NCBI GenBank assembly: GCA_014803985.1
Contig: JAAVAO010000006.1
Coordinates: 3,469 to 67,468, forward strand
Length of the DNA: 64,000 bases
Source of the DNA: Treponema sp.
Lineage (GTDB): Bacteria > Spirochaetota > Spirochaetia > Treponematales > Treponemataceae
Direction of reading: 5' to 3'
In this document: positions 1-64,000 of the stretch, piece after piece
How positions within the stretch are numbered: the first letter of the stretch is position 1
Layout of the letters: every line of letters begins with the position of its first letter
Translations under genes and position numbers: made by a program
Notes under the pieces: generated by a model
The model's input: the letters and a program-made list of their open reading frames with translations, nothing else
What the model was told of the DNA's origin: nothing
Database searches by the model: none

Positions 1-630
1 ACGAACGTCACGCTCGATGGAAGAAAAGAAAAAGTCACCGCAAGCGGAGCGCTTTTGGATATCGACGGCTCGACCACGATTGTAACGCTCGGTGACGGTG
101 CGACCGTATGCAATAACAAAAAAATTCTACAGGGGAGCGGAAGCGGTGTTCATATAGGAGACGGCACATTTAAAATGATAGGCGGGACGGTCACTGGAAA
201 CGAGGGACTTCGAGGTTACGGACTAGGCGTTTATATAAACGACAATGCTACATTCGAGATGAGCGGTGGTAAAATAAGTGGAAACAGCGAGAACTATTCC
301 AATGGAGGCGGTGTCTATGACAGAGGCACGTTCATAATGAGCGGAGGTGAAATCAGCGGCAACAAAGTTGGAAGTGGCGGTGGCGTGTACGTTAATGGAA
401 GCAACAGCTATTTCACCATGAGCGGCGGCAAAATCACTGGCAACACCGCGACTACAAGTGGCGGCGGTGTGTATCTCGTTAATAGCAGCACGTTCACCAT
501 GGAAGCCGGCACGATTTCCAGCAACACCGCGACTACAAGTGGCGGCGGTGTGTATGTCGTTAATAGCAGCACGTTCACCATGAAAGTCGGCACAGTCAGC
601 GGCAATTCGCCCGATAACGTTCACCAATAA
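1..630 (+). CDS. Repeat-rich surface protein, C-terminal part (5' end outside window)
   Basis: The frame is open from base 1, so the gene begins upstream; the TTG at 55 in the ORF track is not a convincing start. The visible ~209 residues are short degenerate repeats of the form F-x-M-S-G-G-x-I-(S/T)-G-N followed by GGGVYV and NSSTFTM blocks. This pattern is typical of right-handed parallel beta-helix surface or secreted proteins (polymorphic outer-membrane-protein and treponemal adhesin-like repeats). The last two repeats (about 460-520 and 525-585) are nearly identical in DNA, suggesting recent unit duplication. The protein ends shortly after the repeats without a recognisable autotransporter barrel. 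Function is unknown; a cell-surface or extracellular role is inferred from the repeat type only. Confidence 0.75.
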   Translation, partial: TNVTLDGRKEKVTASGALLDIDGSTTIVTLGDGATVCNNKKILQGSGSGVHIGDGTFKMIGGTVTGNEGLRGYGLGVYINDNATFEMSGGKISGNSENYSNGGGVYDRGTFIMSGGEISGNKVGSGGGVYVNGSNSYFTMSGGKITGNTATTSGGGVYLVNSSTFTMEAGTISSNTATTSGGGVYVVNSSTFTMKVGTVSGNSPDNVHQ

Positions 631-671
631 CTTGACGCACCAGTGGCACGGTGCAAGAGGATTAGAGGGCT

Positions 672-700
672 AGAGTTTGTTCCTAGCGAAACAAACTCTC
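672..700 (+). terminator. Hairpin downstream of surface-protein gene
   Basis: An approximately 10-bp inverted repeat (AGAGTTTGTT ... AACAAACTCT) lies 42 bp after the stop codon. There is no immediate T-run, so it may be a transcript 3' end hairpin rather than a canonical intrinsic terminator. Confidence 0.4.
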
Positions 701-723
701 CGAATATCGTAACGATTTTTTGC

Positions 724-752
724 TTGCAAAAAAATGAAAAAAGGTGTATCTT
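724..752 (+). promoter_or_regulatory. Promoter of small RNA, copy 1
   Basis: TTGCAA, a 17-nt spacer, then TATCTT, predicting a start near 759. The same promoter is repeated exactly spaced at 1107-1135. Confidence 0.55.
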
Positions 753-758
753 ACATAA

Positions 759-842
759 AGAGCGTCCGTTAGTATACGGGCTGTCTCCACTTCTTTAGTT
801 AAAAAGCCGCCAAAGTAAGGGCATCACGGGCGGCTTTTTTTT
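759..842 (+). ncRNA. Candidate small (antitoxin-like) RNA, copy 1
   Basis: This is a roughly 84-nt transcript predicted between a 17-nt-spaced promoter and a strong GC-rich hairpin followed by T8. It contains GCGTCCGTT and GGCTGTCTCC. The same two motifs, in the same sense, occur in the 5' leader of the convergent toxin-like mRNA on the other strand. Its terminator overlaps the 3' end of that mRNA, so the two RNAs would be complementary across the terminator, as in TxpA/RatA- or Fst-type loci. The antitoxin role is inferred from this arrangement; no RNA family was recognised. Confidence 0.45.
801..842. terminator. Bidirectional terminator shared by small RNA and toxin-like mRNA
   Basis: AAAAAGCCGCC, a loop, then GGGCGGCTTTTTTTT. 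The A-run on one side and T-run on the other make it usable on both strands, ending the plus-strand small RNA and the minus-strand peptide mRNA. Confidence 0.7.
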
Positions 843-938
843 CTACTCTTTTCTTTCTTTTAGAAAGGTGAGAAGCGATATAATAGTTTCAATTATAGTG
901 GCGATACAAATTACCACGCTGATAATTGTTTCCATCAT
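843..938 (-). CDS. Small hydrophobic peptide, type I toxin-like
   Basis: This 31-residue peptide is too short for the ORF track. It starts at tandem ATG ATG codons 6 nt after a strong GGGAGG Shine-Dalgarno. It has one hydrophobic segment of about 20 residues (ETIISVVICIATIIE and following) and a charged LKERKE tail, the layout of membrane-acting type I toxins such as the TxpA/Fst/Ldr classes. A consensus promoter lies at 1018-1046. The mRNA converges on the small RNA at 759-842 and shares its terminator. A degraded 3' copy of the same coding sequence persists at 1226-1247. Toxicity is inferred from architecture and not from homology; the peptide could also be a membrane microprotein of another kind. 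Confidence 0.6.
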   Translation of the reverse strand: MMETIISVVICIATIIETIISLLTFLKERKE

Positions 939-1017
939 ATCGAGCCTCCCTTCATCATTTATTCAGGCAAAGCCTGTAGAGTTCGGGAGACAGCCGCCAA
1001 CCAACGGACGCACTATT

Positions 1018-1046
1018 ATTGTATAGTACATCCGATATAACGTCAA
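1018..1046 (-). promoter_or_regulatory. Promoter of the toxin-like peptide mRNA
   Basis: On the minus strand: TTGACG, 17-nt spacer, TACAAT. Transcription would begin near 1011, giving a 5' leader of about 70 nt that carries GCGTCCGTT and GGCTGTCTCC before the Shine-Dalgarno. Confidence 0.65.
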
Positions 1047-1097
1047 GTAATTTGTATTGTGTTCTTTTGTATGCGCAGAAAGTAGAAGTGAAGTGCA

Positions 1098-1247
1098 AAT
1101 TTTTGCTTGCAAAAAATTGAAAAAAGGTGTATCTTACATAAAGAGCGTCCGTTAGTATACGGGCTGTCTCCACGTTTTTGACTTAAAAAGCCGCCAACGT
1201 GTAGTCAGTACGGGCGGCTTTTTTTCTACTCTTTTCTTTCTTTTAGG
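1098..1247 (+). repeat. Second, degraded copy of the small RNA/toxin 3' region
   Basis: This is a direct repeat of 716-865. It retains the promoter (TTGCAA at 1107, TATCTT at 1130), the small RNA body and the bidirectional terminator at 1185-1225. On the minus strand it keeps only the last codons of the peptide gene, reading FLKERKE-stop (1226-1247). The peptide gene's start and hydrophobic segment are missing, so only the antitoxin-like RNA could still be made. Confidence 0.65.
1142..1225 (+). ncRNA. Candidate small RNA, copy 2 (orphan)
   Basis: It is nearly identical to the first copy over its first ~30 nt and in the terminator stem, and diverges in the terminator loop. Its promoter is intact. 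Because the partner peptide gene is truncated, this RNA would be an orphan able to act on the intact locus next door. Confidence 0.4.
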
Positions 1248-1261
1248 AAATCAAGTGCCGC

Positions 1262-1355
1262 AAGTCTTCCGTTTTAAACGGGGCGTTGCGGGGTGTCCCC
1301 GCTAGAAGGGGTAGGCCGCAACGAAGTGCGGGCGCAGGGGGAGACTTCCCCCACC
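1262..1355. repeat. GC-rich palindromic intergenic element
   Basis: This stretch is much richer in G and C than its surroundings and holds short palindromes such as GGGGTGTCCCC and GGGGGAGACTTCCCCC. No protein is supported here. It looks like a dispersed intergenic repeat, but no second copy is in the window. Confidence 0.4.
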
Positions 1356-1412
1356 AATTTACATTGCTTTCATAATACTGCTATTGTTCATACAGGGGTC
1401 AGCATCGCACAA

Positions 1413-3458
1413 TCACTTCAAATATACCATCAAAAGCATTATGTCGCTCGTGCGAATTCCGCTAATTCTTGCGGCTTGTCCCAAAGTGATGGGGCGCACC
1501 TTTTCCAACTTTGTACGACTTTCCGCAGAAAGAGAGGGAATTGCACCGTAATCAAATGCAAGCGGAATTTTCACATTTTCCATTCTATGCATTTTTTCAA
1601 CGCGTTTATCCTGTTTCTCAATGTAATATTTATATTTTAGATCGATTTTTGCCGCCTCCCATATTTTTTCAGGATAACCGGGATTTTCCGCATTTGGGTT
1701 CTTTAAAAGAAAGGCGACAATTTCATCAAGCAGAGCGTATTTTTCTTCAACACGCGCCAACTGTTCTTTTGTTTTCAAGCCCACCTCAAACGCATACCGA
1801 GAAAGTCGGCGGTCGGCGGTGTCGTGGCGAAGTTTCAAGCGATATTCAGCGCGGGCGGTGAACATTCTATAAGGCTCTTTAGTTCCAAGTGTTACAAGAT
1901 CATCTATTAAAACGCCAATATACGCCTCGTCACGCCCTAAAATAAGCGGCTTGTAATCAGGAATTGTATCAAAGGCTGAAAAACCGCCTTGTGTTTGTGC
2001 AATTTTTTCAATTTCATTCAAACGAATGCAGTTTTTTTCGCTCTCAAAATAAAAGAACGCCCGCTCTTCGTTTGTCATTTCCGCTTTTGGAGAAAAACAC
2101 CCTTTTTCACCACTTGAAACAAGTCCGTTCACATCGCTTGGAAGACGGCAAAGCGGTCCGCATAATGCAATGTGAGATTTTGCATACAGCCCTGCATTTA
2201 TTCCAGCGACAAGCCCTTGCCCCGCAGCCTCTTCATATCCTGAAGTGCCGTTTATTTGACCGGCATTAAAAAGCCCCGCAACCCGTTTTGTTTCAAGAGA
2301 TGGGAAAAGTTGCGTTGGTTCAACATAATCATATTCAACTGCATAGCCAGGACGAGACTGCACCGCATTTTCAAATCCTCTCATAGTCCGCATAAAAGCA
2401 TCTTGCACGCTTTCGGGAAGAGATGATGAAAGCCCGTTTAAATAAATTTCATCGGTTTCAAGACCTTCTGGTTCGACAAAAATCTGATGTCTTTCCCTTT
2501 CGGCAAAACGCATAACCTTGTCTTCAATCGACGGGCAATATCTCGGACCTGTTCCACTGATTTTTCCTGAAAAAAGCGGAGAACGATTTATATTCTCACG
2601 GATAATTCTGTGCGTTTCGCTATTTGTATACACAATATGACAAGGCACTAGAGGTCGTTCAATTTTTTCTGTTTCAAAACTAAAGGGTGAAGCCTCTTCA
2701 TCTCCATCGTTCAATTCAAGGAGTGAAAAATCCACTGTGCGGCGTAAAATTCGCGGAGGAGTTCCTGTTTTTAATCTTCCCGTTGTAAAACCTAACTTTT
2801 GCAAACTTGCTGTAAGTCCAAACGCTGCCGCCTCCCCAAGCCGTCCACAGGGAGCATCGTACTCGCCAATAAAAATCCGCCCCCCTAAAAACGTTCCTGT
2901 AGTAAGAACAACTGCTCGAACTGAAATAATGCGTCCGCGCTCCGTTGCAATTCCCGTGATTTTTCTGCGCATTTTTTCATTGGAAGCCCCTCTCTGCTCT
3001 CCAGGAATAGTGCCGCTTTCTGCGCGGCTATCGGAATCTGGCGGAAGGGGGGTGGTAGAAGGAGTGGTAAAAATGTCAACAACAGTGTCCATGAGGGTGT
3101 AGAGATTTTCCGTGGTTTCAAGGGTTTTTCGTGCAAGCCCTGAATACGTTATCTTATCGGCTTGACTTCGTGGTGCTTGAACGGCAGGACCGCGGCTTTT
3201 ATTCAACATACGAAATTGAATCATCGACTTGTCTATAAGGCGAGCCATTTCTCCGCCTAAAGCGTCTATTTCGCGCACTATATTTCCCTTTGCAATTCCG
3301 CCTATTGAGGGGTTACAACTCATTCGCCCGATAGCGTCAATGCTCTGGGTAATCACAATGGTTTTTAATCCCATTCGCGCACACGCAAGAGATGCTTCAA
3401 TCCCGGCATGCCCTGCTCCTACTACCGCCACATCAAAAAAATCATAAAATCCTGCCAT
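1413..3458 (-). CDS. mnmG: tRNA uridine-5-carboxymethylaminomethyl modification enzyme MnmG
   Basis: This FAD-dependent partner of MnmE installs (carboxymethyl)aminomethyl groups at wobble U34 of several tRNAs. The N-terminal dinucleotide fold VVGAGHAG (residues ~12-19), the family block MSCNPSIGGIAKG, GTGPRYCPSIEDKV and NGTSGYEEAAGQG are all present. At 681 residues it is longer than the usual ~620-630 because of a low-complexity insertion near residues 127-160, rich in T, P and S, within the FAD-domain region. The start is fixed by a promoter whose -10 ends 7 nt before this ATG and by the absence of any Shine-Dalgarno, so a leaderless mRNA is predicted. It lies downstream of clpB on the same strand but has its own promoter. 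Confidence 0.95.
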   Translation of the reverse strand: MAGFYDFFDVAVVGAGHAGIEASLACARMGLKTIVITQSIDAIGRMSCNPSIGGIAKGNIVREIDALGGEMARLIDKSMIQFRMLNKSRGPAVQAPRSQADKITYSGLARKTLETTENLYTLMDTVVDIFTTPSTTPLPPDSDSRAESGTIPGEQRGASNEKMRRKITGIATERGRIISVRAVVLTTGTFLGGRIFIGEYDAPCGRLGEAAAFGLTASLQKLGFTTGRLKTGTPPRILRRTVDFSLLELNDGDEEASPFSFETEKIERPLVPCHIVYTNSETHRIIRENINRSPLFSGKISGTGPRYCPSIEDKVMRFAERERHQIFVEPEGLETDEIYLNGLSSSLPESVQDAFMRTMRGFENAVQSRPGYAVEYDYVEPTQLFPSLETKRVAGLFNAGQINGTSGYEEAAGQGLVAGINAGLYAKSHIALCGPLCRLPSDVNGLVSSGEKGCFSPKAEMTNEERAFFYFESEKNCIRLNEIEKIAQTQGGFSAFDTIPDYKPLILGRDEAYIGVLIDDLVTLGTKEPYRMFTARAEYRLKLRHDTADRRLSRYAFEVGLKTKEQLARVEEKYALLDEIVAFLLKNPNAENPGYPEKIWEAAKIDLKYKYYIEKQDKRVEKMHRMENVKIPLAFDYGAIPSLSAESRTKLEKVRPITLGQAARISGIRTSDIMLLMVYLK

Positions 3459-3465
3459 AATTCAC

Positions 3466-3494
3466 AGTATATCGATTTTTTGCGCATTGGGCAA
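3466..3494 (-). promoter_or_regulatory. mnmG promoter, predicted leaderless
   Basis: TTGCCC, 17-nt spacer, TATACT, then 7 nt to the ATG. The predicted +1 falls on or next to the start codon. The -35 box overlaps one arm of the hairpin at 3491-3515. Confidence 0.65.
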
Positions 3495-3515
3495 ACACCT
3501 GCGACAGGTGTTTGC
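3491..3515. terminator. Hairpin after clpB overlapping the mnmG -35 box
   Basis: A perfect 11-bp stem with a 3-nt loop, GCAAACACCTG-cga-CAGGTGTTTGC. It lies 127 bp beyond the clpB stop. It has no T-run, and its distal arm runs into the mnmG -35 box. Confidence 0.45.
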
Positions 3516-3641
3516 AAAGAGGATTACTTTTTTTACACACACCACTCCATACAATGCTTACAATGACAACAAAACTCACACAGATGGCAAAACAAACCGC
3601 TCTACAAAAAATCCTTGTCATTGCAAGCCATTGCGGTATTT

Positions 3642-6227
3642 TTACTCAAACAGCAACTCGTCTTTGCCCGCCTTTACCGTTATTGATGCCCCCTCTGCAA
3701 AGCGACCGGCAAGCAATTCCTTGCTCAATGGATTTTCAACCCATGTTTGAACGGCTCGTTTCACTGGACGCGCACCAAACGCGCTATCATATCCCTTCTC
3801 TGCAATAAAGTCCACCGCACTCTGATCAAAGGAAATAGAAATGTGTCTGTCTGCAAGTCGCTTTGAAACACGCTCCAATTGCAAGCGAACTATCTCAACT
3901 ATAAAAGACTTGTCAAGTCGAGAAAACATCACAATTTCATCAATTCTATTCAAAAATTCAGGACGGAACTTTGTCTTTAAAAGCGAGTCTATTTCAGGAC
4001 GAACAGCCGCCATTTTTTCATCGGTATCGCAATCCAATATCAAGTCGCTGCCCAAATTGCTCGTCATAATGATAATCGTGTTTTTAAAGTCCACAACTCT
4101 TCCCTGTCCATCTGTGAGACGACCATCATCAAGCACTTGAAGAAGAACATTGAACACATCAGGATGCGCCTTTTCAATTTCATCAAAAAGGATCACGCTG
4201 TACGGGCGACGACGAACTGCTTCTGTCAACTGTCCTCCCTCATCATAACCAACATATCCAGGTGGCGCACCGATAAGTCGAGTGACTGAAAATTTTTCCA
4301 TATATTCAGACATATCAATTCTCGTCAATGCCTTTTCGTCATTAAAAAGGAAATCCGCAAGTGTTTTTGCAAGCTCTGTTTTTCCAACTCCTGTAGGTCC
4401 AATAAACAGAAAGCTCCCCAACGGACGATTCGGATCGCTCAATCCGCTTCGGTTTCTTCTGATTGCATCGCTCACACATTGAACGGCTTCATTCTGACCA
4501 ATCACGCGCTTATGTAAAACCTCTTCAAGCGCAAGATACTTTTGTTTTTCGGAAGCAAGCATTTTGCTCACTGGAATACCAGTCCATGTGCTTACAACCC
4601 GCGCTATGTCTTCTTCTGTAACCTCCTGCCTCAAAAGAGACTCCCGATTGGGGTTTTTCTCCATTTCTTTGTTGTGCGCAACAGCCGCTTCAATTTCCTT
4701 TTCAAGATTAGGAATCGTGCTATATTTTAATTCTGCTGCCTTTGCAAGATTTCCTTCTCTAGTGAATTTTTCCTCTTCAAAGCGCGCCGCCTCAAGCTGT
4801 TCCTTCAAATTCCGACTCTTTCCAATTGTTTCCTTTTCGTTTTGCCACTGCAATTTCATTGCATCGCGGCGACTAGTAATTTCCTCAAGCTCTTTTTGCA
4901 GTTTCTCAAGCCGTTCTAAAGATGCCTTGTCATCCTCTTTGCTCAATGACTGCTTTTCTATTGAAAGTTGCAAAATTTTCCGCTCAAGCTGGTCAAGTTC
5001 TGTAGGCTGACTTTCAATTTCCATTTTCAAGCGACTTGCAGCCTCATCAACAAGGTCAATCGCTTTGTCTGGCAAAAATCTATTCGTAATATACCGATTA
5101 GATAAAACCGCCGCCTCCACAAGTGCTTCGTCATTTATTCTAACGCCGTGATGAATTTCATATTTATCACGCAACCCACGCAAAATTGCAATTGTATCTT
5201 CAACGCTTGGTTCATCACAATAAACCTGCTGAAAGCGTCTTTCAAGCGCAGCGTCTTTTTCAATGTATTTGCGATACTCGTCCAGCGTTGTTGCTCCAAT
5301 AACATGGATTTCGCCACGACTTAAAGCGGGCTTTAACAAATTAGATGCGTCCATAGAGCCTTCGGATGCGCCAGCCCCCACAATTGTATGAAGTTCATCT
5401 ATGAAAAGAATAATCTGCCCTTCGGACTTTGTCACTTCAGTGATAACCGCCTTTAACCGCTCCTCAAATTCGCCGCGGAATTTTGCGCCCGCCACAAGGC
5501 TTCCCATATCAAGAGAAAGAAGTCGTTTGTTTTTAAGGCTATCGGGAACATCTCCAGAGGCAATTCGGCGGGCAAGTCCTTCAACAATCGCAGTTTTTCC
5601 AACGCCTGGTTCGCCTATCAAAACAGGATTGTTTTTTGTGCGGCGGCAAAGAACTTGCATAACACGACGGATTTCCTCATCGCGCCCAATGACGGGGTCT
5701 ATTTTATCCTGCCGAGCGGCGAGAGTTAAATCACGACAATATTTTTCAAGCGAGCGAATTTTGCTTTCAGGATCCTGACTATCAACAGTTTGATTTCCGC
5801 GCACCGCCTTTAATGCGTTCAAAACGGAATTTTCATTTATGCCGAATTTTCGGAGCAACTCCCCCGTCCTTGAATCCGATTTTGACAGCGCAAGAAGAAT
5901 ATGCTCGCAAGAAAGATACTGATCCTTGAGCGCAGACATTTCTGCCTCCGCCTTTGCCAAAACCTTTTGCACTTCATTTGAAAAAGTCATATTAGCATTA
6001 CCAGTAACTTTTGGATATGACTTTAAAAGTTCGTTCACCGCAGATTCAAGCGCATTTGAGTCAACTCCAATGCGTTCAACTACAGGAAGAACAATTCCAT
6101 CTTTTTGAGAAAGCAGCGAAATTAAAATATGCTCAAGTCCGATTTCGCTATGATCATTTTTCTGTGCCAGCACGCTCGCATCTTGCAAGCACTCCTGGGC
6201 TTTTAATGTAAAATGTTCGTAATCCAT
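3642..6227 (-). CDS. clpB: ATP-dependent disaggregase ClpB
   Basis: This Hsp100 AAA+ hexamer extracts polypeptides from aggregates together with DnaK. The order is standard: Clp N-domain (about 1-145), first AAA module with Walker A GEPGVGKT (~205), a coiled-coil middle domain (about 400-520) that separates ClpB from ClpA/C, second AAA module with [15 protein letters not shown] (~600), and a C-terminal D2-small domain. At 861 residues it is full length. No Shine-Dalgarno precedes the ATG; a promoter (TTGAAT, 17 nt, TATTTT) ends 6 nt before it. No CIRCE-type inverted repeat is visible upstream, so HrcA control is not supported. Confidence 0.96.
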
Positions 6228-6233
6228 AGCCTA

Positions 6234-6262
6234 AAAATAATTAAGAAAATCCAAAAATTCAA
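6234..6262 (-). promoter_or_regulatory. clpB promoter, predicted leaderless
   Basis: TTGAAT, 17-nt spacer, TATTTT, then 6 nt to the clpB ATG. The -10 is weak but the spacing matches the other leaderless-type promoters in the window. Confidence 0.45.
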
Positions 6263-6509
6263 GAAAAATTCACAAGGACAAGTGGCAAACAGAATTTCAA
6301 CCTGCAATAATTATTTTGTCCGTTCACGCCTGACCAAAAGATTCGCTCCTGTTATTGTTGACCAGGACTATTCACCGTTTTTATATAAGTAAAACCCGTT
6401 AGCTGGCGAAACTTACGATAGGCATTGGCGTATTGTGTAATATATGATATAATACTGTATACAAACAATCGCTCAAATAGCATAAATGACTTTTTTTGCA
6501 GGGGGAAGT

Positions 6510-7670
6510 ATGAAAATCACTGACGATATTTTATATGCAGGTGTGAACGACACGAAAATCGATTTGTTTGAAGGACAATTTCACGTTCCAAATGGAATGT
6601 CTTACAACTCATATATAATTCTTGATGAAAAAACTGCCGTTATGGACAGCGTCGATCACCATTTTGGAGAAGAATGGATTTCCAATATTGAAAAAATATG
6701 CGGCGAAAAAACGCCCGATTTTTTAATAGTCCATCATGCAGAACCAGACCACAGTGCAAATATCCTGCGATTTGCCGAGCGATTTCCAAATGCAAAAATT
6801 GTTTCAAGCCTAATGGCATTCAATATGTTGAAAAACTACTTTGGCACAGATTTTTCCGACCGTCGTATTATTGTAAAAGAGGGAGACACACTTTCTCTCG
6901 GAAAACACACGCTGCAATTCATCTCCGCGCCAAATGTACATTGGCCTGAAGTTATGTTCAGCTTCGAGCAAACAGAAAAAGTGCTTTTCAGTGCAGATGG
7001 CTTTGGAAAATTCGGAGCGATTGACGAAAAAGATCCTCTTTACGACTGGGAATGCGAAGCACGCCGATATTACTTTGGAATTGTCGGTAAATTCGGAGCA
7101 AACGTTCAGACTGCATTAAAAAAGGCTTCTTCCCTTGACATAAAAATATTATGCCCGCTCCACGGTCCTGTCTTGTCAGAAAATGTAGGCAAGTATATAC
7201 AACTTTATGATATATGGTCGAGTTATGGAGTTGAAAGCGAGGGAATTGCGATCGCATACACATCTGTCTACGGTCACACAGAAAAAGTGGTGAAATCCCT
7301 TGAAAAAAAATTGCTTAACGCAGGCTGTAAAAAATGTGCAGTTTCAGACCTCGCACGATGTGACATTCATGAAGCAGTCGAAGATGCATTCAGATATGGC
7401 ACACTTGTTCTTGCAACAGTAACATACAACTGCGACATTTTCCCCACAATGAAGAATTTTATTGAGGCCCTCAAGGAACGAAACTATCAAAATAGAAAAA
7501 TAGCCTTAATTGAAAATGGCACGTGGGCGCCAGTTGCAGCAAAAAAGATAAAAGCATTGTTTGAAGAAAGCAAAAACATTTCATTTGCAAACACTGTCAT
7601 TACCATAAAAGGAGAAATGACAGAAGAAACAGACACACAAATTGATGCGCTTGTAAAAGAAATAGTTTAA
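6510..7670 (+). CDS. Flavodiiron protein (FprA/rubredoxin:oxygen oxidoreductase type)
   Basis: Flavodiiron proteins reduce O2 or NO to harmless products, usually with electrons from rubredoxin, and protect anaerobes. The N-terminal metallo-beta-lactamase-like domain shows the diiron ligands HHAEPDH (~76-82), the HVHW block, SADGFG and CPLHGP. The C-terminal flavodoxin domain begins near residue 250 with AYTSVYGHTEKVV. At 386 residues it matches the two-domain class without a fused rubredoxin. The start at 6510 is preferred over the ORF-track start because GGGGGAAG sits just before it. It is transcribed divergently from clpB, with 282 bp between the genes. No rubredoxin gene lies beside it. 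Confidence 0.9.
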   Translation: MKITDDILYAGVNDTKIDLFEGQFHVPNGMSYNSYIILDEKTAVMDSVDHHFGEEWISNIEKICGEKTPDFLIVHHAEPDHSANILRFAERFPNAKIVSSLMAFNMLKNYFGTDFSDRRIIVKEGDTLSLGKHTLQFISAPNVHWPEVMFSFEQTEKVLFSADGFGKFGAIDEKDPLYDWECEARRYYFGIVGKFGANVQTALKKASSLDIKILCPLHGPVLSENVGKYIQLYDIWSSYGVESEGIAIAYTSVYGHTEKVVKSLEKKLLNAGCKKCAVSDLARCDIHEAVEDAFRYGTLVLATVTYNCDIFPTMKNFIEALKERNYQNRKIALIENGTWAPVAAKKIKALFEESKNISFANTVITIKGEMTEETDTQIDALVKEIV

Positions 7671-7760
7671 TCACGTCCGCAGACGCTTATCATAAAAACA
7701 GACAGCCTCAAAAATAGCAAAATAACTTTGCCACCATCCCAGTAAAATTTTCTCTTACCA

Positions 7761-8504
7761 TTAAAACAGCTCTCTAAAATATGTCAAAAGGATTTCATCA
7801 GGCTCTTCAAGGATTTCACCGCGCATTTCATAATAGTTCCCTAAATCTCCGTCAATTTTTGGTCTCCAATATTCATATTCCACAAAGCCTGAAGAATGCC
7901 GTATGCGTTTAAAATCAGCTTCATTGCGTTCTTTTGGCTCTTCAGGCCATTTTGTGTCCTTTGAGAATGTCAGACGCTGGTTCTTTTCTGAATCTATCAA
8001 TTCCACTTCTAAATCGGTCTTTGTAATACTGTAATGATAACTGTAGATTCCTTTCAGAAAAAGACTTGGACTCTCCCCTGTCGCTTCGTCTGTATACACA
8101 CCGTTAGCATAATATGTTGTTCGCACTCGTTTTATATAGTCCTCTCTGTCTCCTTCTGGATATGAAAAAACAGCCCACCTCTTGATATGCCCGTCTTCAT
8201 CAAAAAAATAATATGTATGCATATATTTGGAACGCTCCGAATCTCCATAGGTTTTTATCCCCCCTTTCCTCAACTCATATTCGCAGCTTGAAAACCTCAG
8301 TATCTTCCCCTTCAAAGGTTTCAAATCAGTTATATACATGTTCTTTGAATAAAACTTATGCACATACAAAGGGTTTCGCACCATAAACTCATATATCGGA
8401 AGTGTCTTCGGAACAACGTCCTTGAATATATCTTTTACAGCATCTTCAGCATGGACAGAGTGTATCATCACCATCGCCATACACATCATCAATATTCTTT
8501 TCAT
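7761..8504 (-). CDS. Hypothetical secreted protein
   Basis: This 247-residue protein has a clear signal peptide (MKRILMMCMAMVMIHSVHA, cleavage near AEDA) and no further membrane segment. The mature part is rich in charged and aromatic residues and appears beta-rich, with phrases such as YYFFDEDGHIKRWAVFSYPEG that resemble repeated beta-strand report-type folds. I do not recognise a family. AGGTAAG precedes the ATG. It lies downstream of a bidirectional terminator, so it is probably transcribed alone. A periplasmic or outer-membrane location is inferred. Confidence 0.65.
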   Translation of the reverse strand: MKRILMMCMAMVMIHSVHAEDAVKDIFKDVVPKTLPIYEFMVRNPLYVHKFYSKNMYITDLKPLKGKILRFSSCEYELRKGGIKTYGDSERSKYMHTYYFFDEDGHIKRWAVFSYPEGDREDYIKRVRTTYYANGVYTDEATGESPSLFLKGIYSYHYSITKTDLEVELIDSEKNQRLTFSKDTKWPEEPKERNEADFKRIRHSSGFVEYEYWRPKIDGDLGNYYEMRGEILEEPDEILLTYFRELF

Positions 8505-8620
8505 TTTTCTTACCTATCGGACTGTACACTTTCAAATCCAGCAACCCGAAACACTCCATTTTTAAAATCTGCTTGAATCCGTGCATTTTTGAATGCCGCA
8601 TAGAAAACAAGTACGCAATA

Positions 8621-8654
8621 AAAAAAGTCCGTGCAAAATGCAAGGACTTTTTTT
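8621..8654. terminator. Bidirectional intrinsic terminator
   Basis: AAAAAAGTCC, a small inner stem TGCA-aaa-TGCA, then GGACTTTTTTT. On the minus strand it ends the 109-residue hypothetical gene with a T6 run. It would also stop plus-strand transcripts. Confidence 0.75.
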
Positions 8655-8663
8655 AACGTATTC

Positions 8664-8993
8664 TTACTCTTTTTTTTGCTCTGCCTTAAGGGATTCTTCC
8701 CGGCTTTTGATTTCAGAGTCAATTCTCTTTATTTCTTCAAGAATTGATGAAACCTCTTCTCCATCGGCAGAAAAGGATGTTTCTCCGCTTAAAAAACACT
8801 TTGCAGCAAGCGCACCCAATTTTTTTACTTCGCCATTTCTTTTTGACTTAAGTTGTTTTTTCTCAATGAGAGTTACGCTCTTGTCGCTAAACCCCTGAAC
8901 CGCCATTCCAGCCTTGCCAAGTGCTTTTTTAGAAGATGAAACAACTTTATCCATTCCCTCTTTAAACTTTGTTTTAAATTCTTCCTTATCCAT
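8664..8993 (-). CDS. Hypothetical small cytoplasmic helical protein
   Basis: This 109-residue, Lys/Glu-rich protein has no signal peptide or membrane segment. A central stretch contains KLGALAAKCFLSGE, and the C-terminal third (EEIKRIDSEIKSREESLKAEQ) has coiled-coil heptad character. The start follows GGGGGAA. A strong intrinsic terminator lies just downstream, making it a single-gene unit. No family was recognised; its organisation suggests a structural or adaptor protein, but this is a guess. Confidence 0.65.
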   Translation of the reverse strand: MDKEEFKTKFKEGMDKVVSSSKKALGKAGMAVQGFSDKSVTLIEKKQLKSKRNGEVKKLGALAAKCFLSGETSFSADGEEVSSILEEIKRIDSEIKSREESLKAEQKKE

Positions 8994-9133
8994 ATTTATT
9001 CCCCCATAAACAATTTTTTACGCATATATGCAGTAAAAGCAACTACACTCATAGTAGCCTGCACACTGTATTTAATATAATACATTTTTCGGACATTGAA
9101 AAGCAATGCACCCTCTATTTTACGCAAAACCAA

Positions 9134-11239
9134 TTACGGTCTTTTCAGTGCAAAAATCGTGAGGTCATCTCGCTGGTCATCTTCAAGAACAGTTCTATAT
9201 ATAGTATATTCGCTTTCCGTATCATTTTCTTGAGAAGAAACAGGCGAACAATAGGTTTCGTACAAATTAAAATGATTTTTCAAAAACAAATCGATCTTTT
9301 TATCAACATAAATTCTATCAGAATCGGAAGCAGAAGCCGGCTTGTACATTCTAAAAACTTTTTCAATTGAAACCAATGCAATTATCGCATCACAGCACGA
9401 ACCTTCACAATTGCTAAAATCAAAAACGAGGTTTTCATCCCCAGCAGGATTTTCCTCTTTTTTCAAAACAAATTTCGATCGGGAAAAAACCGCCTCTATC
9501 ACCTGCCCTATACGCTCGCTCCCAAATAACTCTGTTCTTTCAACAACTCTGCAATCTTCAACAGTGTGAACAACTTTATATTTTGCATCCCTCACCAGTC
9601 GCATTGACTCTTCTATTCCGTCCGTATACAAAAATAATATGTCTCCATGTTCAAGCGTCACTTCCTCTTGAACAAAACCCCCGCTTCTATTTACCAAAGA
9701 CGATGAAAACGGACCTGCCGCCGGAGACTCCTTTAAAAACAACGTTTGCATACAAGATTTCTTTGCACGGTAGATATGTATAATATTATCTCCAGCATTA
9801 CACATATATGCCTTGCCGCTTTTAGAGTCATACAAAATTAAAATAATTGTGGCAAATTTTCCATGTAAAGGAAGGGACTCCAAAAAATCATTTATCTGAT
9901 AAACAAGCCTCGTTATATTTTTACCGCCACCGTGAGCCGACCACCCATCAAAGAATGCATTAAACAAAGTGGCAACAACTGTCATTATAAGACCAGCAGC
10001 TGTTCCATGACCAGAAGCATCAGACTTTATAAATGCATACCACCTTTCATTCAATTTTTTATAGTCAAAGTAATCGCCTGAAACACCAGATGCCCCCTCG
10101 TAATAACCAAACGTAATTATATTTTTGTCAGAATAAGAGGCAGTCGTTTTTTGCTCAAGCCCGTTTTTTGTTTCATTGAGTGGCAAGAACGCCTTTTGAA
10201 CAATCTTTCCATCATTCATCAACTTTTCCGCAAGAGCATCGGAAGCCAGCTCCTCTTTCAATTGGTTCATAGCGTCCCCAAGTCGTCCCAACTCATCGTT
10301 TCTATTGATTTTAATATTTTTTCGTTCTCCTGAAAGCGTTTCCTTGTGTTTTTCTGTGGCAATGTGGAGTGCAAACGACTCAAGCAATCGTATTGGCCGA
10401 ACAATATACCTCGCAATCATAAAAAAGCCAAACGCGCAGACTAAAAAAATCAGTGATGCAACTATAATTATAACAGTCATAAACTGCTCAAGAGATTCGT
10501 CAACAGAAGAAATGAGAGAAGAAGTGTCCACCCCCACAAGGACAAGACCATGCACAAAATCCGATGAATGGGGAACATAAAATACTATCGGACGATAAAA
10601 CAAATATGACGTATTTATTGCATGCAAGGCATTAAAAGCAAGCGAAGGAATGCATTGTTTGTCCACAAATTCATCCAACGCTCTATTCAATTTTAAGACA
10701 ACATCATCGTCTTCTATTTTAGAATGTGCGAAAGAATACTGTTCTTTAAGAAACAGAGAAACATCTTCATTCACGCTGCGGCACAATTCATCAAATTGAA
10801 TAAATTGCTCAGAAACAAGACAAGAAACGCCGGGAATAAATTCCTGTGTGTCGATTTTTTGTAAAATAGATTCATCGTTTGTTGTCCACACATGCAAATA
10901 AGAGCGAGCAGAAGACCGATTAGAAAAATCTTGATAAAAGTCATCGTCAATACAAAAACCTGTTACCGTTGTAAATTGTACTTCGGGCATATTTGAAATT
11001 TTGTTTGCCAAGAGGCTTAATTCCATTGTATTTCCCGTCGGCATATACATTTCCGCCCCGACTGATATAGTTGAAAGGAGCATATCTATTCGTGATTGCA
11101 ATTCAAAAGTCAATGTCTTTTCTATTGAATGGATTCTATAGCGTGCAAAAGGAATTAAAATGCCAAGCGTGAATAAAGCAATCAATGTAAAAATACAAGC
11201 GACTATTTCATAAATTAGGCTGCCTTTTACTTTTCGCAC
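9134..11239 (-). CDS. Membrane sensor with HAMP and SpoIIE/PP2C phosphatase domain
   Basis: The protein has an N-terminal membrane segment (ACIFTLIALFTLGILIPF), a ~230-residue extracytoplasmic region, a second membrane segment (MTVIIIVASLIFLVCAFGFFM) and a HAMP linker. A PP2C-type SpoIIE domain follows, with SGVSGDYFDY, SDASGHGTAAGL and LYTDGIEES, closing with DDLTIFALKR. Such proteins dephosphorylate anti-sigma-factor antagonists in response to an outside signal. About 110 residues are inserted between DGIEES and the terminal DDLTIF block, an unusual expansion. The ORF-track start lies inside tRNA-Pro; the GTG at 11237-11239 is chosen because it clears the tRNA and follows a GGTCAAGG stretch. 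No partner antagonist gene lies nearby. Confidence 0.82.
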   Translation of the reverse strand: MRKVKGSLIYEIVACIFTLIALFTLGILIPFARYRIHSIEKTLTFELQSRIDMLLSTISVGAEMYMPTGNTMELSLLANKISNMPEVQFTTVTGFCIDDDFYQDFSNRSSARSYLHVWTTNDESILQKIDTQEFIPGVSCLVSEQFIQFDELCRSVNEDVSLFLKEQYSFAHSKIEDDDVVLKLNRALDEFVDKQCIPSLAFNALHAINTSYLFYRPIVFYVPHSSDFVHGLVLVGVDTSSLISSVDESLEQFMTVIIIVASLIFLVCAFGFFMIARYIVRPIRLLESFALHIATEKHKETLSGERKNIKINRNDELGRLGDAMNQLKEELASDALAEKLMNDGKIVQKAFLPLNETKNGLEQKTTASYSDKNIITFGYYEGASGVSGDYFDYKKLNERWYAFIKSDASGHGTAAGLIMTVVATLFNAFFDGWSAHGGGKNITRLVYQINDFLESLPLHGKFATIILILYDSKSGKAYMCNAGDNIIHIYRAKKSCMQTLFLKESPAAGPFSSSLVNRSGGFVQEEVTLEHGDILFLYTDGIEESMRLVRDAKYKVVHTVEDCRVVERTELFGSERIGQVIEAVFSRSKFVLKKEENPAGDENLVFDFSNCEGSCCDAIIALVSIEKVFRMYKPASASDSDRIYVDKKIDLFLKNHFNLYETYCSPVSSQENDTESEYTIYRTVLEDDQRDDLTIFALKRP

Positions 11240-11281
11240 ATGTACCTTGACCTTTAGATTTTGTTCGTATTTCCAAGAATT

Positions 11282-11354
11282 TCGGGCAAACAGGATTTGA
11301 ACCTGCGACCTCAACGTCCCGAACGTCGCGCGCTACCAACTGCGCTATTGCCCG
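11282..11354 (-). tRNA. tRNA-Pro (anticodon CGG)
   Basis: A 73-nt cloverleaf with acceptor CGGGCAA/TTGCCCG, D-arm GCGC..GCGC, anticodon stem CGACG/CGTTG enclosing TTCGGGA (anticodon CGG, G37), and T-stem GCAGG/CCTGT with TTCAAAT loop. Discriminator is A; CCA is not encoded. C1-G72 fits proline identity. Confidence 0.93.
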
Positions 11355-11386
11355 TAAAAAAAACAGCCTTCCACAGGGAAGGCTTG

Positions 11387-11460
11387 CGCGAGTGACGGGG
11401 CTCGAACCCGTGATCTCCGGCGTGACAGGCCAGCGCGATAACCAGCTTCGCTACACCCGC
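11387..11460 (-). tRNA. tRNA-Asp (anticodon GTC)
   Basis: A 74-nt cloverleaf with acceptor GCGGGTG/CACTCGC, anticodon loop CTGTCAC (GTC), T-arm ACGGG-TTCGAGC-CCCGT and discriminator G. It lies 32 nt upstream of tRNA-Pro on the same strand and is probably cotranscribed with it. Confidence 0.95.
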
Positions 11461-11518
11461 AATGTTGTTATACTATAGCAAACAATTAAAAAAAAATCAA
11501 TAGGATTGCGCTATCTGT

Positions 11519-11543
11519 CGTGATTTTTTTTCAAAAAAAATCA
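11519..11543. repeat. Perfect A/T palindrome
   Basis: TGATTTTTTTTCAAAAAAAATCA, upstream of the tRNA pair. It opens a gene-free stretch (11461-12290) that also holds GCAAAAC...GTTTTGC inverted arms near 11630-11680. Confidence 0.5.
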
Positions 11544-11862
11544 TTGTGTATCGTTTTTTTCTTTTTTGCTTTTATAGTATTCAAGCGGTTTGTTACCTGC
11601 GCTTGCTCCCTCGCAATACAAATTTGCATGCAAAACGAGCGCATGAAGTCGAGGACAATCCACAGAGCAGTTTTGCATAAGCCTTGAGCATTGCGAAAAA
11701 GCAAAACAGGACAAGAGCGGTTTGCCCCGCAACCAAAAGACGAGGAATAAAACGTAGAAGAGCAATATATCTTCCGCCTCTTTACCAGCAACCTACAAAA
11801 TAGTAAAATTTATTGCAAAAATAGTTGACTGAATGAAAACTGTATTTTATAGTTTTAAAGAG

Positions 11863-12288
11863 GAGTTATGATAAAAGCACCGCACAAATGGCGCGATACT
11901 TTTATCATGACAAGTTTCCGTTGGAAACTTGCATATCAAATGCCACTTCTCATTTCATTACGAAGCGGCATAAAAAAGGTGAAAAACAGCAACTGAAATA
12001 GCATTGCTGTTTTTAATAGCGAGTTTTTTTTCAAAAACTCGCTTATCGTACTGCGATTTTCGCTTCGCTACAAAATCGCTTTTTCAGCAATTCCCGAATT
12101 TGACAATTCGCTCATTGCTGAAAATTAAGGAAGGTTTAAAAACAGCAACTGAAATGGCGTTGCTGTTTTTAATGGCGAGTTTTTTCAAAACTCGCTTATC
12201 AACTGCGATTTCTCACTTCGTTACGAAATCGCTTTTTCAGCAATGAAAAAAGTTGACATTTTTTTCATTGCTGAAAAGTAAGGAAGGA
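11863..12288 (+). repeat. Hairpin-chain leader upstream of the acidic-protein gene
   Basis: This is a chain of consecutive inverted repeats without a credible gene. In order: ATGATAAAAG...CTTTTATCAT, CAAGTTTCCgttGGAAACTTG, and ATGCC..GGCAT. Two direct copies (~11985-12130 and ~12137-12283) of a four-hairpin block follow: AACAGCAA/TTGCTGTT, CGAGTTTTT/AAAAACTCG, GCGATTT/AAATCGC and TTTTCAGCAAT/ATTGCTGAAAA. The chain ends at AAGGAAGG, the Shine-Dalgarno of the next gene. The first ~80 bp recur almost identically at 52621-52700 before hisD. Stem arms differ between copies while staying paired, and loop text such as CTCACTTCGTTACGA is conserved. Confidence 0.7.
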
Positions 12289-12290
12289 TT

Positions 12291-12569
12291 ATGGCAATTG
12301 AAAAAGACGCTTTAGATTCATATTCGTTTGATGATGAATATGACGAAGAATTCAATGATGACGAGTCTGACGAAGACATTGATGATTATGACGAGGATTC
12401 TCAATCGTATGAAGAGGCATTTGAAAATGATTATGACATTGATGATGCCTACGATGATTTTGAAGCGGAAGATGGCTATGACAACTCAAGCTATTACAAT
12501 GGCGAAGACGATCTAGAAAACCCAGACGATGCATTCTTTGATGAAGATGACGAGGAAGAGGATTTATAA
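12291..12569 (+). CDS. Highly acidic small protein
   Basis: This 92-residue protein is made up of Asp and Glu for about half its length, with scattered Tyr, Ser and Asn and almost no basic residues after position 5. There is no signal peptide or membrane segment. It could be an intrinsically disordered, nucleic-acid-mimicking protein, in the manner of the RNA-polymerase delta-subunit acidic tail, but no fold or family is recognisable. A good AAGGAAGG Shine-Dalgarno and the elaborate hairpin leader support it as a real gene. It converges with rsfS, only 21 bp apart. Confidence 0.7.
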   Translation: MAIEKDALDSYSFDDEYDEEFNDDESDEDIDDYDEDSQSYEEAFENDYDIDDAYDDFEAEDGYDNSSYYNGEDDLENPDDAFFDEDDEEEDL

Positions 12570-12590
12570 TAGCAAGATTCCTTTATTCTG

Positions 12591-12950
12591 CTATTCTTCC
12601 TTGTGGAAGTCAAGAATTTTTCCTGCATGCCACAGTTTTTCAAGGTCATAAAAATTTCTTGCGCTTTCAGACATCAAGTGAACTACAACAGGTCCAATGT
12701 CTATTAAATTCCAGTCATCTCCATCGGGCGACTTTCTATTCGTTTTGTGAAATTCAAGGTCGGCATCCTTTATATAATCCTTTATTTGTTTGTAAAGACC
12801 TTGCCAATGCGCAGAACTTGTTATAGTTGCAATCACAAAATAATCAGTCCAACTGTTCAACTCGGAAACATCAATTAAAACAACATTCCGTCCTTTTCCA
12901 TCTTCCATAAGCCTTGCAATATCAATGGCTTTCTCTTCAATAGTTTTCAT
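12591..12950 (-). CDS. rsfS: Ribosomal silencing factor RsfS
   Basis: RsfS binds ribosomal protein L14 and blocks 30S-50S joining during starvation. The 119-residue length and the block LNSWTDYFVIATITSSAHWQGLYKQIKD, plus DWNLIDIGPVVVHLM, are diagnostic of the DUF143 family. A GGAGG Shine-Dalgarno precedes ATG. It is the last gene of the obgE-nadD-yqeK-LCP series, a widely conserved order, with a 90-bp gap from the LCP gene. Confidence 0.93.
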   Translation of the reverse strand: MKTIEEKAIDIARLMEDGKGRNVVLIDVSELNSWTDYFVIATITSSAHWQGLYKQIKDYIKDADLEFHKTNRKSPDGDDWNLIDIGPVVVHLMSESARNFYDLEKLWHAGKILDFHKEE

Positions 12951-13040
12951 ATCATTCCTCCATACTTTTTTACATTCCGCAAACTCTCATAAAAACTGGC
13001 AACGCTTAATTAGTCGTCAATTTTTATCATTCGCCCTATT

Positions 13041-14273
13041 TTAATTATTTCGAGATGGACGAACATATCGTCCGTCAAAATCCTTGCCTAAAATAATCGT
13101 AAAGTCAACGCTTGCGGCATTCGTTCCAGTCGCATTCAAATTAACTTCCTCCTCAACGATATTTGTGCAATGTATAAAACTTCCAACCATATCCGCCATT
13201 TCCTTGTTACCAATATGATCAATTATAACGGTTTTTTCATAGTCATTAGAATCTGCATTTGTCGCACTCAAAACATCATAACTTGCATTTTGAAATAAAA
13301 TCGCCGTATTATGCGCAAGTCCCTGCACAGTCGTACCATTCTTTATGTCAAGAACATAAATTCGACTCGCCAATGTCCCGCTATTTGAAATCAAAATACT
13401 TGTACTTTGTCTAACCGCTTCCTTTATAAATTCCCCGTTGTTGAGCGGAAAAAGCAACGTTTGATTGTCAACGATCCTATTTCTCCCTGTAACAGTTTGA
13501 CACGCAATTGATTCCGAATCCATATCAGCAATAAGGGAAAGAAGCTGCATATCATCTTGAGACTGTTTTAAATTCACATCAAAAAATCGTTTGTATTCAT
13601 TAAAAAATGCCGTCTTTCCAAAAACAGAGGATTTTTTTTCATGCAAGGAAGTAAAAAATGAAGTTACAACGTTTTGATAGCGTTCTTGCACATCTTCTTC
13701 ATCCTCATCTTCAAGTCGATATTGCAAGTAAACTGAAATTTTATCACCATCAAGGGTTACCACTCCAGACGGCAAAAGCCATCTCTCTCCATTTTCCCCT
13801 TCAATGTCAATCGGGAACGGAACAAAAACTCTCAATCCGCCAAGCATATCCACAACGCGTGTAAAATCCTCAAAACGAATTACGAGTGAAAAAGGTATGC
13901 TCGTTCCCAAGAGATTTGCAACTTCCTCACGGTACGTATCAATCCCCTTTTCCTTATAGACATCATCTATACGGGCCGTGCGTTTAAGGCTTTGATAAAT
14001 TGCGCCCGTATTTCCTGGAATATTCACAGAAGAGGCTTTTTTTGAAACTGGATAATAAATCAAGACATTTGAAAACAACGCCTGTCTTTCATTATCAGAG
14101 CCATTATCAACAACAAAAAGAAGCCTGATAACTTTGTCATCTGAGATTTTTTCAGCAACAACATCAGAACGCATTGAAATCACCACAACGACAACAACCG
14201 CCGCCATTATCAAAAAAATAAGGGCTAAAAATAAAAACCCTTTTTGCTCATCGTTAATCTTTCGTTCCTTCAT
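13041..14273 (-). CDS. LytR-CpsA-Psr (LCP) family protein with LytR_C domain
   Basis: LCP proteins transfer glycopolymers from lipid carriers onto the cell wall in Gram-positives; in spirochaetes the substrate is unclear. One N-terminal membrane anchor (FLFLALIFLIMAAVVVVVVI) is followed by an extracytoplasmic LCP domain (SVNIPGNTGAIYQSL ... VDMLGGLRVFV ... LQYRLEDEDEEDVQERYQNVV). A C-terminal LytR_C-like domain follows (VLDIKNGTTVQGLAHNTAILF). The ATG at 14273 (MKERKIND) is preferred over the ORF-track TTG at 14303; it still overlaps yqeK by 20 nt, indicating coupling. The two LCP arginines are partly replaced, so enzymatic activity is not assured. Confidence 0.8.
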   Translation of the reverse strand: MKERKINDEQKGFLFLALIFLIMAAVVVVVVISMRSDVVAEKISDDKVIRLLFVVDNGSDNERQALFSNVLIYYPVSKKASSVNIPGNTGAIYQSLKRTARIDDVYKEKGIDTYREEVANLLGTSIPFSLVIRFEDFTRVVDMLGGLRVFVPFPIDIEGENGERWLLPSGVVTLDGDKISVYLQYRLEDEDEEDVQERYQNVVTSFFTSLHEKKSSVFGKTAFFNEYKRFFDVNLKQSQDDMQLLSLIADMDSESIACQTVTGRNRIVDNQTLLFPLNNGEFIKEAVRQSTSILISNSGTLASRIYVLDIKNGTTVQGLAHNTAILFQNASYDVLSATNADSNDYEKTVIIDHIGNKEMADMVGSFIHCTNIVEEEVNLNATGTNAASVDFTIILGKDFDGRYVRPSRNN

Positions 14274-14877
14274 TTTTGTCCCCAGAGATTTCCACCCCAT
14301 CAAGAGATTTTAAAAACTCCTCTGATTCATACGCTGTCTTTCTGCCCTTCCTGTGAAGATATGCAATATTTTCCTGTAGAACAGTTTTTACAAGAGCGTC
14401 AAGCGGCAGACGATACAGTTTTTTCAAATATGGTTTTGTAATATGCTCACGACCAGGCTCAATTTTATCCGCAGCATACAGCACTTTTGCAAGCGCGCAC
14501 ATTCCCTTTTTTCCTAAAGTGTGGTTTGCAACCGCCTCAATCACATCCTTGTCGTGAAAATCAAATTTCTCTTCAAGAAGAACGGCAGCCGCCCTGCCGT
14601 GAAGAAGCAACGGATTTTCATTTTCAATTTCCGAAACACCCTTTTTGTCTCTTTTCACAAGACAAATCAAGTCCTCCTTGACCATTCCCTTGCACATATC
14701 ATGGCTTAATCCCGCAAAAAAACCTTTGTCCTTGTCAAGTCCATAAAGGGAGCAAAGCGTTCTGCACATCTTTGCAGTGCGCATTGAATGTTCATATCTT
14801 TTTTTTGATACAGAAGAACGAACATATTTTTTCACCTTTTTGATAGGAATTTTCCCTTTTTCATCAACATCGTTCAT
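14254..14877 (-). CDS. yqeK: HD-domain hydrolase YqeK (Ap4A hydrolase type)
   Basis: YqeK family enzymes split diadenosine tetraphosphate symmetrically. HSMRTAKMCRTLC and GLSHDMCKGM provide the His and HD metal ligands, and ANHTLGKKGM and YAADKIEPGRE complete the HD-fold pattern. At 207 residues it is near the usual 190. It starts 2 nt after nadD ends, and its 3' end overlaps the LCP gene. Synteny with nadD and rsfS supports the assignment. Confidence 0.88.
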   Translation of the reverse strand: MNDVDEKGKIPIKKVKKYVRSSVSKKRYEHSMRTAKMCRTLCSLYGLDKDKGFFAGLSHDMCKGMVKEDLICLVKRDKKGVSEIENENPLLLHGRAAAVLLEEKFDFHDKDVIEAVANHTLGKKGMCALAKVLYAADKIEPGREHITKPYLKKLYRLPLDALVKTVLQENIAYLHRKGRKTAYESEEFLKSLDGVEISGDKNEGTKD

Positions 14878-14879
14878 TA

Positions 14880-15557
14880 TTATTCGCTTTTCACCCCGTA
14901 AAGATTATGACTTATAATATACTGAAAAACAACCTCTGGCACAAGGTAACGAAACGCCTTTCCATTTGCCATGCGACTTCGTATCTCCGTTGATGAAACA
15001 GGCAGAACAGGATTTTCAAGCATTATATGAGGGTATTTAAAATCCTTTTCAAAGTCATCCCCCACAAATTCATTTGTATAGCCACGAAGCGCTTTGTTTT
15101 CAAACAGCGAAACATCGACTCCGTTATTATCAGGATGACGGCGAGCCGTTATCAAATCCGCAAGACGCGCAATATCTTCAGCCTTGTGCCACTTGTGAAA
15201 TTGAGCGGCGGTTTCCTGCCCCATAATAAAAGCGGGTTTTCCTTCCAAAGAATCGCCGTATTTTTTTATAATATACAGAAGCGTGTCATACGTATACGAC
15301 GTACCCATTCTTTCAATCTCGCATGCCTCCGCTTCAAAATAGCACCTGCCGTCAACACCTGCACTTTTGCAAAACGCATCAACCATTGCAAAACGCTCTT
15401 CCGCACTCACAAGAGCATTCATCTCCTTATGCGGAGCGATAAAAAGCGGCACAAACAACACCTTGTCATAGTGAAGTTCGCGCACAACGGTTTCTGCAAG
15501 CATACAGTGTCCAATATGCAAGGGGTTAAAAGATCCACCAAGAATAGCGACTTTCAT
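14880..15557 (-). CDS. nadD: Nicotinate-nucleotide adenylyltransferase NadD
   Basis: NadD joins nicotinate mononucleotide and ATP to make deamido-NAD. The N-terminal nucleotidyltransferase motif GGSFNPLHIGH (8-18) and the C-terminal SSTEIRSR (about 200) are both present in 225 residues. AGGAAG precedes the ATG; the start overlaps the obgE stop by 4 nt, so translation is coupled. Confidence 0.94.
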   Translation of the reverse strand: MKVAILGGSFNPLHIGHCMLAETVVRELHYDKVLFVPLFIAPHKEMNALVSAEERFAMVDAFCKSAGVDGRCYFEAEACEIERMGTSYTYDTLLYIIKKYGDSLEGKPAFIMGQETAAQFHKWHKAEDIARLADLITARRHPDNNGVDVSLFENKALRGYTNEFVGDDFEKDFKYPHIMLENPVLPVSSTEIRSRMANGKAFRYLVPEVVFQYIISHNLYGVKSE

Positions 15558-16663
15558 TTTTCACTTCCTGGATACTGCACTTCCATATCTTCATCAACAG
15601 AACGAGTCGCTAAAAATTCATTGCGGGAAATTTCAGCCTGCAAAGAACTTCTATTTTCAAGTTGATTTACAAGGGTAATGATAGCGTTTCTTGCTCCGTT
15701 CATTCCCATATTATTTTGAATAGAAATAGGTATAACCTTTGTTTCAGGCTCAATTTTATGTATCGCCTCCACTATTTCAACGGCATTTCGCTCCGCGCCC
15801 TCAATGTCGATTTTATTGCACAAAACAATCCGCGGCTTTTCCATAAGATTTTCAGAATAGTTTTTCAATTCGGAACAGAGTGTTTTATAGGCAGTCAAGT
15901 AATTTTCATCGCTAGCATCGATCATAAAAATCAGGCATGAAGTCCTTGAAATATGCTTTAAAAAATCAAAACCCAACCCCACGCCCTCTGACGCCCCCTC
16001 AATGATTCCAGGAATGTCTGCAATTATTATATCCTCATCATCGTCAACACGAAGAACACCGAGATTTGGAATTTTTGTTGTAAATGGATACGGGGCAACT
16101 TTTGGCCGCGCATTTGTAAAAGCAGTAAGAAGAGAAGACTTCCCTGCATTAGGAAAACCAACAAGCCCCACATCTGCCATAATGCTCATTTCAAGACGGA
16201 GCTTTCTCATTTCGCCAGGAGTTCCGCTGTGAGCGTATCGAGGGGCTTGATTTGTAGATGACTTAAAATGAACGTTGCCCCAGCCTCCTTTCCCGCCTTC
16301 TAAAAACAAAAATTGCTCATTGTCATTTTCAAATGTAAATTCGTGGAGCAATTCATTAGTTTCATAGTCATATATAGCAGTTCCAGGCGGAACAGAAATC
16401 ACCACATCCTCTCCGTCTTTGCCAAATTTATTCCAACCTGAACCATCTCCACCGTTTCGAGCCTTGTAAATTCTGTGATGACGCAGCTTTGAAAGGGTGC
16501 GCATATTTTTCTTCAGGCAAAAAATCACATCTCCTCCACGCCCGCCATCTCCGCCGTTTGGACCTCCGTGCGGAATATATTTTTCCCGTCGAAACGAAAC
16601 GCATCCATTTCCGCCCTTTCCAGAATAAACTTCTATCACCGCCTCATCAGCAAAATGAATCAT
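15554..16663 (-). CDS. obgE: GTPase ObgE/CgtA
   Basis: Obg is a large-subunit assembly GTPase that also links to stress responses. The glycine-rich Obg fold fills residues 1-158 (VYSGKGGNGCVSFRREKYIPHGGP...). The G domain follows with GFPNAGKSSLL, DIPGIIEGA and CNKIDI. At 369 residues it carries only a short tail and lacks the OCT domain seen in Firmicutes. The ATG at 16663 is chosen because GAGGATTATTT precedes it and MIHFADEAVIEV matches the normal Obg start; the ORF-track start adds 21 unrelated residues. Confidence 0.95.
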   Translation of the reverse strand: MIHFADEAVIEVYSGKGGNGCVSFRREKYIPHGGPNGGDGGRGGDVIFCLKKNMRTLSKLRHHRIYKARNGGDGSGWNKFGKDGEDVVISVPPGTAIYDYETNELLHEFTFENDNEQFLFLEGGKGGWGNVHFKSSTNQAPRYAHSGTPGEMRKLRLEMSIMADVGLVGFPNAGKSSLLTAFTNARPKVAPYPFTTKIPNLGVLRVDDDEDIIIADIPGIIEGASEGVGLGFDFLKHISRTSCLIFMIDASDENYLTAYKTLCSELKNYSENLMEKPRIVLCNKIDIEGAERNAVEIVEAIHKIEPETKVIPISIQNNMGMNGARNAIITLVNQLENRSSLQAEISRNEFLATRSVDEDMEVQYPGSEK

Positions 16664-16744
16664 AAATAATCCTCTCATCACAAAAAAAATACCCGGCGGA
16701 AAATCCAAACCGGGCATCAGACGCAAAGTCTTGCGCTAAAATCC

Positions 16745-17002
16745 TTACGCATTTGCAGTTGTAACAGAAACATACTTTCTGTTTTTTCTCTCGTGGAATA
16801 AAACATTTCCATCTGCAGTTGCATACAAAGTATCATCGCCGCCGCGCTTAACATTATCGCCAGGGAAGAATTTTGTTCCTCGCTGTCTAACAATGATAGA
16901 ACCCGCCTTTACAACTTCTCCGCCATATTTTTTCACGCCCAAGCGTTTTGCGTTTGAATCACGACCGTTTTTCGCGCCGCTTCCACCTCTTGATCTTCCC
17001 AT
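16745..17002 (-). CDS. rpmA: 50S ribosomal protein L27
   Basis: The 85-residue protein contains the L27 signature [18 protein letters not shown] and [17 protein letters not shown]. The N-terminus MGRSRGGSG lacks the Firmicute-type pre-sequence that Prp removes. AGGAG precedes ATG. It lies in the usual rplU-prp-rpmA-obgE order. Confidence 0.97.
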
Positions 17003-17083
17003 AGTATTCTCCTATAAAGCCAAAAAAGTTTTAGACTAGTAAATCTTTATCAATGACAAGTGCGTCTCTCCGCAACCATCATC

Positions 17084-17422
17084 TCAAACTTGTTCTTTTA
17101 AGAACGTACCATTGCGCGGATATTCCTTGAACAAGGATTCAAATCCCTCTTCCAAAAAATCCGCTGCAAAGATAAGCTTTTGTTCCAACTCCACTTTGGA
17201 GTCAATACTCTTTATACGAAAAGCCAAAACACCCCGCTCTGAAGTGTTTGACTCAATTTCAATGCCAGCAGTTTTTTCAAGAAGTGCAAGCGTTGTCCTC
17301 AACAAAATTGTTGCTGCACTACAAACTATATCACTTCCCCTTGCGGCATAGTCAGCGTGTCCTTGAGCGAAACACTCAAACAACGCACCGTTTCTTTTGC
17401 GCTTTAAAAGCACAGAAATCAT
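17084..17422 (-). CDS. prp: Ribosomal-processing cysteine protease Prp
   Basis: Prp (YsxB) cleaves the N-terminal extension of L27 in Firmicutes. The His22/Cys34 pair in GHADYAARGSDIVCSA is intact, and the 112-residue length is typical. It sits between rplU and rpmA as elsewhere. The local L27 has no recognisable cleavage extension, so the enzyme's present substrate is uncertain. Confidence 0.88.
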   Translation of the reverse strand: MISVLLKRKRNGALFECFAQGHADYAARGSDIVCSAATILLRTTLALLEKTAGIEIESNTSERGVLAFRIKSIDSKVELEQKLIFAADFLEEGFESLFKEYPRNGTFLKEQV

Positions 17423-17430
17423 ATAAAAAA

Positions 17431-17745
17431 CTACGCAGTAACAATGTCTTCCACTCGAACATGCGTGTAATGCTGCCTATGTCCGTGAAGACGATGATAA
17501 TCTTTCTTTGACTTATACTTAAAAACAAGAATCTTTTTATCCCTGAAAGAATCTTCAACTACAATCTGAACTTTTGCGCCCTTAACATAAGGAGTGCCAA
17601 GCGACACTTTTTCTCCATCGCTAACAAGAAGAACTGTATCAACATCAATCTTTGAGCCTTTTTCAGCATCGATTTTGTCAACAGTAAGAAGCGCGCCTTT
17701 TTCAGCCTTATACTGTTTGCCTTTATACTCAACAAGTGCGTACAT
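17431..17745 (-). CDS. rplU: 50S ribosomal protein L21
   Basis: This 104-residue protein carries the L21 hallmarks MYALVEYKGKQYK, KVSLGTPYVKGAKV and KYKSKKDYHRLHGHRQHYT. GAGG precedes ATG. It is the first gene of the rplU-prp-rpmA-obgE-nadD-yqeK run and so its upstream region (17746-17830) should carry the operon promoter. Confidence 0.97.
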   Translation of the reverse strand: MYALVEYKGKQYKAEKGALLTVDKIDAEKGSKIDVDTVLLVSDGEKVSLGTPYVKGAKVQIVVEDSFRDKKILVFKYKSKKDYHRLHGHRQHYTHVRVEDIVTA

Positions 17746-18013
17746 ATAAACACCTCAACTAAAAAATTACACAAGTCGCCGCAACATTGCAAAAACACAC
17801 TGCGACACTTTTAGCATTATTTGTAGAATGAATAATAACAGAAATCACCATTGCAAGTCAATAGCAACAAAGAAGAATTTATTCGCAGGGCTTTATTTTG
17901 ACTTTGAAAACACATTTTTGTAAATCAAAAGACAAGGGGTTACAACCCACGAGCTGGTTTTGGCAGTGGATTGTAACACTACTAAAGGCGATTCTCACTG
18001 TCGGTAGGGAAAC

Positions 18014-18042
18014 CTGCGAGTTCTGCCTTGCAAAACTCGCAG
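18014..18042. repeat. Intergenic hairpin between htrA and rplU
   Basis: CTGCGAGTT...AACTCGCAG, a 9-bp stem. The 336-bp gap 17746-18081 also has phrases shared with other intergenic repeats (for example CTTGCAAAACTCGC). No gene is supported in it. Confidence 0.5.
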
Positions 18043-18081
18043 ACTAGCATCTTGCACTGACAAAATGCCTTTGCAAATTCC

Positions 18082-19569
18082 TTAAAACTTATATGTTCCC
18101 GTAGTAATTGTGCCTCCGTTTGCATAGACATCAAAATTCACAGATTTGTCAGCCTTTGAAAGCTCTAAATAGAACTCCTTGAGATTTTTCACAGAATTTC
18201 CATTAACAGCCCTAATCACGTCTCCATCCTGAAGCCGTAATGAGGCGGCAGGCGTTTTTTGCATAACGTTTGTAACCACCACACCTTTTATAGAATCTTC
18301 AAGTTCAAGCTCTTTTTTTAGTTCGCTTGTAATGGGAGAGGCAACAAAGCCCGGCCAAAGCTTTCCATTATCAGAAGACACTTCCTCTGAACGTTCTTCA
18401 ATTGTTATAGGAAGTTCCATTTTTTCCCCGTTACGAATAACAGTAAATTTGGTAACGCTTCCAGCGGCAATTCGCCCAACCTCACGCTGAACCTGCTCCA
18501 CATCTTTTATGGGGTGTCCGTCTACGCTCACAATATAGTCGCCCGCCTTCATTCCGCCCTTTTGTGCAGGAGAGCCGATAAAAAGCTGCGAAACAAGCGC
18601 GCCTTCAGTCTTTTCAACTCCGAGAGCCTCTTTGTAATCGGCATTCACTGGCATAAGAGAAACGCCAAGCCAACCATACACAACTTTGCCACTTTTAATA
18701 AACGAGTCAATCGCTCCCTTTATATTATTTATCGGGATAGAAAATCCAAGACCTTGAGAACCTCCAGACTGGCTTGCAATCCATGTGTTAATCCCAATAA
18801 CTTCGCCATAGATATTGACAAGCGGACCTCCTGAATTTCCTTGATTTATTGCTGCATCGGTTTGGATAAAGTCGTTTATATTTCCAATGCCACTTCCAGA
18901 GCGTCCTTTTGCACTAATAATTCCTTGTGTTACAGACTGGCTGAATCCCAACGGAGCCCCCATTGCAAAGCATATATCTCCTGTCTGAACCGCATCCGAA
19001 TCCCCCAGCACCGCAACGGGAATTTCAGAGTCCTTTGACTCAAACGAAACGAGCGCAACATCCATTCGAGCGTCCGCCCCAACCAATTTTGCTTCAAATT
19101 CACGCCCATCGTTTAATTTCACAGAGATCTTTGTGGCATCTCCAGCAACATGGTTATTCGTAAGCACATAAATTACATCTCCTGTGCGACGCACAATAAC
19201 TCCAGAGCCAAGTCCTTTCGACTCATATTTTCTTTGCCGTCTATTGTTTCCGTCCTCCTGATTCCCAGGATTGCCAAAGAAAAACCTCCTGAAGTCCTCG
19301 AATGGATCTATTGCGTTCACTGTTCGGGTTTCAGTAGTGTCAACTTCAACTACAGAAGGAAGAAGAGCCGTGCTGATTGCGCGGAAAGAATTTTGCAATG
19401 CTTCAACTGACTTAAGAGTTTCTTCCGACATAATTCGGCTTCTCGTTTCAGCATACACAGTTGCCGCATTTCCCTTTACTTCCGTCTTTGCACAGGAAAG
19501 CGTAAAAATGCCAAACGAGAGAAACGCTCCTCCCATCACACACAATACAATTTTTGTCCAAGATTTCAT
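18082..19569 (-). CDS. HtrA/DegP-family periplasmic serine protease
   Basis: This is an envelope quality-control protease and chaperone. A signal sequence ends in TLSC26AK, a possible lipobox. The trypsin-like domain has the catalytic triad His140 (NNHVAGD), Asp170 (ADARMDVAL) and Ser246 (INQGNSGGP). Two PDZ domains follow (about 295-385 and 410-490, with LRLQDGDVIRAVNG). The N-terminal loop region has an Arg/Asn-rich stretch (GNNRRQRKYESKG). 495 residues is full length. A GGAGG Shine-Dalgarno sits before ATG. It is a single gene downstream of purN on the same strand, separated by ~390 bp. Confidence 0.94.
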   Translation of the reverse strand: MKSWTKIVLCVMGGAFLSFGIFTLSCAKTEVKGNAATVYAETRSRIMSEETLKSVEALQNSFRAISTALLPSVVEVDTTETRTVNAIDPFEDFRRFFFGNPGNQEDGNNRRQRKYESKGLGSGVIVRRTGDVIYVLTNNHVAGDATKISVKLNDGREFEAKLVGADARMDVALVSFESKDSEIPVAVLGDSDAVQTGDICFAMGAPLGFSQSVTQGIISAKGRSGSGIGNINDFIQTDAAINQGNSGGPLVNIYGEVIGINTWIASQSGGSQGLGFSIPINNIKGAIDSFIKSGKVVYGWLGVSLMPVNADYKEALGVEKTEGALVSQLFIGSPAQKGGMKAGDYIVSVDGHPIKDVEQVQREVGRIAAGSVTKFTVIRNGEKMELPITIEERSEEVSSDNGKLWPGFVASPITSELKKELELEDSIKGVVVTNVMQKTPAASLRLQDGDVIRAVNGNSVKNLKEFYLELSKADKSVNFDVYANGGTITTGTYKF

Positions 19570-19736
19570 AAATAATTACCTCCACTTATAAAATAATGCA
19601 ATCTTTCATTAATTTTCAACAATAATCGCAGTGAATAACAGTTGCTTATTTTATATAGTCTTTTAAATAAAAAAAACAAAAAGAAAAAAGTTACCCCAAG
19701 CACCGTGAAAAATAAAACAGCCGCACAAATAAAACT

Positions 19737-19766
19737 CCCCATAGTCATTAACAACAACTATGGGGA
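19737..19766 (+). other. Hairpin with an adjacent strong ribosome-binding site
   Basis: CCCCATAGT...ACTATGGGG, a 9-bp stem, followed within 15 nt by AGGAGG and an ATG (see next entry). It could act as a transcript 5' structure or a leftover terminator in the gap 19570-19958, which otherwise shows nothing convincing. Confidence 0.45.
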
Positions 19767-19780
19767 GAAAAGGAGGTGGC

Positions 19781-19825
19781 ATGAAGAACTACAAAAGAAG
19801 CACAAGACAAATGTCCATCTTTTAA
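19781..19825 (+). CDS. Possible 14-residue microprotein or leader peptide
   Basis: AGGAGG with a 4-nt gap precedes ATG and a 14-codon reading frame MKNYKRSTRQMSIF that ends at TAA. It is strongly basic except for its end. The reading frame is too short to test for coding bias. It may be a real microprotein, a leader peptide, or the truncated 5' end of a lost gene; the nearby hairpin favours a transcribed unit. Confidence 0.3.
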   Translation: MKNYKRSTRQMSIF

Positions 19826-19958
19826 AAAGATACTGATTTCTATTTAAAATGGCAATAATTATTTTTAATTATTTATTTTTTATATTCAGTAAGGCAGCAT
19901 TAAACAAAACACATTCAGAAAAAAAGTACGTGTCTCCAAAATTAAAACAGAAAACCCC

Positions 19959-20591
19959 TCACATCATCGCACAAAGCATAAGAAGCCCTTCAACTATCGC
20001 CTTGTGTTCTTCTGGGGCAATTCTTGCATAGAGAGAATCAACATCGTCATCGGCAAGAACAGGAACTTTTTTCTGCACGAGGATTTTTCCCGTGTCGCAA
20101 CCTGCATCAACAAGATGAATAGTGCAACCGCTTTCCTTTTCGCCGCTTTTTAAAACCGCCTCGTGAACATGATGCCCCCACATACCAACGCCGCCAAACT
20201 TGGGAAGAAGAGCGGGATGCACATTTATCATTCTATTTGAAAACGCTTTTATCAATTTTCCAGAATTCACCGTAAGCCAACCTGCAAGCACAATGCCACA
20301 AACTTCGTATTTTTCACAAAGATTTAAAATCCTGTTGCTCACTGCCTCGCGCTTTTCATCTCGACTTGCATTTTTCGCCGCGTCCGCTCCCATAACTGCG
20401 TACGGACTAACAATTTCAGTGGGAATTGACGCTTTTTTAGCGCGCTCCAAAGCAAAAGCGTCTTTATGATCGCTCATCACAACGCAAATTGTATAGGGGC
20501 AATTCTTCGTTGCCCTTTCATAATCAATCAACGCCTGAAGATTTGTTCCGCCACCGCTCACTAAAACTGCAATTTTTTTTGGATTCTGCAT
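19959..20591 (-). CDS. purN: Phosphoribosylglycinamide formyltransferase PurN
   Basis: PurN transfers the formyl group of 10-formyl-THF to GAR, third step of purine synthesis. The motifs SGGGTNLQALID (12-23), INVHPALLPKF and GCTIHLVDAGCDTGKI are present in 210 residues. A GGAG/GAGAG Shine-Dalgarno precedes ATG. It is the last gene of purE-purM-purN, 62 bp after purM. Confidence 0.93.
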   Translation of the reverse strand: MQNPKKIAVLVSGGGTNLQALIDYERATKNCPYTICVVMSDHKDAFALERAKKASIPTEIVSPYAVMGADAAKNASRDEKREAVSNRILNLCEKYEVCGIVLAGWLTVNSGKLIKAFSNRMINVHPALLPKFGGVGMWGHHVHEAVLKSGEKESGCTIHLVDAGCDTGKILVQKKVPVLADDDVDSLYARIAPEEHKAIVEGLLMLCAMM

Positions 20592-20653
20592 TTCTCTCGC
20601 TCCATAACCACCTTATGGTCGCTTATATCACATTTGTACAAGATCGCTTGTCA

Positions 20654-21751
20654 TCAAACACTTTCAAACAAAACCTGATCTTTTTGCCCGTTTGCCTCTC
20701 CTGAAGCACGAGCAACACGACCAATTTTATATGCCTTCATATCGGGACTGTCATCTCTATGATATTTTGAAGCATTCGCATTAAAATATGCTGCAATTGC
20801 ATCGGCATCTTCATTTTTCACTGCAAGCACAAAGCCAATTCCCATATTGAACGTATTGAAAACAGAATTTTCGTCAGCACCACGGCGAACTAACTCTGCA
20901 AAAATCGGAGGAACATCCCAACTGCCTTTATGTATCACGGAAATCAACTGCCCCTCACCGTCTTTTGCCTTTGGATACATGCGCGGAATATTTTCGTAAA
21001 ATCCGCCCCCTGTAATATGAACCATTCCATGCACAGATTTTCTAAATTTTTCAAGCGCCTCCATAACAGGGCGAACATAAATTCTCGTGGGGATAAGCAA
21101 CGCTTCACCAATCGTTTTAACCTTATATCCATTTCCTGCATTGAACGGCTCATCAAAATCTTGAACCAATTTTCTCACAAGGCTAAAACCGTTAGAATGC
21201 ACGCCTGTCGAACTTAATCCGATTAAAACATCACCCTCTTCTATATTTTTGCCTGTAATCATTTCGGATTTTTCAGCCACTCCGACCGCAAAGCCCGCAA
21301 GGTCATATTTTCCATCGTCATAAAAACCCGGCATTTCCGCAGTTTCTCCGCCCAAAAGAGCGCACCCGGCATCCACACAGCCGTCAGCCACTCCTCGAAC
21401 CAAATCCGAAGCCACATCCGCATCCAACTTTCCGCAGGCAACATAATCCAAGAAGAAAAGGCTTTTTGTTCCCGAGCAAAGAATATCATTTACGCTCATC
21501 GCAACACAGTCAATTCCAACAGTATCATATTTTTTCATCTTGAACGCAATGTCAAGTTTTGTTCCAACTCCATCAGTTCCGCTAACCATAACCGGCTCTT
21601 TTAGCCCCGCAGGAACTGCAAACATTCCGTTAAAACTTCCCAAGTCGGTCAAAAGTCCGTCAATTCGAGTTTTAGCCGCCTGCTCTTTATATTTGCTTAC
21701 CGCTCGATATCCCTCTTCAACATCAACGCCAGACTCTTTATAATTTGCCAT
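20654..21751 (-). CDS. purM: Phosphoribosylformylglycinamidine cyclo-ligase PurM
   Basis: PurM closes the imidazole ring to form AIR. The block GTDGVGTKLDIAF, DCVAMSVNDILC, GGETAEMPGFY and ITGGGFYENIPRM are diagnostic. The ATG at 21751 is chosen over the ORF-track start two codons upstream because AGGAGG sits at ideal distance. The result is a 365-residue, full-length enzyme. Confidence 0.95.
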   Translation of the reverse strand: MANYKESGVDVEEGYRAVSKYKEQAAKTRIDGLLTDLGSFNGMFAVPAGLKEPVMVSGTDGVGTKLDIAFKMKKYDTVGIDCVAMSVNDILCSGTKSLFFLDYVACGKLDADVASDLVRGVADGCVDAGCALLGGETAEMPGFYDDGKYDLAGFAVGVAEKSEMITGKNIEEGDVLIGLSSTGVHSNGFSLVRKLVQDFDEPFNAGNGYKVKTIGEALLIPTRIYVRPVMEALEKFRKSVHGMVHITGGGFYENIPRMYPKAKDGEGQLISVIHKGSWDVPPIFAELVRRGADENSVFNTFNMGIGFVLAVKNEDADAIAAYFNANASKYHRDDSPDMKAYKIGRVARASGEANGQKDQVLFESV

Positions 21752-21830
21752 ACGCACCTCCTAATAAAAAGTGTAAGAATGATTTTGAAAATCGGTAGTG
21801 GCTCATCTTACCTATCTTTTCATATCTCTT

Positions 21831-22325
21831 TTAACAAAACGCCACCGATTTCTTTTCTGCGTCATCAGCCAGTTTTTTTCTAAATGCACTTATTTTTTCT
21901 TTTAAGTCGGGATATTTTATGCTTAAAATTTGAACAGCAAGATAGCCCGCATTTTTTGCGTTTCCAATGCCAACTGTTGCCACAGGGATTTGCGGTGGCA
22001 TTTGTACAATCGATAAAAGCGCATCCAAACCGCCAAGCCCATTTGAAACGCCTGGAGTTACGCATTCAAGAGGAACTCCAATTACAGGAATAGTCGTAAT
22101 TCCCGCAATCACTCCAGGCAACGCCGCCGCAAGCCCCGCACCTGCAATAATCACTTCGCAGCCATCAGATTCCACCTTGCGAACGGTTTTGTGCAACAGT
22201 TCGCCTGCACGGTGCGCACTAATCACATAAGCGGAATAGTCAACGCCAAATTCCTCAAGAACATCGGCGGCTTTCCGCATCTTCTCCTCATCCGATTGAG
22301 AGCCAAAGAAAATTGCAACTTTCAT
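21831..22325 (-). CDS. purE: N5-carboxyaminoimidazole ribonucleotide mutase PurE (class I type)
   Basis: PurE moves the carboxyl group to form CAIR. GSQSDEEKMRKA, ISAHRAG and GLDALLSIVQMPPQIPVATVGIG match class I enzymes, which need PurK, rather than the class II CO2-using PurE known from Treponema denticola. The usual AGGAAHLPG appears as AGAGLAAALPG. A GAGG Shine-Dalgarno and a TATAGT -10 lie upstream. It leads the purE-purM-purN operon. No purK is in the window. Confidence 0.9.
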   Translation of the reverse strand: MKVAIFFGSQSDEEKMRKAADVLEEFGVDYSAYVISAHRAGELLHKTVRKVESDGCEVIIAGAGLAAALPGVIAGITTIPVIGVPLECVTPGVSNGLGGLDALLSIVQMPPQIPVATVGIGNAKNAGYLAVQILSIKYPDLKEKISAFRKKLADDAEKKSVAFC

Positions 22326-22404
22326 AAAATTCCTCGCTGCTAGACTATATCATTTTTTTGATGTTATTACAATCATATTGTCCAATGCATTATGCATTAG
22401 AGCC

Positions 22405-22530
22405 TCAATGCGAAAAATCACTCCCTACCGAATTTGAAGAAAAATCACAGTTTTTTCCCGTTTTAAAAAGCCCCTCTTCCCTTGCAACAACCGAAAAAAT
22501 AAAAAGCGTTAAAATGACAACCATTTTCAT
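22405..22530 (-). CDS. Possible 41-residue secreted or membrane peptide
   Basis: Between the methyltransferase and purE a frame begins ATG AAA ATG GTT after AGGA and encodes a hydrophobic N-terminus (MKMVVILTLFIFSVVA) then a short polar tail with one Cys. It looks like a signal peptide with a tiny mature part. Coding status is uncertain; it may be a remnant. Confidence 0.3.
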   Translation of the reverse strand: MKMVVILTLFIFSVVAREEGLFKTGKNCDFSSNSVGSDFSH

Positions 22531-22608
22531 TCCTGCAATTGCCTTTACAACCACTGCATACCTTGTCATTTTTTTTACAAAATCCATCTATAATATTAAG
22601 CGTAATTT

Positions 22609-23382
22609 TCACCAATTTTTCAGAACATCAACAACATGAGAAGATGCACCCAAAAGCTCATTTCGTTCACACGTTGCAAGATGATATTCAATAAAGTGAC
22701 TAAACAGTTCATCTGTCATCGCATTGAGGGTTTTTCGCATATAGTCGCTTGGTCCGTCCTGCGCAAACATCTTTACCCGCTCAAAGCCGCATTTTTCGTT
22801 CAAAGAATTTATATCTTCAAGACGAACATAACTATAAAGGTCATCATCAGTAGTAATAGTATGAAAATCATCACTCAAGGATTTTTTTTCAAGACACTCG
22901 TTGATTTTTCCCTCTCCAAAACAATATTGTAAAACCGCATATTCGTTCATTATGTAAGCTGCAAAAATAAACCCGTCTTTTTTTGTAACACGATGTGCCT
23001 CAAGCATTGCCTTTGCCCGTTCTTCATTATTGTGCAGATGATACAGCGGCCCGAACATAATTGTAATGTCAAAAGTATTTTCATCAAGAAAAGAAAGATT
23101 TCTCGCATCCCCCTTCCATGTTTTTACATTTTCGTGCTTTGAACGCAAAATTTCCAGATTATGGGACACAAGCTCCACCGCCGTAACGTCAAAACCTTCA
23201 CGAGAGAGAGGAATGGAATATGCTCCAGTCGCCGCCCCAATGTCAAGAATTTTCACATCCCGTCTGTTTCCAATTGCCTCGTGAATATACTTCATTGACG
23301 TGACAAATTCAACCGTGCCATGCCGGGTTCGTAACCGGTTCTCCTCTTTAAATTTTGAATAGTATTTTTCAAGATTTGTCAT
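22609..23382 (-). CDS. SAM-dependent methyltransferase, class I
   Basis: The Rossmann-type motif I ILDIGAATGAYSIPLSREG and motif near ITIMFGPLYHLHNNEERAKAMLEAHRVTKKDG mark a Methyltransf_11/25-type enzyme of about 257 residues. The substrate cannot be told from sequence. It follows add by 18 bp and is probably cotranscribed. No clear Shine-Dalgarno exists; the ATG at 23382 is chosen over the TTG in the ORF track, and translational coupling to add is likely. Confidence 0.82.
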   Translation of the reverse strand: MTNLEKYYSKFKEENRLRTRHGTVEFVTSMKYIHEAIGNRRDVKILDIGAATGAYSIPLSREGFDVTAVELVSHNLEILRSKHENVKTWKGDARNLSFLDENTFDITIMFGPLYHLHNNEERAKAMLEAHRVTKKDGFIFAAYIMNEYAVLQYCFGEGKINECLEKKSLSDDFHTITTDDDLYSYVRLEDINSLNEKCGFERVKMFAQDGPSDYMRKTLNAMTDELFSHFIEYHLATCERNELLGASSHVVDVLKNW

Positions 23383-23400
23383 CGCAAAAAGAGCCAAAAA

Positions 23401-24432
23401 CTATTCTCTGCCACGCTTACTCTTAAAAGCGTCTTCAACTGCCTTTGCATATTTTGATTTTTCACTGTCAGAGATAAACAAAGCGTCAAACCCGTTTAAA
23501 ATCACCTTTTTGATTTCTTCAAGCGTAAATCCGCATTCACTGTAAAGTTTCCAATATTCATCAAGAAGAGTTGTTTTAAAGAAAACAGGATCATCGGTGT
23601 TCACCGTAACAGGAAGGTTTAAGTCAAAGAATGTTCTAATTGGATGCTCCGCTATGGACTTAACATATTTTTTCGTAAACACATTGCTCGTTGGGCATAC
23701 TTCAAGCGGAACATTTCGCTTTTTTAACTCTTCCATCAACTTTTCATCTTGAACAGCAGTAATTCCATGTCCTATTCGCTCTGCCTTCAAAAGATCGATC
23801 GCCTCCCAAATAGACTCAGGCCCCACATCCTCTCCTGCATGGGCAACAGCATGGAATCCATCTTGATGAGCCTTCTCAAAAACAGGAACAAAATCACGGC
23901 AAGGACCTTTTGACTCTGCGCCTCCAAGACCGATTCCAATAACATCCTCGCAGGGATATTCTTTTAACAAATTATAGTTATTCATTGCGTTTTCACAGCC
24001 AAACGTTCTAGAAACGTCAAGCAACAATGTAATTGTAATGCCGTATTTTTCCTTTATTTCAGCAATTTTTTTATGAAAAACAGCAATCATCGCAGGATAT
24101 GCAAATCCTTTTTTCAAAAATGCGCTCGGAGCAAAAAACGCCTCGCAGTAAACAATACCGTTATCAACAAGATACTTTGCAAGATCATCAAAAACATAGT
24201 TGAAATCATCCTCAGAAGTAAACATATCCTGCACCTTTAAGAACGCTTGAATAAACCCATTCAAATCATCATAAGAAAAGAGCGCGTTAATTTCCTCGTC
24301 AGAAAGGGACTTTTCAAACCTTTTTTGATACAAAACGCGCAAAGTTTCAATCGTTGGAACAGCCTCAATATGAATATGAAGCTCTGCCTTTGGAACGGCC
24401 TTTAAAAACCCAAAAAATTCATCTTTTGTCAT
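23401..24432 (-). CDS. add: Adenosine deaminase
   Basis: It converts adenosine to inosine in purine salvage. Zinc ligands and active-site blocks are present: AELHIHIEA (about 17), HAGEDVGPESIW, ERIGHGI, EVCPTSNVFT and VTVNTDDPVFF. The usual HLDG or HLEG at the first block reads HIEA, a Gly to Ala change. GGGAGA and the ATG at 24432 define a 343-residue protein. It shares a run with a methyltransferase and the purE-M-N operon. Confidence 0.88.
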   Translation of the reverse strand: MTKDEFFGFLKAVPKAELHIHIEAVPTIETLRVLYQKRFEKSLSDEEINALFSYDDLNGFIQAFLKVQDMFTSEDDFNYVFDDLAKYLVDNGIVYCEAFFAPSAFLKKGFAYPAMIAVFHKKIAEIKEKYGITITLLLDVSRTFGCENAMNNYNLLKEYPCEDVIGIGLGGAESKGPCRDFVPVFEKAHQDGFHAVAHAGEDVGPESIWEAIDLLKAERIGHGITAVQDEKLMEELKKRNVPLEVCPTSNVFTKKYVKSIAEHPIRTFFDLNLPVTVNTDDPVFFKTTLLDEYWKLYSECGFTLEEIKKVILNGFDALFISDSEKSKYAKAVEDAFKSKRGRE

Positions 24433-24704
24433 ACATTCTCCCATAAAAAGTCAAAAGCTCTGTGACGGAAAACTTCATTGTCAACACAAAATCACCATTG
24501 ACTTTCTAGCGCGTGCGAACACACACACATAAAATAAACAAGTTCAATCAAAGCACAAACTTGTCAAAAAGCGATTATTATTTTACCATTATTTTTTTTT
24601 ATATACAATATATTTCTTGTCGTTGCGATTGAGCAAGCAGCGTACAGTGCATGGTGTGCGATGCATTTTTTTACAGTACCATACACTTTTCAGCAAATAG
24701 GCAT

Positions 24705-24792
24705 AAAAAACGCGGTTCCTGAGTCACCTCAGAAACCGCGAAGTTCGTTTTCACGAACAATCGGAGAGAGTTTATCAGCTTTTTTACAAGCT
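24705..24792 (-). ncRNA. Candidate structured small RNA (~88 nt)
   Basis: A consensus promoter (TTGACA, 17 nt, TATACT) at 24799-24827 is followed by three hairpins and a strong terminator. In order they are CAGCTT/AAGCTG, GTTCGT-GAAA-ACGAAC, and CGCGGTTTCTGAG-GTGA-CTCAGGAACCGCG followed by T6. Two loops are GNRA tetraloops. No reading frame of interest is inside. No known family (6S, SRP, tmRNA, RNase P) was recognised. It could be a free small RNA or a terminated leader of add, whose ATG is ~270 nt further on. Confidence 0.7.
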
Positions 24793-24798
24793 GTTTGC

Positions 24799-24827
24799 AG
24801 TATATTACAAACGTACATAAATGTCAA
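24799..24827 (-). promoter_or_regulatory. Consensus promoter of the structured small RNA
   Basis: TTGACA, 17-nt spacer, TATACT: the best match to a sigma-70 consensus in this region. The rest of the gap 24433-25170 shows no other supported feature. Confidence 0.75.
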
Positions 24828-25170
24828 TTACTATTTTACTTTTCTGTTGACAAACGCTCAGTCGCAAGCGATTTTGTCCATCAGAATGAACAGTATTGTT
24901 CCTTACATTAGCGCGCAAATCTTCAGATTCAAGAGGTATTAAAAACGTCGTTTTGCAATGAAATGCTTTCGCAACAAGTACGCAAGACGAAGACTTGCTA
25001 TCGAAGTTTCAAGCGAAAACAGCAGTGGATGAGCGAGTTTACATTGCAAACGAAAATGTGCCTGTTCATTAAAACGCAACCACAAGACAGTGAAATTGAG
25101 AGAATGCTATGAAATTCTGTCCGTATTTAGTTTTTTGCAGAATATGCCGATAATCAATATGGAGTTCTAT

Positions 25171-26625
25171 ATGACAGTAAAAATCGAAGATTTAAAGAAT
25201 GGAGACAGTTTTAAAAGCGACTTGCTGCTGGACAAAAAATTTTTAATTCTTCCAAAGACCGCTGAAATGCCCGAGGAATTTATAAAAGCATTGAAAAACT
25301 GGGATTTTCGCGAGATTATGTACGAGGAAGAAGGTGAAAAAGCAATTAAACAAAACGACAACAATCCTATTATACCCCCCCCCTCCACAGAAAAACACGC
25401 TCCAAATTCTCCTCAAGAGTCGAACACAACCACAAATGCAAGTGGAAAACAAACTACTGTTAACATGAATGAACTCTTTGCCAAAAATGCGGATGACTTT
25501 TCAGATTATATTGACGATAAAACTGCTGAAAAGAACGGAATTCTAGACTCCAATGAACTCAGTCGAATAGAAATTATTCAAAAAAATTATCAAGAGTATA
25601 TGAAATTCATAAACAACATATACACATACTACGCAACGCACAGAAAAATCTCCATAGAAAATCTTACGGAAATGGTAAAAAATCTTTGCGTATTTATAAA
25701 GGACAACAAACGCTATGTTTTTAGAATTACTCCAAGTTCAGAGGCACGGGATAAGAATTTTTTGGTAATTCATTCAATGCGGTCAACTGTCATTGCAATC
25801 ACAATCGGACTTGAACTTCACTTGGAATTTTCAAAGTTGATAGAACTGGGAATTGCAACAATATTGCATGAAATCGGAATGCTGCGCATCCCCCCGCAAC
25901 TATACATAACGAACAGAATGCTCACCCCTCAAGAAAAGGCGCAAATTTCTATGCACCCATTGCACAGTTGCAATATTCTTAAAGAGCAAAACTTTCCATT
26001 AAGCATACAGCTTGGAGTCCTTGATCACCACGAAAAAGAAACGGGGCAAGGCTATCCGCGGCATTTGACAGGAGACAAAATATCCCCTTACGCAAAGATT
26101 ATCTCTGTGGCTTGCTCATTTGAGGCTATCACTGCACCTCGCACGTACAAGACCGAACAAACAACATATGATGCAATGGTTGAAATGCTTCAAAATCCAA
26201 ATCACATGTATGACACAAATACAATTAAGGCTTTGCTTTATAGCATTTCACTGTACACAATTGGTTCTTATGTCTATTTAAATGGTGGAAAGGTTGGGGT
26301 TGTGCTTGATGTGAATCCAAATGACCCTAAAAATCCAATAGTTCAAATGATCTATGAAAAGGATAAAGACGGCTCTCCAAAAACAGTGCAAACCGATGAT
26401 GGTGCAAACAAAATTGAGCGCGTACTTTCTAAAGACGAGCAACAGGAAGTCATAGAAAACATAAACAGGCAAATTGAAACAGAAAAGCGAAAAAAAGAAG
26501 AAAGAGAGAAAGCCGTTCAAGCGGAACGAGAAGCAAGAGCCGCCTCAAATACAAAAGAGCCGGTAGTAAAAAAACAAGAGAAAAAAGAAGCATTCAGCTC
26601 TGTAGATTTGAGTGACTTCATTTAA
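25171..26625 (+). CDS. HD-GYP-type protein with a C9 tract in its coding sequence
   Basis: HD-GYP proteins degrade cyclic di-GMP. The N-terminal ~60 residues resemble the short DUF3391-type region seen before such domains. A disordered linker, IIPPPSTEK, is encoded across a run of nine C. The HD-GYP core spans about 180-340, with HEIGMLRIPP where HDIGKIGIP is usual, then HHEKETGQGYPRHLTGD. So the HD pair reads HE and the Lys is Met, while the HHE...GYP part is intact; catalysis is uncertain. A long Lys/Glu-rich tail follows. The ATG at 25171 is chosen because of GGAG upstream; 484 residues. Confidence 0.82.
   Translation: MTVKIEDLKNGDSFKSDLLLDKKFLILPKTAEMPEEFIKALKNWDFREIMYEEEGEKAIKQNDNNPIIPPPSTEKHAPNSPQESNTTTNASGKQTTVNMNELFAKNADDFSDYIDDKTAEKNGILDSNELSRIEIIQKNYQEYMKFINNIYTYYATHRKISIENLTEMVKNLCVFIKDNKRYVFRITPSSEARDKNFLVIHSMRSTVIAITIGLELHLEFSKLIELGIATILHEIGMLRIPPQLYITNRMLTPQEKAQISMHPLHSCNILKEQNFPLSIQLGVLDHHEKETGQGYPRHLTGDKISPYAKIISVACSFEAITAPRTYKTEQTTYDAMVEMLQNPNHMYDTNTIKALLYSISLYTIGSYVYLNGGKVGVVLDVNPNDPKNPIVQMIYEKDKDGSPKTVQTDDGANKIERVLSKDEQQEVIENINRQIETEKRKKEEREKAVQAEREARAASNTKEPVVKKQEKKEAFSSVDLSDFI
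25375..25383 (+). repeat. Poly-C tract (C9) inside the HD-GYP gene
   Basis: Nine consecutive C at codons for Pro-Pro-Pro, ~70 codons after the start. Slippage by one base would frameshift before the HD-GYP domain, giving an on/off switch. Confidence 0.8.
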
Positions 26626-26632
26626 TTCACGG

Positions 26633-27394
26633 CTAATTAAAAAATTGGCGAATTTGCTCCACTTCCTTTTTAAATTTGTCGTCAACAAGCGGCGGATGCT
26701 CATTAAAATAAAGGATTTGTCTTAACTCCTCTTCCGTTTGCACTCCCCAAAGCGGTATTACATTTTCAAATTGATGTAAAAATCCAAAGGCGAGCGGTAT
26801 ATTTTCAACTAATCCCCCACACAACGGTTGCATTGCAATAAATCCAACATCGTTGTCTTCGCACAAATGCACTAATTCCATTGCATGTTCAGAGGTAAGC
26901 ATATTAAAAGGAAATTGTATGGTGTCATACAGTCCTGAAGTAATTGCAAGGCGTGCAACATTCAAATCAACAGCCGCAATTCCAATCGCTTTCACTTTTC
27001 CCTGCGCCTTTAAATTGTTCAATGTGTCGTAAATTCGATCGGGAGAACCTTTTTTTGGAAGAAAATTGTCAGTTTCATACTGGTACAAGTCTATTCTATC
27101 AATATGCATAGCGTTTAGACTGGTTTCAAAATCCGCAAGAATTTCATTTCCGCTCTGCGCGCGCGTTTTTGTCGCCACAACAATATTCGCGCGTATTTCA
27201 TCAATGGAATCTCCCAACAATCTTTCGCATTCTGAAGCATCACGAGTTGTGTCAAAAAAATTTATTCCCTTTTCATACGCACTTTGCACAAGAGAAACAG
27301 CCTTTTCTTCATCGTCAATCTTGGCAAGCGACATTGCACCAAAAGCAACGCGACTTACCATAAGATTTGACTTTCCTAGTCGAACATATTCCAT
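26633..27394 (-). CDS. Aldo/keto-reductase-fold protein, probably catalytically altered
   Basis: The AKR barrel pattern is present (RLGKSNLMVSRVAFGAMSLA, FFDTTRDASECERLLGDSI, IVVATKTR, IDLYQYETD, GKVKAIGIAAV). The catalytic Tyr normally in DTAxxYG is missing (DTTRDAS), and the catalytic His after LYQ is replaced (YQYET). Asp and Lys remain. At 253 residues it is also shorter than the usual 280-330. Its ATG follows the glyQS stop directly (TAG ATG) without a Shine-Dalgarno, so translation by reinitiation is likely. Confidence 0.78.
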   Translation of the reverse strand: MEYVRLGKSNLMVSRVAFGAMSLAKIDDEEKAVSLVQSAYEKGINFFDTTRDASECERLLGDSIDEIRANIVVATKTRAQSGNEILADFETSLNAMHIDRIDLYQYETDNFLPKKGSPDRIYDTLNNLKAQGKVKAIGIAAVDLNVARLAITSGLYDTIQFPFNMLTSEHAMELVHLCEDNDVGFIAMQPLCGGLVENIPLAFGFLHQFENVIPLWGVQTEEELRQILYFNEHPPLVDDKFKKEVEQIRQFFN

Positions 27395-28873
27395 CTATTT
27401 ATTGTAGTTCTTGTAATTTTTTATAGCCGCTTGAATATACGCAGTTAAATTATCAACATGAACTCTTTCCTGTTCCATTGTATCACGATTGCGAACCGTT
27501 ACCGTGTTATAGTTTTGACTTTCTTTTGTGATTGTGTCGTAGTCAATTGTCACGCAGAATGGAGTTCCCACTTCATCTTGACGGCGATAGCGTTTTCCAA
27601 CCGTTCCAGACTGATCGTAATCTGTAACAAAGTCCTCTTTCAACAACTGCTGAATTTCCTTCGCTTTTTCCGCCATTCCGTCTTTTTTCATAAGCGGAAG
27701 AACGGCAACTGTAATAGGCGCAAGACGTGGGTGCAAGTGCAATACAGTTCTGTAATCTTCGCCCTCACCTTCCTTTGCAACATTCTGTTCTTCATACGCC
27801 TCGCACAGGAACATCAAGAAGTTTCGGTTTAAGCCCGCAGACGTTTCAATTACATACGGAACATATCGTTTGTTGCCGTCATCTTGGTCAATGTAATGCA
27901 AGTCTTTTTTAGAATACTGTTCGTGCTGACTCAAATCAAAGTCCGTCCTGCTGTGACATCCTTCAACCTCTTCAAAACCAATCGGGAAGTTGTATGTAAT
28001 GTCGTAAGCGTCTTTTGCATAGTGGGCAAGTTTATCGTGATGATGCCACTTCAACTGATTTTCAGGGATTCCATATTTCAAGTAGAAATTCCAGCGTTCT
28101 TTTCTCCAGAATTCAAACACTTCATCTTCTGTTCCTGGCTTGCAAAAATATTCCATTTCCATTTGCTCGAATTCACACGTGCGGAATATAAAGTTTTTGA
28201 AGATAATTTCATTCCGGAATGACTTTCCAACCTGAGCAACGCCAAAAGGAATTTTCATTCTATTTGACTGAACGATGCTCTTAAAATCCGTAAAAATTCC
28301 CTGGCAGGTTTCAGGGCGAAGATACACTAAAGACGCATCTGTTGCAACAGGTCCTTGATGCGTTTTGAACATCAAATTAAACTCGCGAACGTCCGTCCAC
28401 GAATGTTTGCCACACGTCGGACAGTTTATTTTTTCATCTATAAATTTTTTCATCTCCTCATGAGACCATGTGTCAACAGCCTTCATTCCCTTGCTTTCAG
28501 GAGTTTCGCCTGCCTTGTCAAAATAATCTTCTATGATTGTATCGGCGCGGAAACGAGCCTTGCATTCTGTGCAGTCAATCATAGGGTCGGAAAAATGTCC
28601 AACATGCCCTGATGCTTCCCATGTTGTGTGGTGCTGGAAAATCGCACTGTCAAGTCCCACAACATCATCATGGAGTTGCGTCATATAGTGCCACCATTCG
28701 TTTTGTATATTTCGCTTGAATTCAACCCCTAACGGACCGTAATCCCACGCACCTGCCATTCCGCCATAAATTTCCGAAGCCTGATACACAAATCCCCGTC
28801 TTTTACATAATGAAATGATTTTATCAAGTGTGCACGCATGCACGTCACTTGCCGTGTTTTTTTTGTCAGCCAT
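27395..28873 (-). CDS. glyQS: Glycyl-tRNA synthetase (single-chain class II)
   Basis: This is the alpha2-type GlyRS charging tRNA-Gly, not the bacterial alpha2beta2 type. Motifs GFVYQASEIYGGMAGAWDYGPLG, RPETCQGIFTDFK, VGKSFRNEI, FRTCEFEQMEMEYFC and ETSAGLNRNFLMFL are present. An extra zinc-type CTEC...CPTCGKH segment lies at about 88-146. GGAG precedes ATG; a promoter (TTGAAA, 17, TACACT) lies ~60 nt further upstream. 492 residues. Confidence 0.95.
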   Translation of the reverse strand: MADKKNTASDVHACTLDKIISLCKRRGFVYQASEIYGGMAGAWDYGPLGVEFKRNIQNEWWHYMTQLHDDVVGLDSAIFQHHTTWEASGHVGHFSDPMIDCTECKARFRADTIIEDYFDKAGETPESKGMKAVDTWSHEEMKKFIDEKINCPTCGKHSWTDVREFNLMFKTHQGPVATDASLVYLRPETCQGIFTDFKSIVQSNRMKIPFGVAQVGKSFRNEIIFKNFIFRTCEFEQMEMEYFCKPGTEDEVFEFWRKERWNFYLKYGIPENQLKWHHHDKLAHYAKDAYDITYNFPIGFEEVEGCHSRTDFDLSQHEQYSKKDLHYIDQDDGNKRYVPYVIETSAGLNRNFLMFLCEAYEEQNVAKEGEGEDYRTVLHLHPRLAPITVAVLPLMKKDGMAEKAKEIQQLLKEDFVTDYDQSGTVGKRYRRQDEVGTPFCVTIDYDTITKESQNYNTVTVRNRDTMEQERVHVDNLTAYIQAAIKNYKNYNK

Positions 28874-29060
28874 AAAAACTCCATGCGCTACTGGTTTGCA
28901 ACGCGAATTTAATAAATTTCCGATAGTGTAGCAAATTATACAGATAGTTTCAATGCCACTGTTTTTTACCGTCTACCGTTTTTATTCTCACTTCATAAAA
29001 GGGGAAAGGGAAATCTCTTCGGGTATCTGCTTTTCTAGTCGCTGCTTATTGCGACGAGCC

Positions 29061-30839
29061 TTATGCATTATAAAAAATCACTGCACTATATGGAGCGACT
29101 TCTTCTATGCAGTGTGACAATTTCCCATTTATTTCGACTGCAACATTTTTTGGGACAAAAGCAGACCAATCATCGGTTTCCTTCATTTGGAAAGACTGCC
29201 ACTTGTATGCCTTCCCCTTGTGATATAAAACAACTGCCTTGTCCGTGCAAACGCGCTGCATTTCTAAAATCGCATCGCACGGAGAAAGAACAGCCTCCCA
29301 CGCTCCACACGCAACTGCCACATCAAATTCACCGTCATCAAACGGCAAACACTCCAGGCGCACAACAAGACCGTATTTTTCCTCATTCAAAACAGAAAAA
29401 AACTGCACATTTTTAACTGTCGTTTCATCATTTGGTGAATACGCCCCTGTCAAAACAAGAATTTTGCATTCTGCATTTTCAGATCGCAAAAAATCAACTG
29501 TACGCATCGCACTTGTTTTCTCGTAGGTGGCGCAAATTGCTTTTTCCATTTCATTTGAACAGTTATAAGCACTTATAATTTCCCTTTCATTTACAGTATA
29601 GGCGGAATAAATCCTGCCCCTCTCCCTTTTGTTCATAAGACGATAGAGGTATATATGCGCCGAAACGCTTCTTTCCCACGACCACTTCATTGCAGTGCGA
29701 ACAGCATTGTCTCTAACAACCGTATATAGTTCAAAATTCAAAACGGCATCCTCTATCACGTGGGCTATCCCTTCAATGGTATGTGGAATTTCAAGGCAAT
29801 TCCAGCCAGGAATAGCGTACATATCCATTCCAAGACCTTTCGGCAAAAGCACAAGGCATCCCGCCGCCATCGCCTCAAGTCCTGTAAATCCGAACGGTTC
29901 ATAGCGACTTGGCATAACCACAATATCAGCCCTTCGGTACGCCTCGAAAAGCGCATCTCCCGTCACGCATTCAATTCTATCAAAAAGAGAGGTGTTCAAG
30001 TTAACGTCGTCACTGTCATATCCAAAAATCGAATACTCTATTTTATATTTTCGCTTAAAGGAGATGCCAAGCCTATTCACCGCATAAATAAAGTCATTCA
30101 CCCCCTTTCTAACATTTTCGATGCGCCCAAAATAGCAAATCCGAAGCCGTCGGTTGCGCGCAATTGGTTTCCGCACTTCAAACGCATAGACGGGGGCGGC
30201 GTTATCCGCAACTATCAAACTATCCGCCCTATTCACGCCGTGAACAAAATAGGTGGCGGGCGGACAAGCAAAACGCCCCTTTGAATTGAACTTTCTAAAA
30301 TCAACACCGAGGGGAAGAACAATCGGGGAGCAAAGTCCCCCTGCAATGGAAAGGGCGCTTTTTGCAGCAAAGTCAGAATACACCGCCAAAATCGCGCTGG
30401 ATTTTAACGCGCACCGCTCCATCATCATTTCTTGAAAATACAAATCGTTCATATCCGAATTGGCGCGTAAATTTTCAAAAACTAAATGAGACGAGTAAAA
30501 CACATTCTTGTCGAATCGAAAAGGCAAAAAGGTTTTTCGATCGTTACAATGAATCACATCTGGCTTGAATTCTTGAATCACTGCATCCGTTTGCGCTCTC
30601 AATGATGCTGCGTCCTCCAAAATGCGCGCCTCAGGAGAAAGCGCATCAATTGTTTTAAAAGGGCTAAAAACATAGTCAACGGTTTTATCAGGAATCGGTG
30701 GTTTGCACTTCTGAAAGTGGAAGTACACACAAACCACACTGGCATATTTCCGAAGGCATTGAACATAGTCACGCGAAAACGTTCCAAGCCCGCCAATGTC
30801 AATTGCAGGATGTACGGAAGTTACAAACAATACTTTCAT
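29061..30839 (-). CDS. Family GT4 glycosyltransferase fused to a methyltransferase-like domain
   Basis: The N-terminal part (SVHPAIDIGGLGTFSRDYVQCL) and the UDP/ADP-sugar-binding half (RICYFGRIENVRKGVNDFIYAV ... VVMPSRYEPFGFTGLEAMAAGC) form a starch-synthase-like GT4 fold, residues ~1-400. The remaining ~190 residues resemble a class I methyltransferase C-lobe (LECLPFDDGEFDVAVACGAWEAVLSPCDAILEMQRV) without a classical SAM-binding glycine motif. The donor and acceptor are unknown; an envelope polysaccharide or glycolipid is likely. The ATG at 30839 with GAGG upstream is used, 53 codons inside the ORF-track start. Confidence 0.8.
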   Translation of the reverse strand: MKVLFVTSVHPAIDIGGLGTFSRDYVQCLRKYASVVCVYFHFQKCKPPIPDKTVDYVFSPFKTIDALSPEARILEDAASLRAQTDAVIQEFKPDVIHCNDRKTFLPFRFDKNVFYSSHLVFENLRANSDMNDLYFQEMMMERCALKSSAILAVYSDFAAKSALSIAGGLCSPIVLPLGVDFRKFNSKGRFACPPATYFVHGVNRADSLIVADNAAPVYAFEVRKPIARNRRLRICYFGRIENVRKGVNDFIYAVNRLGISFKRKYKIEYSIFGYDSDDVNLNTSLFDRIECVTGDALFEAYRRADIVVMPSRYEPFGFTGLEAMAAGCLVLLPKGLGMDMYAIPGWNCLEIPHTIEGIAHVIEDAVLNFELYTVVRDNAVRTAMKWSWERSVSAHIYLYRLMNKRERGRIYSAYTVNEREIISAYNCSNEMEKAICATYEKTSAMRTVDFLRSENAECKILVLTGAYSPNDETTVKNVQFFSVLNEEKYGLVVRLECLPFDDGEFDVAVACGAWEAVLSPCDAILEMQRVCTDKAVVLYHKGKAYKWQSFQMKETDDWSAFVPKNVAVEINGKLSHCIEEVAPYSAVIFYNA

Positions 30840-31008
30840 ATTAAACCTCATATAATAACTCAAGGCTGTCTTTATACTATATATATGAGGTTTTGACCCA
30901 AATTCGGCAAAGATTTTATATTTTTTTGAAAAATTTTTAGAGAAATTGTATACTTTCAGCAAGTTGCACACATCGCCCGTATGTTGCCACGCCCGCAATG
31001 ACGTTCAA

Positions 31009-31542
31009 TCACGATGCCTCAATGTGTTTTGGCACAAAATACGCATTTTTATAGCCGCCCTCAAGCTTTAAAAAATAGATTTTTTTGTCGATGCCGCCCG
31101 CATATCCTGCCAAAGAATTGTTCGCCCCCACAACACGATGACATGGAACGATAAGACTTATATTGTTTTTACCAATCGCCGTGCCAACCGCCCGCGCTGA
31201 CATTTTTTTCAGTCCTCGCCGTTCAGCAATGCACCTTGCAATTTCCTTGTAGGTGGTTGTTTCGCCATAGGGAATTTTATGCAACAAATTCCACACTTCA
31301 ACTTGAAACGGAGTGCCAAGCAAACGTATTGGCGGCTCAAAGCCAGGATTCTTTCCTTGAAAATAACTATCCAGCCAGTACTTACCCTCCTTGATAATCG
31401 GAGTTTCTTTTTGTTCATTTTCTTTATCAAGACAGCGCGCATAGTGTTTTCCGTCTTTAAACCACGCGCCAACTATGCTCGTTTCGTCCGCTGCAAGAAG
31501 CATTTCACCCACAGGCGAAATATACATCGATGTGTAATGCAT
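31009..31542 (-). CDS. ogt: Methylated-DNA-[protein]-cysteine S-methyltransferase
   Basis: It removes O6-alkyl groups from guanine by irreversible transfer to Cys. The active-site block LIVPCHRVVGANNSLAGYAGG and the helix-turn-helix part GTPFQVEVWNLLHKIPYGETTTYKEIA are intact. The ATG at 31542 is favoured over the ORF-track start because GGAGG sits 5 nt before it. 177 residues. Confidence 0.94.
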   Translation of the reverse strand: MHYTSMYISPVGEMLLAADETSIVGAWFKDGKHYARCLDKENEQKETPIIKEGKYWLDSYFQGKNPGFEPPIRLLGTPFQVEVWNLLHKIPYGETTTYKEIARCIAERRGLKKMSARAVGTAIGKNNISLIVPCHRVVGANNSLAGYAGGIDKKIYFLKLEGGYKNAYFVPKHIEAS

Positions 31543-31618
31543 ACGATCCTCCATCAATTGTGATCTTTAATAATGCAAGTATATCATATTTTTATAAATC
31601 ACTAAAACAGGAGAATAT

Positions 31619-31732
31619 ATGCGTCAGAGAGGAACAATTATAAAACATTTCACGCGTAAAAAAACACGCTTACACACACTCTTTTTCGACTATATGTTTG
31701 ATAAAAAAAGAGAAAAAGAGCGCACATCCTGA
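31619..31732 (+). CDS. Possible 37-residue basic peptide
   Basis: ATG after GGAG opens a 37-codon frame rich in Lys and Arg (MRQRGTIIKHFTRKKTRLH...). It sits in the 325-bp gap between ogt and the VWA gene, on the opposite strand. No family is recognised; coding is plausible only because of the ribosome-binding site. Confidence 0.28.
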   Translation: MRQRGTIIKHFTRKKTRLHTLFFDYMFDKKREKERTS

Positions 31733-31867
31733 ATTCAAAGAGCAGGTTACAAGCCCTTTCCAAAAAATTGCAAGTGATTTTTCAAACTACGGCAAAAGGA
31801 AGATTATGCAGAAAACCTTTTATTCCACTAGTTTTTCAGCGAAATATGCTACTGTTGTAAGGTATTG

Positions 31868-33190
31868 TTATCTTCCACGCCGCTTTTTGTCATCGGGGGT
31901 TATGATTGCATCTATTTTAATGTTCTTTGTGGCGGAAAGTTTTTGCACTAACTCTTTGCTGTACTTTTTTGTGCCACGTGGAACGGGGTGCGGCTGTGCA
32001 TCTCCGATGAGAATTATTTTTTTCATCGCATCTTTATCCCAATCATAGAATTCAAGCGCGCTGTAAAGAGCCTCGTAAACCGCCTCAGGAATATCGCCGC
32101 CTTCATTTCCTTTGATTGTAAAATCATTCAAATTCTTCTGGAAAATCTTTAAATCATCCGTAAAGTCAAAGAATTTTACAGGAAGCCCCCTGTACCTGAA
32201 ATTGTCGCCATAGTCACGATAAAACAAGAGCCCCAATCTCAAGGATTCAAAGCCACCGCATTTTTTTATCAACTCTGGAATCCATCGCTGTCTCAAAACA
32301 ATAATATCATCTTTCATACTGCCCGTTGCGTCAATTGCAAAAACAATGTCCACCTTCTTTTTGCTTGGAATTGTGCCAATCAACTTCATAACGTCATCAA
32401 CGATAGTTTCAGGGCCTTTTGAATATATAAGAAAATCTGAAATTTCAAGGAATTTTTCGCTTGCAATCAAATTATAGTCATCGGTCAACAGAGAATCAGA
32501 AAACTCATCCGTTATATTTGCAGACGACTCTTCATCTTCCGTAAATATATCTTTCACTTCAGTTTCTGGAATGGCATCTAAATCATCATCCTTTGGCTCT
32601 TCCTGTATCTTCTTTGTCTTTGAATGCACAACCCGCTTTTTTCCCAAATCAAACATATATGGATTGTCGTAAAATGAGCCTGTATAATCGGCGTATTTTT
32701 TTGAAAAAGCGCGTATGTTTATAAACGTTCCTCTGCCGATTTTTACCGTTCCACTTCTTGTCCACGGGTAGCCATATTGAATTTCATTTGGAATATAGAT
32801 ATGAAACGCCTCTCCAAACCCCTGAACATATTCAGCATTTGAATCAACAAGACTGTATTTTGAATATTCAGTTTGAAGCGGTTTTCCATCAAGATAGCGC
32901 ATTTCATCTCCATTTATACTATTATATTCAAGCGCGCGGTATGCGTAGTTGTCGCTTATTCCATCTGGATCTCGTGTTGTTTCCGTGAGCATAACCGACT
33001 CAAGCCCCTGCCGCTTTTTTATATATAAATGATAACCTTTTACTTCGTCAAATGATTGGTTTATGCTTTTTGTATAAGATGTATTTTTTTCAGGAACCAA
33101 ACGTATGTCCGCAGGTCTGATTAACAGTGCGTTTTGTGCAAATAACAATGCACAACATAAAAAAAACACGCAAAAAATCAATCGTTTCAT
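31868..33190 (-). CDS. Secreted von Willebrand factor A-domain protein
   Basis: A signal peptide (MKRLIFCVFFLCCALLFAQ) precedes a beta-rich N-terminal region and an acidic linker (KDDDLDAIPETEVKDIFTEDEE). A VWA domain begins near residue 290, with the MIDAS motif FAIDATGSMKDD and downstream GNEGGDIPEAVYEAL and IILIGDAQPH. VWA domains bind metals and mediate protein-protein contact. The partner is not known. A periplasmic or surface location is inferred. Confidence 0.85.
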   Translation of the reverse strand: MKRLIFCVFFLCCALLFAQNALLIRPADIRLVPEKNTSYTKSINQSFDEVKGYHLYIKKRQGLESVMLTETTRDPDGISDNYAYRALEYNSINGDEMRYLDGKPLQTEYSKYSLVDSNAEYVQGFGEAFHIYIPNEIQYGYPWTRSGTVKIGRGTFINIRAFSKKYADYTGSFYDNPYMFDLGKKRVVHSKTKKIQEEPKDDDLDAIPETEVKDIFTEDEESSANITDEFSDSLLTDDYNLIASEKFLEISDFLIYSKGPETIVDDVMKLIGTIPSKKKVDIVFAIDATGSMKDDIIVLRQRWIPELIKKCGGFESLRLGLLFYRDYGDNFRYRGLPVKFFDFTDDLKIFQKNLNDFTIKGNEGGDIPEAVYEALYSALEFYDWDKDAMKKIILIGDAQPHPVPRGTKKYSKELVQKLSATKNIKIDAIITPDDKKRRGR

Positions 33191-33318
33191 ACTCTTTTAT
33201 CGGCAAATTTCCTGCAAATCTATAAAAATATGCAATTTGATTTTTTTGTTTACGATGCTACTACTATCCCTGCCCTATAATCTCTTGCATCTACTATCTG
33301 CCCTTCAGTTTTATTACA

Positions 33319-33347
33319 TTGTAATTTTTTTCCATTTGCTTTATACT
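33319..33347 (+). promoter_or_regulatory. Promoter predicted to make a leaderless mRNA
   Basis: TTGTAA, 17-nt spacer, TATACT, then 6 nt to the ATG at 33354, with no Shine-Dalgarno. Confidence 0.65.
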
Positions 33348-33353
33348 AGTAAT

Positions 33354-33920
33354 ATGAGTATGAAAAAGAAAATTTTTGCTTTGTTTTTAACATTTGTCGT
33401 TTTGTCATTCGGCTTTACTCAGAATGATGAAAAGAAGTCTGACGAACAAAAAACTTCTGAAGAAGTGTGGCAAGAAATTGGAGAGCAGGGAAAAAACGCT
33501 CTAATTGAAACTGGGAAATTTTTTAAGTCCGCAGGGGAAGCAATTGGAAATCAAGTGATTGATGCCTTAAAAAGCATTCCGCCCCAAAACTGCGTTGGAG
33601 TGTGGACTTATAATGGTAAAACGGTAAAAACGACACTTTCCTGCAATGAAGACGGCACAATGGAAATCAACCAAAAGTCTGGATTTGACACAGATTACTG
33701 GAAAGGTGTTTACACTTCAAATCTCAACACAATAACTTTTTCTGTAAAGGAAAAAGGACATAAGGCGTTCATTTCTAAAAAGACAGAAACGCTCGATGAA
33801 AACTGGCTTATTCTTTTTTTGGTACTAGATGACGGACAAAAACTCAAAATCACTTCAACAAATATTCCCGCAGACAAGGACGGCACAAAATATTCCGGCA
33901 TTGTTTTTGAAAAACAGTAA
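33354..33920 (+). CDS. Small secreted lipocalin-like protein
   Basis: The start is placed at MSMKKKIF, not at the ORF-track start 83 codons upstream, because a promoter ends 6 nt before this ATG. A signal peptide (LFLTFVVLSFGFTQ) is followed by a helical linker and a ~110-residue beta-rich domain (CVGVWTYNGKTVKTTLSCNEDGTMEI...) that resembles a lipocalin-like fold. Similar GTW/VGVW tails close two CsgG-like proteins at 41.5 and 46.8 kb. Function unknown. It lies 5 bp upstream of nnr and probably shares its transcript. Confidence 0.65.
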   Translation: MSMKKKIFALFLTFVVLSFGFTQNDEKKSDEQKTSEEVWQEIGEQGKNALIETGKFFKSAGEAIGNQVIDALKSIPPQNCVGVWTYNGKTVKTTLSCNEDGTMEINQKSGFDTDYWKGVYTSNLNTITFSVKEKGHKAFISKKTETLDENWLILFLVLDDGQKLKITSTNIPADKDGTKYSGIVFEKQ

Positions 33921-33925
33921 ACAGC

Positions 33926-35614
33926 ATGAAGCCCATCTTCTCTGATACGCGTTTTTTGGAACAAAAGGCAAAGCGCCTCTTTCACTTTCCAGAATACATT
34001 ATGATGGAAAACGCTGCGGCAGCCATGGAAAAAGAAGTCCTTTCTGCTTTAGAAGAAATAGACGAAATAAAAGAAAGAACTTGCGAAAATTGTAGAGGAA
34101 CTAAAAGCAGCAGCGAAAAAAGAGCCCCTCTTGTTGTTATACTATGTGGCAGCGGAAATAACGGCGGCGATGGATACGCTCTTTCGCGCCGTCTTTTCGG
34201 AAAATGCAGCGTTCTCGTTTTATCATTTGGCGGCACAAAAACAGACGAGGCAAAACGACAGGCAGAAATGGCACGTTCGTGCGGAGTGCATATTATTGAA
34301 GCGGAGAGTGCCGCAAGTTGTAATGGTGAAGAGGCTTTCAATTTGGCGCACGTTTTTGTGGACTGTCTTTATGGATCGGGCTTCCATGGAGAATTGAATG
34401 AGAAAACCGCCGCCTTTCTTGAAAAAATAAACAGTATTGACGCTAAAAAAATCGCTTGTGACATTTCAAGCGGCATAGATTCGTTTGGGCGCATTCTCTC
34501 AAAAGATTCCCGCGGAGAACGACTTGCCTTTAAAGCGGACAAAACAATTGCGATGGGTGCATTAAAAACCGCCCTATTTAGCGATGAGGCAAAGGATTTT
34601 ACGGGGCGCATTGAAGTTGCAGAATTAGGAATTGCAAGAAACGTCTTTGAAAACTGTGCTGATTCTGCTTTGTTTGATTCCGCCCCCTCTAATCAATACA
34701 GTCAATCTGAAAATGCAAAGCCCGCCATGCAATCCTGCTCAAACGACTTTGTATGTTCGTCTGAATGCAAGGCATTTCCAGATGCCTATCTGCTTGAAAA
34801 AACAGATATAACGCTTCCCGAACGAAATAAACATAATGTTCACAAGGGGCAGTTCGGGCATTGCGCAGTTGTTATTGGAGAAAAAGCGGGCGCAGCAATT
34901 ATCGCAGGAACAGCGGCTTTAAAAAGCGGAGCCGGGCTTGTAACATGCGTGCATTTTTGCCGCCCCCATACGTTTTTGATGAACCCTGAACTGATGGAAG
35001 ACGCTTCATTTCCTGAAAAAGCCAGCGCAGTTCTTTTGGGATGTGGCTTAGGACGAACAAATACTGCCGCTTTTAACCCCACCCTCGATTTTATTTTTGG
35101 AATGAAAAATCCCGCTTGTGTTTTTGATGCAGATTTTTTTTATTATGACAACATAGGTGACATATTGGAGAAACTATGCAAAACAGAAAACGCCCGCGTC
35201 ATTTTAACTCCTCATCCAAAAGAATTGTTTGCCCTTGCAAAAAACTGTGGCATCAAAGACATAACAGAAAAATTCGCCCTTGAAATGCGCTTTGAAACGG
35301 CAAAAAAAATCGCCGCGCTTTTTCCACGCATCGTTTTAATTGCGAAGGGCGCAAACACGCTTATTGCACGCGGAAATGAACTGTTCGTTTCAGACTTTGG
35401 CTCTCCCGCGCTTTCAAAAGCGGGCAGTGGAGATGTTCTCGCAGGCTTTTGCGCAGGACTTCTTGCACAAGGCTTCAACGCCCTTGAAGCGGCAAAAACC
35501 GCCGTTTATTTACAGGGAAGCGCATCAAGACTTTTTGAAAATCGATGGGAACTTTCCCCACTAGATTTAACGCGGCTATCAACAGCGGAAGATTCATTAC
35601 TCTTCCACCTTTAA
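33926..35614 (+). CDS. nnr: Bifunctional NAD(P)HX epimerase / ADP-dependent dehydratase
   Basis: It repairs hydrated NAD(P)H. The N-terminal epimerase (YjeF_N) shows VILCGSGNNGGDGYALSRRLF and VFVDCLYGSG. The C-terminal dehydratase shows KGQFGHCAVVIG and the catalytic LSKAGSGDVLAGFCAG. Both halves carry extra polar inserts (for example SSSEKR near residue 65 and a Ser/Asn/Gln-rich interdomain linker near 255-290). 562 residues is a little over the usual 500. Confidence 0.92.
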   Translation: MKPIFSDTRFLEQKAKRLFHFPEYIMMENAAAAMEKEVLSALEEIDEIKERTCENCRGTKSSSEKRAPLVVILCGSGNNGGDGYALSRRLFGKCSVLVLSFGGTKTDEAKRQAEMARSCGVHIIEAESAASCNGEEAFNLAHVFVDCLYGSGFHGELNEKTAAFLEKINSIDAKKIACDISSGIDSFGRILSKDSRGERLAFKADKTIAMGALKTALFSDEAKDFTGRIEVAELGIARNVFENCADSALFDSAPSNQYSQSENAKPAMQSCSNDFVCSSECKAFPDAYLLEKTDITLPERNKHNVHKGQFGHCAVVIGEKAGAAIIAGTAALKSGAGLVTCVHFCRPHTFLMNPELMEDASFPEKASAVLLGCGLGRTNTAAFNPTLDFIFGMKNPACVFDADFFYYDNIGDILEKLCKTENARVILTPHPKELFALAKNCGIKDITEKFALEMRFETAKKIAALFPRIVLIAKGANTLIARGNELFVSDFGSPALSKAGSGDVLAGFCAGLLAQGFNALEAAKTAVYLQGSASRLFENRWELSPLDLTRLSTAEDSLLFHL

Positions 35615-35680
35615 CTCCTTGACTTTCGTCATCAGTTTTGATACCTCGCACGGCAAAGCCCTTCTTACCCAGTTTCGTAC

Positions 35681-35727
35681 GCGAGTTTACAACGCAAACT
35701 CGGTAACACTTCCGTAGGAATTGTGTA
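35681..35727. repeat. Diverged inverted copy of a dispersed palindromic repeat
   Basis: GCGAGTTTACAACGCAAACTCGG and the TTCCGTAGGAATTG palindrome that follows match, reverse-complemented, the units at 48893-48941 and 51013-51061. It lies in the convergent gap between nnr and purD. Confidence 0.55.
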
Positions 35728-35842
35728 CTTTACGCAAAACTGACCTAGTGGATTGTAATTGCATAACGAAACAACAAGCCACCCAAATTATACAAATATA
35801 GAAAACTCAATATTCAATCTTTAACTTAAATCCAAAATGATG

Positions 35843-37198
35843 TCACTTTGACTTTGGAATTGCGTTTGATTCTGCCGCACCAGGAAGCCCTATGTCTGTT
35901 CTGAAAAATGCATCTTGAAAAGTCACCGCATTCACAGCAAGATAGGCATTCTTTCTCGCCTCTTCAAACATTTTTCCAAATGCACTGCACGCAAGAACGC
36001 GTCCACCAGTTGTAACAAGACCTTTTGAGTTTTCCTGATTGTCTAGATTAGCCCCAGCAATAAATATTTTTGCACCACTTTTGTCTATTGTTGCATTGTC
36101 AAATGTAATCGCCTTGCCTTTTTGATAACTGGCAGGATAGCCCCCAGAAACAACAACAGGGGCAACTTGAAATCCGCTCTTCCACTTGAATGTAAAACTA
36201 TTTAAAGAACCATTGACGATTGTGCGGCACATATCCACAAAATCAAAGTCCATAAGCGGTAAAACGGCTTGCGTTTCAGGATCTCCCAATCGCACATTGT
36301 ATTCAAGCACCTTTGGACCGTCTTTTGTAATCATAATTCCAAAGAAAATAAATCCCCGATAGTCAAAGCCCTCTTCTTGCATTCCGCGTAGTGTTGGAAG
36401 AAGACAATCTGTTTTAAACTGCTCCATAATCTCTTCGGTAACATCGCTCAAAGGGCAAACCGCCCCCATTCCTCCCGTGTTAGGACCTTTCGCACCGTCA
36501 TACAGCCTTTTGTGATCTCGAGAAGGTAAAAATGGAACAATCGTTGACTTGCCGGCATCTGTAAATTCTTTTGTCACGGAAACAGCACAAAGAACAGAAA
36601 TTTCAACGCCCTCAAGGTAATCTTCTATTACTAACGTTTCTCCCGCAGAGCCAACTCGTCCGCCTTCCATCAAGTCTGAAACAGCATTTAAAGCGTCCTC
36701 GACAGTTGCCGCGACCACAACCCCCTTTCCCGCTGCAAGTCCATCAGCCTTCACAACGAGCGGTGCACCGTGCTGCCGTATATACTCTTGTGCAGCATTC
36801 TTGTCAGAAAACGTTTTGCTTTCCGCACAGGCAACCCCATATTTTTTCATAAACTCTTTTGAAGTGTTTTTGCTCGCCTCAAGTTGTGCGCCGTCCTTTT
36901 TAGGTCCAATACAAGGAATTCCCGCATTCCAAAAACAATCCGAAAGTCCTTCTGCAAGGGGATCTTCAGGACCGATAACCACCATGTCGCACTGTTCGTT
37001 TTTTGCAATGCAAACATAAGGATTTTCATTTTCTGTGATATACTTGCAATCCTTTATTTCAATATTCACGCATTTTTTTTCAGTTGCAGTTCCTCCATTT
37101 CCAGGAACGCAAACAACTTTTTCAACATCATCGCTTTGAGCAATTTTCCAAGCAATAGCATGCTCTCTTCCGCCACTGCCAACAACTAAAACATTCAT
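35843..37198 (-). CDS. purD: Phosphoribosylamine-glycine ligase PurD
   Basis: This ATP-grasp enzyme makes GAR. MNVLVVGSGGREHAIAWKI, GLAAGKGVVVA, HKRLYDGAKGPNTGGMGA and VRLGDPETQAVLP are present. The ATG at 37198 is chosen over the ORF-track start because a promoter -10 ends 6 nt upstream and no Shine-Dalgarno exists. It contains the usual four ATP-grasp parts in 451 residues. It is not linked to purE-M-N. Confidence 0.95.
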   Translation of the reverse strand: MNVLVVGSGGREHAIAWKIAQSDDVEKVVCVPGNGGTATEKKCVNIEIKDCKYITENENPYVCIAKNEQCDMVVIGPEDPLAEGLSDCFWNAGIPCIGPKKDGAQLEASKNTSKEFMKKYGVACAESKTFSDKNAAQEYIRQHGAPLVVKADGLAAGKGVVVAATVEDALNAVSDLMEGGRVGSAGETLVIEDYLEGVEISVLCAVSVTKEFTDAGKSTIVPFLPSRDHKRLYDGAKGPNTGGMGAVCPLSDVTEEIMEQFKTDCLLPTLRGMQEEGFDYRGFIFFGIMITKDGPKVLEYNVRLGDPETQAVLPLMDFDFVDMCRTIVNGSLNSFTFKWKSGFQVAPVVVSGGYPASYQKGKAITFDNATIDKSGAKIFIAGANLDNQENSKGLVTTGGRVLACSAFGKMFEEARKNAYLAVNAVTFQDAFFRTDIGLPGAAESNAIPKSK

Positions 37199-37204
37199 AC
37201 TGTA

Positions 37205-37233
37205 ACTATACAAAAAAAACAGGTAAAACTCAA
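37205..37233 (-). promoter_or_regulatory. purD promoter, predicted leaderless
   Basis: TTGAGT, 17-nt spacer containing T8, TATAGT, then 6 nt to the ATG. Confidence 0.65.
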
Positions 37234-37287
37234 GGCAATGGCGGAAGGTGCGTTGATTTTCCAGTTTTTATTCATCGACTTCCGGTC

Positions 37288-37349
37288 GCAGGGCAAAGCC
37301 CTGCTTACCCAGTTTTGCTACCTCGCAATGCTCGGCCTTACACAAAACT
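37288..37349. repeat. Paired intergenic hairpins upstream of purD
   Basis: GCAGGGCaaaGCCCTGC (37288-37304) and CCAGTTTTG...CAAAACTGG (37309-37349). The second belongs to the CAGTTTTG/CAAAACTG family that also builds the 105-bp tandem array. Confidence 0.55.
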
Positions 37350-37447
37350 GGCTAGTACATTTGAAAATATAAAAGTCGAAATTAACACATTTTTGCATTG
37401 CTATTTCGTGTGTCAACCCTGATACATCTACCGCACAAATCCAGTTG

Positions 37448-38395
37448 CTATTTTTTCACAAGCTCTAAAACCCTCATTTGCCCTTCCAAATCATTGTAAA
37501 TGTTTTCAACGGAGAAAGCATGTTGGGCGGCAAAATGTGCAGCATCTTGTATATTGTACTCGCCACATTCCATTAAAACAAAGCCGTTTGGTTTTAGATG
37601 AGATGCCGCCTGAAACAAGAGCCGCTTTGGAATGGCAAGACCATCGCCTGAGGTTTCCGGTGGAAAAGCAGCGGTATGTTCAAGCACATCGCCATCAAGG
37701 GCGAGGAGCGGCTCGTTCCGCCCGTCAGAAAGCAGAGCGACTGCGGTGTTATGCGGAATATACGGCGGATTTGAAAGAATTGCGTTGAATTGTTGCGGAA
37801 CATCGCAAAATAAGTCGGAGCGACAAAATCGCACCTTGTGTAAAAATTCAGCAGGAATTAAGGAGGCGGCATTTTTTTTGGCAATACACAGGGCGGCATC
37901 GCTTATATCGCAAAGGGTAAATTCAGGAATTAGGTTATGCGGAATAGAAAGATTATCAATAAGCGAGCGCAAAACGCTTAAAGCCACACAGCCACTTCCC
38001 GTACACATATCGCACACCGCAATGACCGCGTCTTTTCCCTCCCTATTATTTGCATCATTTGAACTGATTTTTTCAGTCAATAAATCAAGTGCACGTTCAA
38101 CAAGAATTTCAGTATCTGGCTTTGGAATTAAAACATCGGGAGTCACCTCAAAATCATACCCGTAGAATTCCTTATGCCCCGTAATGTAAGCAACAGGAAG
38201 CCCTTTTTGCCGCTTTGAAATTGCCTCCGAAAGCCAATGCATTTTTTCTTCAGGGATTTCAAAATCTCTATTTAAAAGAAGGCTCGTTTTTTGCATATCA
38301 AGCGCATGCATAAGAAGAACATCAATATCCAAAGAGACACTTGGAGAATTTTTTAAAGAAGAAAAGCATTGTGTTTTGAATTGCTGAATTGTCAT
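37448..38395 (-). CDS. prmC: Peptide chain release factor glutamine methyltransferase PrmC
   Basis: PrmC methylates the Gln of the GGQ motif in release factors. The N-terminal helical domain, VAYITGHKEFYGYDF, MCTGSGCVALSVL and the catalytic ILSNPPYIP are present in 315 residues. It lies after prfA, whose product it modifies, separated by ~520 bp that hold the tandem array. A weaker promoter (TTGACG, TAGAGT) near the ATG suggests a very short leader. Confidence 0.93.
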   Translation of the reverse strand: MTIQQFKTQCFSSLKNSPSVSLDIDVLLMHALDMQKTSLLLNRDFEIPEEKMHWLSEAISKRQKGLPVAYITGHKEFYGYDFEVTPDVLIPKPDTEILVERALDLLTEKISSNDANNREGKDAVIAVCDMCTGSGCVALSVLRSLIDNLSIPHNLIPEFTLCDISDAALCIAKKNAASLIPAEFLHKVRFCRSDLFCDVPQQFNAILSNPPYIPHNTAVALLSDGRNEPLLALDGDVLEHTAAFPPETSGDGLAIPKRLLFQAASHLKPNGFVLMECGEYNIQDAAHFAAQHAFSVENIYNDLEGQMRVLELVKK

Positions 38396-38451
38396 TCTAC
38401 GCTTACTCTATTTCAAAATTCTTACCGTCAAGTTTTGGTAGCGGCAGCATA

Positions 38452-38931
38452 CAAAACTGAAGGCGCATGAAAAACCTGTTCTCCGTGAACAAGGAATTCA
38501 GGCATTCGCCACAAGTCGCTTGTCAGTTTTGCGATGCCTGAGCAGTGCGAGGTAGCAAAACTGAAGGCGAATGCAAAACCCGTTCTCCGTGAACAAGGAA
38601 TTCAGGCATTCGCCACAAGTCGCTTGTCAGTTTTGCGTAAAGCCGAGCAGTGCGAGGTAGCAAAACTGAAGACGAATGCAAAACCTGTTCTCCGTGAACA
38701 AGAAATTCAGGCGTTTACCACAATCCTCTAGTCAGTTTTGCGTTAAACCGAGCAGTGCGAGGTAGCAAAACTGAAGGCGAATGCAAAACCTGTTCTCCGT
38801 GAACAAGGAATTCAGGCGTTTACCACAATCCTCTAGTCAGTTTTGCGTTAAACCGAGCAGTGCGAGGTAGCAAAACTGAAGGCGAATGCAAAATCAATTC
38901 TCTGTAGACAAAAAATTCAGGCATTCGCCAA
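38452..38931. repeat. 105-bp tandem repeat array (~4.6 units)
   Basis: Unit starts (CAAAACTGAAGG-type) fall at 38452, 38556, 38661, 38766 and 38871, so the period is 104-105 bp. Each unit holds two hairpins, GGCGAATGC...GCATTCGCC and CAGTTTTGC...GCAAAACTG. The end of the last unit supplies the final codons and stop of prfA. The repeats have no unique spacers, so this is not CRISPR. Confidence 0.9.
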
Positions 38932-40008
38932 CTCACTTATATCTGCCTTTAACTGCTCTTCTTTTGCATACACATTCAGTGCATCAAGCATATCGTCCAT
39001 TTCGCCCATCATAAACGATGGAAGATTGTGCTGACTATAGTTGATTCGATGATCTGTCACCCTGTCTTGAGGATAATTATATGTGCGGATTTTTTCGCTT
39101 CTCGCCCCACTTCCAACCATACTCTTTCTCACTCCAGCACGTTCAGACTGTTTTTTGCTCTCCTCAAAATCAAAAAGACGCGCCCGCAAAACTCTAAACG
39201 CCTTTTCCTTGTTTTTAATCTGGCTTTTTTCGTCCTGCTGAATCACCACAATTCCCGTTGGAATATGCGTAAGACGCACAGCGGAATCCGTTGTGTTAAC
39301 ACACTGACCGCCAGGACCGCCAGCACGCATAACGTCTATTCTCACATCGCCAGGCTTTATGTCTATTTCAGTTTCCTCCGCCTCAGGCAAAACCGCAACC
39401 GTCACCGTTGAAGTCTGAAGTCGCCCCTGGCTTTCAGTGGCAGGAACTCGCTGCACCCGATGAACGCCAGACTCCCATCTGAGCGTACCATACACAAATT
39501 TTCCGCTAATTGAAGTGACAATTCTATTAAAGCCCCCCACTTCCGTTTCCTGCGCCTCCATCGTTTCTGTCTTCCAACCACGGCGATCCGCAAGATGCGT
39601 GTACATTTCCCAAATATCACGCACAAAAAGAGTGGCCTCGTCTCCACCAGCCGCGCTTCTTATTTCAAGAATAATATTTTTTTCATCAAGAGGATCAGGG
39701 GGAATGAGCTTTAATTTTATCTCTTCTTCAAGAACAGGCTTCCTTTCTTCAAGCGCGCGCAGTTCATCGCGAGCCATTTCCTTCATTTCCTGGTCGTCTT
39801 CCGCAGTAATCATTTCAGTTGCATCTTTGATTCCCTGCAAAATCTTTTTATACTCATCATAAAGAGAACAAATTTCGGAAAGATAGCCGTTTTCACGCAT
39901 CGTATCCTTATATTTTTTTTGATCCTTTGCCAAATCAGGGTCCATAACCAACCGCTGCACCTCTTCATATCGCAAGGCACAGTCCTCTAACTTCTTCAAC
40001 AAATCCAT
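38917..40008 (-). CDS. prfA: Peptide chain release factor 1
   Basis: RF1 recognises UAA and UAG. The stop-codon reading block RVPATESQGRLQTSTVTVAV and the catalytic GGQ are present, but the residue after GGQ is Cys instead of the usual His (GGPGGQCVNTTDSAVRLTHIPTG). 363 residues. The start at 40008 is chosen over the ORF-track start because a promoter ends 7 nt before it. The C-terminal codons (LANA-stop) are built from repeat-unit sequence. Confidence 0.95.
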   Translation of the reverse strand: MDLLKKLEDCALRYEEVQRLVMDPDLAKDQKKYKDTMRENGYLSEICSLYDEYKKILQGIKDATEMITAEDDQEMKEMARDELRALEERKPVLEEEIKLKLIPPDPLDEKNIILEIRSAAGGDEATLFVRDIWEMYTHLADRRGWKTETMEAQETEVGGFNRIVTSISGKFVYGTLRWESGVHRVQRVPATESQGRLQTSTVTVAVLPEAEETEIDIKPGDVRIDVMRAGGPGGQCVNTTDSAVRLTHIPTGIVVIQQDEKSQIKNKEKAFRVLRARLFDFEESKKQSERAGVRKSMVGSGARSEKIRTYNYPQDRVTDHRINYSQHNLPSFMMGEMDDMLDALNVYAKEEQLKADISELANA

Positions 40009-40015
40009 ACGTGCA

Positions 40016-40044
40016 ATACTAGCGTAAATCACGATAAAATTCAA
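40016..40044 (-). promoter_or_regulatory. prfA promoter, predicted leaderless
   Basis: TTGAAT, 17-nt spacer, TAGTAT, then 7 nt to the ATG at 40008. No Shine-Dalgarno. Confidence 0.65.
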
Positions 40045-40065
40045 TTGAAAAAAACTGGTACATAA

Positions 40066-40082
40066 CAGGGCGCTCCCGGCGA
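40066..40082. repeat. Outer fragment of the left island repeat
   Basis: CAGGGCGCTCCCGGCGA matches, reverse-complemented, the outer end of the right arm at 47878-47894. It is split from the rest of the left arm by ~250 bp of nested hairpins. Confidence 0.65.
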
Positions 40083-40143
40083 ATAATTATAAAAAATGCG
40101 TCTTGTCATCAAGTTTCTATTTTAATGCAAGTTTTGGAAAAAT

Positions 40144-40294
40144 AAAAAACATTCGCAAAGGCGCAGTGAGAAAGACAAAATCGCTCTGATTGTGGTCGCT
40201 GCGATAGCAGCGAAAAAAATCTATGCCACAATCAGCGCGAAATGCGCGAGCGCATGGTTTTGCCTTTCTCACTGGAACTGGAAGAATGTTTTTT
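40144..40294. repeat. Large nested hairpin interrupting the left island repeat
   Basis: Three nested stems: AAAAAACATTC/GAATGTTTTTT, CAGTGAGAAAG/CTTTCTCACTG with CAAAA/TTTTG, and CTGATTGTGG/CCACAATCAG. The innermost part is CGCTGC-gat-AGCAGCG and a GCGC stem. No coding function. Confidence 0.75.
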
Positions 40295-40332
40295 ATCTTT
40301 TCAAAACTCGCTTATCCATTGCCACACAAACC

Positions 40333-40510
40333 TCGCCGGTCGGGCTACTCCAGGTTCCGCATTCGCTCCATTGCTTCGCAACGGCTCCGCCGCCTTCCGT
40401 ATCCCTAGCGTGTCGCAGGGCGTTGACATGCTTGCCAAATTTCCACTTGCTCACCCCGCTCGCATTTTTACTCCCCGAGCAAAAACCGTAAAAACTCGAT
40501 GTAAATTTTC
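40333..40510. repeat. Left inverted-repeat arm flanking the CsgG-like island
   Basis: About 178 bp nearly identical to the reverse complement of 47695-47874. The spurious ORFs here and at 47714-47977 encode the same TSPVGLLQVPHSLHC string in opposite orientation, confirming the inverted duplication. Confidence 0.85.
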
Positions 40511-40635
40511 ATTTCTACAGGATCAATGACTGCATTGCTGTTTTGCGCCAAAGCCATGATTGACATGAGTCCCCGCTTGCGCTACAATTTTTCTATGCAG
40601 AAAGTCATGAATGGTACAACCTTAACAAAAGCATA

Positions 40636-40644
40636 CCCCCCCCC
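40636..40644 (+). repeat. Poly-C tract (C9) inside left end of island
   Basis: Nine C lying between the left repeat arm and the island promoter region. It is one of three C9 runs in the window. Confidence 0.7.
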
Positions 40645-40879
40645 CATTATGTATAGTATATCCGACATATTCTGCATATAAAAATCATGCACACATTAAA
40701 AAAAGACTCACCTCTCGCACACTGACATTACTGTCACTACGCACGGATTTTTTTTCGTCTCTTAAATCACAGTGTTGCGCATTGCAACACAAATACATAA
40801 AAACTACACTTTATAACTTGCCAACACTCAAAAAATATCTAAAAAACTTTACCTCCCCTTTGGAAATCATATCAAATTT

Positions 40880-40912
40880 GGTGATTGAACCTGTCGAAAT
40901 CACCGCTAATAC
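40880..40912 (+). promoter_or_regulatory. Candidate island promoter with overlapping palindrome
   Basis: TTGAAC (40885-40890), 16-nt spacer, TAATAC (40907-40912). An inverted repeat GGTGATT...AATCACC overlaps the -35 and would suit an operator. It lies ~80 bp before the 13-codon leader ORF. Confidence 0.4.
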
Positions 40913-40990
40913 TTTTCTCACAATTAAATCACTAGACTCGAAGAGAAATTCGCTCTCACAAGTTGGAAAAATAGTTTCGGAGGAGACGAG

Positions 40991-41032
40991 ATGGCTGCAA
41001 TACATATTCATAAAGGAGGAGACAACGAATGA
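40991..41032 (+). CDS. 13-residue leader peptide coupled to first island gene
   Basis: ATG follows GGAGGAGACGAG and encodes MAAIHIHKGGDNE; its TGA overlaps the next gene's ATG (ATGA). It contains the Shine-Dalgarno (AGGAGG) of that gene. Translational coupling or leader-peptide control is likely; the two His codons are not enough to imply attenuation. Confidence 0.5.
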   Translation: MAAIHIHKGGDNE

Positions 41033-41499
41033 AACGGTATTTTATCATTCTTGTGGCAGTGATGCTATATTCTGCCGTGTGCGCATGGGCAGAATATAGC
41101 ATGCCCGTTGTTGCAGTAATACCATTTGAAGTAGCAGGCATTGCGCAAAATGACGCAGATGCATTCACCACTCAATTTGCAGAAATACTGGCGACAAACG
41201 GAACAGTTTCTGTTACCGACAGCCGCACAGTGGGAGTGCTGCTTGTACAGCAAGGGTTGACGGCCTCCGAACTGATAGACGCAGAACACGCGACAACGTT
41301 TGCATCGGAAGTGGGCGCAGACTTTCTCATAATCGGGAAACTGTTCGCGCTCGGCAATATGGCAGGCACGTTTGTCACGATAATAGGCACACACCCTGTA
41401 ACGGTTTCCGTTGCCGTGCGCCAAGCGGAAAGCATGAACGCGCTCATGGAAGCAGTGCCGGAGCTGTGCGCAGAACTGCTGGAAAATATAACAAAGTAA
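41029..41499 (+). CDS. Secreted CsgG/LpoB-like protein, single domain
   Basis: A signal peptide (MKRYFIILVAVMLYSAVCAWA) precedes a ~130-residue domain of the CsgG/LpoB/TolB-N type: VVAVIPFEVAGIAQNDADAFTTQFAEIL, then VGVLLVQQGLTASELID and GADFLIIGKLFALGN. In other bacteria this fold forms secretion pores (CsgG) or activates peptidoglycan synthases (LpoB). Here it stands alone without a lipobox. It opens a run of five related proteins on the plus strand. The role is unknown. Confidence 0.75.
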   Translation: MKRYFIILVAVMLYSAVCAWAEYSMPVVAVIPFEVAGIAQNDADAFTTQFAEILATNGTVSVTDSRTVGVLLVQQGLTASELIDAEHATTFASEVGADFLIIGKLFALGNMAGTFVTIIGTHPVTVSVAVRQAESMNALMEAVPELCAELLENITK

Positions 41500-41546
41500 C
41501 AGACGCAAATTAGCGGAGAGAGAGGAAAAAAATTTTGGAGGAAAAT

Positions 41547-42635
41547 ATGAAAAAGAAGGTTGTTGTTGTACTTTTAGCCATGTTAGGGACACTTGGCATA
41601 GGGTATTCTCAGGAAGCACCACGAATTGCTGTTTCCACATTTGACACAAAGGGAAACGTGTCAAAAGATGATGCGGACATCATTACCGAGATGTTTATCA
41701 CGAACCTTGTAAGTCAAGGGGTAAATGTGATTGACCGTGCGAATTTCGACAAGATAATGTCCGAGATGAAATTCCAGACAAGCGACTGGTCGGACAGCGC
41801 GAAAACATCAGAACTAGGAAAAGTGCTGAACGCGACGGCTGTCATACGCGGGCAAATCATGCAGACACCAAGCAATGTAATAATTACGGTGACACTACTG
41901 GATGTAAAAACTGCAAAAATTCTTTCTTCTGCAACTGAGACAGCAGGGAATTTGCAGTACCTATATACAAAATATTATAGCAATTACAGTAGCAGAGATT
42001 ATATCATGGAACTATGCAGAACGATAAAGGCAAAAATCCCTGAACCTGAACCAATTATTGGAACATGGAGAACAGAAACACGGTTTTACGATGATTGGAG
42101 TTGGGGTCGTGTTGGCAGTGCATATTTTGCATGGAGCAGTTATGACAATAAGATAATCGCAAAGACAAAAGGTGAATGTGTCATAGCGTTTGAAAAAGAC
42201 GGCACCTTACAGATTTCTAAACTGACATATCCTGTTGTCGAAGTTACGTGTCCTAAAATTTATGATTACGAAACAAAAGAATCTCTGAAAGAAGTTTCTG
42301 GAAGTGGTTTTTGGAAATTTAGAGAAATAAGGGAAGGTCATAGGTATTATTTGCTACAAATTGTCATTGATGAGAAGAACTACAGTATGACTGTAAAAGT
42401 CAGTAAAAATTCAGCAGGTGTTTATAATGTTGATTCTTCAGAATCGTGCACAATGGAAATGCGCGAAGGTGTTTTGTTTGTTCCCGTAACGACTAAAACA
42501 AACACGGGAACTAATAAAAAACCAGAGTGGAAGTATTCCATCACAAACAAAACAACAGATAACACATCTACAGACCTAAGGTTTATCAACTGGATAAAAA
42601 CAAATGAATACAAAGAAGAGGAGAAATCAAAATGA
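41547..42635 (+). CDS. Secreted CsgG/LpoB-like protein with lipocalin-like tail
   Basis: The ATG at 41547 follows TGGAGG. A signal peptide (VVVVLLAMLGTLGIGYSQ) is followed by the CsgG/LpoB-like domain (RIAVSTFDTKGNVSKDDADIITEMF ... NFDKIMSEMKFQTSDWSDSAK). After residue ~165 comes a beta-rich domain opening with EPIIGTWRTETR, similar in style to lipocalin-like domains. The EMKFQ-SDWSDSAKT block is almost identical to that of the frameshifted paralogue at 44819, indicating recent duplication. Its stop overlaps the next ATG by 4 nt. Confidence 0.75.
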   Translation: MKKKVVVVLLAMLGTLGIGYSQEAPRIAVSTFDTKGNVSKDDADIITEMFITNLVSQGVNVIDRANFDKIMSEMKFQTSDWSDSAKTSELGKVLNATAVIRGQIMQTPSNVIITVTLLDVKTAKILSSATETAGNLQYLYTKYYSNYSSRDYIMELCRTIKAKIPEPEPIIGTWRTETRFYDDWSWGRVGSAYFAWSSYDNKIIAKTKGECVIAFEKDGTLQISKLTYPVVEVTCPKIYDYETKESLKEVSGSGFWKFREIREGHRYYLLQIVIDEKNYSMTVKVSKNSAGVYNVDSSESCTMEMREGVLFVPVTTKTNTGTNKKPEWKYSITNKTTDNTSTDLRFINWIKTNEYKEEEKSK

Positions 42636-43552
42636 GAAATAAAAGAAACGAGATACCTTCATGGCTTAAGATTGCATTTTTTTCGTTTATAATTGTGTTC
42701 TTGGCATCAATTCTAACTTTAAGTGCAATTTCTTTCTTATCGGTATGTGGAAAACTTGATAAGGAAAAAATCAGTTTTACTATTGATGTTTCTTTGCTGA
42801 CAGGCTTTTTGGGAATTGCATTTACGGTTGTGCTTGCGACTCCGCATTTCATAACGAACAATAAAATTGATTCTGTCGTCAGGGAATTTGTCAAGCAGGA
42901 CTTCGGACCAGACTTGCTCAACCGTTCCGAAGAAGTCACCAAACTTGATGCGCATTTGTCCCGCATGGTCGCTTTCATGCTGCTTGAACAAGGATATTAT
43001 GCGTGGGCAATCGGATGGTCATTCCGTGCGCTCAAACGGTACACGGAACTTCATTCCGAATATACCGAGCTTTACAAGGAATTCCATGACTTTGTGCTCA
43101 AACGGATTGTCAGCGAAGCTTTGGATGCAATTGTCGGTGGGAAAAAAGATGCGGCAGAAAAATTCGGAGAAGAAGAGGCATTTAAAATAACCTTGCGAGC
43201 GGCAAAAGATTATGTTGATTTCCGTTATGAGATACAGACATACAGTTCCAAACAGCACGTGCAGGCGATGAAGAATGACTTCTACACCGTTATTGATGAT
43301 ATTTCAAGGAAAATGCAGTTCGTCATTGTATCTCTGTACGAAAGGTGTCCGATTGAGGATTTTGAGACTAACGTAGACGGATTTATTTTTAGAGCATCGC
43401 GGTACAAGCAGGACGGTGAAAACCTGCGGAACTTCTTCTATGAGCATATCTGGAATGAGATTTCCTTTAAAAATTCCGCAAGCCTTGCAAAGAGCGAGAA
43501 GTTTCAAAAGTATCGCGAACTTGTTTTGCACAGATACGGTCACACAGAATAA
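42632..43552 (+). CDS. Two-TM membrane protein with cytoplasmic helical domain
   Basis: 306 residues. Two N-terminal membrane segments (about 12-37, IAFFSFIIVFLASILTLSAI, and 47-70, IDVSLLTGFLGIAFTVVLAT) are followed by ~230 residues of predicted helices with a tetratricopeptide-like feel (GYYAWAIGWSFRALKRYTELHSEYTEL). No family is recognised. The ATGA overlap with the preceding gene and 34-bp gap to the DUF4062 gene show that it belongs to the operon. The 2TM-plus-helical layout recalls membrane effectors that pair with sensor proteins, but this is an inference. Confidence 0.65.
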   Translation: MRNKRNEIPSWLKIAFFSFIIVFLASILTLSAISFLSVCGKLDKEKISFTIDVSLLTGFLGIAFTVVLATPHFITNNKIDSVVREFVKQDFGPDLLNRSEEVTKLDAHLSRMVAFMLLEQGYYAWAIGWSFRALKRYTELHSEYTELYKEFHDFVLKRIVSEALDAIVGGKKDAAEKFGEEEAFKITLRAAKDYVDFRYEIQTYSSKQHVQAMKNDFYTVIDDISRKMQFVIVSLYERCPIEDFETNVDGFIFRASRYKQDGENLRNFFYEHIWNEISFKNSASLAKSEKFQKYRELVLHRYGHTE

Positions 43553-43586
43553 CAATTTATCTACAGTTGCTTAGGAGGAGACAAAT

Positions 43587-44756
43587 ATGAATATACGATA
43601 TTCAGTGTTTTTAAGTTCAACATTTGAGGACTTGAAAGAAATCAGAAAGGAATTGTCCTACTCACTTTTTATGAACGGCTACATGGTCAACAACATGGAA
43701 GCGTTCGGTGCACGTAATAGCGGTGTGTGGGAAGTCATAAAAGAAAGCATTGCGGATTCCGATATGCTTGTCATGGTCATTGCCGGAAGATACGGAAGCA
43801 TAAATCCCGATGAGGGCATAAGTTTTACGGAACAAGAATACAATTACGCCATTGAAAATGGAATTCCTGTACTTGTCTTTATACGGGACAGAAATGCAAT
43901 TTCGATAGCTGACTGTGATACAGGAAAAAAGCAGCGGAAACTGGAAGCGTTCATCAATCGAATTACAGGTGAGCGAACGGTGATGAAAAACTGGACTGAC
44001 GTTGACAGTCTCAAACTTGCCGTGATAACGGCATTGAATAGGGAAAAGAATAATCCAGATATTTTAAAAAAAGGATGGATAAAGAACAGCGCAGCACTTG
44101 AAACAGAATACAAAACAGTTGAGTCAAAATTGAAGTCGGTAAAAACTGAACTGATAAAAGTGGAGGCGGACACAAAGAGAAGCAAACGTCCTACAGAAAC
44201 GGTGATGAACTACTATCATGTACACATCAAGATTCATGGTTCTGTCATAGAGTGTGAGCAGGGACAGGCGGTTGTAACGTACACTGGTTCCGCGCTCGTT
44301 GATGCGCCCGAATACCCCGTCGTGTACCGAGACCGTGTGAGGACAGGATTCGGCATTCAACACCAGCAGTTTTCCCCAAAAGCAACCGTGCGCAACAAGG
44401 ACGAATTCAGAAGAAACCCGATATTGCTTGACTATGAAATCAAAGGTTCTGAAAACGACAAGCTGTTTTTCACTGGCGAAATCGTGACGAACGCGCAGCT
44501 TCGCAAGGACATCGGCGGAACAGGACTGCACATTCCGTACTTTGCGGAATATGTGGCGATTGAACTTGACATATCGACTGTCAGATTCTTCCAAGACTAC
44601 AACGGAAAAGCGTTCTTGCAGTCAGGAGAAAAAGAAACCCCGATAAAGGATGTCCAGTTTTGCACCAACAGCGGGAAATACGTAATTTCTGCAAAAAATG
44701 TTCCAGCAAACTCAAACATCATGTTCAAATGGAACAACGTCAAGTCGGAAGAATAA
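43587..44756 (+). CDS. DUF4062-domain protein
   Basis: The N-terminal ~90 residues match the DUF4062 pattern: YSVFLSSTFEDLKEIRKEL, WEVIKESIADSDMLVMVIAGRYG, SFTEQEYNYAIENGIPVLVF. DUF4062 has a Rossmann/TIR-like fold and is common in multidomain signalling and defence proteins. A helical and coiled segment (about 165-200) follows, then a ~180-residue beta-rich C-terminal domain of unknown type. No signal peptide, so it is cytoplasmic, unlike its secreted neighbours. AGGAGG precedes ATG. 389 residues. Confidence 0.75.
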   Translation: MNIRYSVFLSSTFEDLKEIRKELSYSLFMNGYMVNNMEAFGARNSGVWEVIKESIADSDMLVMVIAGRYGSINPDEGISFTEQEYNYAIENGIPVLVFIRDRNAISIADCDTGKKQRKLEAFINRITGERTVMKNWTDVDSLKLAVITALNREKNNPDILKKGWIKNSAALETEYKTVESKLKSVKTELIKVEADTKRSKRPTETVMNYYHVHIKIHGSVIECEQGQAVVTYTGSALVDAPEYPVVYRDRVRTGFGIQHQQFSPKATVRNKDEFRRNPILLDYEIKGSENDKLFFTGEIVTNAQLRKDIGGTGLHIPYFAEYVAIELDISTVRFFQDYNGKAFLQSGEKETPIKDVQFCTNSGKYVISAKNVPANSNIMFKWNNVKSEE

Positions 44757-44766
44757 ATATTTAGGA

Positions 44767-44792
44767 GCAGCCTTGCCATTTACGGCAAGGCT
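44767..44792 (+). other. Intercistronic hairpin before the frameshifted paralogue
   Basis: CAGCCTTGCC-atttac-GGCAAGGCTG, followed by AAAAATAA and then GGAGG. A differently stemmed but identically arranged hairpin precedes the gene at 46795. Confidence 0.65.
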
Positions 44793-44818
44793 GAAAAATA
44801 ACTTCTGGAGGAAACAAA

Positions 44819-45714
44819 ATGAAAACAAAAATCACCATTCTTTCGCTTACCCTCGCCGCGCTTTTCTGTTCTGTCACAATCGCACAGGAGCAGAAAGTCA
44901 TTGCGGTGGCGACGTTCGACATTACGGGAAACGCCGTGACGCAGGACAAGGCAGATGCAATTACGGAGCTGTTCATTACAGAACTCGTTTCCACAGGGAA
45001 AGTCTCCGTGGTTGACCGTGCGAACTTTGACAAAATCGTCAAGGAGATGAAATTCCAGGCAAGTGACTGGTCGGACAGCGCAAAGACGACCGCGCTCGGC
45101 AATGCGGCAAATGCACAGCTGATTTCCCGTGGGCAGATTATCAAACTTGGAAGCAAGCTATACCTTTCTTCGTCAATCATCGACGTAAAGAACGCGAAGG
45201 TGCTAGCCTCCACGCGCGATCAGTTCAATTCTCTTGACGATGTGTTCGGACTTTTGGGGAATTTCGCAAAGAACACAGTGGCGGGGCTCTCAAGGAATAT
45301 TGTTGACAAGACTTCATTAAAAATTGGCGACATTGGTTCAGGTGGCGGACTTGTATTCTCTATATTGAGGGTGACAAGTTCTATGAGGTGAGCGAAGTGC
45401 TTGGAACAGCATCATGGGATGATGCGATAGAATTATGCAAGGCTTATCGTGGCGGGAGATACGATGACTGGCATTTGCCGACAAAAGACGAGTTGAACTT
45501 AATTTATCAAAACTTGAAAAAAAACGAAAAAATTTCCGGGAATGACTGGCATTGGTCGTCATCGCAGGAAAATAGTGATAGTGCATGGTTTCAAAGGTTC
45601 AGTGACGGTAAACAGGATCACTATCTCTACCGTTATGACTATTTCGGCTTCGAGGAAAAGTCCAGTAAAAATAAACACACTGGTTGTTGTGTTCGGGCGG
45701 TCCGGGCTTTTTAG
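44819..45714 (+). pseudogene. CsgG/LpoB-like protein with Lcl/DUF1566 tail, frameshifted
   Basis: The signal peptide and CsgG/LpoB-like domain read from 44819 in one frame up to GDIGSGGGLVF. The DUF1566 (Lcl C-terminal) domain, YIEGDKFYEVSEVLGTASW to CVRAVRAF, continues in another frame from 45361. Deleting two bases (TC at about 45359-45360 in TTCTCTAT) restores one ~298-codon gene matching its intact neighbour at 45748. So this is a two-base frameshift in a gene of otherwise good quality, either real or a sequencing error. The tail contains 12 consecutive NNY codons in the candidate variable region. Confidence 0.75.
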
Positions 45715-45747
45715 CCGTTTAATAAAGAAATAATTTTGGAGGAAATT

Positions 45748-46719
45748 ATGAAAAAATTTGGAGCAATGGTAATTGCTGTTTTTGTGGTGTCCGCACATCT
45801 GTTTGCAGACACGGTTACAATCGTGCCATTTGCTTATCAGGGAATCTCGCAGGGCGATGCGGAGACATTTACGGAAATGTTCGTCTCCGAGTATGCGAGC
45901 GTAACCCATGATGACGTTGCCGACAGGAGCAATTTTGACGGCATTGCGGAACAGCACAAATTCCAGCTTACAGACTGGTCGAACAACGACAAGATTGCGA
46001 AACTCGGCAAAGCAATGAACGCAGGGAAAATCATCTGCGGTCGCATATCTGTATTCGGCTCCGCCGTGACCTTTACAGGGCGAGTGCTGGACGTAAATTC
46101 GACGAAAGTGCTGAACTCCATAAACTGGAAAGGAAATAGTCTTGAATCATTGCTCTTTGACATTACGAACATCGCAAAGGAACTGGCAGGGGCGTATTAC
46201 ATCGGAGGAAAAGGACCGGGTGGCGGAATCATTTTCTATGAATCGGAAGCAGGTTTTTCCGTGCAGGAAGCAGATGGAACTACGACGACCTGCCATTACC
46301 TTGAAGTGTCCCCGACTGAATTAGGAAGCGTGCCTTGGTGCTGGTGCGGATACTATGGTTATTGTTCTATGCAGACTCTAGAGGGAATTGGAGACGGAAA
46401 ACTAAACAGTCAAAAAATTGTTGATGCGCATAAGGATATAACTGCCCAAAAATGTGCTGCAAAACTTTGTCTGGAGTATTCCACAGGAACGACAAAAGCA
46501 GGCGAATGGTATCTGCCGAGCAAGATAGAACTGAACTTGATATATGAGACCCTGCGAAAAAGCGGAAAGATTGTCAGCGATTCATTGCATTGGTCGTCGT
46601 CGCAGTGCAGTAATGATCATTGTGCGTGGGTACAGAGGTTCAGCGACGGCAATCAGTACGATTACAAATACAACAAGGACTACTACAATGGTTGTGTTCG
46701 GGCAGTCCGGGCTTTCTAG
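45748..46719 (+). CDS. CsgG/LpoB-like protein with Lcl/DUF1566 C-terminal domain
   Basis: Signal peptide (MKKFGAMVIAVFVVSAHLFA), a CsgG/LpoB-like domain (VTIVPFAYQGISQGDAETFTEMFVSEYA ... SNFDGIAEQHKFQLTDWSNND), then a DUF1566/Lcl domain from about 155 (YYIGGKGPGGGIIFYESEAG) to the end (WYLPSKIELNLIYETLRK, HWSSSQ, FSDGNQYDYKYN, CVRAVRAF). The AW-x-x-x-F-S-D-G-N-Q...VRAVR ending closely resembles targets of diversity-generating retroelements. GGAGG precedes the ATG at 45748. 323 residues. Confidence 0.78.
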   Translation: MKKFGAMVIAVFVVSAHLFADTVTIVPFAYQGISQGDAETFTEMFVSEYASVTHDDVADRSNFDGIAEQHKFQLTDWSNNDKIAKLGKAMNAGKIICGRISVFGSAVTFTGRVLDVNSTKVLNSINWKGNSLESLLFDITNIAKELAGAYYIGGKGPGGGIIFYESEAGFSVQEADGTTTTCHYLEVSPTELGSVPWCWCGYYGYCSMQTLEGIGDGKLNSQKIVDAHKDITAQKCAAKLCLEYSTGTTKAGEWYLPSKIELNLIYETLRKSGKIVSDSLHWSSSQCSNDHCAWVQRFSDGNQYDYKYNKDYYNGCVRAVRAF

Positions 46720-46727
46720 TACGCAAG

Positions 46728-46773
46728 TCAATATTTGACTTCAAACAGATTTCCGGTTTTGGCAAATCTGAAA
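46728..46773 (+). other. Intercistronic hairpins before the last island gene
   Basis: AAGTCAA-tat-TTGACTT, then CAGATTT...AAATCTG followed by AAAAAATAA and AGGAGG. The arrangement parallels 44767-44792 although the stem sequence differs. Confidence 0.55.
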
Positions 46774-46794
46774 AAATAATCAGGAGGAATCCAC

Positions 46795-47574
46795 ATGAAA
46801 ACATTTAAAAAAATCTTTGTTGTGGCAGTTCTTGCAGCACTTCTTGCGCCGCTTTGTGCGCAGACGGTGGCAGTGCTCGGCTTTGAGAGCGACGACTTCT
46901 GTCTTGAAGACAATACTGGAGTGATGAGCGACCTGCTCTCCGATGAACTGGTGCGGATTGAGGGAATCACCGTGGTGGAGCGCAAACGGATTGACCGCGT
47001 GATCGAGGAAATGGACTTCCAAATGTCTGGATGGACGGACGCAAAGACCGTAAAGGCGGCAGGAAAAATGGTGAACGCGGACTGCGTAATCACAGGCTCG
47101 GTTGATACTCTTGGCGCAACGCTGTACGTGACGGCGCGGATGATAGAGGTGGAGAGCGCGAAAGTTCTACACTCGGCAAAGATGACATGCGTTACATGGG
47201 ATGAGTTTTCACGAAAGCTCCCACAGTTTGCGCGCGAGTGCGTCAAGAAAATGCCGTCACCAAACCACTTTCTCGGCACATGGGAGGGCGAAGTGCCTGG
47301 CGGCAGCGTATACGAAATCACATTCGCAGAAAAAGGCGTATGTACGGTAAAGGCTTCCGCAGACGGCGACTTTAGCACAGAGGCAGGCGGAAAGGGTACA
47401 TACTCTTACGACAAGAATTTCCTACGGATAAATGCACGACTTTCATCGTCACGAATAAACTGGCGTAGCGTCTACAAGTTCAACAGCGAGTTCACCTCGT
47501 TCAATATCCTTGTGCCAAAGTCGGACGGCGATGATGAGACTGTACGCATCTCGTTCGTCAAGACTACAGAGTAA
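46795..47574 (+). CDS. CsgG/LpoB-like protein with short lipocalin-like tail
   Basis: Signal peptide (IFVVAVLAALLAPLCA), CsgG/LpoB-like domain (VAVLGFESDDFCLEDNTGVMSDLLSDEL ... RIDRVIEEMDFQMSGWTDAK, DCVITGSVDTLGATLYVTARMI), then a ~100-residue beta-rich tail beginning FLGTWEGEVPGG. 259 residues. AGGAGG precedes ATG. It is the last gene in the island, ~120 bp before the right repeat arm. Confidence 0.75.
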   Translation: MKTFKKIFVVAVLAALLAPLCAQTVAVLGFESDDFCLEDNTGVMSDLLSDELVRIEGITVVERKRIDRVIEEMDFQMSGWTDAKTVKAAGKMVNADCVITGSVDTLGATLYVTARMIEVESAKVLHSAKMTCVTWDEFSRKLPQFARECVKKMPSPNHFLGTWEGEVPGGSVYEITFAEKGVCTVKASADGDFSTEAGGKGTYSYDKNFLRINARLSSSRINWRSVYKFNSEFTSFNILVPKSDGDDETVRISFVKTTE

Positions 47575-47694
47575 CGCAATCCCAAAAACAAACCGATCGC
47601 ACGAACACACGGACTTTTTAAGTTTGATTGGAAACTTTAATTTCAAATTATACCCTCCCCGCCCTGCGACACACGCAAATATTTTATTCGGCAT

Positions 47695-47894
47695 GAAAAT
47701 TTACATCGAGTTTTTACGGTTTTTGCTCGGAGAGCAAAAATGCGAGCAGGGTGAGCAAGTAGAAACTCGGTAAGCAGGGCAACGCCCTGCGACACGCTAG
47801 GGATACGGAAGGCGGCGGAGCCGTTGCGAAGCAATGGAGCGAATGCGGAACCTGGAGTAGCCCGACCGGCGAAGTTTTCGCCGGGAGCGCCCTG
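47695..47894. repeat. Right inverted-repeat arm flanking the CsgG-like island
   Basis: This is the reverse complement of 40333-40510 plus the outer 17 bp of 40066-40082, here uninterrupted. It contains ACACGCTAGGGATACGG and GGAGTAGCCCGACCGGCGA. A more diverged relative in the same orientation lies at 55374-55500. Confidence 0.85.
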
Positions 47895-47948
47895 ATATTG
47901 ACACGTTTAAAAACAAATAGAACAACGATGAACAAAACGCAACACCTA

Positions 47949-47957
47949 CCCCCCCCC
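47949..47957 (+). repeat. Poly-C tract (C9) upstream of the DJ-1-like gene
   Basis: Nine C, 55 bp outside the right repeat arm and about 130 bp before the DJ-1-like gene. Confidence 0.7.
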
Positions 47958-48088
47958 TCCTCTTCACTAAAAATCATCTCTCCATTTCTACCTGACTGTC
48001 CTAAACATATTTTGAAGATAAAATTCTATGGCAAAGATTCTAAATGCGTGGTATGATAGGGTATCTTGACGTTTTATGGGAGGCAATT

Positions 48089-48694
48089 ATGGCTACGGCT
48101 GTTGTTTTTTTGGCTGATGGATTTGAGGAAGTGGAGGCGTTGACCCCAGTTGACTATTTGCGACGAGCAAAAGTGTGCGTTAAAACGGTTGCAGTTCCCA
48201 CTGCGGCGATGAAACAGGAAAATCTTGTAGTTTCAAGTCATCTTGTTCCTGTTGTTGCGGATTTGACGTTTGCTGAATTTGAAAAGGAATTTTCCGTTTC
48301 GGACGAATCGTCTCTTCCCGACTTGGTTTTTCTTCCTGGCGGAATGCCCGGTTCAAAAAATCTTGGGGACAATGAAAAAGTGATTGCGTTTGTGAAAAAG
48401 TGTTTTGAAAGTGGAAAATATGTTTCGGCAATTTGTGCAGCCCCTGCCGTTGCTCTTTCAAAAACGGGTGCGCTAAAAGGTAGAAAGTGGACGTGCTTTC
48501 CTGAAATGAACAAGGACGTTTCCGCTGATTTAGTGAAAGACAGCACGTTTGTTGAAAGTCCATTTGTGACTGATGGAAATGTTATCACGGGGCGTGGTGC
48601 TGGCGCTGCGGAACAGTTTGCTATGGAATTGGTGCGCCTTTTGTGCGGAAAGGAAACGGCGGATTTTCTAAAGGAAAAAACGGTTCAAAGGTAG
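48089..48694 (+). CDS. DJ-1/PfpI (YajL/ThiJ) family protein
   Basis: The start at 48089 (MATAVVFLADGF) follows GGGAGG; the ORF-track start adds unrelated residues. The conserved Glu (GFEEVEA) and nucleophile Cys (SAICAAPAVAL, about 116) are present, as in the YajL/DJ-1 subgroup linked to protein or glyoxal damage repair and redox chaperone function. 201 residues. It is a single gene between the island and groEL. Confidence 0.88.
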   Translation: MATAVVFLADGFEEVEALTPVDYLRRAKVCVKTVAVPTAAMKQENLVVSSHLVPVVADLTFAEFEKEFSVSDESSLPDLVFLPGGMPGSKNLGDNEKVIAFVKKCFESGKYVSAICAAPAVALSKTGALKGRKWTCFPEMNKDVSADLVKDSTFVESPFVTDGNVITGRGAGAAEQFAMELVRLLCGKETADFLKEKTVQR

Positions 48695-48892
48695 CCGCTG
48701 AAAAGGCATTTCATTGGGCAAGAGATATGAGGGGCAGGGAGGAGCATTAGGGCAAAATTCGAGTTTTGCACTGCCCTTATTTGGGCGATTTGCGAACAAG
48801 TAAAAACTTGTGAAACCAATCCACTGGCGAGTTTTGCGTTGCAAAACTCGGTAAGCACGGTTTTCCGCGCGACCTTTTCGGGGTTGCGCTAT

Positions 48893-48941
48893 CGTACGCA
48901 ATTCCTGCGGAATTGCTACCGAGTTTGCGATGCAAACTCGC
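48893..48941. repeat. Dispersed palindromic repeat, copy A
   Basis: GTACGCAATTCCTGCGGAAT...GAGTTTGCGATGCAAACTCGCG; two palindromes back to back. The same 49 bp recur at 51013-51061. The gap 48695-49148 also holds CGAGTTTTGC-type hairpins; no gene is supported in it. Confidence 0.8.
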
Positions 48942-49148
48942 GTGCAAAACCAATAGTGGAAGAACAATGAATCTTCCGCCACGCTACTTCCCTACAATCC
49001 TTGCCACATTAAAACTCAAAATTCGACCTATTATTTTTGCGAATTCTCTTGCCAAACATCTCTTTTTTTCTTATTTTAAAATATGTACGATGTCGCTGAT
49101 GTTGCAGCGATTTCAATAAAACTCTTTTATTTTTTTGAGGTATATAAA

Positions 49149-50777
49149 ATGGCTAGACAGTTGTTGTTTAACGAAGAGGCGCGAAAAAAGCTTCTTTCTG
49201 GAGTTGAGCAGATTTCAAAAGCGGTAAAAATCACTCTTGGACCATGTGGAAGAATGGTAATGCTTGACAAAAAGTATGGTGCGCCTACGATTACAAAAGA
49301 CGGAGTTTCCGTTGCAAAGGACATTGAACTTGAAGATCCTTATGAAAATATGGGCGCGCAGTTTGTTCGCGAAGTTGCATCAAAGACAAATGACGATGCA
49401 GGAGACGGAACAACAACATCAACAGTTCTTGCCTATGCACTTGTTAGAGAAGGGTTCAAGGCTGTTGCCGCTGGCATGACTCCTATAGACATTAAGCGTG
49501 GAATTGACAAGGCAGTTGCGACTGCGGTTTCTGAAATCACAAAGAATGCAAAGCCGGTTAAGGATGCCGCTGACATCACAAACATTGCCACAATTTCCGC
49601 TAATAATGATAAGGAAATCGGTTCTTTAATTGCAGATGCAATTGAAAAGGTTGGTAAAGATGGCGTAATCACCGTTGAAGAATCTAAAAATATGGATACA
49701 ACTGTTGATACGGTTGAAGGAATGCAGTTTGACAGAGGGTATATCTCTTCTTACTTTGTAACAGACAGAGAAAGAATGGAGGCTGCATATTCTGATGCTT
49801 ATGTTTTGATTTACGACAAGAAGATTTCTTCAATGAAAGATTTGCTTCCAATTCTTGAGAAGGTTGCAAACGAGGGACGCTCTTTGGTTATCATCGCAGA
49901 AGATGTTGACGGAGAGGCTCTTACAACGTTGGTTTTGAATACGATTCGCGGTACAATCCATGTTTGCGCTGTAAAGGCTCCTGGATTTGGCGATCGCCGC
50001 AAGGATATGCTTCAAGATATAGCGATTTTGACAGGCGGTACTCTTGTAAGCGATGAAGTTGGTCTGAAACTTGAGACATGCGATCTTGACGTTCTCGGTC
50101 AAGCAAAGTCTGTAAAGATTGACAAGGACAACACTACTATCGTTGGCGGCGCTGGTGAAAAGAAAACTATTTCTGATCGTATTGACGAAATCAAAAAGCA
50201 AATTGAAAAAGCAACTTCTTCTTACGACAAAGAGCAGTTACAGAAACGACTTGCAAAACTTGCAGGTGGCGTTGCTGTAATTAATGTTGGTGCAACGACT
50301 GAAACTGAAATGAAGGAAAAGAAATTCCGTGTTGAAGATACAATCGCAGCCACTCGCGCAGCCCTTGAAGAGGGAATTGTGAGCGGAGGCGGAGTTGCCC
50401 TTCTTGATGCTTCAAAGGCTTTGGAAACTGTTCCAGAGAATTTGTCTGAAGACGAAAAGGTTGGCTATAAGATTGTGCGACGCGCACTTGAAGAGCCAAT
50501 CCGCCAAATTGCAGACAATTCTGGTGTTGACGGGGCTGTTGTTGCTGACCGCGCAAGGAATGAAAAGAAAGGCGTTGGCTACAATGCATACACTGGCGAG
50601 TGGGTGAATATGATCGACGCAGGAATTATCGACCCAGCAAAGGTTGCAACATCTGCTCTTAAGAATGCGGCGAGCATTGCAGGAACTCTTTTGACAACAG
50701 AATGCGCTGTAACAGACATTCCAGAGCCAAAAGCACCTGCCGCTCCAGCAAGTCCTGATATGGGCGGTATGTACTAG
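49149..50777 (+). CDS. groL: Chaperonin GroEL
   Basis: 60-kDa chaperonin. The ATP-site block [29 protein letters not shown] and [17 protein letters not shown] are present. The ATG at 49149 ([15 protein letters not shown]) follows TGAGG and matches normal GroEL starts; the ORF track adds 22 residues. 542 residues; the C-terminus is a short MGGMY rather than a long GGM tail. groES is not adjacent, and no CIRCE element is seen upstream. Confidence 0.97.
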
Positions 50778-50826
50778 GGCTGACCACTAGTTGATATACC
50801 AAGTTTTATTGGTCGTAGGTCAGCTC

Positions 50827-50852
50827 GCACTTTTTTCTTGCGAAAAAAGTGC
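50827..50852. terminator. Hairpin downstream of groEL
   Basis: GCACTTTTTT-cttgcg-AAAAAAGTGC, a 10-bp stem. An outer pair GTAGG/CCTAC encloses it. T-rich stem rather than T-tail, so terminator function is probable but not certain. Confidence 0.55.
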
Positions 50853-51012
50853 ACATTGGTCCTACACTTTTTGATACGTTTGGTTTGTTTTTCTAACAAA
50901 TCAAACAGGGGGCGTATAAAATCCGCACAACATTTTGCGCGAATTTTAACGCCCCTTATTTTTTTTCGTCAAGAAACGTATCTCCACAACCTCCTATTCA
51001 GTTTTGCGCAAA

Positions 51013-51061
51013 GTACGCAATTCCTGCGGAATTGCTACCGAGTTTGCGTTGCAAACTCGCG
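51013..51061. repeat. Dispersed palindromic repeat, copy B
   Basis: Same 49-bp unit as 48893-48941 with one visible change (GCGATGC to GCGTTGC). It lies in the groEL-hisA gap. Confidence 0.8.
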
Positions 51062-51165
51062 AACAAAACTGGCGGCGGAAGTCAAGGAATTATACTCTAA
51101 GAACCAATGTATCTTCCGCCCCGCCACTTCCCCCATTCCCCAAAATCTGCTACAATCTTCTTATT

Positions 51166-52530
51166 ATGGTGATTTCTTCTATTGATTTAAAGGACGGACA
51201 CGTCGTTCAACTTAAAAATGGCAAAGAACTTGTGTTGCAGCGTGATGATGCGGATGCCTTGATTGACGAATTTAATAGATATGGCGAAGTTGCGCTTATA
51301 GACCTTGATGCAGCACTCGGAAATGTAAATCCAAAGGGAGATACCGTGAACACAGGGCTTTTAAAAAGTCTTTTGCGCAAAGGGAATGTGCGAACGGGTG
51401 GCGGAATTCACACAATAAAGCGAGCGAAAGAACTCATTAGTTTGGGAGCAGAAAAAGTTATCATTGGTTCTGCTACATGGAAAAAAAATGTTGCAAGCGG
51501 AGAAAGCCCTTTAAATACAGAATTTTTAGAAGAGTTGATTTCAGCTATTGGAAAACAACGCATTATAATAAGTGTAGATGCAATAAACGGAAAAATTGCA
51601 GTCAAGGGCTGGACTGAAACTGTTGACATATCATTGATAGAAGGTGCGCGCGAAGCCGAAAAATACTGCTCTGAACTTCTTTTTACCTGCGTTGAAAAAG
51701 AAGGGTGCATGCAAGGAACAAATATGGAAATGGCACAATCCTTGCGAGAAGCAGTAAGCTGCCGAGTTGTAGTTGCAGGAGGCGTTTCAAGCGAAGACGA
51801 AATCGCCGCACTTGAAAAAATCGGATGCGACGTGCAGCTTGGAATGGCTCTTTACACGGGCAAAGTAAGCCTAAAAAATGCGTTTATCCGTTGCTTGAAT
51901 TGGGAAAAAGGGATGTTTCTATCAAATTCTGAAAATTCAAGCGATTTGTCATTTCAAGACAAACTCCACGATGACAGACACAATTCACTTCTTCCCGTGA
52001 TAGCGCAAAGCGTTAATGGAGAAGTTATGATGATGGGATATGCAAACCAAGAAGCCCTTGCAAAAACATTTGACACAGGAAAGCTTACATTTTTTAGCAG
52101 AACTCGTCACACACTGTGGACAAAAGGCGAAACAAGCGGACATTTTCTTGAGGTTGTTAAACTGCGAGCCGATTGCGATCGCGACACAATTTTGGCAACG
52201 GTAAAACCACATGGTGGGGCGTGCCATACAGGTAGTTGGACTTGTTTTTCAAGCAGAGCAGATGAAAAAAGTTCTATGGAACGCCTGTACGCAACAATTT
52301 CAGAGCGATTTGCCAATCCAAAGTCGGGAAGTTACACGGCAACCCTTGATGACAAGCGCGTTCGTGAAAAAATTGAAGAAGAGGCGGAGGAATTGTGCGA
52401 AGCAGAAGGCAGGGACGAAGTGATATGGGAAGCGGCAGACCTGTTGTACTTTGCAAGCGTTTTGATGTACCGAGAAAATGTTTCTTGGCAAGATGTGTAT
52501 GATGAACTTGATAGGCGGCACAAAAAATAG
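51166..52530 (+). CDS. HisA-HisI-HisE fusion (histidine biosynthesis)
   Basis: Three enzymes in one 454-residue chain. Residues 1-~240 are a HisA-type ProFAR isomerase barrel (SSIDLKDGHVVQLKNG, IDLDAALGN, GGGIHTIKRA, SVDAINGKIAVKGW, VVAGGVSSEDE). Next is HisI, phosphoribosyl-AMP cyclohydrolase (MMMGYANQEAL, LRADCDRDTILATVKPHGGACHTGSWTCF). Last is HisE, phosphoribosyl-ATP pyrophosphohydrolase (REKIEEEAEELCEAEGRDEVIWEAADLLYF). HisE and HisI act before HisA, so the chain covers steps 2-4. The ATG at 51166 lies 9 nt after a TACAAT -10 with no Shine-Dalgarno. hisD follows. Confidence 0.92.
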   Translation: MVISSIDLKDGHVVQLKNGKELVLQRDDADALIDEFNRYGEVALIDLDAALGNVNPKGDTVNTGLLKSLLRKGNVRTGGGIHTIKRAKELISLGAEKVIIGSATWKKNVASGESPLNTEFLEELISAIGKQRIIISVDAINGKIAVKGWTETVDISLIEGAREAEKYCSELLFTCVEKEGCMQGTNMEMAQSLREAVSCRVVVAGGVSSEDEIAALEKIGCDVQLGMALYTGKVSLKNAFIRCLNWEKGMFLSNSENSSDLSFQDKLHDDRHNSLLPVIAQSVNGEVMMMGYANQEALAKTFDTGKLTFFSRTRHTLWTKGETSGHFLEVVKLRADCDRDTILATVKPHGGACHTGSWTCFSSRADEKSSMERLYATISERFANPKSGSYTATLDDKRVREKIEEEAEELCEAEGRDEVIWEAADLLYFASVLMYRENVSWQDVYDELDRRHKK

Positions 52531-52618
52531 AAAGATGAAATGATGAAGGGGAAAATATTCCTTAAAGCCTCTGTTTTCACCATAAAAAATTATCTTGTGT
52601 GGCGTGGCAATTTGAAGA

Positions 52619-52775
52619 AAGTGGAGTTATGATAAAAGCCCGCATAAATGGCGCGGACTTTTATCATGTCAAGTTTCCGTATGGAAACTTGCATATTTAA
52701 TGTACATTCTCACTGCGTTGCGAATGTGCGTAAAAAGTCAATCGAAAGTTGAAACTTTCTTCTTGACTTTTTATG
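52619..52775 (+). repeat. Hairpin-chain leader upstream of hisD
   Basis: GGAGTTATGATAAAAGC...CTTTTATCAT, CAAGTTTCC-gtat-GGAAACTTG, an ATGTACATTC/GAATGTGCGT stem with a CTCACTGCGTTGC loop, and AAAAAGTCAA enclosing GAAAGTT/AACTTTC and closing with TTGACTTTTT. The first 80 bp match 11863-11942. It ends just before the hisD ribosome-binding site. Confidence 0.75.
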
Positions 52776-52783
52776 GGAGAAAT

Positions 52784-54148
52784 ATGATAAACATTTTAAA
52801 ATCAAATGAAATTGAAAAAGACTGGTTTAGCACGCGAGAATTTTCTGGAACAAATGAAACTGTTGCAAAAATCATAGCGGATGTGGTACAAAATGGAGAT
52901 GCTGCGTTAAAAGCATATAGCGAACAATTTGACGTTTCATCGCCAAAAGATTTTTTAATTCCTGAAGACGAACTCCGTACCGCCGCTGAAAAAATGAAAC
53001 GTGAAAAACCCGATGTGTATGATGCAATTTGCTATTCACATGAAAAAGCGTATACATTTGCAATGCGTCAAAAAGAATCATTTGATGACTTTGAAATGGA
53101 AATTGCACCAGGAATGTTTACCGGTCAAAAAACAATTCCCGTAAAAAAGGCGGGGGTTTATGTACCTGCGGGGCGTTTTCCGCTTCTTTCAACAGTCGTA
53201 ATGACTGTAACGCCTGCAATTGCCGCAGGGGTTGAAGACGTTATTTTATGCACGCCACCTCGCGTTCATCCAGATGATACAAAGATTGCCGCCACTAAAA
53301 ATGCTGAAGGACAGCACACTGCGTTTTTAAATGGAAAACCTTATGCAGATGAAGGAATTATGGCAGCGGCGTATATTTGCGGAGTGAAAAAATGCTATGC
53401 GTGTGGCGGAGCGCAGGCTATTGCAGCGTTGGCGTATGGAACAGAATCCATTCCTGCAGTTGACGTAATAGTAGGACCTGGAAATAGATTTGTGCAAGCG
53501 GCAAAAAAAATGGTTTTTGGCAAAGTTGGAATAGACATGGTTGCAGGTCCAACAGAAGTATTTATAATTGCCGATGGCTCTGCAAATCCCGCGTGGGTTG
53601 CAGCAGACTTGCTTGCACAGGCAGAACACGATGTTATAGCGCAACCAGTTTTGGCAACGACAGATGCCTTGCTTGCCGAAAAAGTGCGCAATGAAATAGA
53701 GCGACAACTACTTCTTTTACCAACGGAAAAAACGGCTCGTGCAAGCATAGATTCTTACGGAAGAATTATCATTTGTTCATCGCTTGATGAAGCGGCACAA
53801 ATTGCAAACAGAAAAGCCCCGGAACATTTGGAGCTTGCTATGGAAGAAGGCAAAGAACGCGATGCCATTCAAAAGAAAGTGCATAATTTTGGCTCTCTTT
53901 TTATAGGTCACTATTCGGCGGAAGTTTTTGGCGATTATGCGGCAGGCTTAAATCATACGCTTCCCACAAGCACATCGGCGCGTTACACAGGCGGCTTGAG
54001 CGTTAGGGTGTTTTTAAAGACGGTCACAACGCTCCGCGCAGAAAAAAAGAGCGATGGAATGAAAAACACTGCTTCCGCCGCTATTGCATTGGGAAATGCC
54101 GAAGGTCTTTCCGCCCATGCCGCAGCCGCAAAAATACGGTTAGAGTAA
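52784..54148 (+). CDS. hisD: Histidinol dehydrogenase
   Basis: HisD performs the last two oxidations from histidinol to histidine, using NAD and zinc. KKAGVYVPAGRFPLLSTVVMT, DVIVGPGNRFVQAAK, DMVAGPTEVFIIAD, AQAEHDVIAQ and AGLNHTLPTSTSARYTGGLSV are present. The ATG at 52784 follows GGGAGA; 454 residues. It is separated from the hisA-I-E fusion by a hairpin-chain leader and may be expressed separately. Confidence 0.95.
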   Translation: MINILKSNEIEKDWFSTREFSGTNETVAKIIADVVQNGDAALKAYSEQFDVSSPKDFLIPEDELRTAAEKMKREKPDVYDAICYSHEKAYTFAMRQKESFDDFEMEIAPGMFTGQKTIPVKKAGVYVPAGRFPLLSTVVMTVTPAIAAGVEDVILCTPPRVHPDDTKIAATKNAEGQHTAFLNGKPYADEGIMAAAYICGVKKCYACGGAQAIAALAYGTESIPAVDVIVGPGNRFVQAAKKMVFGKVGIDMVAGPTEVFIIADGSANPAWVAADLLAQAEHDVIAQPVLATTDALLAEKVRNEIERQLLLLPTEKTARASIDSYGRIIICSSLDEAAQIANRKAPEHLELAMEEGKERDAIQKKVHNFGSLFIGHYSAEVFGDYAAGLNHTLPTSTSARYTGGLSVRVFLKTVTTLRAEKKSDGMKNTASAAIALGNAEGLSAHAAAAKIRLE

Positions 54149-54248
54149 AAGAGATTCTCACTGGTATGTTTGATTCTTCGGAAAATGGTCTTGCACAAAA
54201 ACAGAACGGTTCTAACACATTTTTATGTGAATATTCTTTTAGGTCAAA

Positions 54249-54338
54249 TATCAAGTTTTATTGCGACAAAGTTGTAGGGGCTTGACAAAGCCAGTTCCGT
54301 AAGAATTGAGCGATAGCGCACCCCACGAAAAACTTGAT
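54249..54338. repeat. Long-range inverted repeat downstream of hisD
   Basis: ATCAAGTTTT...AAAAACTTGAT with an ~70-nt loop, followed by GCAGTATA...TATACTGC. The gap 54149-54574 has no supported gene besides these palindromes. Confidence 0.5.
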
Positions 54339-54574
54339 TATTGCGCAGTATAACGTAGTAACAAGCCACCCTATACTGCATCGTGCACTTTTTTCAGAGG
54401 TCTTTTCGTCCTGTCTAACAGGAACAAGCGAAGTAAGTATGAAAAAATGTTTTGGCGTGTTAAAAGAAGAAGTCCGCAGGCCCTAGCACTGCAAAAAGCA
54501 GGAAAAGGAATTCTGCGGCTCACGCTAATAATATACTGGACGAGATGAAAAAAGTCAAATAAAATGTTTTAGAT

Positions 54575-55282
54575 ATGGAAAAAAAATTTTACGAAGATTT
54601 TTCCTCTGAAATCACACAAGAACGTCTTTCGGTGTACAGAGCGGACGGTTGCGATGATGAAACCGCTCTTGCTCGCTATCTCTACAACATCAAACTGTGC
54701 AAGTCTCTTTATTCGAGCCTTAATATGTTTGAGATTGCGCTCCGCAACTCCGTTGACAAGGCTCTACAAAATTTTACGAGTACAAGCGACTGGTTCGAAA
54801 AACTAAGGCTTGTCAGAGAATGTACAAAAAGCATTGAATCGGCGAAAGAAAAAATACAAAAACGAAAAAAGCCCATAACTCACAATAGGGTTATATCCGA
54901 ATTGACTTTAGGTTTTTGGACTTCTCTTTTTTCCAAGCGATATGCGCAAGAAAAATGTCAACCATATATAATAAAACAGTGTTTTAGGAACGTACCAAAA
55001 GCAGAAAGGTCGGCAACATCTCTTTGGAATAATTTTGAAAAAATACGACACTTGAGAAATCGAGTGTTCCATTACGAAAGACTGATTCACTGGAGAGATC
55101 TAAAAGAGAGACACGAAAAGTTGCTTGAATTCACAAAATTGCTTGCTCCAAACTCATATACAATTTTGTTAAAAACGGACGAATTCTCTATAATTTACAG
55201 CGCAGGAATAACATCGACACTACAGTCTGTAAAAGACAATTTCAACAAGGATGATTTAGACCTTGAAGCGGACAAACTATAA
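54575..55282 (+). CDS. Abi-family (Abi_2-like) protein with HEPN-type motif
   Basis: 235 residues, all helical. The pattern ARYLYNIKLCKSLYSSLNMFEIALRNSVDKAL, then ISELTLGFWTSLFSKRYAQ and NFEKIRHLRNRVFHYERLI, matches the AbiD/AbiF-type abortive-infection family. RNRVFH fits the R-x4-H HEPN ribonuclease motif. Such proteins act in phage defence or as toxins. No antitoxin partner or other defence gene lies beside it. It begins after a stretch without a clear Shine-Dalgarno. Confidence 0.8.
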   Translation: MEKKFYEDFSSEITQERLSVYRADGCDDETALARYLYNIKLCKSLYSSLNMFEIALRNSVDKALQNFTSTSDWFEKLRLVRECTKSIESAKEKIQKRKKPITHNRVISELTLGFWTSLFSKRYAQEKCQPYIIKQCFRNVPKAERSATSLWNNFEKIRHLRNRVFHYERLIHWRDLKERHEKLLEFTKLLAPNSYTILLKTDEFSIIYSAGITSTLQSVKDNFNKDDLDLEADKL

Positions 55283-55373
55283 TAGTTTACCGAATGCTCT
55301 CTCTTTTGTATAATTATGGTGGGTGAAAAGAGCAGAAAAAGAGAAGGAAAATATTGCCTTTTTTCACACGCAA

Positions 55374-55500
55374 GGGATTGGAGGGGCGGCGCAGCCGTTC
55401 CGAAATGAAATGGAGGAATGAAGCGATAGCGAAACCCCGCAAAGCCCGGTTTCGTTCGCAAGGGTAAACCTTGTGAACGAAATGCGCCCTTATACAAAAT
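55374..55500. repeat. Diverged relative of the island-flanking repeat
   Basis: GGGATTGGAGGGGCGGCGCAG and CGAAATGAAATGGAGGAATG echo the right arm (GGGATACGGAAGGCGGCGGAG, GCGAAGCAATGGAGCGAATG). The remaining gap 55283-55617 has GTTTCGTTCGCAAGG...GTGAACGAAAT-type stems and no gene. Confidence 0.55.
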
Positions 55501-55617
55501 TTGTTTTGAAAGAGGAGGGGGTACTTCTTCAAGAATGAGAGTAGTCGCCTAAAATAGTGTTTTCGGCTTTTGGTTATCGGCACTATATAACTCTTTTTTT
55601 GTTGGAACGGGCAAACG

Positions 55618-55646
55618 TTGTATCTTCCCGTAATTTTTGATACAAT
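55618..55646 (+). promoter_or_regulatory. lolA-MMPL promoter, predicted leaderless
   Basis: TTGTAT, 17-nt spacer, TACAAT, then 6 nt to the ATG at 55653, with no Shine-Dalgarno. Confidence 0.65.
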
Positions 55647-55652
55647 AAAAAT

Positions 55653-56273
55653 ATGAAAAAGATTTTTTGTGCGTTTTTTTGTTTTTTTTTAGGTTTGTCG
55701 CTTTTTGCGGAAGTCAATTTTAGTGATATTTGTAAAAAGCTTGCTTCTCGCCCAAATATGACGGGTACTTTTATTCAGGAAAAAACAATCACTGCTATAA
55801 ATCGAACGCTCAAATCTTCAGGCAATTTTGTGTTAAGTCAAGACGGAATTGCATGGAACACTTTAAAACCGTTTCCGTCAACGCTTGTCGTTGGAAACAC
55901 ATTTGTTATGCAAATAAAACCCGATGGCTCACAAACAGTAATAGATGCATCTTCAAATCAAATTTTTTCAAGCATTTCATCTGCGCTTACCGCAATGTTT
56001 TCGGGGAATTTTTCTGTGCTTGAAGAGGCTTTTTCAATACACTTCACGTTATCATCGCAAAATTGGATGGCAACGCTTGTTCCTAAAGACAGCGCAGTCT
56101 TGGCAATTTTAAAGTCAATAACGGTATCTGGAATTGCAAATGAAAATTCTGCCGAATTAAAACAAATTGTCATGACAGAGCCATCGTCCGACGCTATAAC
56201 ATACACGTTTACAGAGCAACGTTATCCAAAGGAGCTTTCTGATGATGAAAAAGCCTTTTTCATTGAAAAATAA
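55653..56273 (+). CDS. LolA-like outer-membrane lipoprotein carrier protein
   Basis: A signal peptide (IFCAFFCFFLGLSLFA) is followed by a LolA-type half-barrel: RPNMTGTFIQEKTI, RTLKSSGNFVLSQDGIAWNTLKPF, LVVGNTFVMQ. LolA carries hydrophobic lipoproteins across the periplasm. The coupled MMPL gene suggests the version found beside RND-like lipid exporters rather than the general carrier. 206 residues. The end overlaps the next gene by 32 nt. Confidence 0.85.
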   Translation: MKKIFCAFFCFFLGLSLFAEVNFSDICKKLASRPNMTGTFIQEKTITAINRTLKSSGNFVLSQDGIAWNTLKPFPSTLVVGNTFVMQIKPDGSQTVIDASSNQIFSSISSALTAMFSGNFSVLEEAFSIHFTLSSQNWMATLVPKDSAVLAILKSITVSGIANENSAELKQIVMTEPSSDAITYTFTEQRYPKELSDDEKAFFIEK

Positions 56274-58614
56274 ATCCTTCTTACAACTATGGCTTGCGTA
56301 TCATATTGTAATACTTTTGATTTTTAGCATAATGCTCGTTAAAAATGGTGGAAAAATAAAAATTGATGCAGATTTGTTCAATATGCTTCCAAAACCAATC
56401 GCAGAAAAAGCAGTTTCCGTAGCGGAAGCACGGCTCAATGAATTAACTGGTGAAAACCTTATAATCCTTGCAACATCCGATGACTTTTTGGCTGCAAAAA
56501 CCGCCGCAGAAACAGTTTTTCATTCTTTAAATGGAGACTGTCGATTTAAATCTGTTTCTCTTTATACAGAAAATTCTTATTTTTCAGAAATGGTTGAATT
56601 TATACAAAAATATCGCTGGAATCTTCTTGATGACAAGGCAATCTTCGATTTAAATCAAAATGGGGGTGCAGAAGCATTTGCTCAAAACGCCCTTGCAACA
56701 GCGTATAGTGCGTTTACTGTTGTTCCGCTTGAAAATCTAGAGAGCGACCCTTTTCTGCTTTCCGAATACACCATTCAAAACTATCTCGCCTATTTGCAAA
56801 ATTCCAGTTCCTCAATGAGTTTGAAAGACGGGGTAATGGCAGCCTTTGCAAACGACAAATGGTATGTGATGATTCGTGCCGCATTGAGTAAAGAAGGATC
56901 TGCATTAGCAAGCAAGACAAACGGCGTTGCCCTTGTCCATTCAGTTTGTGAAAATCTTGAAAAAGACGGCGTGCGCTTTGTGTATTCAGGAACTCCGTTT
57001 CACAGTTACAAAAGCTCTACAAATGCATCGAGAGAAATCACGTTGATTTCAGGGATTTCAATGCTTGCAGTTGTTATAGTGCTGCTTTTGATTTTTAAAA
57101 CGCCACGTCCAATTCTATGTTCTGTTGGCTCAATTTTAATTTCAACGCTCACCGCTATTATGGCTACGCTTGGCATTTTTGGAAAAATGCATATCCTCAC
57201 GCTCGTTTTTGGAACATCTCTCATCGGTTCGTGCATCGACTACAGCCTGCACTATTTTATTTCGTGGAAAGCAGATGAAAGCCTAAAATCTGGCGATGAA
57301 ATTAGGAAAAAACTTTTCAAAGGATTGACTTTATCCCTTGTTTCAACCGTCATTTGTTATTTTGTATTGCTCTTTGCCCCGTTTTCTCTTTTAAAGCAAA
57401 TTTCCGTTTTTTCTCTGTCAGGAACGATAAGTACATTTTTATGTGCCATTTGTCTTTATCCGTACCTTCCACTTCCTTCGTCAAACAGAAACATTCCATT
57501 GGTGAAATTTTTTAAAACACCTCGTTGGTACAATAAAAAGGTGGTCGGTCGAATTGTTATAAGTCTTATGTTCTGTCTTTCTCTCATTGCGCTTGTTGTT
57601 TTTAGAAAAAATTTTAAAGTGCAAAATGATGTTTCAAAATTGTATAAGATGGAAGGACGCGAAGCAAAAGATGAAATAGAGGCGGCAACGATTTTGCATT
57701 TTACTCCAAGCGGATACTTTATTGTAAGCGGTGAAACGCCTGAGAAAACGCTGCAAAACGAAGAAAAAATAACGATGAAATTGCAGGAAATGAGCAAAGG
57801 ACAAAAGCGTTCCGGCTATATATGCACATCCGCATTCATTCCGTCAATAGACAAGCAAAAAAAATCTCGCTCCGCCTGTAAAAATCTTCTTCCTTTAAGT
57901 TCAAGCCAATATGAAGCACTCGAATTTGATGGGGGGCTTTCAAAATCGCTGGAAACGGCATTCTTTGCAACGGAAGATGATTTTATTGAGATGGAGAAAA
58001 ACGTTCCTGAATATCTTGCATCTTCTCTTTCTTCTGCATGGATTGGTAAAATCGATGGAACATATTATTCTGTCGTTCTTCCCGTTTCAGCATCAGACTC
58101 AAACGTCTGTTCTAAAATCGCTGGCGAAATTGACGGCGTTTATTATGTGAACAAAATTCAAAGTCTAAACGCTGATTTAGACAAACTTTCAAAAATGATT
58201 TTAACTCTATTCCTTATCGTTTTTGGTGTGATTTTTATTGTTTTGAAATTTTTCTACACGTGGAAGCAATCGTTAAAAATAATTTCTGTTCCTCTGTTAA
58301 TCGTTTTGTCTATTTTCGCGATTTTTTCTGCATGCAATATACGTTTGGAATTTTTTTCAATTGCAGGACTGGTTTTAGTATTTGGACTAGGACTTGACTA
58401 TATCATTTATATGACGGAAAACGAAAAGCGAAAAACGGACGGGGAAAATGCACGTCTAGAGCCGTTTGCCATTGCCCTTTCGTTTTTTACAACTGCAATT
58501 TCATTTGGTGCGCTCGCCTTGAGTACATTCATTCCTGTTCACACAATTGGCCTTTCAATTTTTATAGGTCTTGTCGTGGCATACGCAAGTACATTTTTCT
58601 ACGGGCACAAATAG
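56242..58614 (+). CDS. MMPL/RND-family membrane exporter
   Basis: 790 residues with an N-terminal TM, a large periplasmic loop, five TMs (from about 258: LISGISMLAVVIVLLLIF ... GKMHILTLVFGTSLIGSCIDYSLHYF), a second periplasmic loop and five further TMs (FFSIAGLVLVFGLGLDYIIYMTE). This is the MMPL two-repeat plan; these pumps move lipids or hydrophobic compounds out of the inner membrane. AAAGGAG precedes ATG. With the LolA-like protein it forms a two-gene envelope lipid-transport unit. Confidence 0.88.
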   Translation: MMKKPFSLKNKSFLQLWLAYHIVILLIFSIMLVKNGGKIKIDADLFNMLPKPIAEKAVSVAEARLNELTGENLIILATSDDFLAAKTAAETVFHSLNGDCRFKSVSLYTENSYFSEMVEFIQKYRWNLLDDKAIFDLNQNGGAEAFAQNALATAYSAFTVVPLENLESDPFLLSEYTIQNYLAYLQNSSSSMSLKDGVMAAFANDKWYVMIRAALSKEGSALASKTNGVALVHSVCENLEKDGVRFVYSGTPFHSYKSSTNASREITLISGISMLAVVIVLLLIFKTPRPILCSVGSILISTLTAIMATLGIFGKMHILTLVFGTSLIGSCIDYSLHYFISWKADESLKSGDEIRKKLFKGLTLSLVSTVICYFVLLFAPFSLLKQISVFSLSGTISTFLCAICLYPYLPLPSSNRNIPLVKFFKTPRWYNKKVVGRIVISLMFCLSLIALVVFRKNFKVQNDVSKLYKMEGREAKDEIEAATILHFTPSGYFIVSGETPEKTLQNEEKITMKLQEMSKGQKRSGYICTSAFIPSIDKQKKSRSACKNLLPLSSSQYEALEFDGGLSKSLETAFFATEDDFIEMEKNVPEYLASSLSSAWIGKIDGTYYSVVLPVSASDSNVCSKIAGEIDGVYYVNKIQSLNADLDKLSKMILTLFLIVFGVIFIVLKFFYTWKQSLKIISVPLLIVLSIFAIFSACNIRLEFFSIAGLVLVFGLGLDYIIYMTENEKRKTDGENARLEPFAIALSFFTTAISFGALALSTFIPVHTIGLSIFIGLVVAYASTFFYGHK

Positions 58615-58669
58615 TCGCCCCCTCCTCTCCTCCCCCGACAAAACAGCAGGGGTGATGGGTAACACCACA

Positions 58670-59974
58670 TTAAAAGCCGATGCAAACCGTAGCATACGCT
58701 CCAACGCCAGCTAATTGCACGCTCGGAATAAATGATCCTGCAACAGCAGAAACGCCGACATTCACTTCCACTGCCCGTAAGTTAATCATCACAGCAAGAG
58801 AATGCTTGAAAACCTCGTCTATACGTCCCGTTGAGAATTTTATACCAAGCATATCCCAGTTTTTAATGAACAAATCCGTGCTAATGGAAAAATTGTATTC
58901 AAAAAATGCATGGAAGTCGTTCGTGAATGGTTTTTTAACCCCCAATCCAATCATTGCATCGAGTACACACCACTTTCCAAACGGCCGCCATGCAACTTCT
59001 GTTCCAATTTTAAATGGTCTGTGAATTTTAAACGTTGTTTTTTCATGCTCAAAGTCTTTGCTTTCAAAATTATTTTTTATAGAACCCGAGCCAGAAAAGA
59101 GGGATGTTAATTTTTCAATTTCAAATTCAGATGCAAATTCAGTTTTGGCAACATAGTTTAATTGTCCAGGAACTATTGGAAATCGTGAGTAAAGTTTTCC
59201 AACTAAAGAGCGAAAAATAGGATGCTCTATAGACGAGTATAAGTCAAAGCCCCAGCCTTTCTTTAAGTTTTCAAGCATAGCATCTATATCTAGCTTCATA
59301 AAAGACTCTAGATCTAGGAATGAGTAGCATGCAAGAGTTGCAGATGCCGTTGCATTTATAAAAGTGTCGTCATTGTTTGAAAATGTTGCCTTTCCATTGC
59401 TTGTCTCCACATGAAAGATAGGCATATACAGAGAGGGCATCAATTCAATGTGGTAATCCTGTATATTTAATCCGAATGCAGTTCCTATATATGCAAATAC
59501 ATCTCCGCTTATTCCTAAATCAATGTCAACATCTTTGTTTAATTGCTTTCCGTTGCCTAACAGATCAAAAAGTCCTTTTCCGATATTTACCCTGCCATAC
59601 GATTCAATGCCTGTAGAAATGTTAAAATGAAATCCATTCTTCAAATTTAAGTTTATAAAAAAGCTTGGAGAAACATTTACATTAACTAAAAAACCCGCTT
59701 TTGAAATGTTTTTGGCAATCTCGGTAAAGTCAATGACAATATGTTCTTTAAAGATATCTTTGATGTTAAAATAATTGTTTGAAATGTCAAAATCTACAGT
59801 CCATCCCATTTCAAAAAACCTATGAGGCATTTCTATTCTTTTTACAAAGTTGTTTTCCCGCTTCTTCTCAATTTCTGAAAAACCAGATGGGTCATCCTGC
59901 GGACTATCGCTTTGTGAAAAGCAAGGGATTGCACTAAAAAACAGCGCGATACACAATATAGTAATGCGTTTCAT
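58670..59974 (-). CDS. Probable outer-membrane beta-barrel protein
   Basis: A signal peptide (ITILCIALFFSAIPCFS) precedes ~410 residues of alternating polar/aromatic strands with many Gly, Phe and Asn (INLNLKNGFHFNISTGIESYGRVNIGKG, SLAVMINLRAVEVNVGVSAVAG). It ends in VCIGF, an aromatic final residue usual for outer-membrane barrels. No family is certain. Its start overlaps the large lipoprotein stop by 4 nt, so the two are cotranslated and probably work together. Confidence 0.72.
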   Translation of the reverse strand: MKRITILCIALFFSAIPCFSQSDSPQDDPSGFSEIEKKRENNFVKRIEMPHRFFEMGWTVDFDISNNYFNIKDIFKEHIVIDFTEIAKNISKAGFLVNVNVSPSFFINLNLKNGFHFNISTGIESYGRVNIGKGLFDLLGNGKQLNKDVDIDLGISGDVFAYIGTAFGLNIQDYHIELMPSLYMPIFHVETSNGKATFSNNDDTFINATASATLACYSFLDLESFMKLDIDAMLENLKKGWGFDLYSSIEHPIFRSLVGKLYSRFPIVPGQLNYVAKTEFASEFEIEKLTSLFSGSGSIKNNFESKDFEHEKTTFKIHRPFKIGTEVAWRPFGKWCVLDAMIGLGVKKPFTNDFHAFFEYNFSISTDLFIKNWDMLGIKFSTGRIDEVFKHSLAVMINLRAVEVNVGVSAVAGSFIPSVQLAGVGAYATVCIGF

Positions 59975-62829
59975 TTTTTATCTCCAAAAATAAGAATTTC
60001 TTCATTGTTGAATTTTGTCCCCAACTCCATTTTCAATTCATATTCAAAGTTATGGCGAATATAAAAACTTCCTTTTGGAATGACAAACTGTATGTCAGGG
60101 GTAAATGGACATTCTCCAAGAATTTTTGAAAAATCATCCCCAGATATTTCAACTGGCTTCTTGTTTCCCATATCTAGTGTATATTTGCCGTCTATTCCAT
60201 CGATTTTAGGGTCTATTTCCACTCGCACGTTGGTTGTTGTGTCTTCATCTCCCTCTGGAATAAAATATTGGATTACACTTGGGCTTTTTGGAAAATAGGC
60301 GTTTAATCGGGCGTATTCCAAAGTGTTTATGAGATCTTCAATAGTGTCATTGCTTGTTGCTTCATCTCTGTTGAATAAATCGTTACCATCTTCTTTGTTG
60401 AGAAGTTTTGCAAATGAAAGGTTTATATCGTCGGCTGCTTCGATTTCCAATGGAATGACAAGTCGTGCATGGAATTGGATTTTAGCAGGTTCTGAATCGC
60501 CATTGCTCGTAAGTTTTAGTTTTTCAAGTTTTATAGGTTCACCCTCTCCCCCTCCTAGTTTCATTCCATATTCAAATATAATATTAGAGCCACTATGCAA
60601 ATTAAATAAATCTGCAATATCAACTGACTCAGGGTCGTCTTCGCTTTCTCCAATCGCTGCAATTATCATTTCTGCTTCATCATCAGAATCCTCTGGGGGT
60701 TCTTTAAATTGCAATTTTGGCAGAGATCCTGTTGTTTGTAAGGGTTTATATTTGATCTCTCCTCCTTGTTCTTTTTCTCCAACAATAGGTGTAGGATTTT
60801 CTGTGGAACTCCTTGTAGGAGTTGTTTCCCAAATTGGTTTTCCGTCTTCTATATTTCCAGTTCCAACAGCGATTTTTCCTTGTAGTTCAATGCCGTCGCT
60901 AAAAGGCATAATGCAGTAAAAATAGAGGGGCATGTTAATAAGTTGTATCTCTTCGATAATACTTTCACCGTCTGAGCCGACTAATTTTTCTTCAAATGAT
61001 TCGAACATGCCGTTAAAATTCAATCCAGTGTTTACTGCTCCCTCTTCCGTAATGCCATTTGCCTTTATTTTCACATAATCCCAATTAACAATCGGAGAGA
61101 CGGTAACTTTTAGTTCGTACGTTTCCCCCATTTTGAGGTTTTTCAAAATAACGCATTCAGGGTTGTCTGAATCCTCTCCGCGTCCTGGTATTTTCCATTT
61201 TATATTGAAGTCTATTTTATCGCCTTCATTGATTTCTTTTTCCTTAAAAGTTTCAGGACTGGTGATTTTTGTGTTTGTACCTGTTTCGCCGGCTTTCAAT
61301 TGTTCGTTGCCGTTTATCTGAAAAAACTCTGATTTTACATCAAGATCTATGTCGTTTCCCTTTGGCAGGGTGTTTATATAATCCACGTTGAGTTCAAAAA
61401 GTCTATAGTCGTCTTTGGGGTTATCGATTCCAAATGCCACTATGTATTTTGTAATTTCGCTTCCAAGATTCTCTTCTTCATTATAGCCATCTAAAACATC
61501 ATCGTCTGCAAGTTTAAGCCACAACTTTGCAATCTCTTTTATATTGCACGTTGGTTTTACAATAATCGTGTCGTCTTCATTCTCCGTAAATTGAATATTT
61601 GCATTTTGTATGTTTACATCAACAGAACCTTTGACTATTATTTTTTCATTGTTGTGATAGGTGACGCCGTTAAGCGACTTTGTACGGTAGATAAAATAGT
61701 CTTTTCCCTCTCCCTCTTTCTCCACGTCCTTTTTAAAGTTTTCAGGCGAGGCTGTTATTGCCCCTTCAAGTTTTATTTTTGGCTCTATTTTAACGCCAGT
61801 CCACTTTTTCCATGTTTCGTTTTGTTCTGCTATGATGTCAATCGAACCTTCGCCAATTTCACATTTTGGAGATTTTCCTATATCTATTGTTATGTTTATT
61901 CCTGTGTCGCCACCAATAGGCACTGAAATGGGGTCACCAATCGTTAAGTTTGTTACCCTCTGTATTTTTACATTATTTAACTTTGATTCAAGATTGTATG
62001 TTATAGGTGAACCATCGTTGCTGAAATTATTTGCAGTGCCAGATATAACCTTTATGTATAGGGTTTGCTTTATAGTTTTACCATTGAGCGGAAAACTAAA
62101 TGCACGGTCTGGAAGATCAACATTTTCGATTTTGCTGATAGGCTCGTTTTCGCCTTCGTTAAAAAGTCCAAGCGTTAGATTTGTTGAAAAACCCTGTTCA
62201 TCATTAGCATTTTCAGGCGTTGCCGTGAAATCTATTCTCGCTTCGTAGAATTGCATTTCATCAAAAGTTGGAGACAGTATTTTTATCGTTGCCGTCATAG
62301 ATTCCAGCACTTCTTTTGGAAATCCGTTTTCTCCTCCCGTTTTCGGGATGGTAACAGCGCATTTTATGAGATTTGCCGATTCTTCAATCTTTTTGTTAAT
62401 GTCAGGTTTTACGGTTATGGGGTCTATATCTTTTATATTGAAGTTTTTTAAGTCAATAATGTCAGGCGCAAAACTCATTTTTTCAAGTGCTGTTGAAAAA
62501 TCCATTTCTTTTAAGTGATCGTTTATGTCAAGCGTAACTGTTTTGATCGGAAAGTCAATCAAAAATTGTTGCATTTGACGGGCTTTAGAGTTAGAATAGG
62601 CAGGGTAGTAGTCATATATTTTAAAGTCAAAGTCAGCGTCTGAGTTGCCAAGAGATTCGGTCAATGTTTGAACTGAAAGATATTCTGAAAGGTTTCCTGA
62701 AAATGTTCCGAGCGAAAATTCATATTTTGCTCCTGTTTTTATACCAATGGATTTCGGAAGTTCAGCGTCGGACCAGTTGCAAGAAAAAAATGGCACTGAT
62801 ACCAAAAGAAAAAAAGCAATTCTCTTCAT
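59971..62829 (-). CDS. Large secreted lipoprotein of unknown function
   Basis: The start is set at MKRIAFFLLVSVPFFSC (62829), preceded by GAGGTG, instead of the ORF-track start. Cys17 follows FFS, a relaxed spirochaetal lipobox. The ~935 mature residues are acidic and beta-rich, with repeated IDFTATPENAN, INITIDIGKSPKCEIGEG, IQFHARLVIPLEIEA-type strands that suggest several Ig-like domains. No known domain is recognised. The gene lies between a small lipoprotein and an outer-membrane barrel in one operon. Confidence 0.75.
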   Translation of the reverse strand: MKRIAFFLLVSVPFFSCNWSDAELPKSIGIKTGAKYEFSLGTFSGNLSEYLSVQTLTESLGNSDADFDFKIYDYYPAYSNSKARQMQQFLIDFPIKTVTLDINDHLKEMDFSTALEKMSFAPDIIDLKNFNIKDIDPITVKPDINKKIEESANLIKCAVTIPKTGGENGFPKEVLESMTATIKILSPTFDEMQFYEARIDFTATPENANDEQGFSTNLTLGLFNEGENEPISKIENVDLPDRAFSFPLNGKTIKQTLYIKVISGTANNFSNDGSPITYNLESKLNNVKIQRVTNLTIGDPISVPIGGDTGINITIDIGKSPKCEIGEGSIDIIAEQNETWKKWTGVKIEPKIKLEGAITASPENFKKDVEKEGEGKDYFIYRTKSLNGVTYHNNEKIIVKGSVDVNIQNANIQFTENEDDTIIVKPTCNIKEIAKLWLKLADDDVLDGYNEEENLGSEITKYIVAFGIDNPKDDYRLFELNVDYINTLPKGNDIDLDVKSEFFQINGNEQLKAGETGTNTKITSPETFKEKEINEGDKIDFNIKWKIPGRGEDSDNPECVILKNLKMGETYELKVTVSPIVNWDYVKIKANGITEEGAVNTGLNFNGMFESFEEKLVGSDGESIIEEIQLINMPLYFYCIMPFSDGIELQGKIAVGTGNIEDGKPIWETTPTRSSTENPTPIVGEKEQGGEIKYKPLQTTGSLPKLQFKEPPEDSDDEAEMIIAAIGESEDDPESVDIADLFNLHSGSNIIFEYGMKLGGGEGEPIKLEKLKLTSNGDSEPAKIQFHARLVIPLEIEAADDINLSFAKLLNKEDGNDLFNRDEATSNDTIEDLINTLEYARLNAYFPKSPSVIQYFIPEGDEDTTTNVRVEIDPKIDGIDGKYTLDMGNKKPVEISGDDFSKILGECPFTPDIQFVIPKGSFYIRHNFEYELKMELGTKFNNEEILIFGDKK

Positions 62830-62873
62830 AAAAAAACACCTCATTAAAAAAGTCAAAAAACCATAATGCGCTT

Positions 62874-63014
62874 TTATGATATTGTAAAACACGAAAAATA
62901 ACAACAACCAAATATATAGGTATCTTGTGATTTAGAATCATTTTTGCAGGACACGACTAGTAGAATTGCGGAAAGTGCAAGCGCAGCCCCAAAAAAGTGT
63001 TTAATGCTTTTCAT
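62874..63014 (-). CDS. Small lipoprotein (46 residues)
   Basis: This gene is too short for the ORF track. ATG follows AAGGAG and opens MKSIKHFFGAALALSAILLV, then a lipobox VVSC with Cys23 and a short Cys-rich tail to the stop codon. A consensus promoter lies 56 nt upstream. It heads the envelope operon. It could be a small lipoprotein in its own right or the truncated 5' part of a longer one. Confidence 0.65.
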   Translation of the reverse strand: MKSIKHFFGAALALSAILLVVSCKNDSKSQDTYIFGCCYFSCFTIS

Positions 63015-63069
63015 ACATATTGCTCCTTGTATTGATTTCTTCGCATAGAGGAATACAAAACCTTTAATT

Positions 63070-63098
63070 ACTATACAAAAAAAAAACTATTATGTCAA
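63070..63098 (-). promoter_or_regulatory. Consensus promoter with T10 spacer, envelope operon
   Basis: TTGACA, 17-nt spacer containing ten T, TATAGT, start near 63063. It drives the small lipoprotein and probably the two genes behind it. The rest of the gap 63015-63354 contains no gene I can support. Confidence 0.75.
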
Positions 63099-63354
63099 GC
63101 CATATCAGTTTTTTGCTCTTATTTTTTCACAATTTTCGTGCGGCTTTGTAATAAAAGAACAGATTTTTCGTCAGACGGAGAAGGTGTAAATCGAGCAAAA
63201 AACGAGTTTTTGTTTGCTCTCGCCCGACCATCAGTTTCTATTTCAGTTATTGTTAATGTGAGGGCAGGTCAAGGAATGACTTGTCCGCGTAATTAACTGA
63301 TTGAGAGAATCTCAACGCAGACAAGCCATTTCAAGGTTGGTTTCCAAAACTTTT

Positions 63355-64000
63355 TTATATTTCCTTTGAGTTTTCCACAAGAGGACGCTTTTTACCGACC
63401 ATAAACATACTAAAACAAAGGGCAATCATATATAAAATGCCCGTCACATACAGTACTGTTTGATAGCCGACAGGGTTCACCATCTCGCCGTGAACTTCAA
63501 CATGCTCACCAAAATGGCTTACTATCCATGTTGCCATTTGATTTCCTGTCAATCCCGCTATTGCCCATGCAGAAAGCGTTATTCCATGAATCGCGCTGAT
63601 ATTGCTCATCCCGTAATGATCGCTCAAAAGAGTCGGAACATTGCTAAATCCGCCGCCGTATCCTGCATTCACTACAAAGAGCAAAATCAATACAAGAGCG
63701 AGGAGCAATTTGTTTTCTCCATGGTTTGCAATTCCCCCAGTGGCAACTACTAAGGCAGTTGCCGCAATGGAAAGAATAAAAATCAATTTGTAAATTGTGT
63801 TGCGGTCTTTCATAGAGTCAGCAAGGGCGGAAAATCCCAGTCGCCCACCCGCATTGAAAATCGCGGTGATGGAACTTAAAAGCCCCGCATAAGCGGCAAG
63901 CCCCACGCACTTTTCAATCATTTTTTCTTGAGAAATAAGCGCAAGTCCACAAGTGATATTGATATAGAACATAAACCAAATTCCTATAAATGTCACTGGA
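63355..64000 (-). CDS. MFS transporter, OxlT/oxalate-formate antiporter type (5' end outside window)
   Basis: The frame is open to the window edge (Pro-Val before the listed start), so the N-terminal half is missing. The visible ~214 residues hold about six TM helices, with GLLSSITAIFNAGGRLGFSALADSMKDR (the MFS loop-type motif), VNAGYGGGFSNVPTLLSDHYG and GITLSAWAIAGLTGNQMATWI. This matches the OFA family, whose members exchange oxalate, formate or lactate-like anions. The substrate cannot be decided from this half. Confidence 0.85.
   Translation of the reverse strand, partial: PVTFIGIWFMFYINITCGLALISQEKMIEKCVGLAAYAGLLSSITAIFNAGGRLGFSALADSMKDRNTIYKLIFILSIAATALVVATGGIANHGENKLLLALVLILLFVVNAGYGGGFSNVPTLLSDHYGMSNISAIHGITLSAWAIAGLTGNQMATWIVSHFGEHVEVHGEMVNPVGYQTVLYVTGILYMIALCFSMFMVGKKRPLVENSKEI

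Follow-up and report, generated by a model that had tools for sequence, protein, structure and literature searches.

A transcription unit on the minus strand of the Treponema sp. window (the whole 64,000-nucleotide stretch of DNA that was analysed) very probably encodes a trans-acting base-pairing small RNA (sRNA) of ~88 nt that belongs to a multi-copy family of the Treponemataceae and finds its most recurrent complementary sites in phage and prophage mRNAs. Three features of a base-pairing sRNA were found: a free gene, a conserved seed predicted to be accessible and complementary mRNAs encoded elsewhere. This candidate RNA is carried almost unchanged by nearly all gut and rumen Treponema, its family is absent from Rfam, and the sequence comparisons point to an undescribed RNA link between Treponema and their phages. 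Treponema gains a near-universal sRNA candidate with a defined seed, in a rare case in which the partner sites of an sRNA can be read from phage genomes, and whether the exploitation or disarming of a core host sRNA via mRNA-embedded sites is routine among phages becomes a testable question.

Anatomy and conservation of the sRNA gene

The unit is encoded on the minus strand between window positions 24827 and 24705 and comprises the following features:

24822-24827, minus strand: -35 hexamer TTGACA (promoter scan)
24799-24804, minus strand: -10 hexamer TATACT, 17-nt spacer to the -35 (promoter scan)
24705-24793, minus strand: predicted transcript of ~88 nt, deduced from promoter and terminator
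24776-24793, minus strand: hairpin 1, CAGCUU-GUAAAA-AAGCUG (fold prediction)
24760-24776, minus strand: near-invariant seed GAUAAACUCUCUCCGAU, predicted to be single-stranded apart from its first base
24743-24758, minus strand: hairpin 2, GUUCGU-GAAA-ACGAAC, short variant (fold prediction)
24711-24740, minus strand: hairpin 3, the intrinsic terminator stem, with a GUGA loop (fold and terminator scan)
24705-24710, minus strand: T6 run of the terminator (terminator scan)

The preliminary description of this locus had reported a near-perfect promoter and a strong terminator bracketing ~88 nt with three hairpins, two of them GNRA-capped, and no ORF, and each of these elements was recovered. The promoter TTGACA-17-TATACT scores 11 of 12 matches and ranks best among 58 promoter-like sites in the 20 kb scanned; the start of the transcript was placed 6-7 nt past the -10 hexamer. 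The terminator (24740-24705), with a 13-bp stem (8 GC) followed by T6, is listed first among 28 terminator-like sites in 20 kb. GNRA loops cap hairpin 2 (GAAA) and hairpin 3 (GUGA). The minus strand folds with -38.7 kcal/mol compared with -18.5 for dinucleotide-shuffled sequences (sd 3.4; z = -6.0; 0 of 200 shuffles equal), and the z value of the plus strand is -0.75. The sole ORF listed across the RNA locus encodes 93 aa on the plus strand, and no protein gene is apparent.

A first DNA search gave a match in 34 of 59 genomes (the window's own among them). Every matching genome is from the same genus (a match or near-match in 34 of 35 genomes sampled, or 33-34 of 36 with the window's own counted; two of the matches were weak, with E 0.002-0.004), and the 23 remaining genomes of the order gave none. 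Using a covariance model built from 30 members, we detected the RNA in 169 of 196 genomes of the genus and in 79 of the 84 high-quality ones, at up to three copies per genome. Across the phylum, the model found it in 34 of 296 genomes, which represent seven genera, all within Treponemataceae; no sampled genome outside this family carried it, and some Treponemataceae genera, including a 1.1-Mb genome, gave no model match at E <= 0.01. Scanning of GTDB contigs revealed at least 117 loci, and every title that names a genus names Treponema (among them T. bryantii, T. ruminis, T. berlinense, T. porcinum, T. socranskii and T. brennaborense); many rumen and gut assemblies matched as well. Rfam 15 contained no family at or above the gathering cut-off and no meaningful match at permissive thresholds, and no Treponema sRNA family of this kind was found in the open literature searched. 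In a set of human-microbiome motifs, Treponema motifs are mentioned only upstream of ribosomal protein genes.

The covariance search in relatives, suggested along with the preliminary description, also demonstrated that the stems are conserved, with 435 pair-preserving double changes among 89 distinct relatives. The covariation score was 0.656 compared with 0.173 for shuffled alignments (0 of 500 shuffles as high; at most 0.144 when slid), the underlying alignment having been fitted to the model and an independent MAFFT alignment being in agreement. A promoter of at least 9 of 12 matches is present at the same offset in 143 of 150 relatives and the terminator T run in 148 of 150. The end of the -10 hexamer sits 18-20 nt ahead of GCTGATAAAC in nearly all copies, so that the RNA is expected to start at hairpin 1. 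Helix 1 is paired in 99.8% of cells and nearly invariant in sequence; in divergent members the sequence of hairpin 1 is replaced and its pairs are kept by double changes. Helices 2 and 3 vary freely in sequence while pairing is retained (97.5% and 98.6% of cells, with double changes at 6 of 6 and 10 of 10 pairs, respectively). In the majority of members hairpin 2 has the form GUCCAG..CUGGAC; the window copy has the short variant of this hairpin. The seed GAUAAACUCUCUCCGAU, positioned between hairpins 1 and 2, is nearly unchanged across members, and its 14 nt have an average probability of being unpaired of 0.86 (30 members). Overall, the near-invariant stretch spans 33 nt in the 5' half of the RNA, and the core AAACUCUCUCC persists even where hairpin 1 is wholly different. 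In most long-form members the terminator loop contains a small apical stem capped by GUU (AGUGUUACU, AGCGUUGCU, GAUGUUAUC etc.), which seems to covary and is absent from the window's short form.

The preliminary description had left open whether the locus is a free regulatory RNA or a terminated leader of add, and of these the former stood. A free-standing small RNA gene is supported by the presence of a dedicated promoter and terminator, by the covarying stems and by the many unrelated gene contexts, whereas as an attenuator of add the RNA is hardly credible. The leader reading draws on the position of add, likewise on the minus strand and the next same-strand gene, ~260 nt past the terminator. 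However, the copies of relatives sit elsewhere, the downstream neighbour in their common context is convergent, and the near-invariant part is the seed rather than an alternative terminator stem. Given that add is not a recurrent neighbour among relatives' copies, we rejected a leader function for add. At least one marker gene of the common context accompanies 100 of 156 copies, the remainder being found in many contexts; in this context, with neighbours named from their translations, a RadA-like gene lies divergent upstream, an EpsC/CysE-like serine acetyltransferase gene is usually convergent downstream, and NusG and L11 genes are found further out. The divergent neighbour of the window copy (25090-26625, HD-GYP-like by motifs) is also present in L016 and L131. 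Nothing was found that ties the RNA to purines. Downstream of the RNA, the minus strand of the window (20654-24444) carries PurM-like, PurE-like and methyltransferase-like genes and add in a row (names from translations).

Complementary sites in phages

Scanning of 2.9 million viral contigs of IMG/VR with a 19-nt stretch of the sRNA (the end of hairpin 1 and the seed) yielded a single contig, IMGVR_UViG_3300031993_000106, with three exact complements. This contig encodes phage portal and terminase proteins, and its sites are all intergenic within an operon of small genes, the mRNA strand carrying the complement. Site 3 reads UCGGAGAGAGUUUAUCAGCUUAUUUACAAGCU-AAGGAGG-UUAGCU-AUG and is complementary to the sRNA over more than 30 nt; site 1 precedes the next start codon by 140 nt. 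Three relatives with terminases 81-88% identical retain GGAGAGAGUUUAUC (one copy with one mismatch), and a more distant relative (terminase 64% identical) is without it. In two of the relatives the hairpin that follows is CGUAC-UUACAA-GUACG, the stem of which no longer matches the sRNA while its loop UUACAA is still complementary to UUGUAA of sRNA hairpin 1. The same two-patch design recurs in 3300028832_000200 (GGAGAGAGUUUAUCGACGUAGUUACAAGCUACG-AAGGAGG-UCAUU-AUG), a contig that has no similarity to the first phage lineage in terminase or portal.

The sites consist of GGAGAGAGUUU followed ~7-10 nt on by UUAC(AAG), where UUACAAG matches the loop of hairpin 1; the 5' arm and loop of this hairpin (GCUUGUAA) make up the match to the second patch. 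For eight sites on five contigs, duplex energies were -31 to -57 kcal/mol compared with -11 to -20 for shuffled sequences, and the distance from GGAG to the next AUG with a Shine-Dalgarno sequence was 43-45 nt in five of the eight and 34, 39 and 140 nt in the remaining three; not all of the sites are independent, as those of a single phage lineage share descent, and so do those within the BspA or primase groups described below. A control pattern with the seed reversed matched no contig compared with six for the real pattern. The phage sites lie between phage genes, and inspection by eye revealed neither a promoter nor a terminator of their own. Matches to a 17-mer in L325, L326 and L327 of IMG/VR were set aside as being without the operon design, those of L326 and L327 lying in coding sequence. 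The sites at 11248-11271 of L321 and at 1986 (reverse) of L337 precede seven-codon ORFs, MRMPQAP* and MYWPTAP*, which both end Ala-Pro-stop and might encode leader peptides that stall at their end.

The hosts of these phages are probably Treponema, as suggested by the occurrence of the sRNA in Treponemataceae alone and by similarities to a Treponema prophage, the portal of which is 33% identical to that of one IMG/VR phage and the ParB-like protein 36% identical to that of the other. In the 40 kb read of the G165 prophage, which has portal and terminase related to those of the first phage, no good intergenic site was found.

Sites in Treponema genomes

Searching 200 genomes of the genus for the two-patch pattern revealed, besides the RNA genes, two recurrent site types. 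Type A, GGAGAGAGUUUGGARGCUGAUUACAAG (dG -33 to -49), was found in several genomes behind phage-type D5 primase/helicase genes, ~50 nt past their stop codons (farther in L395). A single genome has it in a capsid operon, where a phage capsid gene precedes it and the AUG of the following head gene is 44 nt downstream. In L382, L392 and L395 the site occupies a 3' UTR that faces a convergent gene. One of the type A copies, in a primase 3' UTR, belongs to a prophage of the cultured T. bryantii NK4A124 that is listed as a virus in IMG/VR, and the genome of this isolate, whose identity we took from identical sequence and from the record behind L111/G482, has two copies of the sRNA. Counted together, two unrelated IMG/VR phage lineages and two types of Treponema prophage carry both patches. 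That type A might be the C-terminus of a coding sequence was rejected, as no frame of at least 60 codons covers it and phage primase genes precede it. At ~1500 (reverse) of L371 (G015), a type A site is intergenic with no same-strand gene just upstream and an AU-rich inverted repeat after it; this site may represent a free decoy RNA.

Type B, CGGAGAGAGUUUAAU...UUUAC, was found after BspA-type/List-Bact-repeat genes in G083, G193 and G005, and in G214 a type B site without the UUAC patch follows a BspA-type gene; in all four the next AUG is 42-43 nt downstream. For GGAGAGAG, seven cases fell at 40-48 nt compared with 0-1 for 8-mers of similar composition, in a sample that was enriched by the search and is not a fair test. 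Sites of the same design are present 12-40 nt after BspA-type genes in L404, L405, L406 and L403, followed in a cassette-like manner by differing genes (for an LRR_5 protein, an AAA-like ATPase, an FRG-like protein and a small membrane protein). In G005 (L344, 1134-1541, reverse), a complement of -36.4 kcal/mol lies 48 nt before a P-II/GlnB-like gene; this site adjoins ornithine cyclodeaminase-like and amino-acid permease-like genes. Since the site occurs in one genome only (G005), P-II (GlnB-like) was rejected as a conserved target. A possible chromosomal target is UAUCGGAGAGAGUUUAUC (-35.2 kcal/mol) at 1844 (reverse) of L411 (G171:C52), upstream of a membrane-protein gene.

The window's own genome (assembly ~90% complete) yielded no strong or convincing site. 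The only exact 11-mer outside the RNA gene (G000, contig 10) lies within a metE-like coding sequence and was dismissed as chance, and 11-mers with at most one mismatch were not enriched (58 compared with 87 for reversed controls). Candidates obtained by exact 11-mers or by GGAGAGA at start codons in this genome and in T. ruminis were mostly coding or out of context, and neither search yielded a conserved host target in these two genomes.

Proposed pairing and alternative explanations

We propose that the sRNA, transcribed from its own promoter, would pair by its seed GAUAAACUCUCUCCGAU jointly with the loop of hairpin 1 (GCUUGUAA) with mRNAs bearing GGAGAGAGUUU and then UUAC(AAG), and that intergenic regions of early-type operons, the 3' sides of D5-type primase genes and a capsid operon would be the recurrent places of such pairing. 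The two-patch match, the retention of the loop and not of the stem, and the recurrence in unrelated phages strongly suggest real pairing, which explains them best. Because phages could lose the sites easily, their retention suggests that binding benefits the phage. The phage mRNA may act as a decoy that titrates the host sRNA, an option favoured for the 3' UTR sites that face a convergent gene, or the sRNA may control the downstream phage gene, for which the constant distance between site and start codon speaks. Both may occur. With site 1 lying 140 nt from its start codon and the primase sites in 3' UTRs, a single mechanism does not have to account for every site. We consider the chances about even that the near-invariant host sRNA is an interface shared by a bacterial family and its phages, for which unrelated phages evolved or exchanged two-patch sites, thereby timing their own genes or disarming the sRNA.

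The presence of sites in several phage lineages, many of them just upstream of ribosome-binding sites, and the near-universal occurrence of the sRNA in the genus would also be compatible with host defence, in which an anti-phage interfering RNA silences phage mRNAs. We regard defence as unlikely, as one or two point changes would free the phage and yet unrelated phages keep 11-14 nt of seed match together with the second patch; that loop complementarity was kept after the stem had been replaced likewise argues that binding serves the phage. Slightly less probable still is a purely host regulator with few chromosomal targets, such as BspA-type operons and the P-II gene, with the phage sites being functionless recombined host sequence. 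The chromosomal sites of the same design in G083, G193, G005 and G214 (42-43 nt before the ATG) and the site upstream of the P-II-like gene in G005 speak for a host regulator, but the P-II site is confined to that genome and unrelated phages keep the paired bases only, while flanks and stems diverge. For a multi-target sRNA, near-invariance over as much as 33 nt is unusual; it would fit an RNA that sequesters or activates a protein via its conserved hairpin and pyrimidine-rich stretch, the phage sites being a side effect. This explanation appears improbable, more so than the two preceding ones, as it leaves the mirror-image phage complements unexplained and no protein-binding RNA of Rfam matches.

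Base pairing with phage mRNAs, the reading we prefer, places the RNA in a general class of bacterial trans-acting sRNAs that pair through a C/U-rich seed of anti-Shine-Dalgarno type. Like these, it is predicted to have a free gene with promoter and intrinsic terminator and hairpins flanking a single-stranded CU-rich seed able to pair with GGAG-type sequences. Unlike members of this class, it is not in Rfam, its 33-nt 5' half is near-invariant across the family, and its sites comprise two patches, often 42-45 nt before the start codon and not on the Shine-Dalgarno sequence. Phage contigs may be assignable to Treponema hosts with the help of the recurring GGAGAGAGUUU...UUACAAG site.

In E. coli O157, AgvB and AsxR are separate sRNAs of 51-60 nt encoded by lambdoid prophages, and AgvB mimics the target sequence of GcvB, showing that target mimicry allows a phage to antagonise a core sRNA (PMC4104026). 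The Treponema sites are similar in being phage-borne sequences complementary to a core-genome sRNA; unlike AgvB and AsxR, they are embedded in mRNAs, occur in unrelated lineages and match both seed and loop. Intergenic sRNAs of spirochaetes have been described in Borrelia (e.g. ittA, PMC7224557) and Leptospira (PMC5243855); those are from other families of the phylum, whereas the RNA described here was found in Treponemataceae alone.
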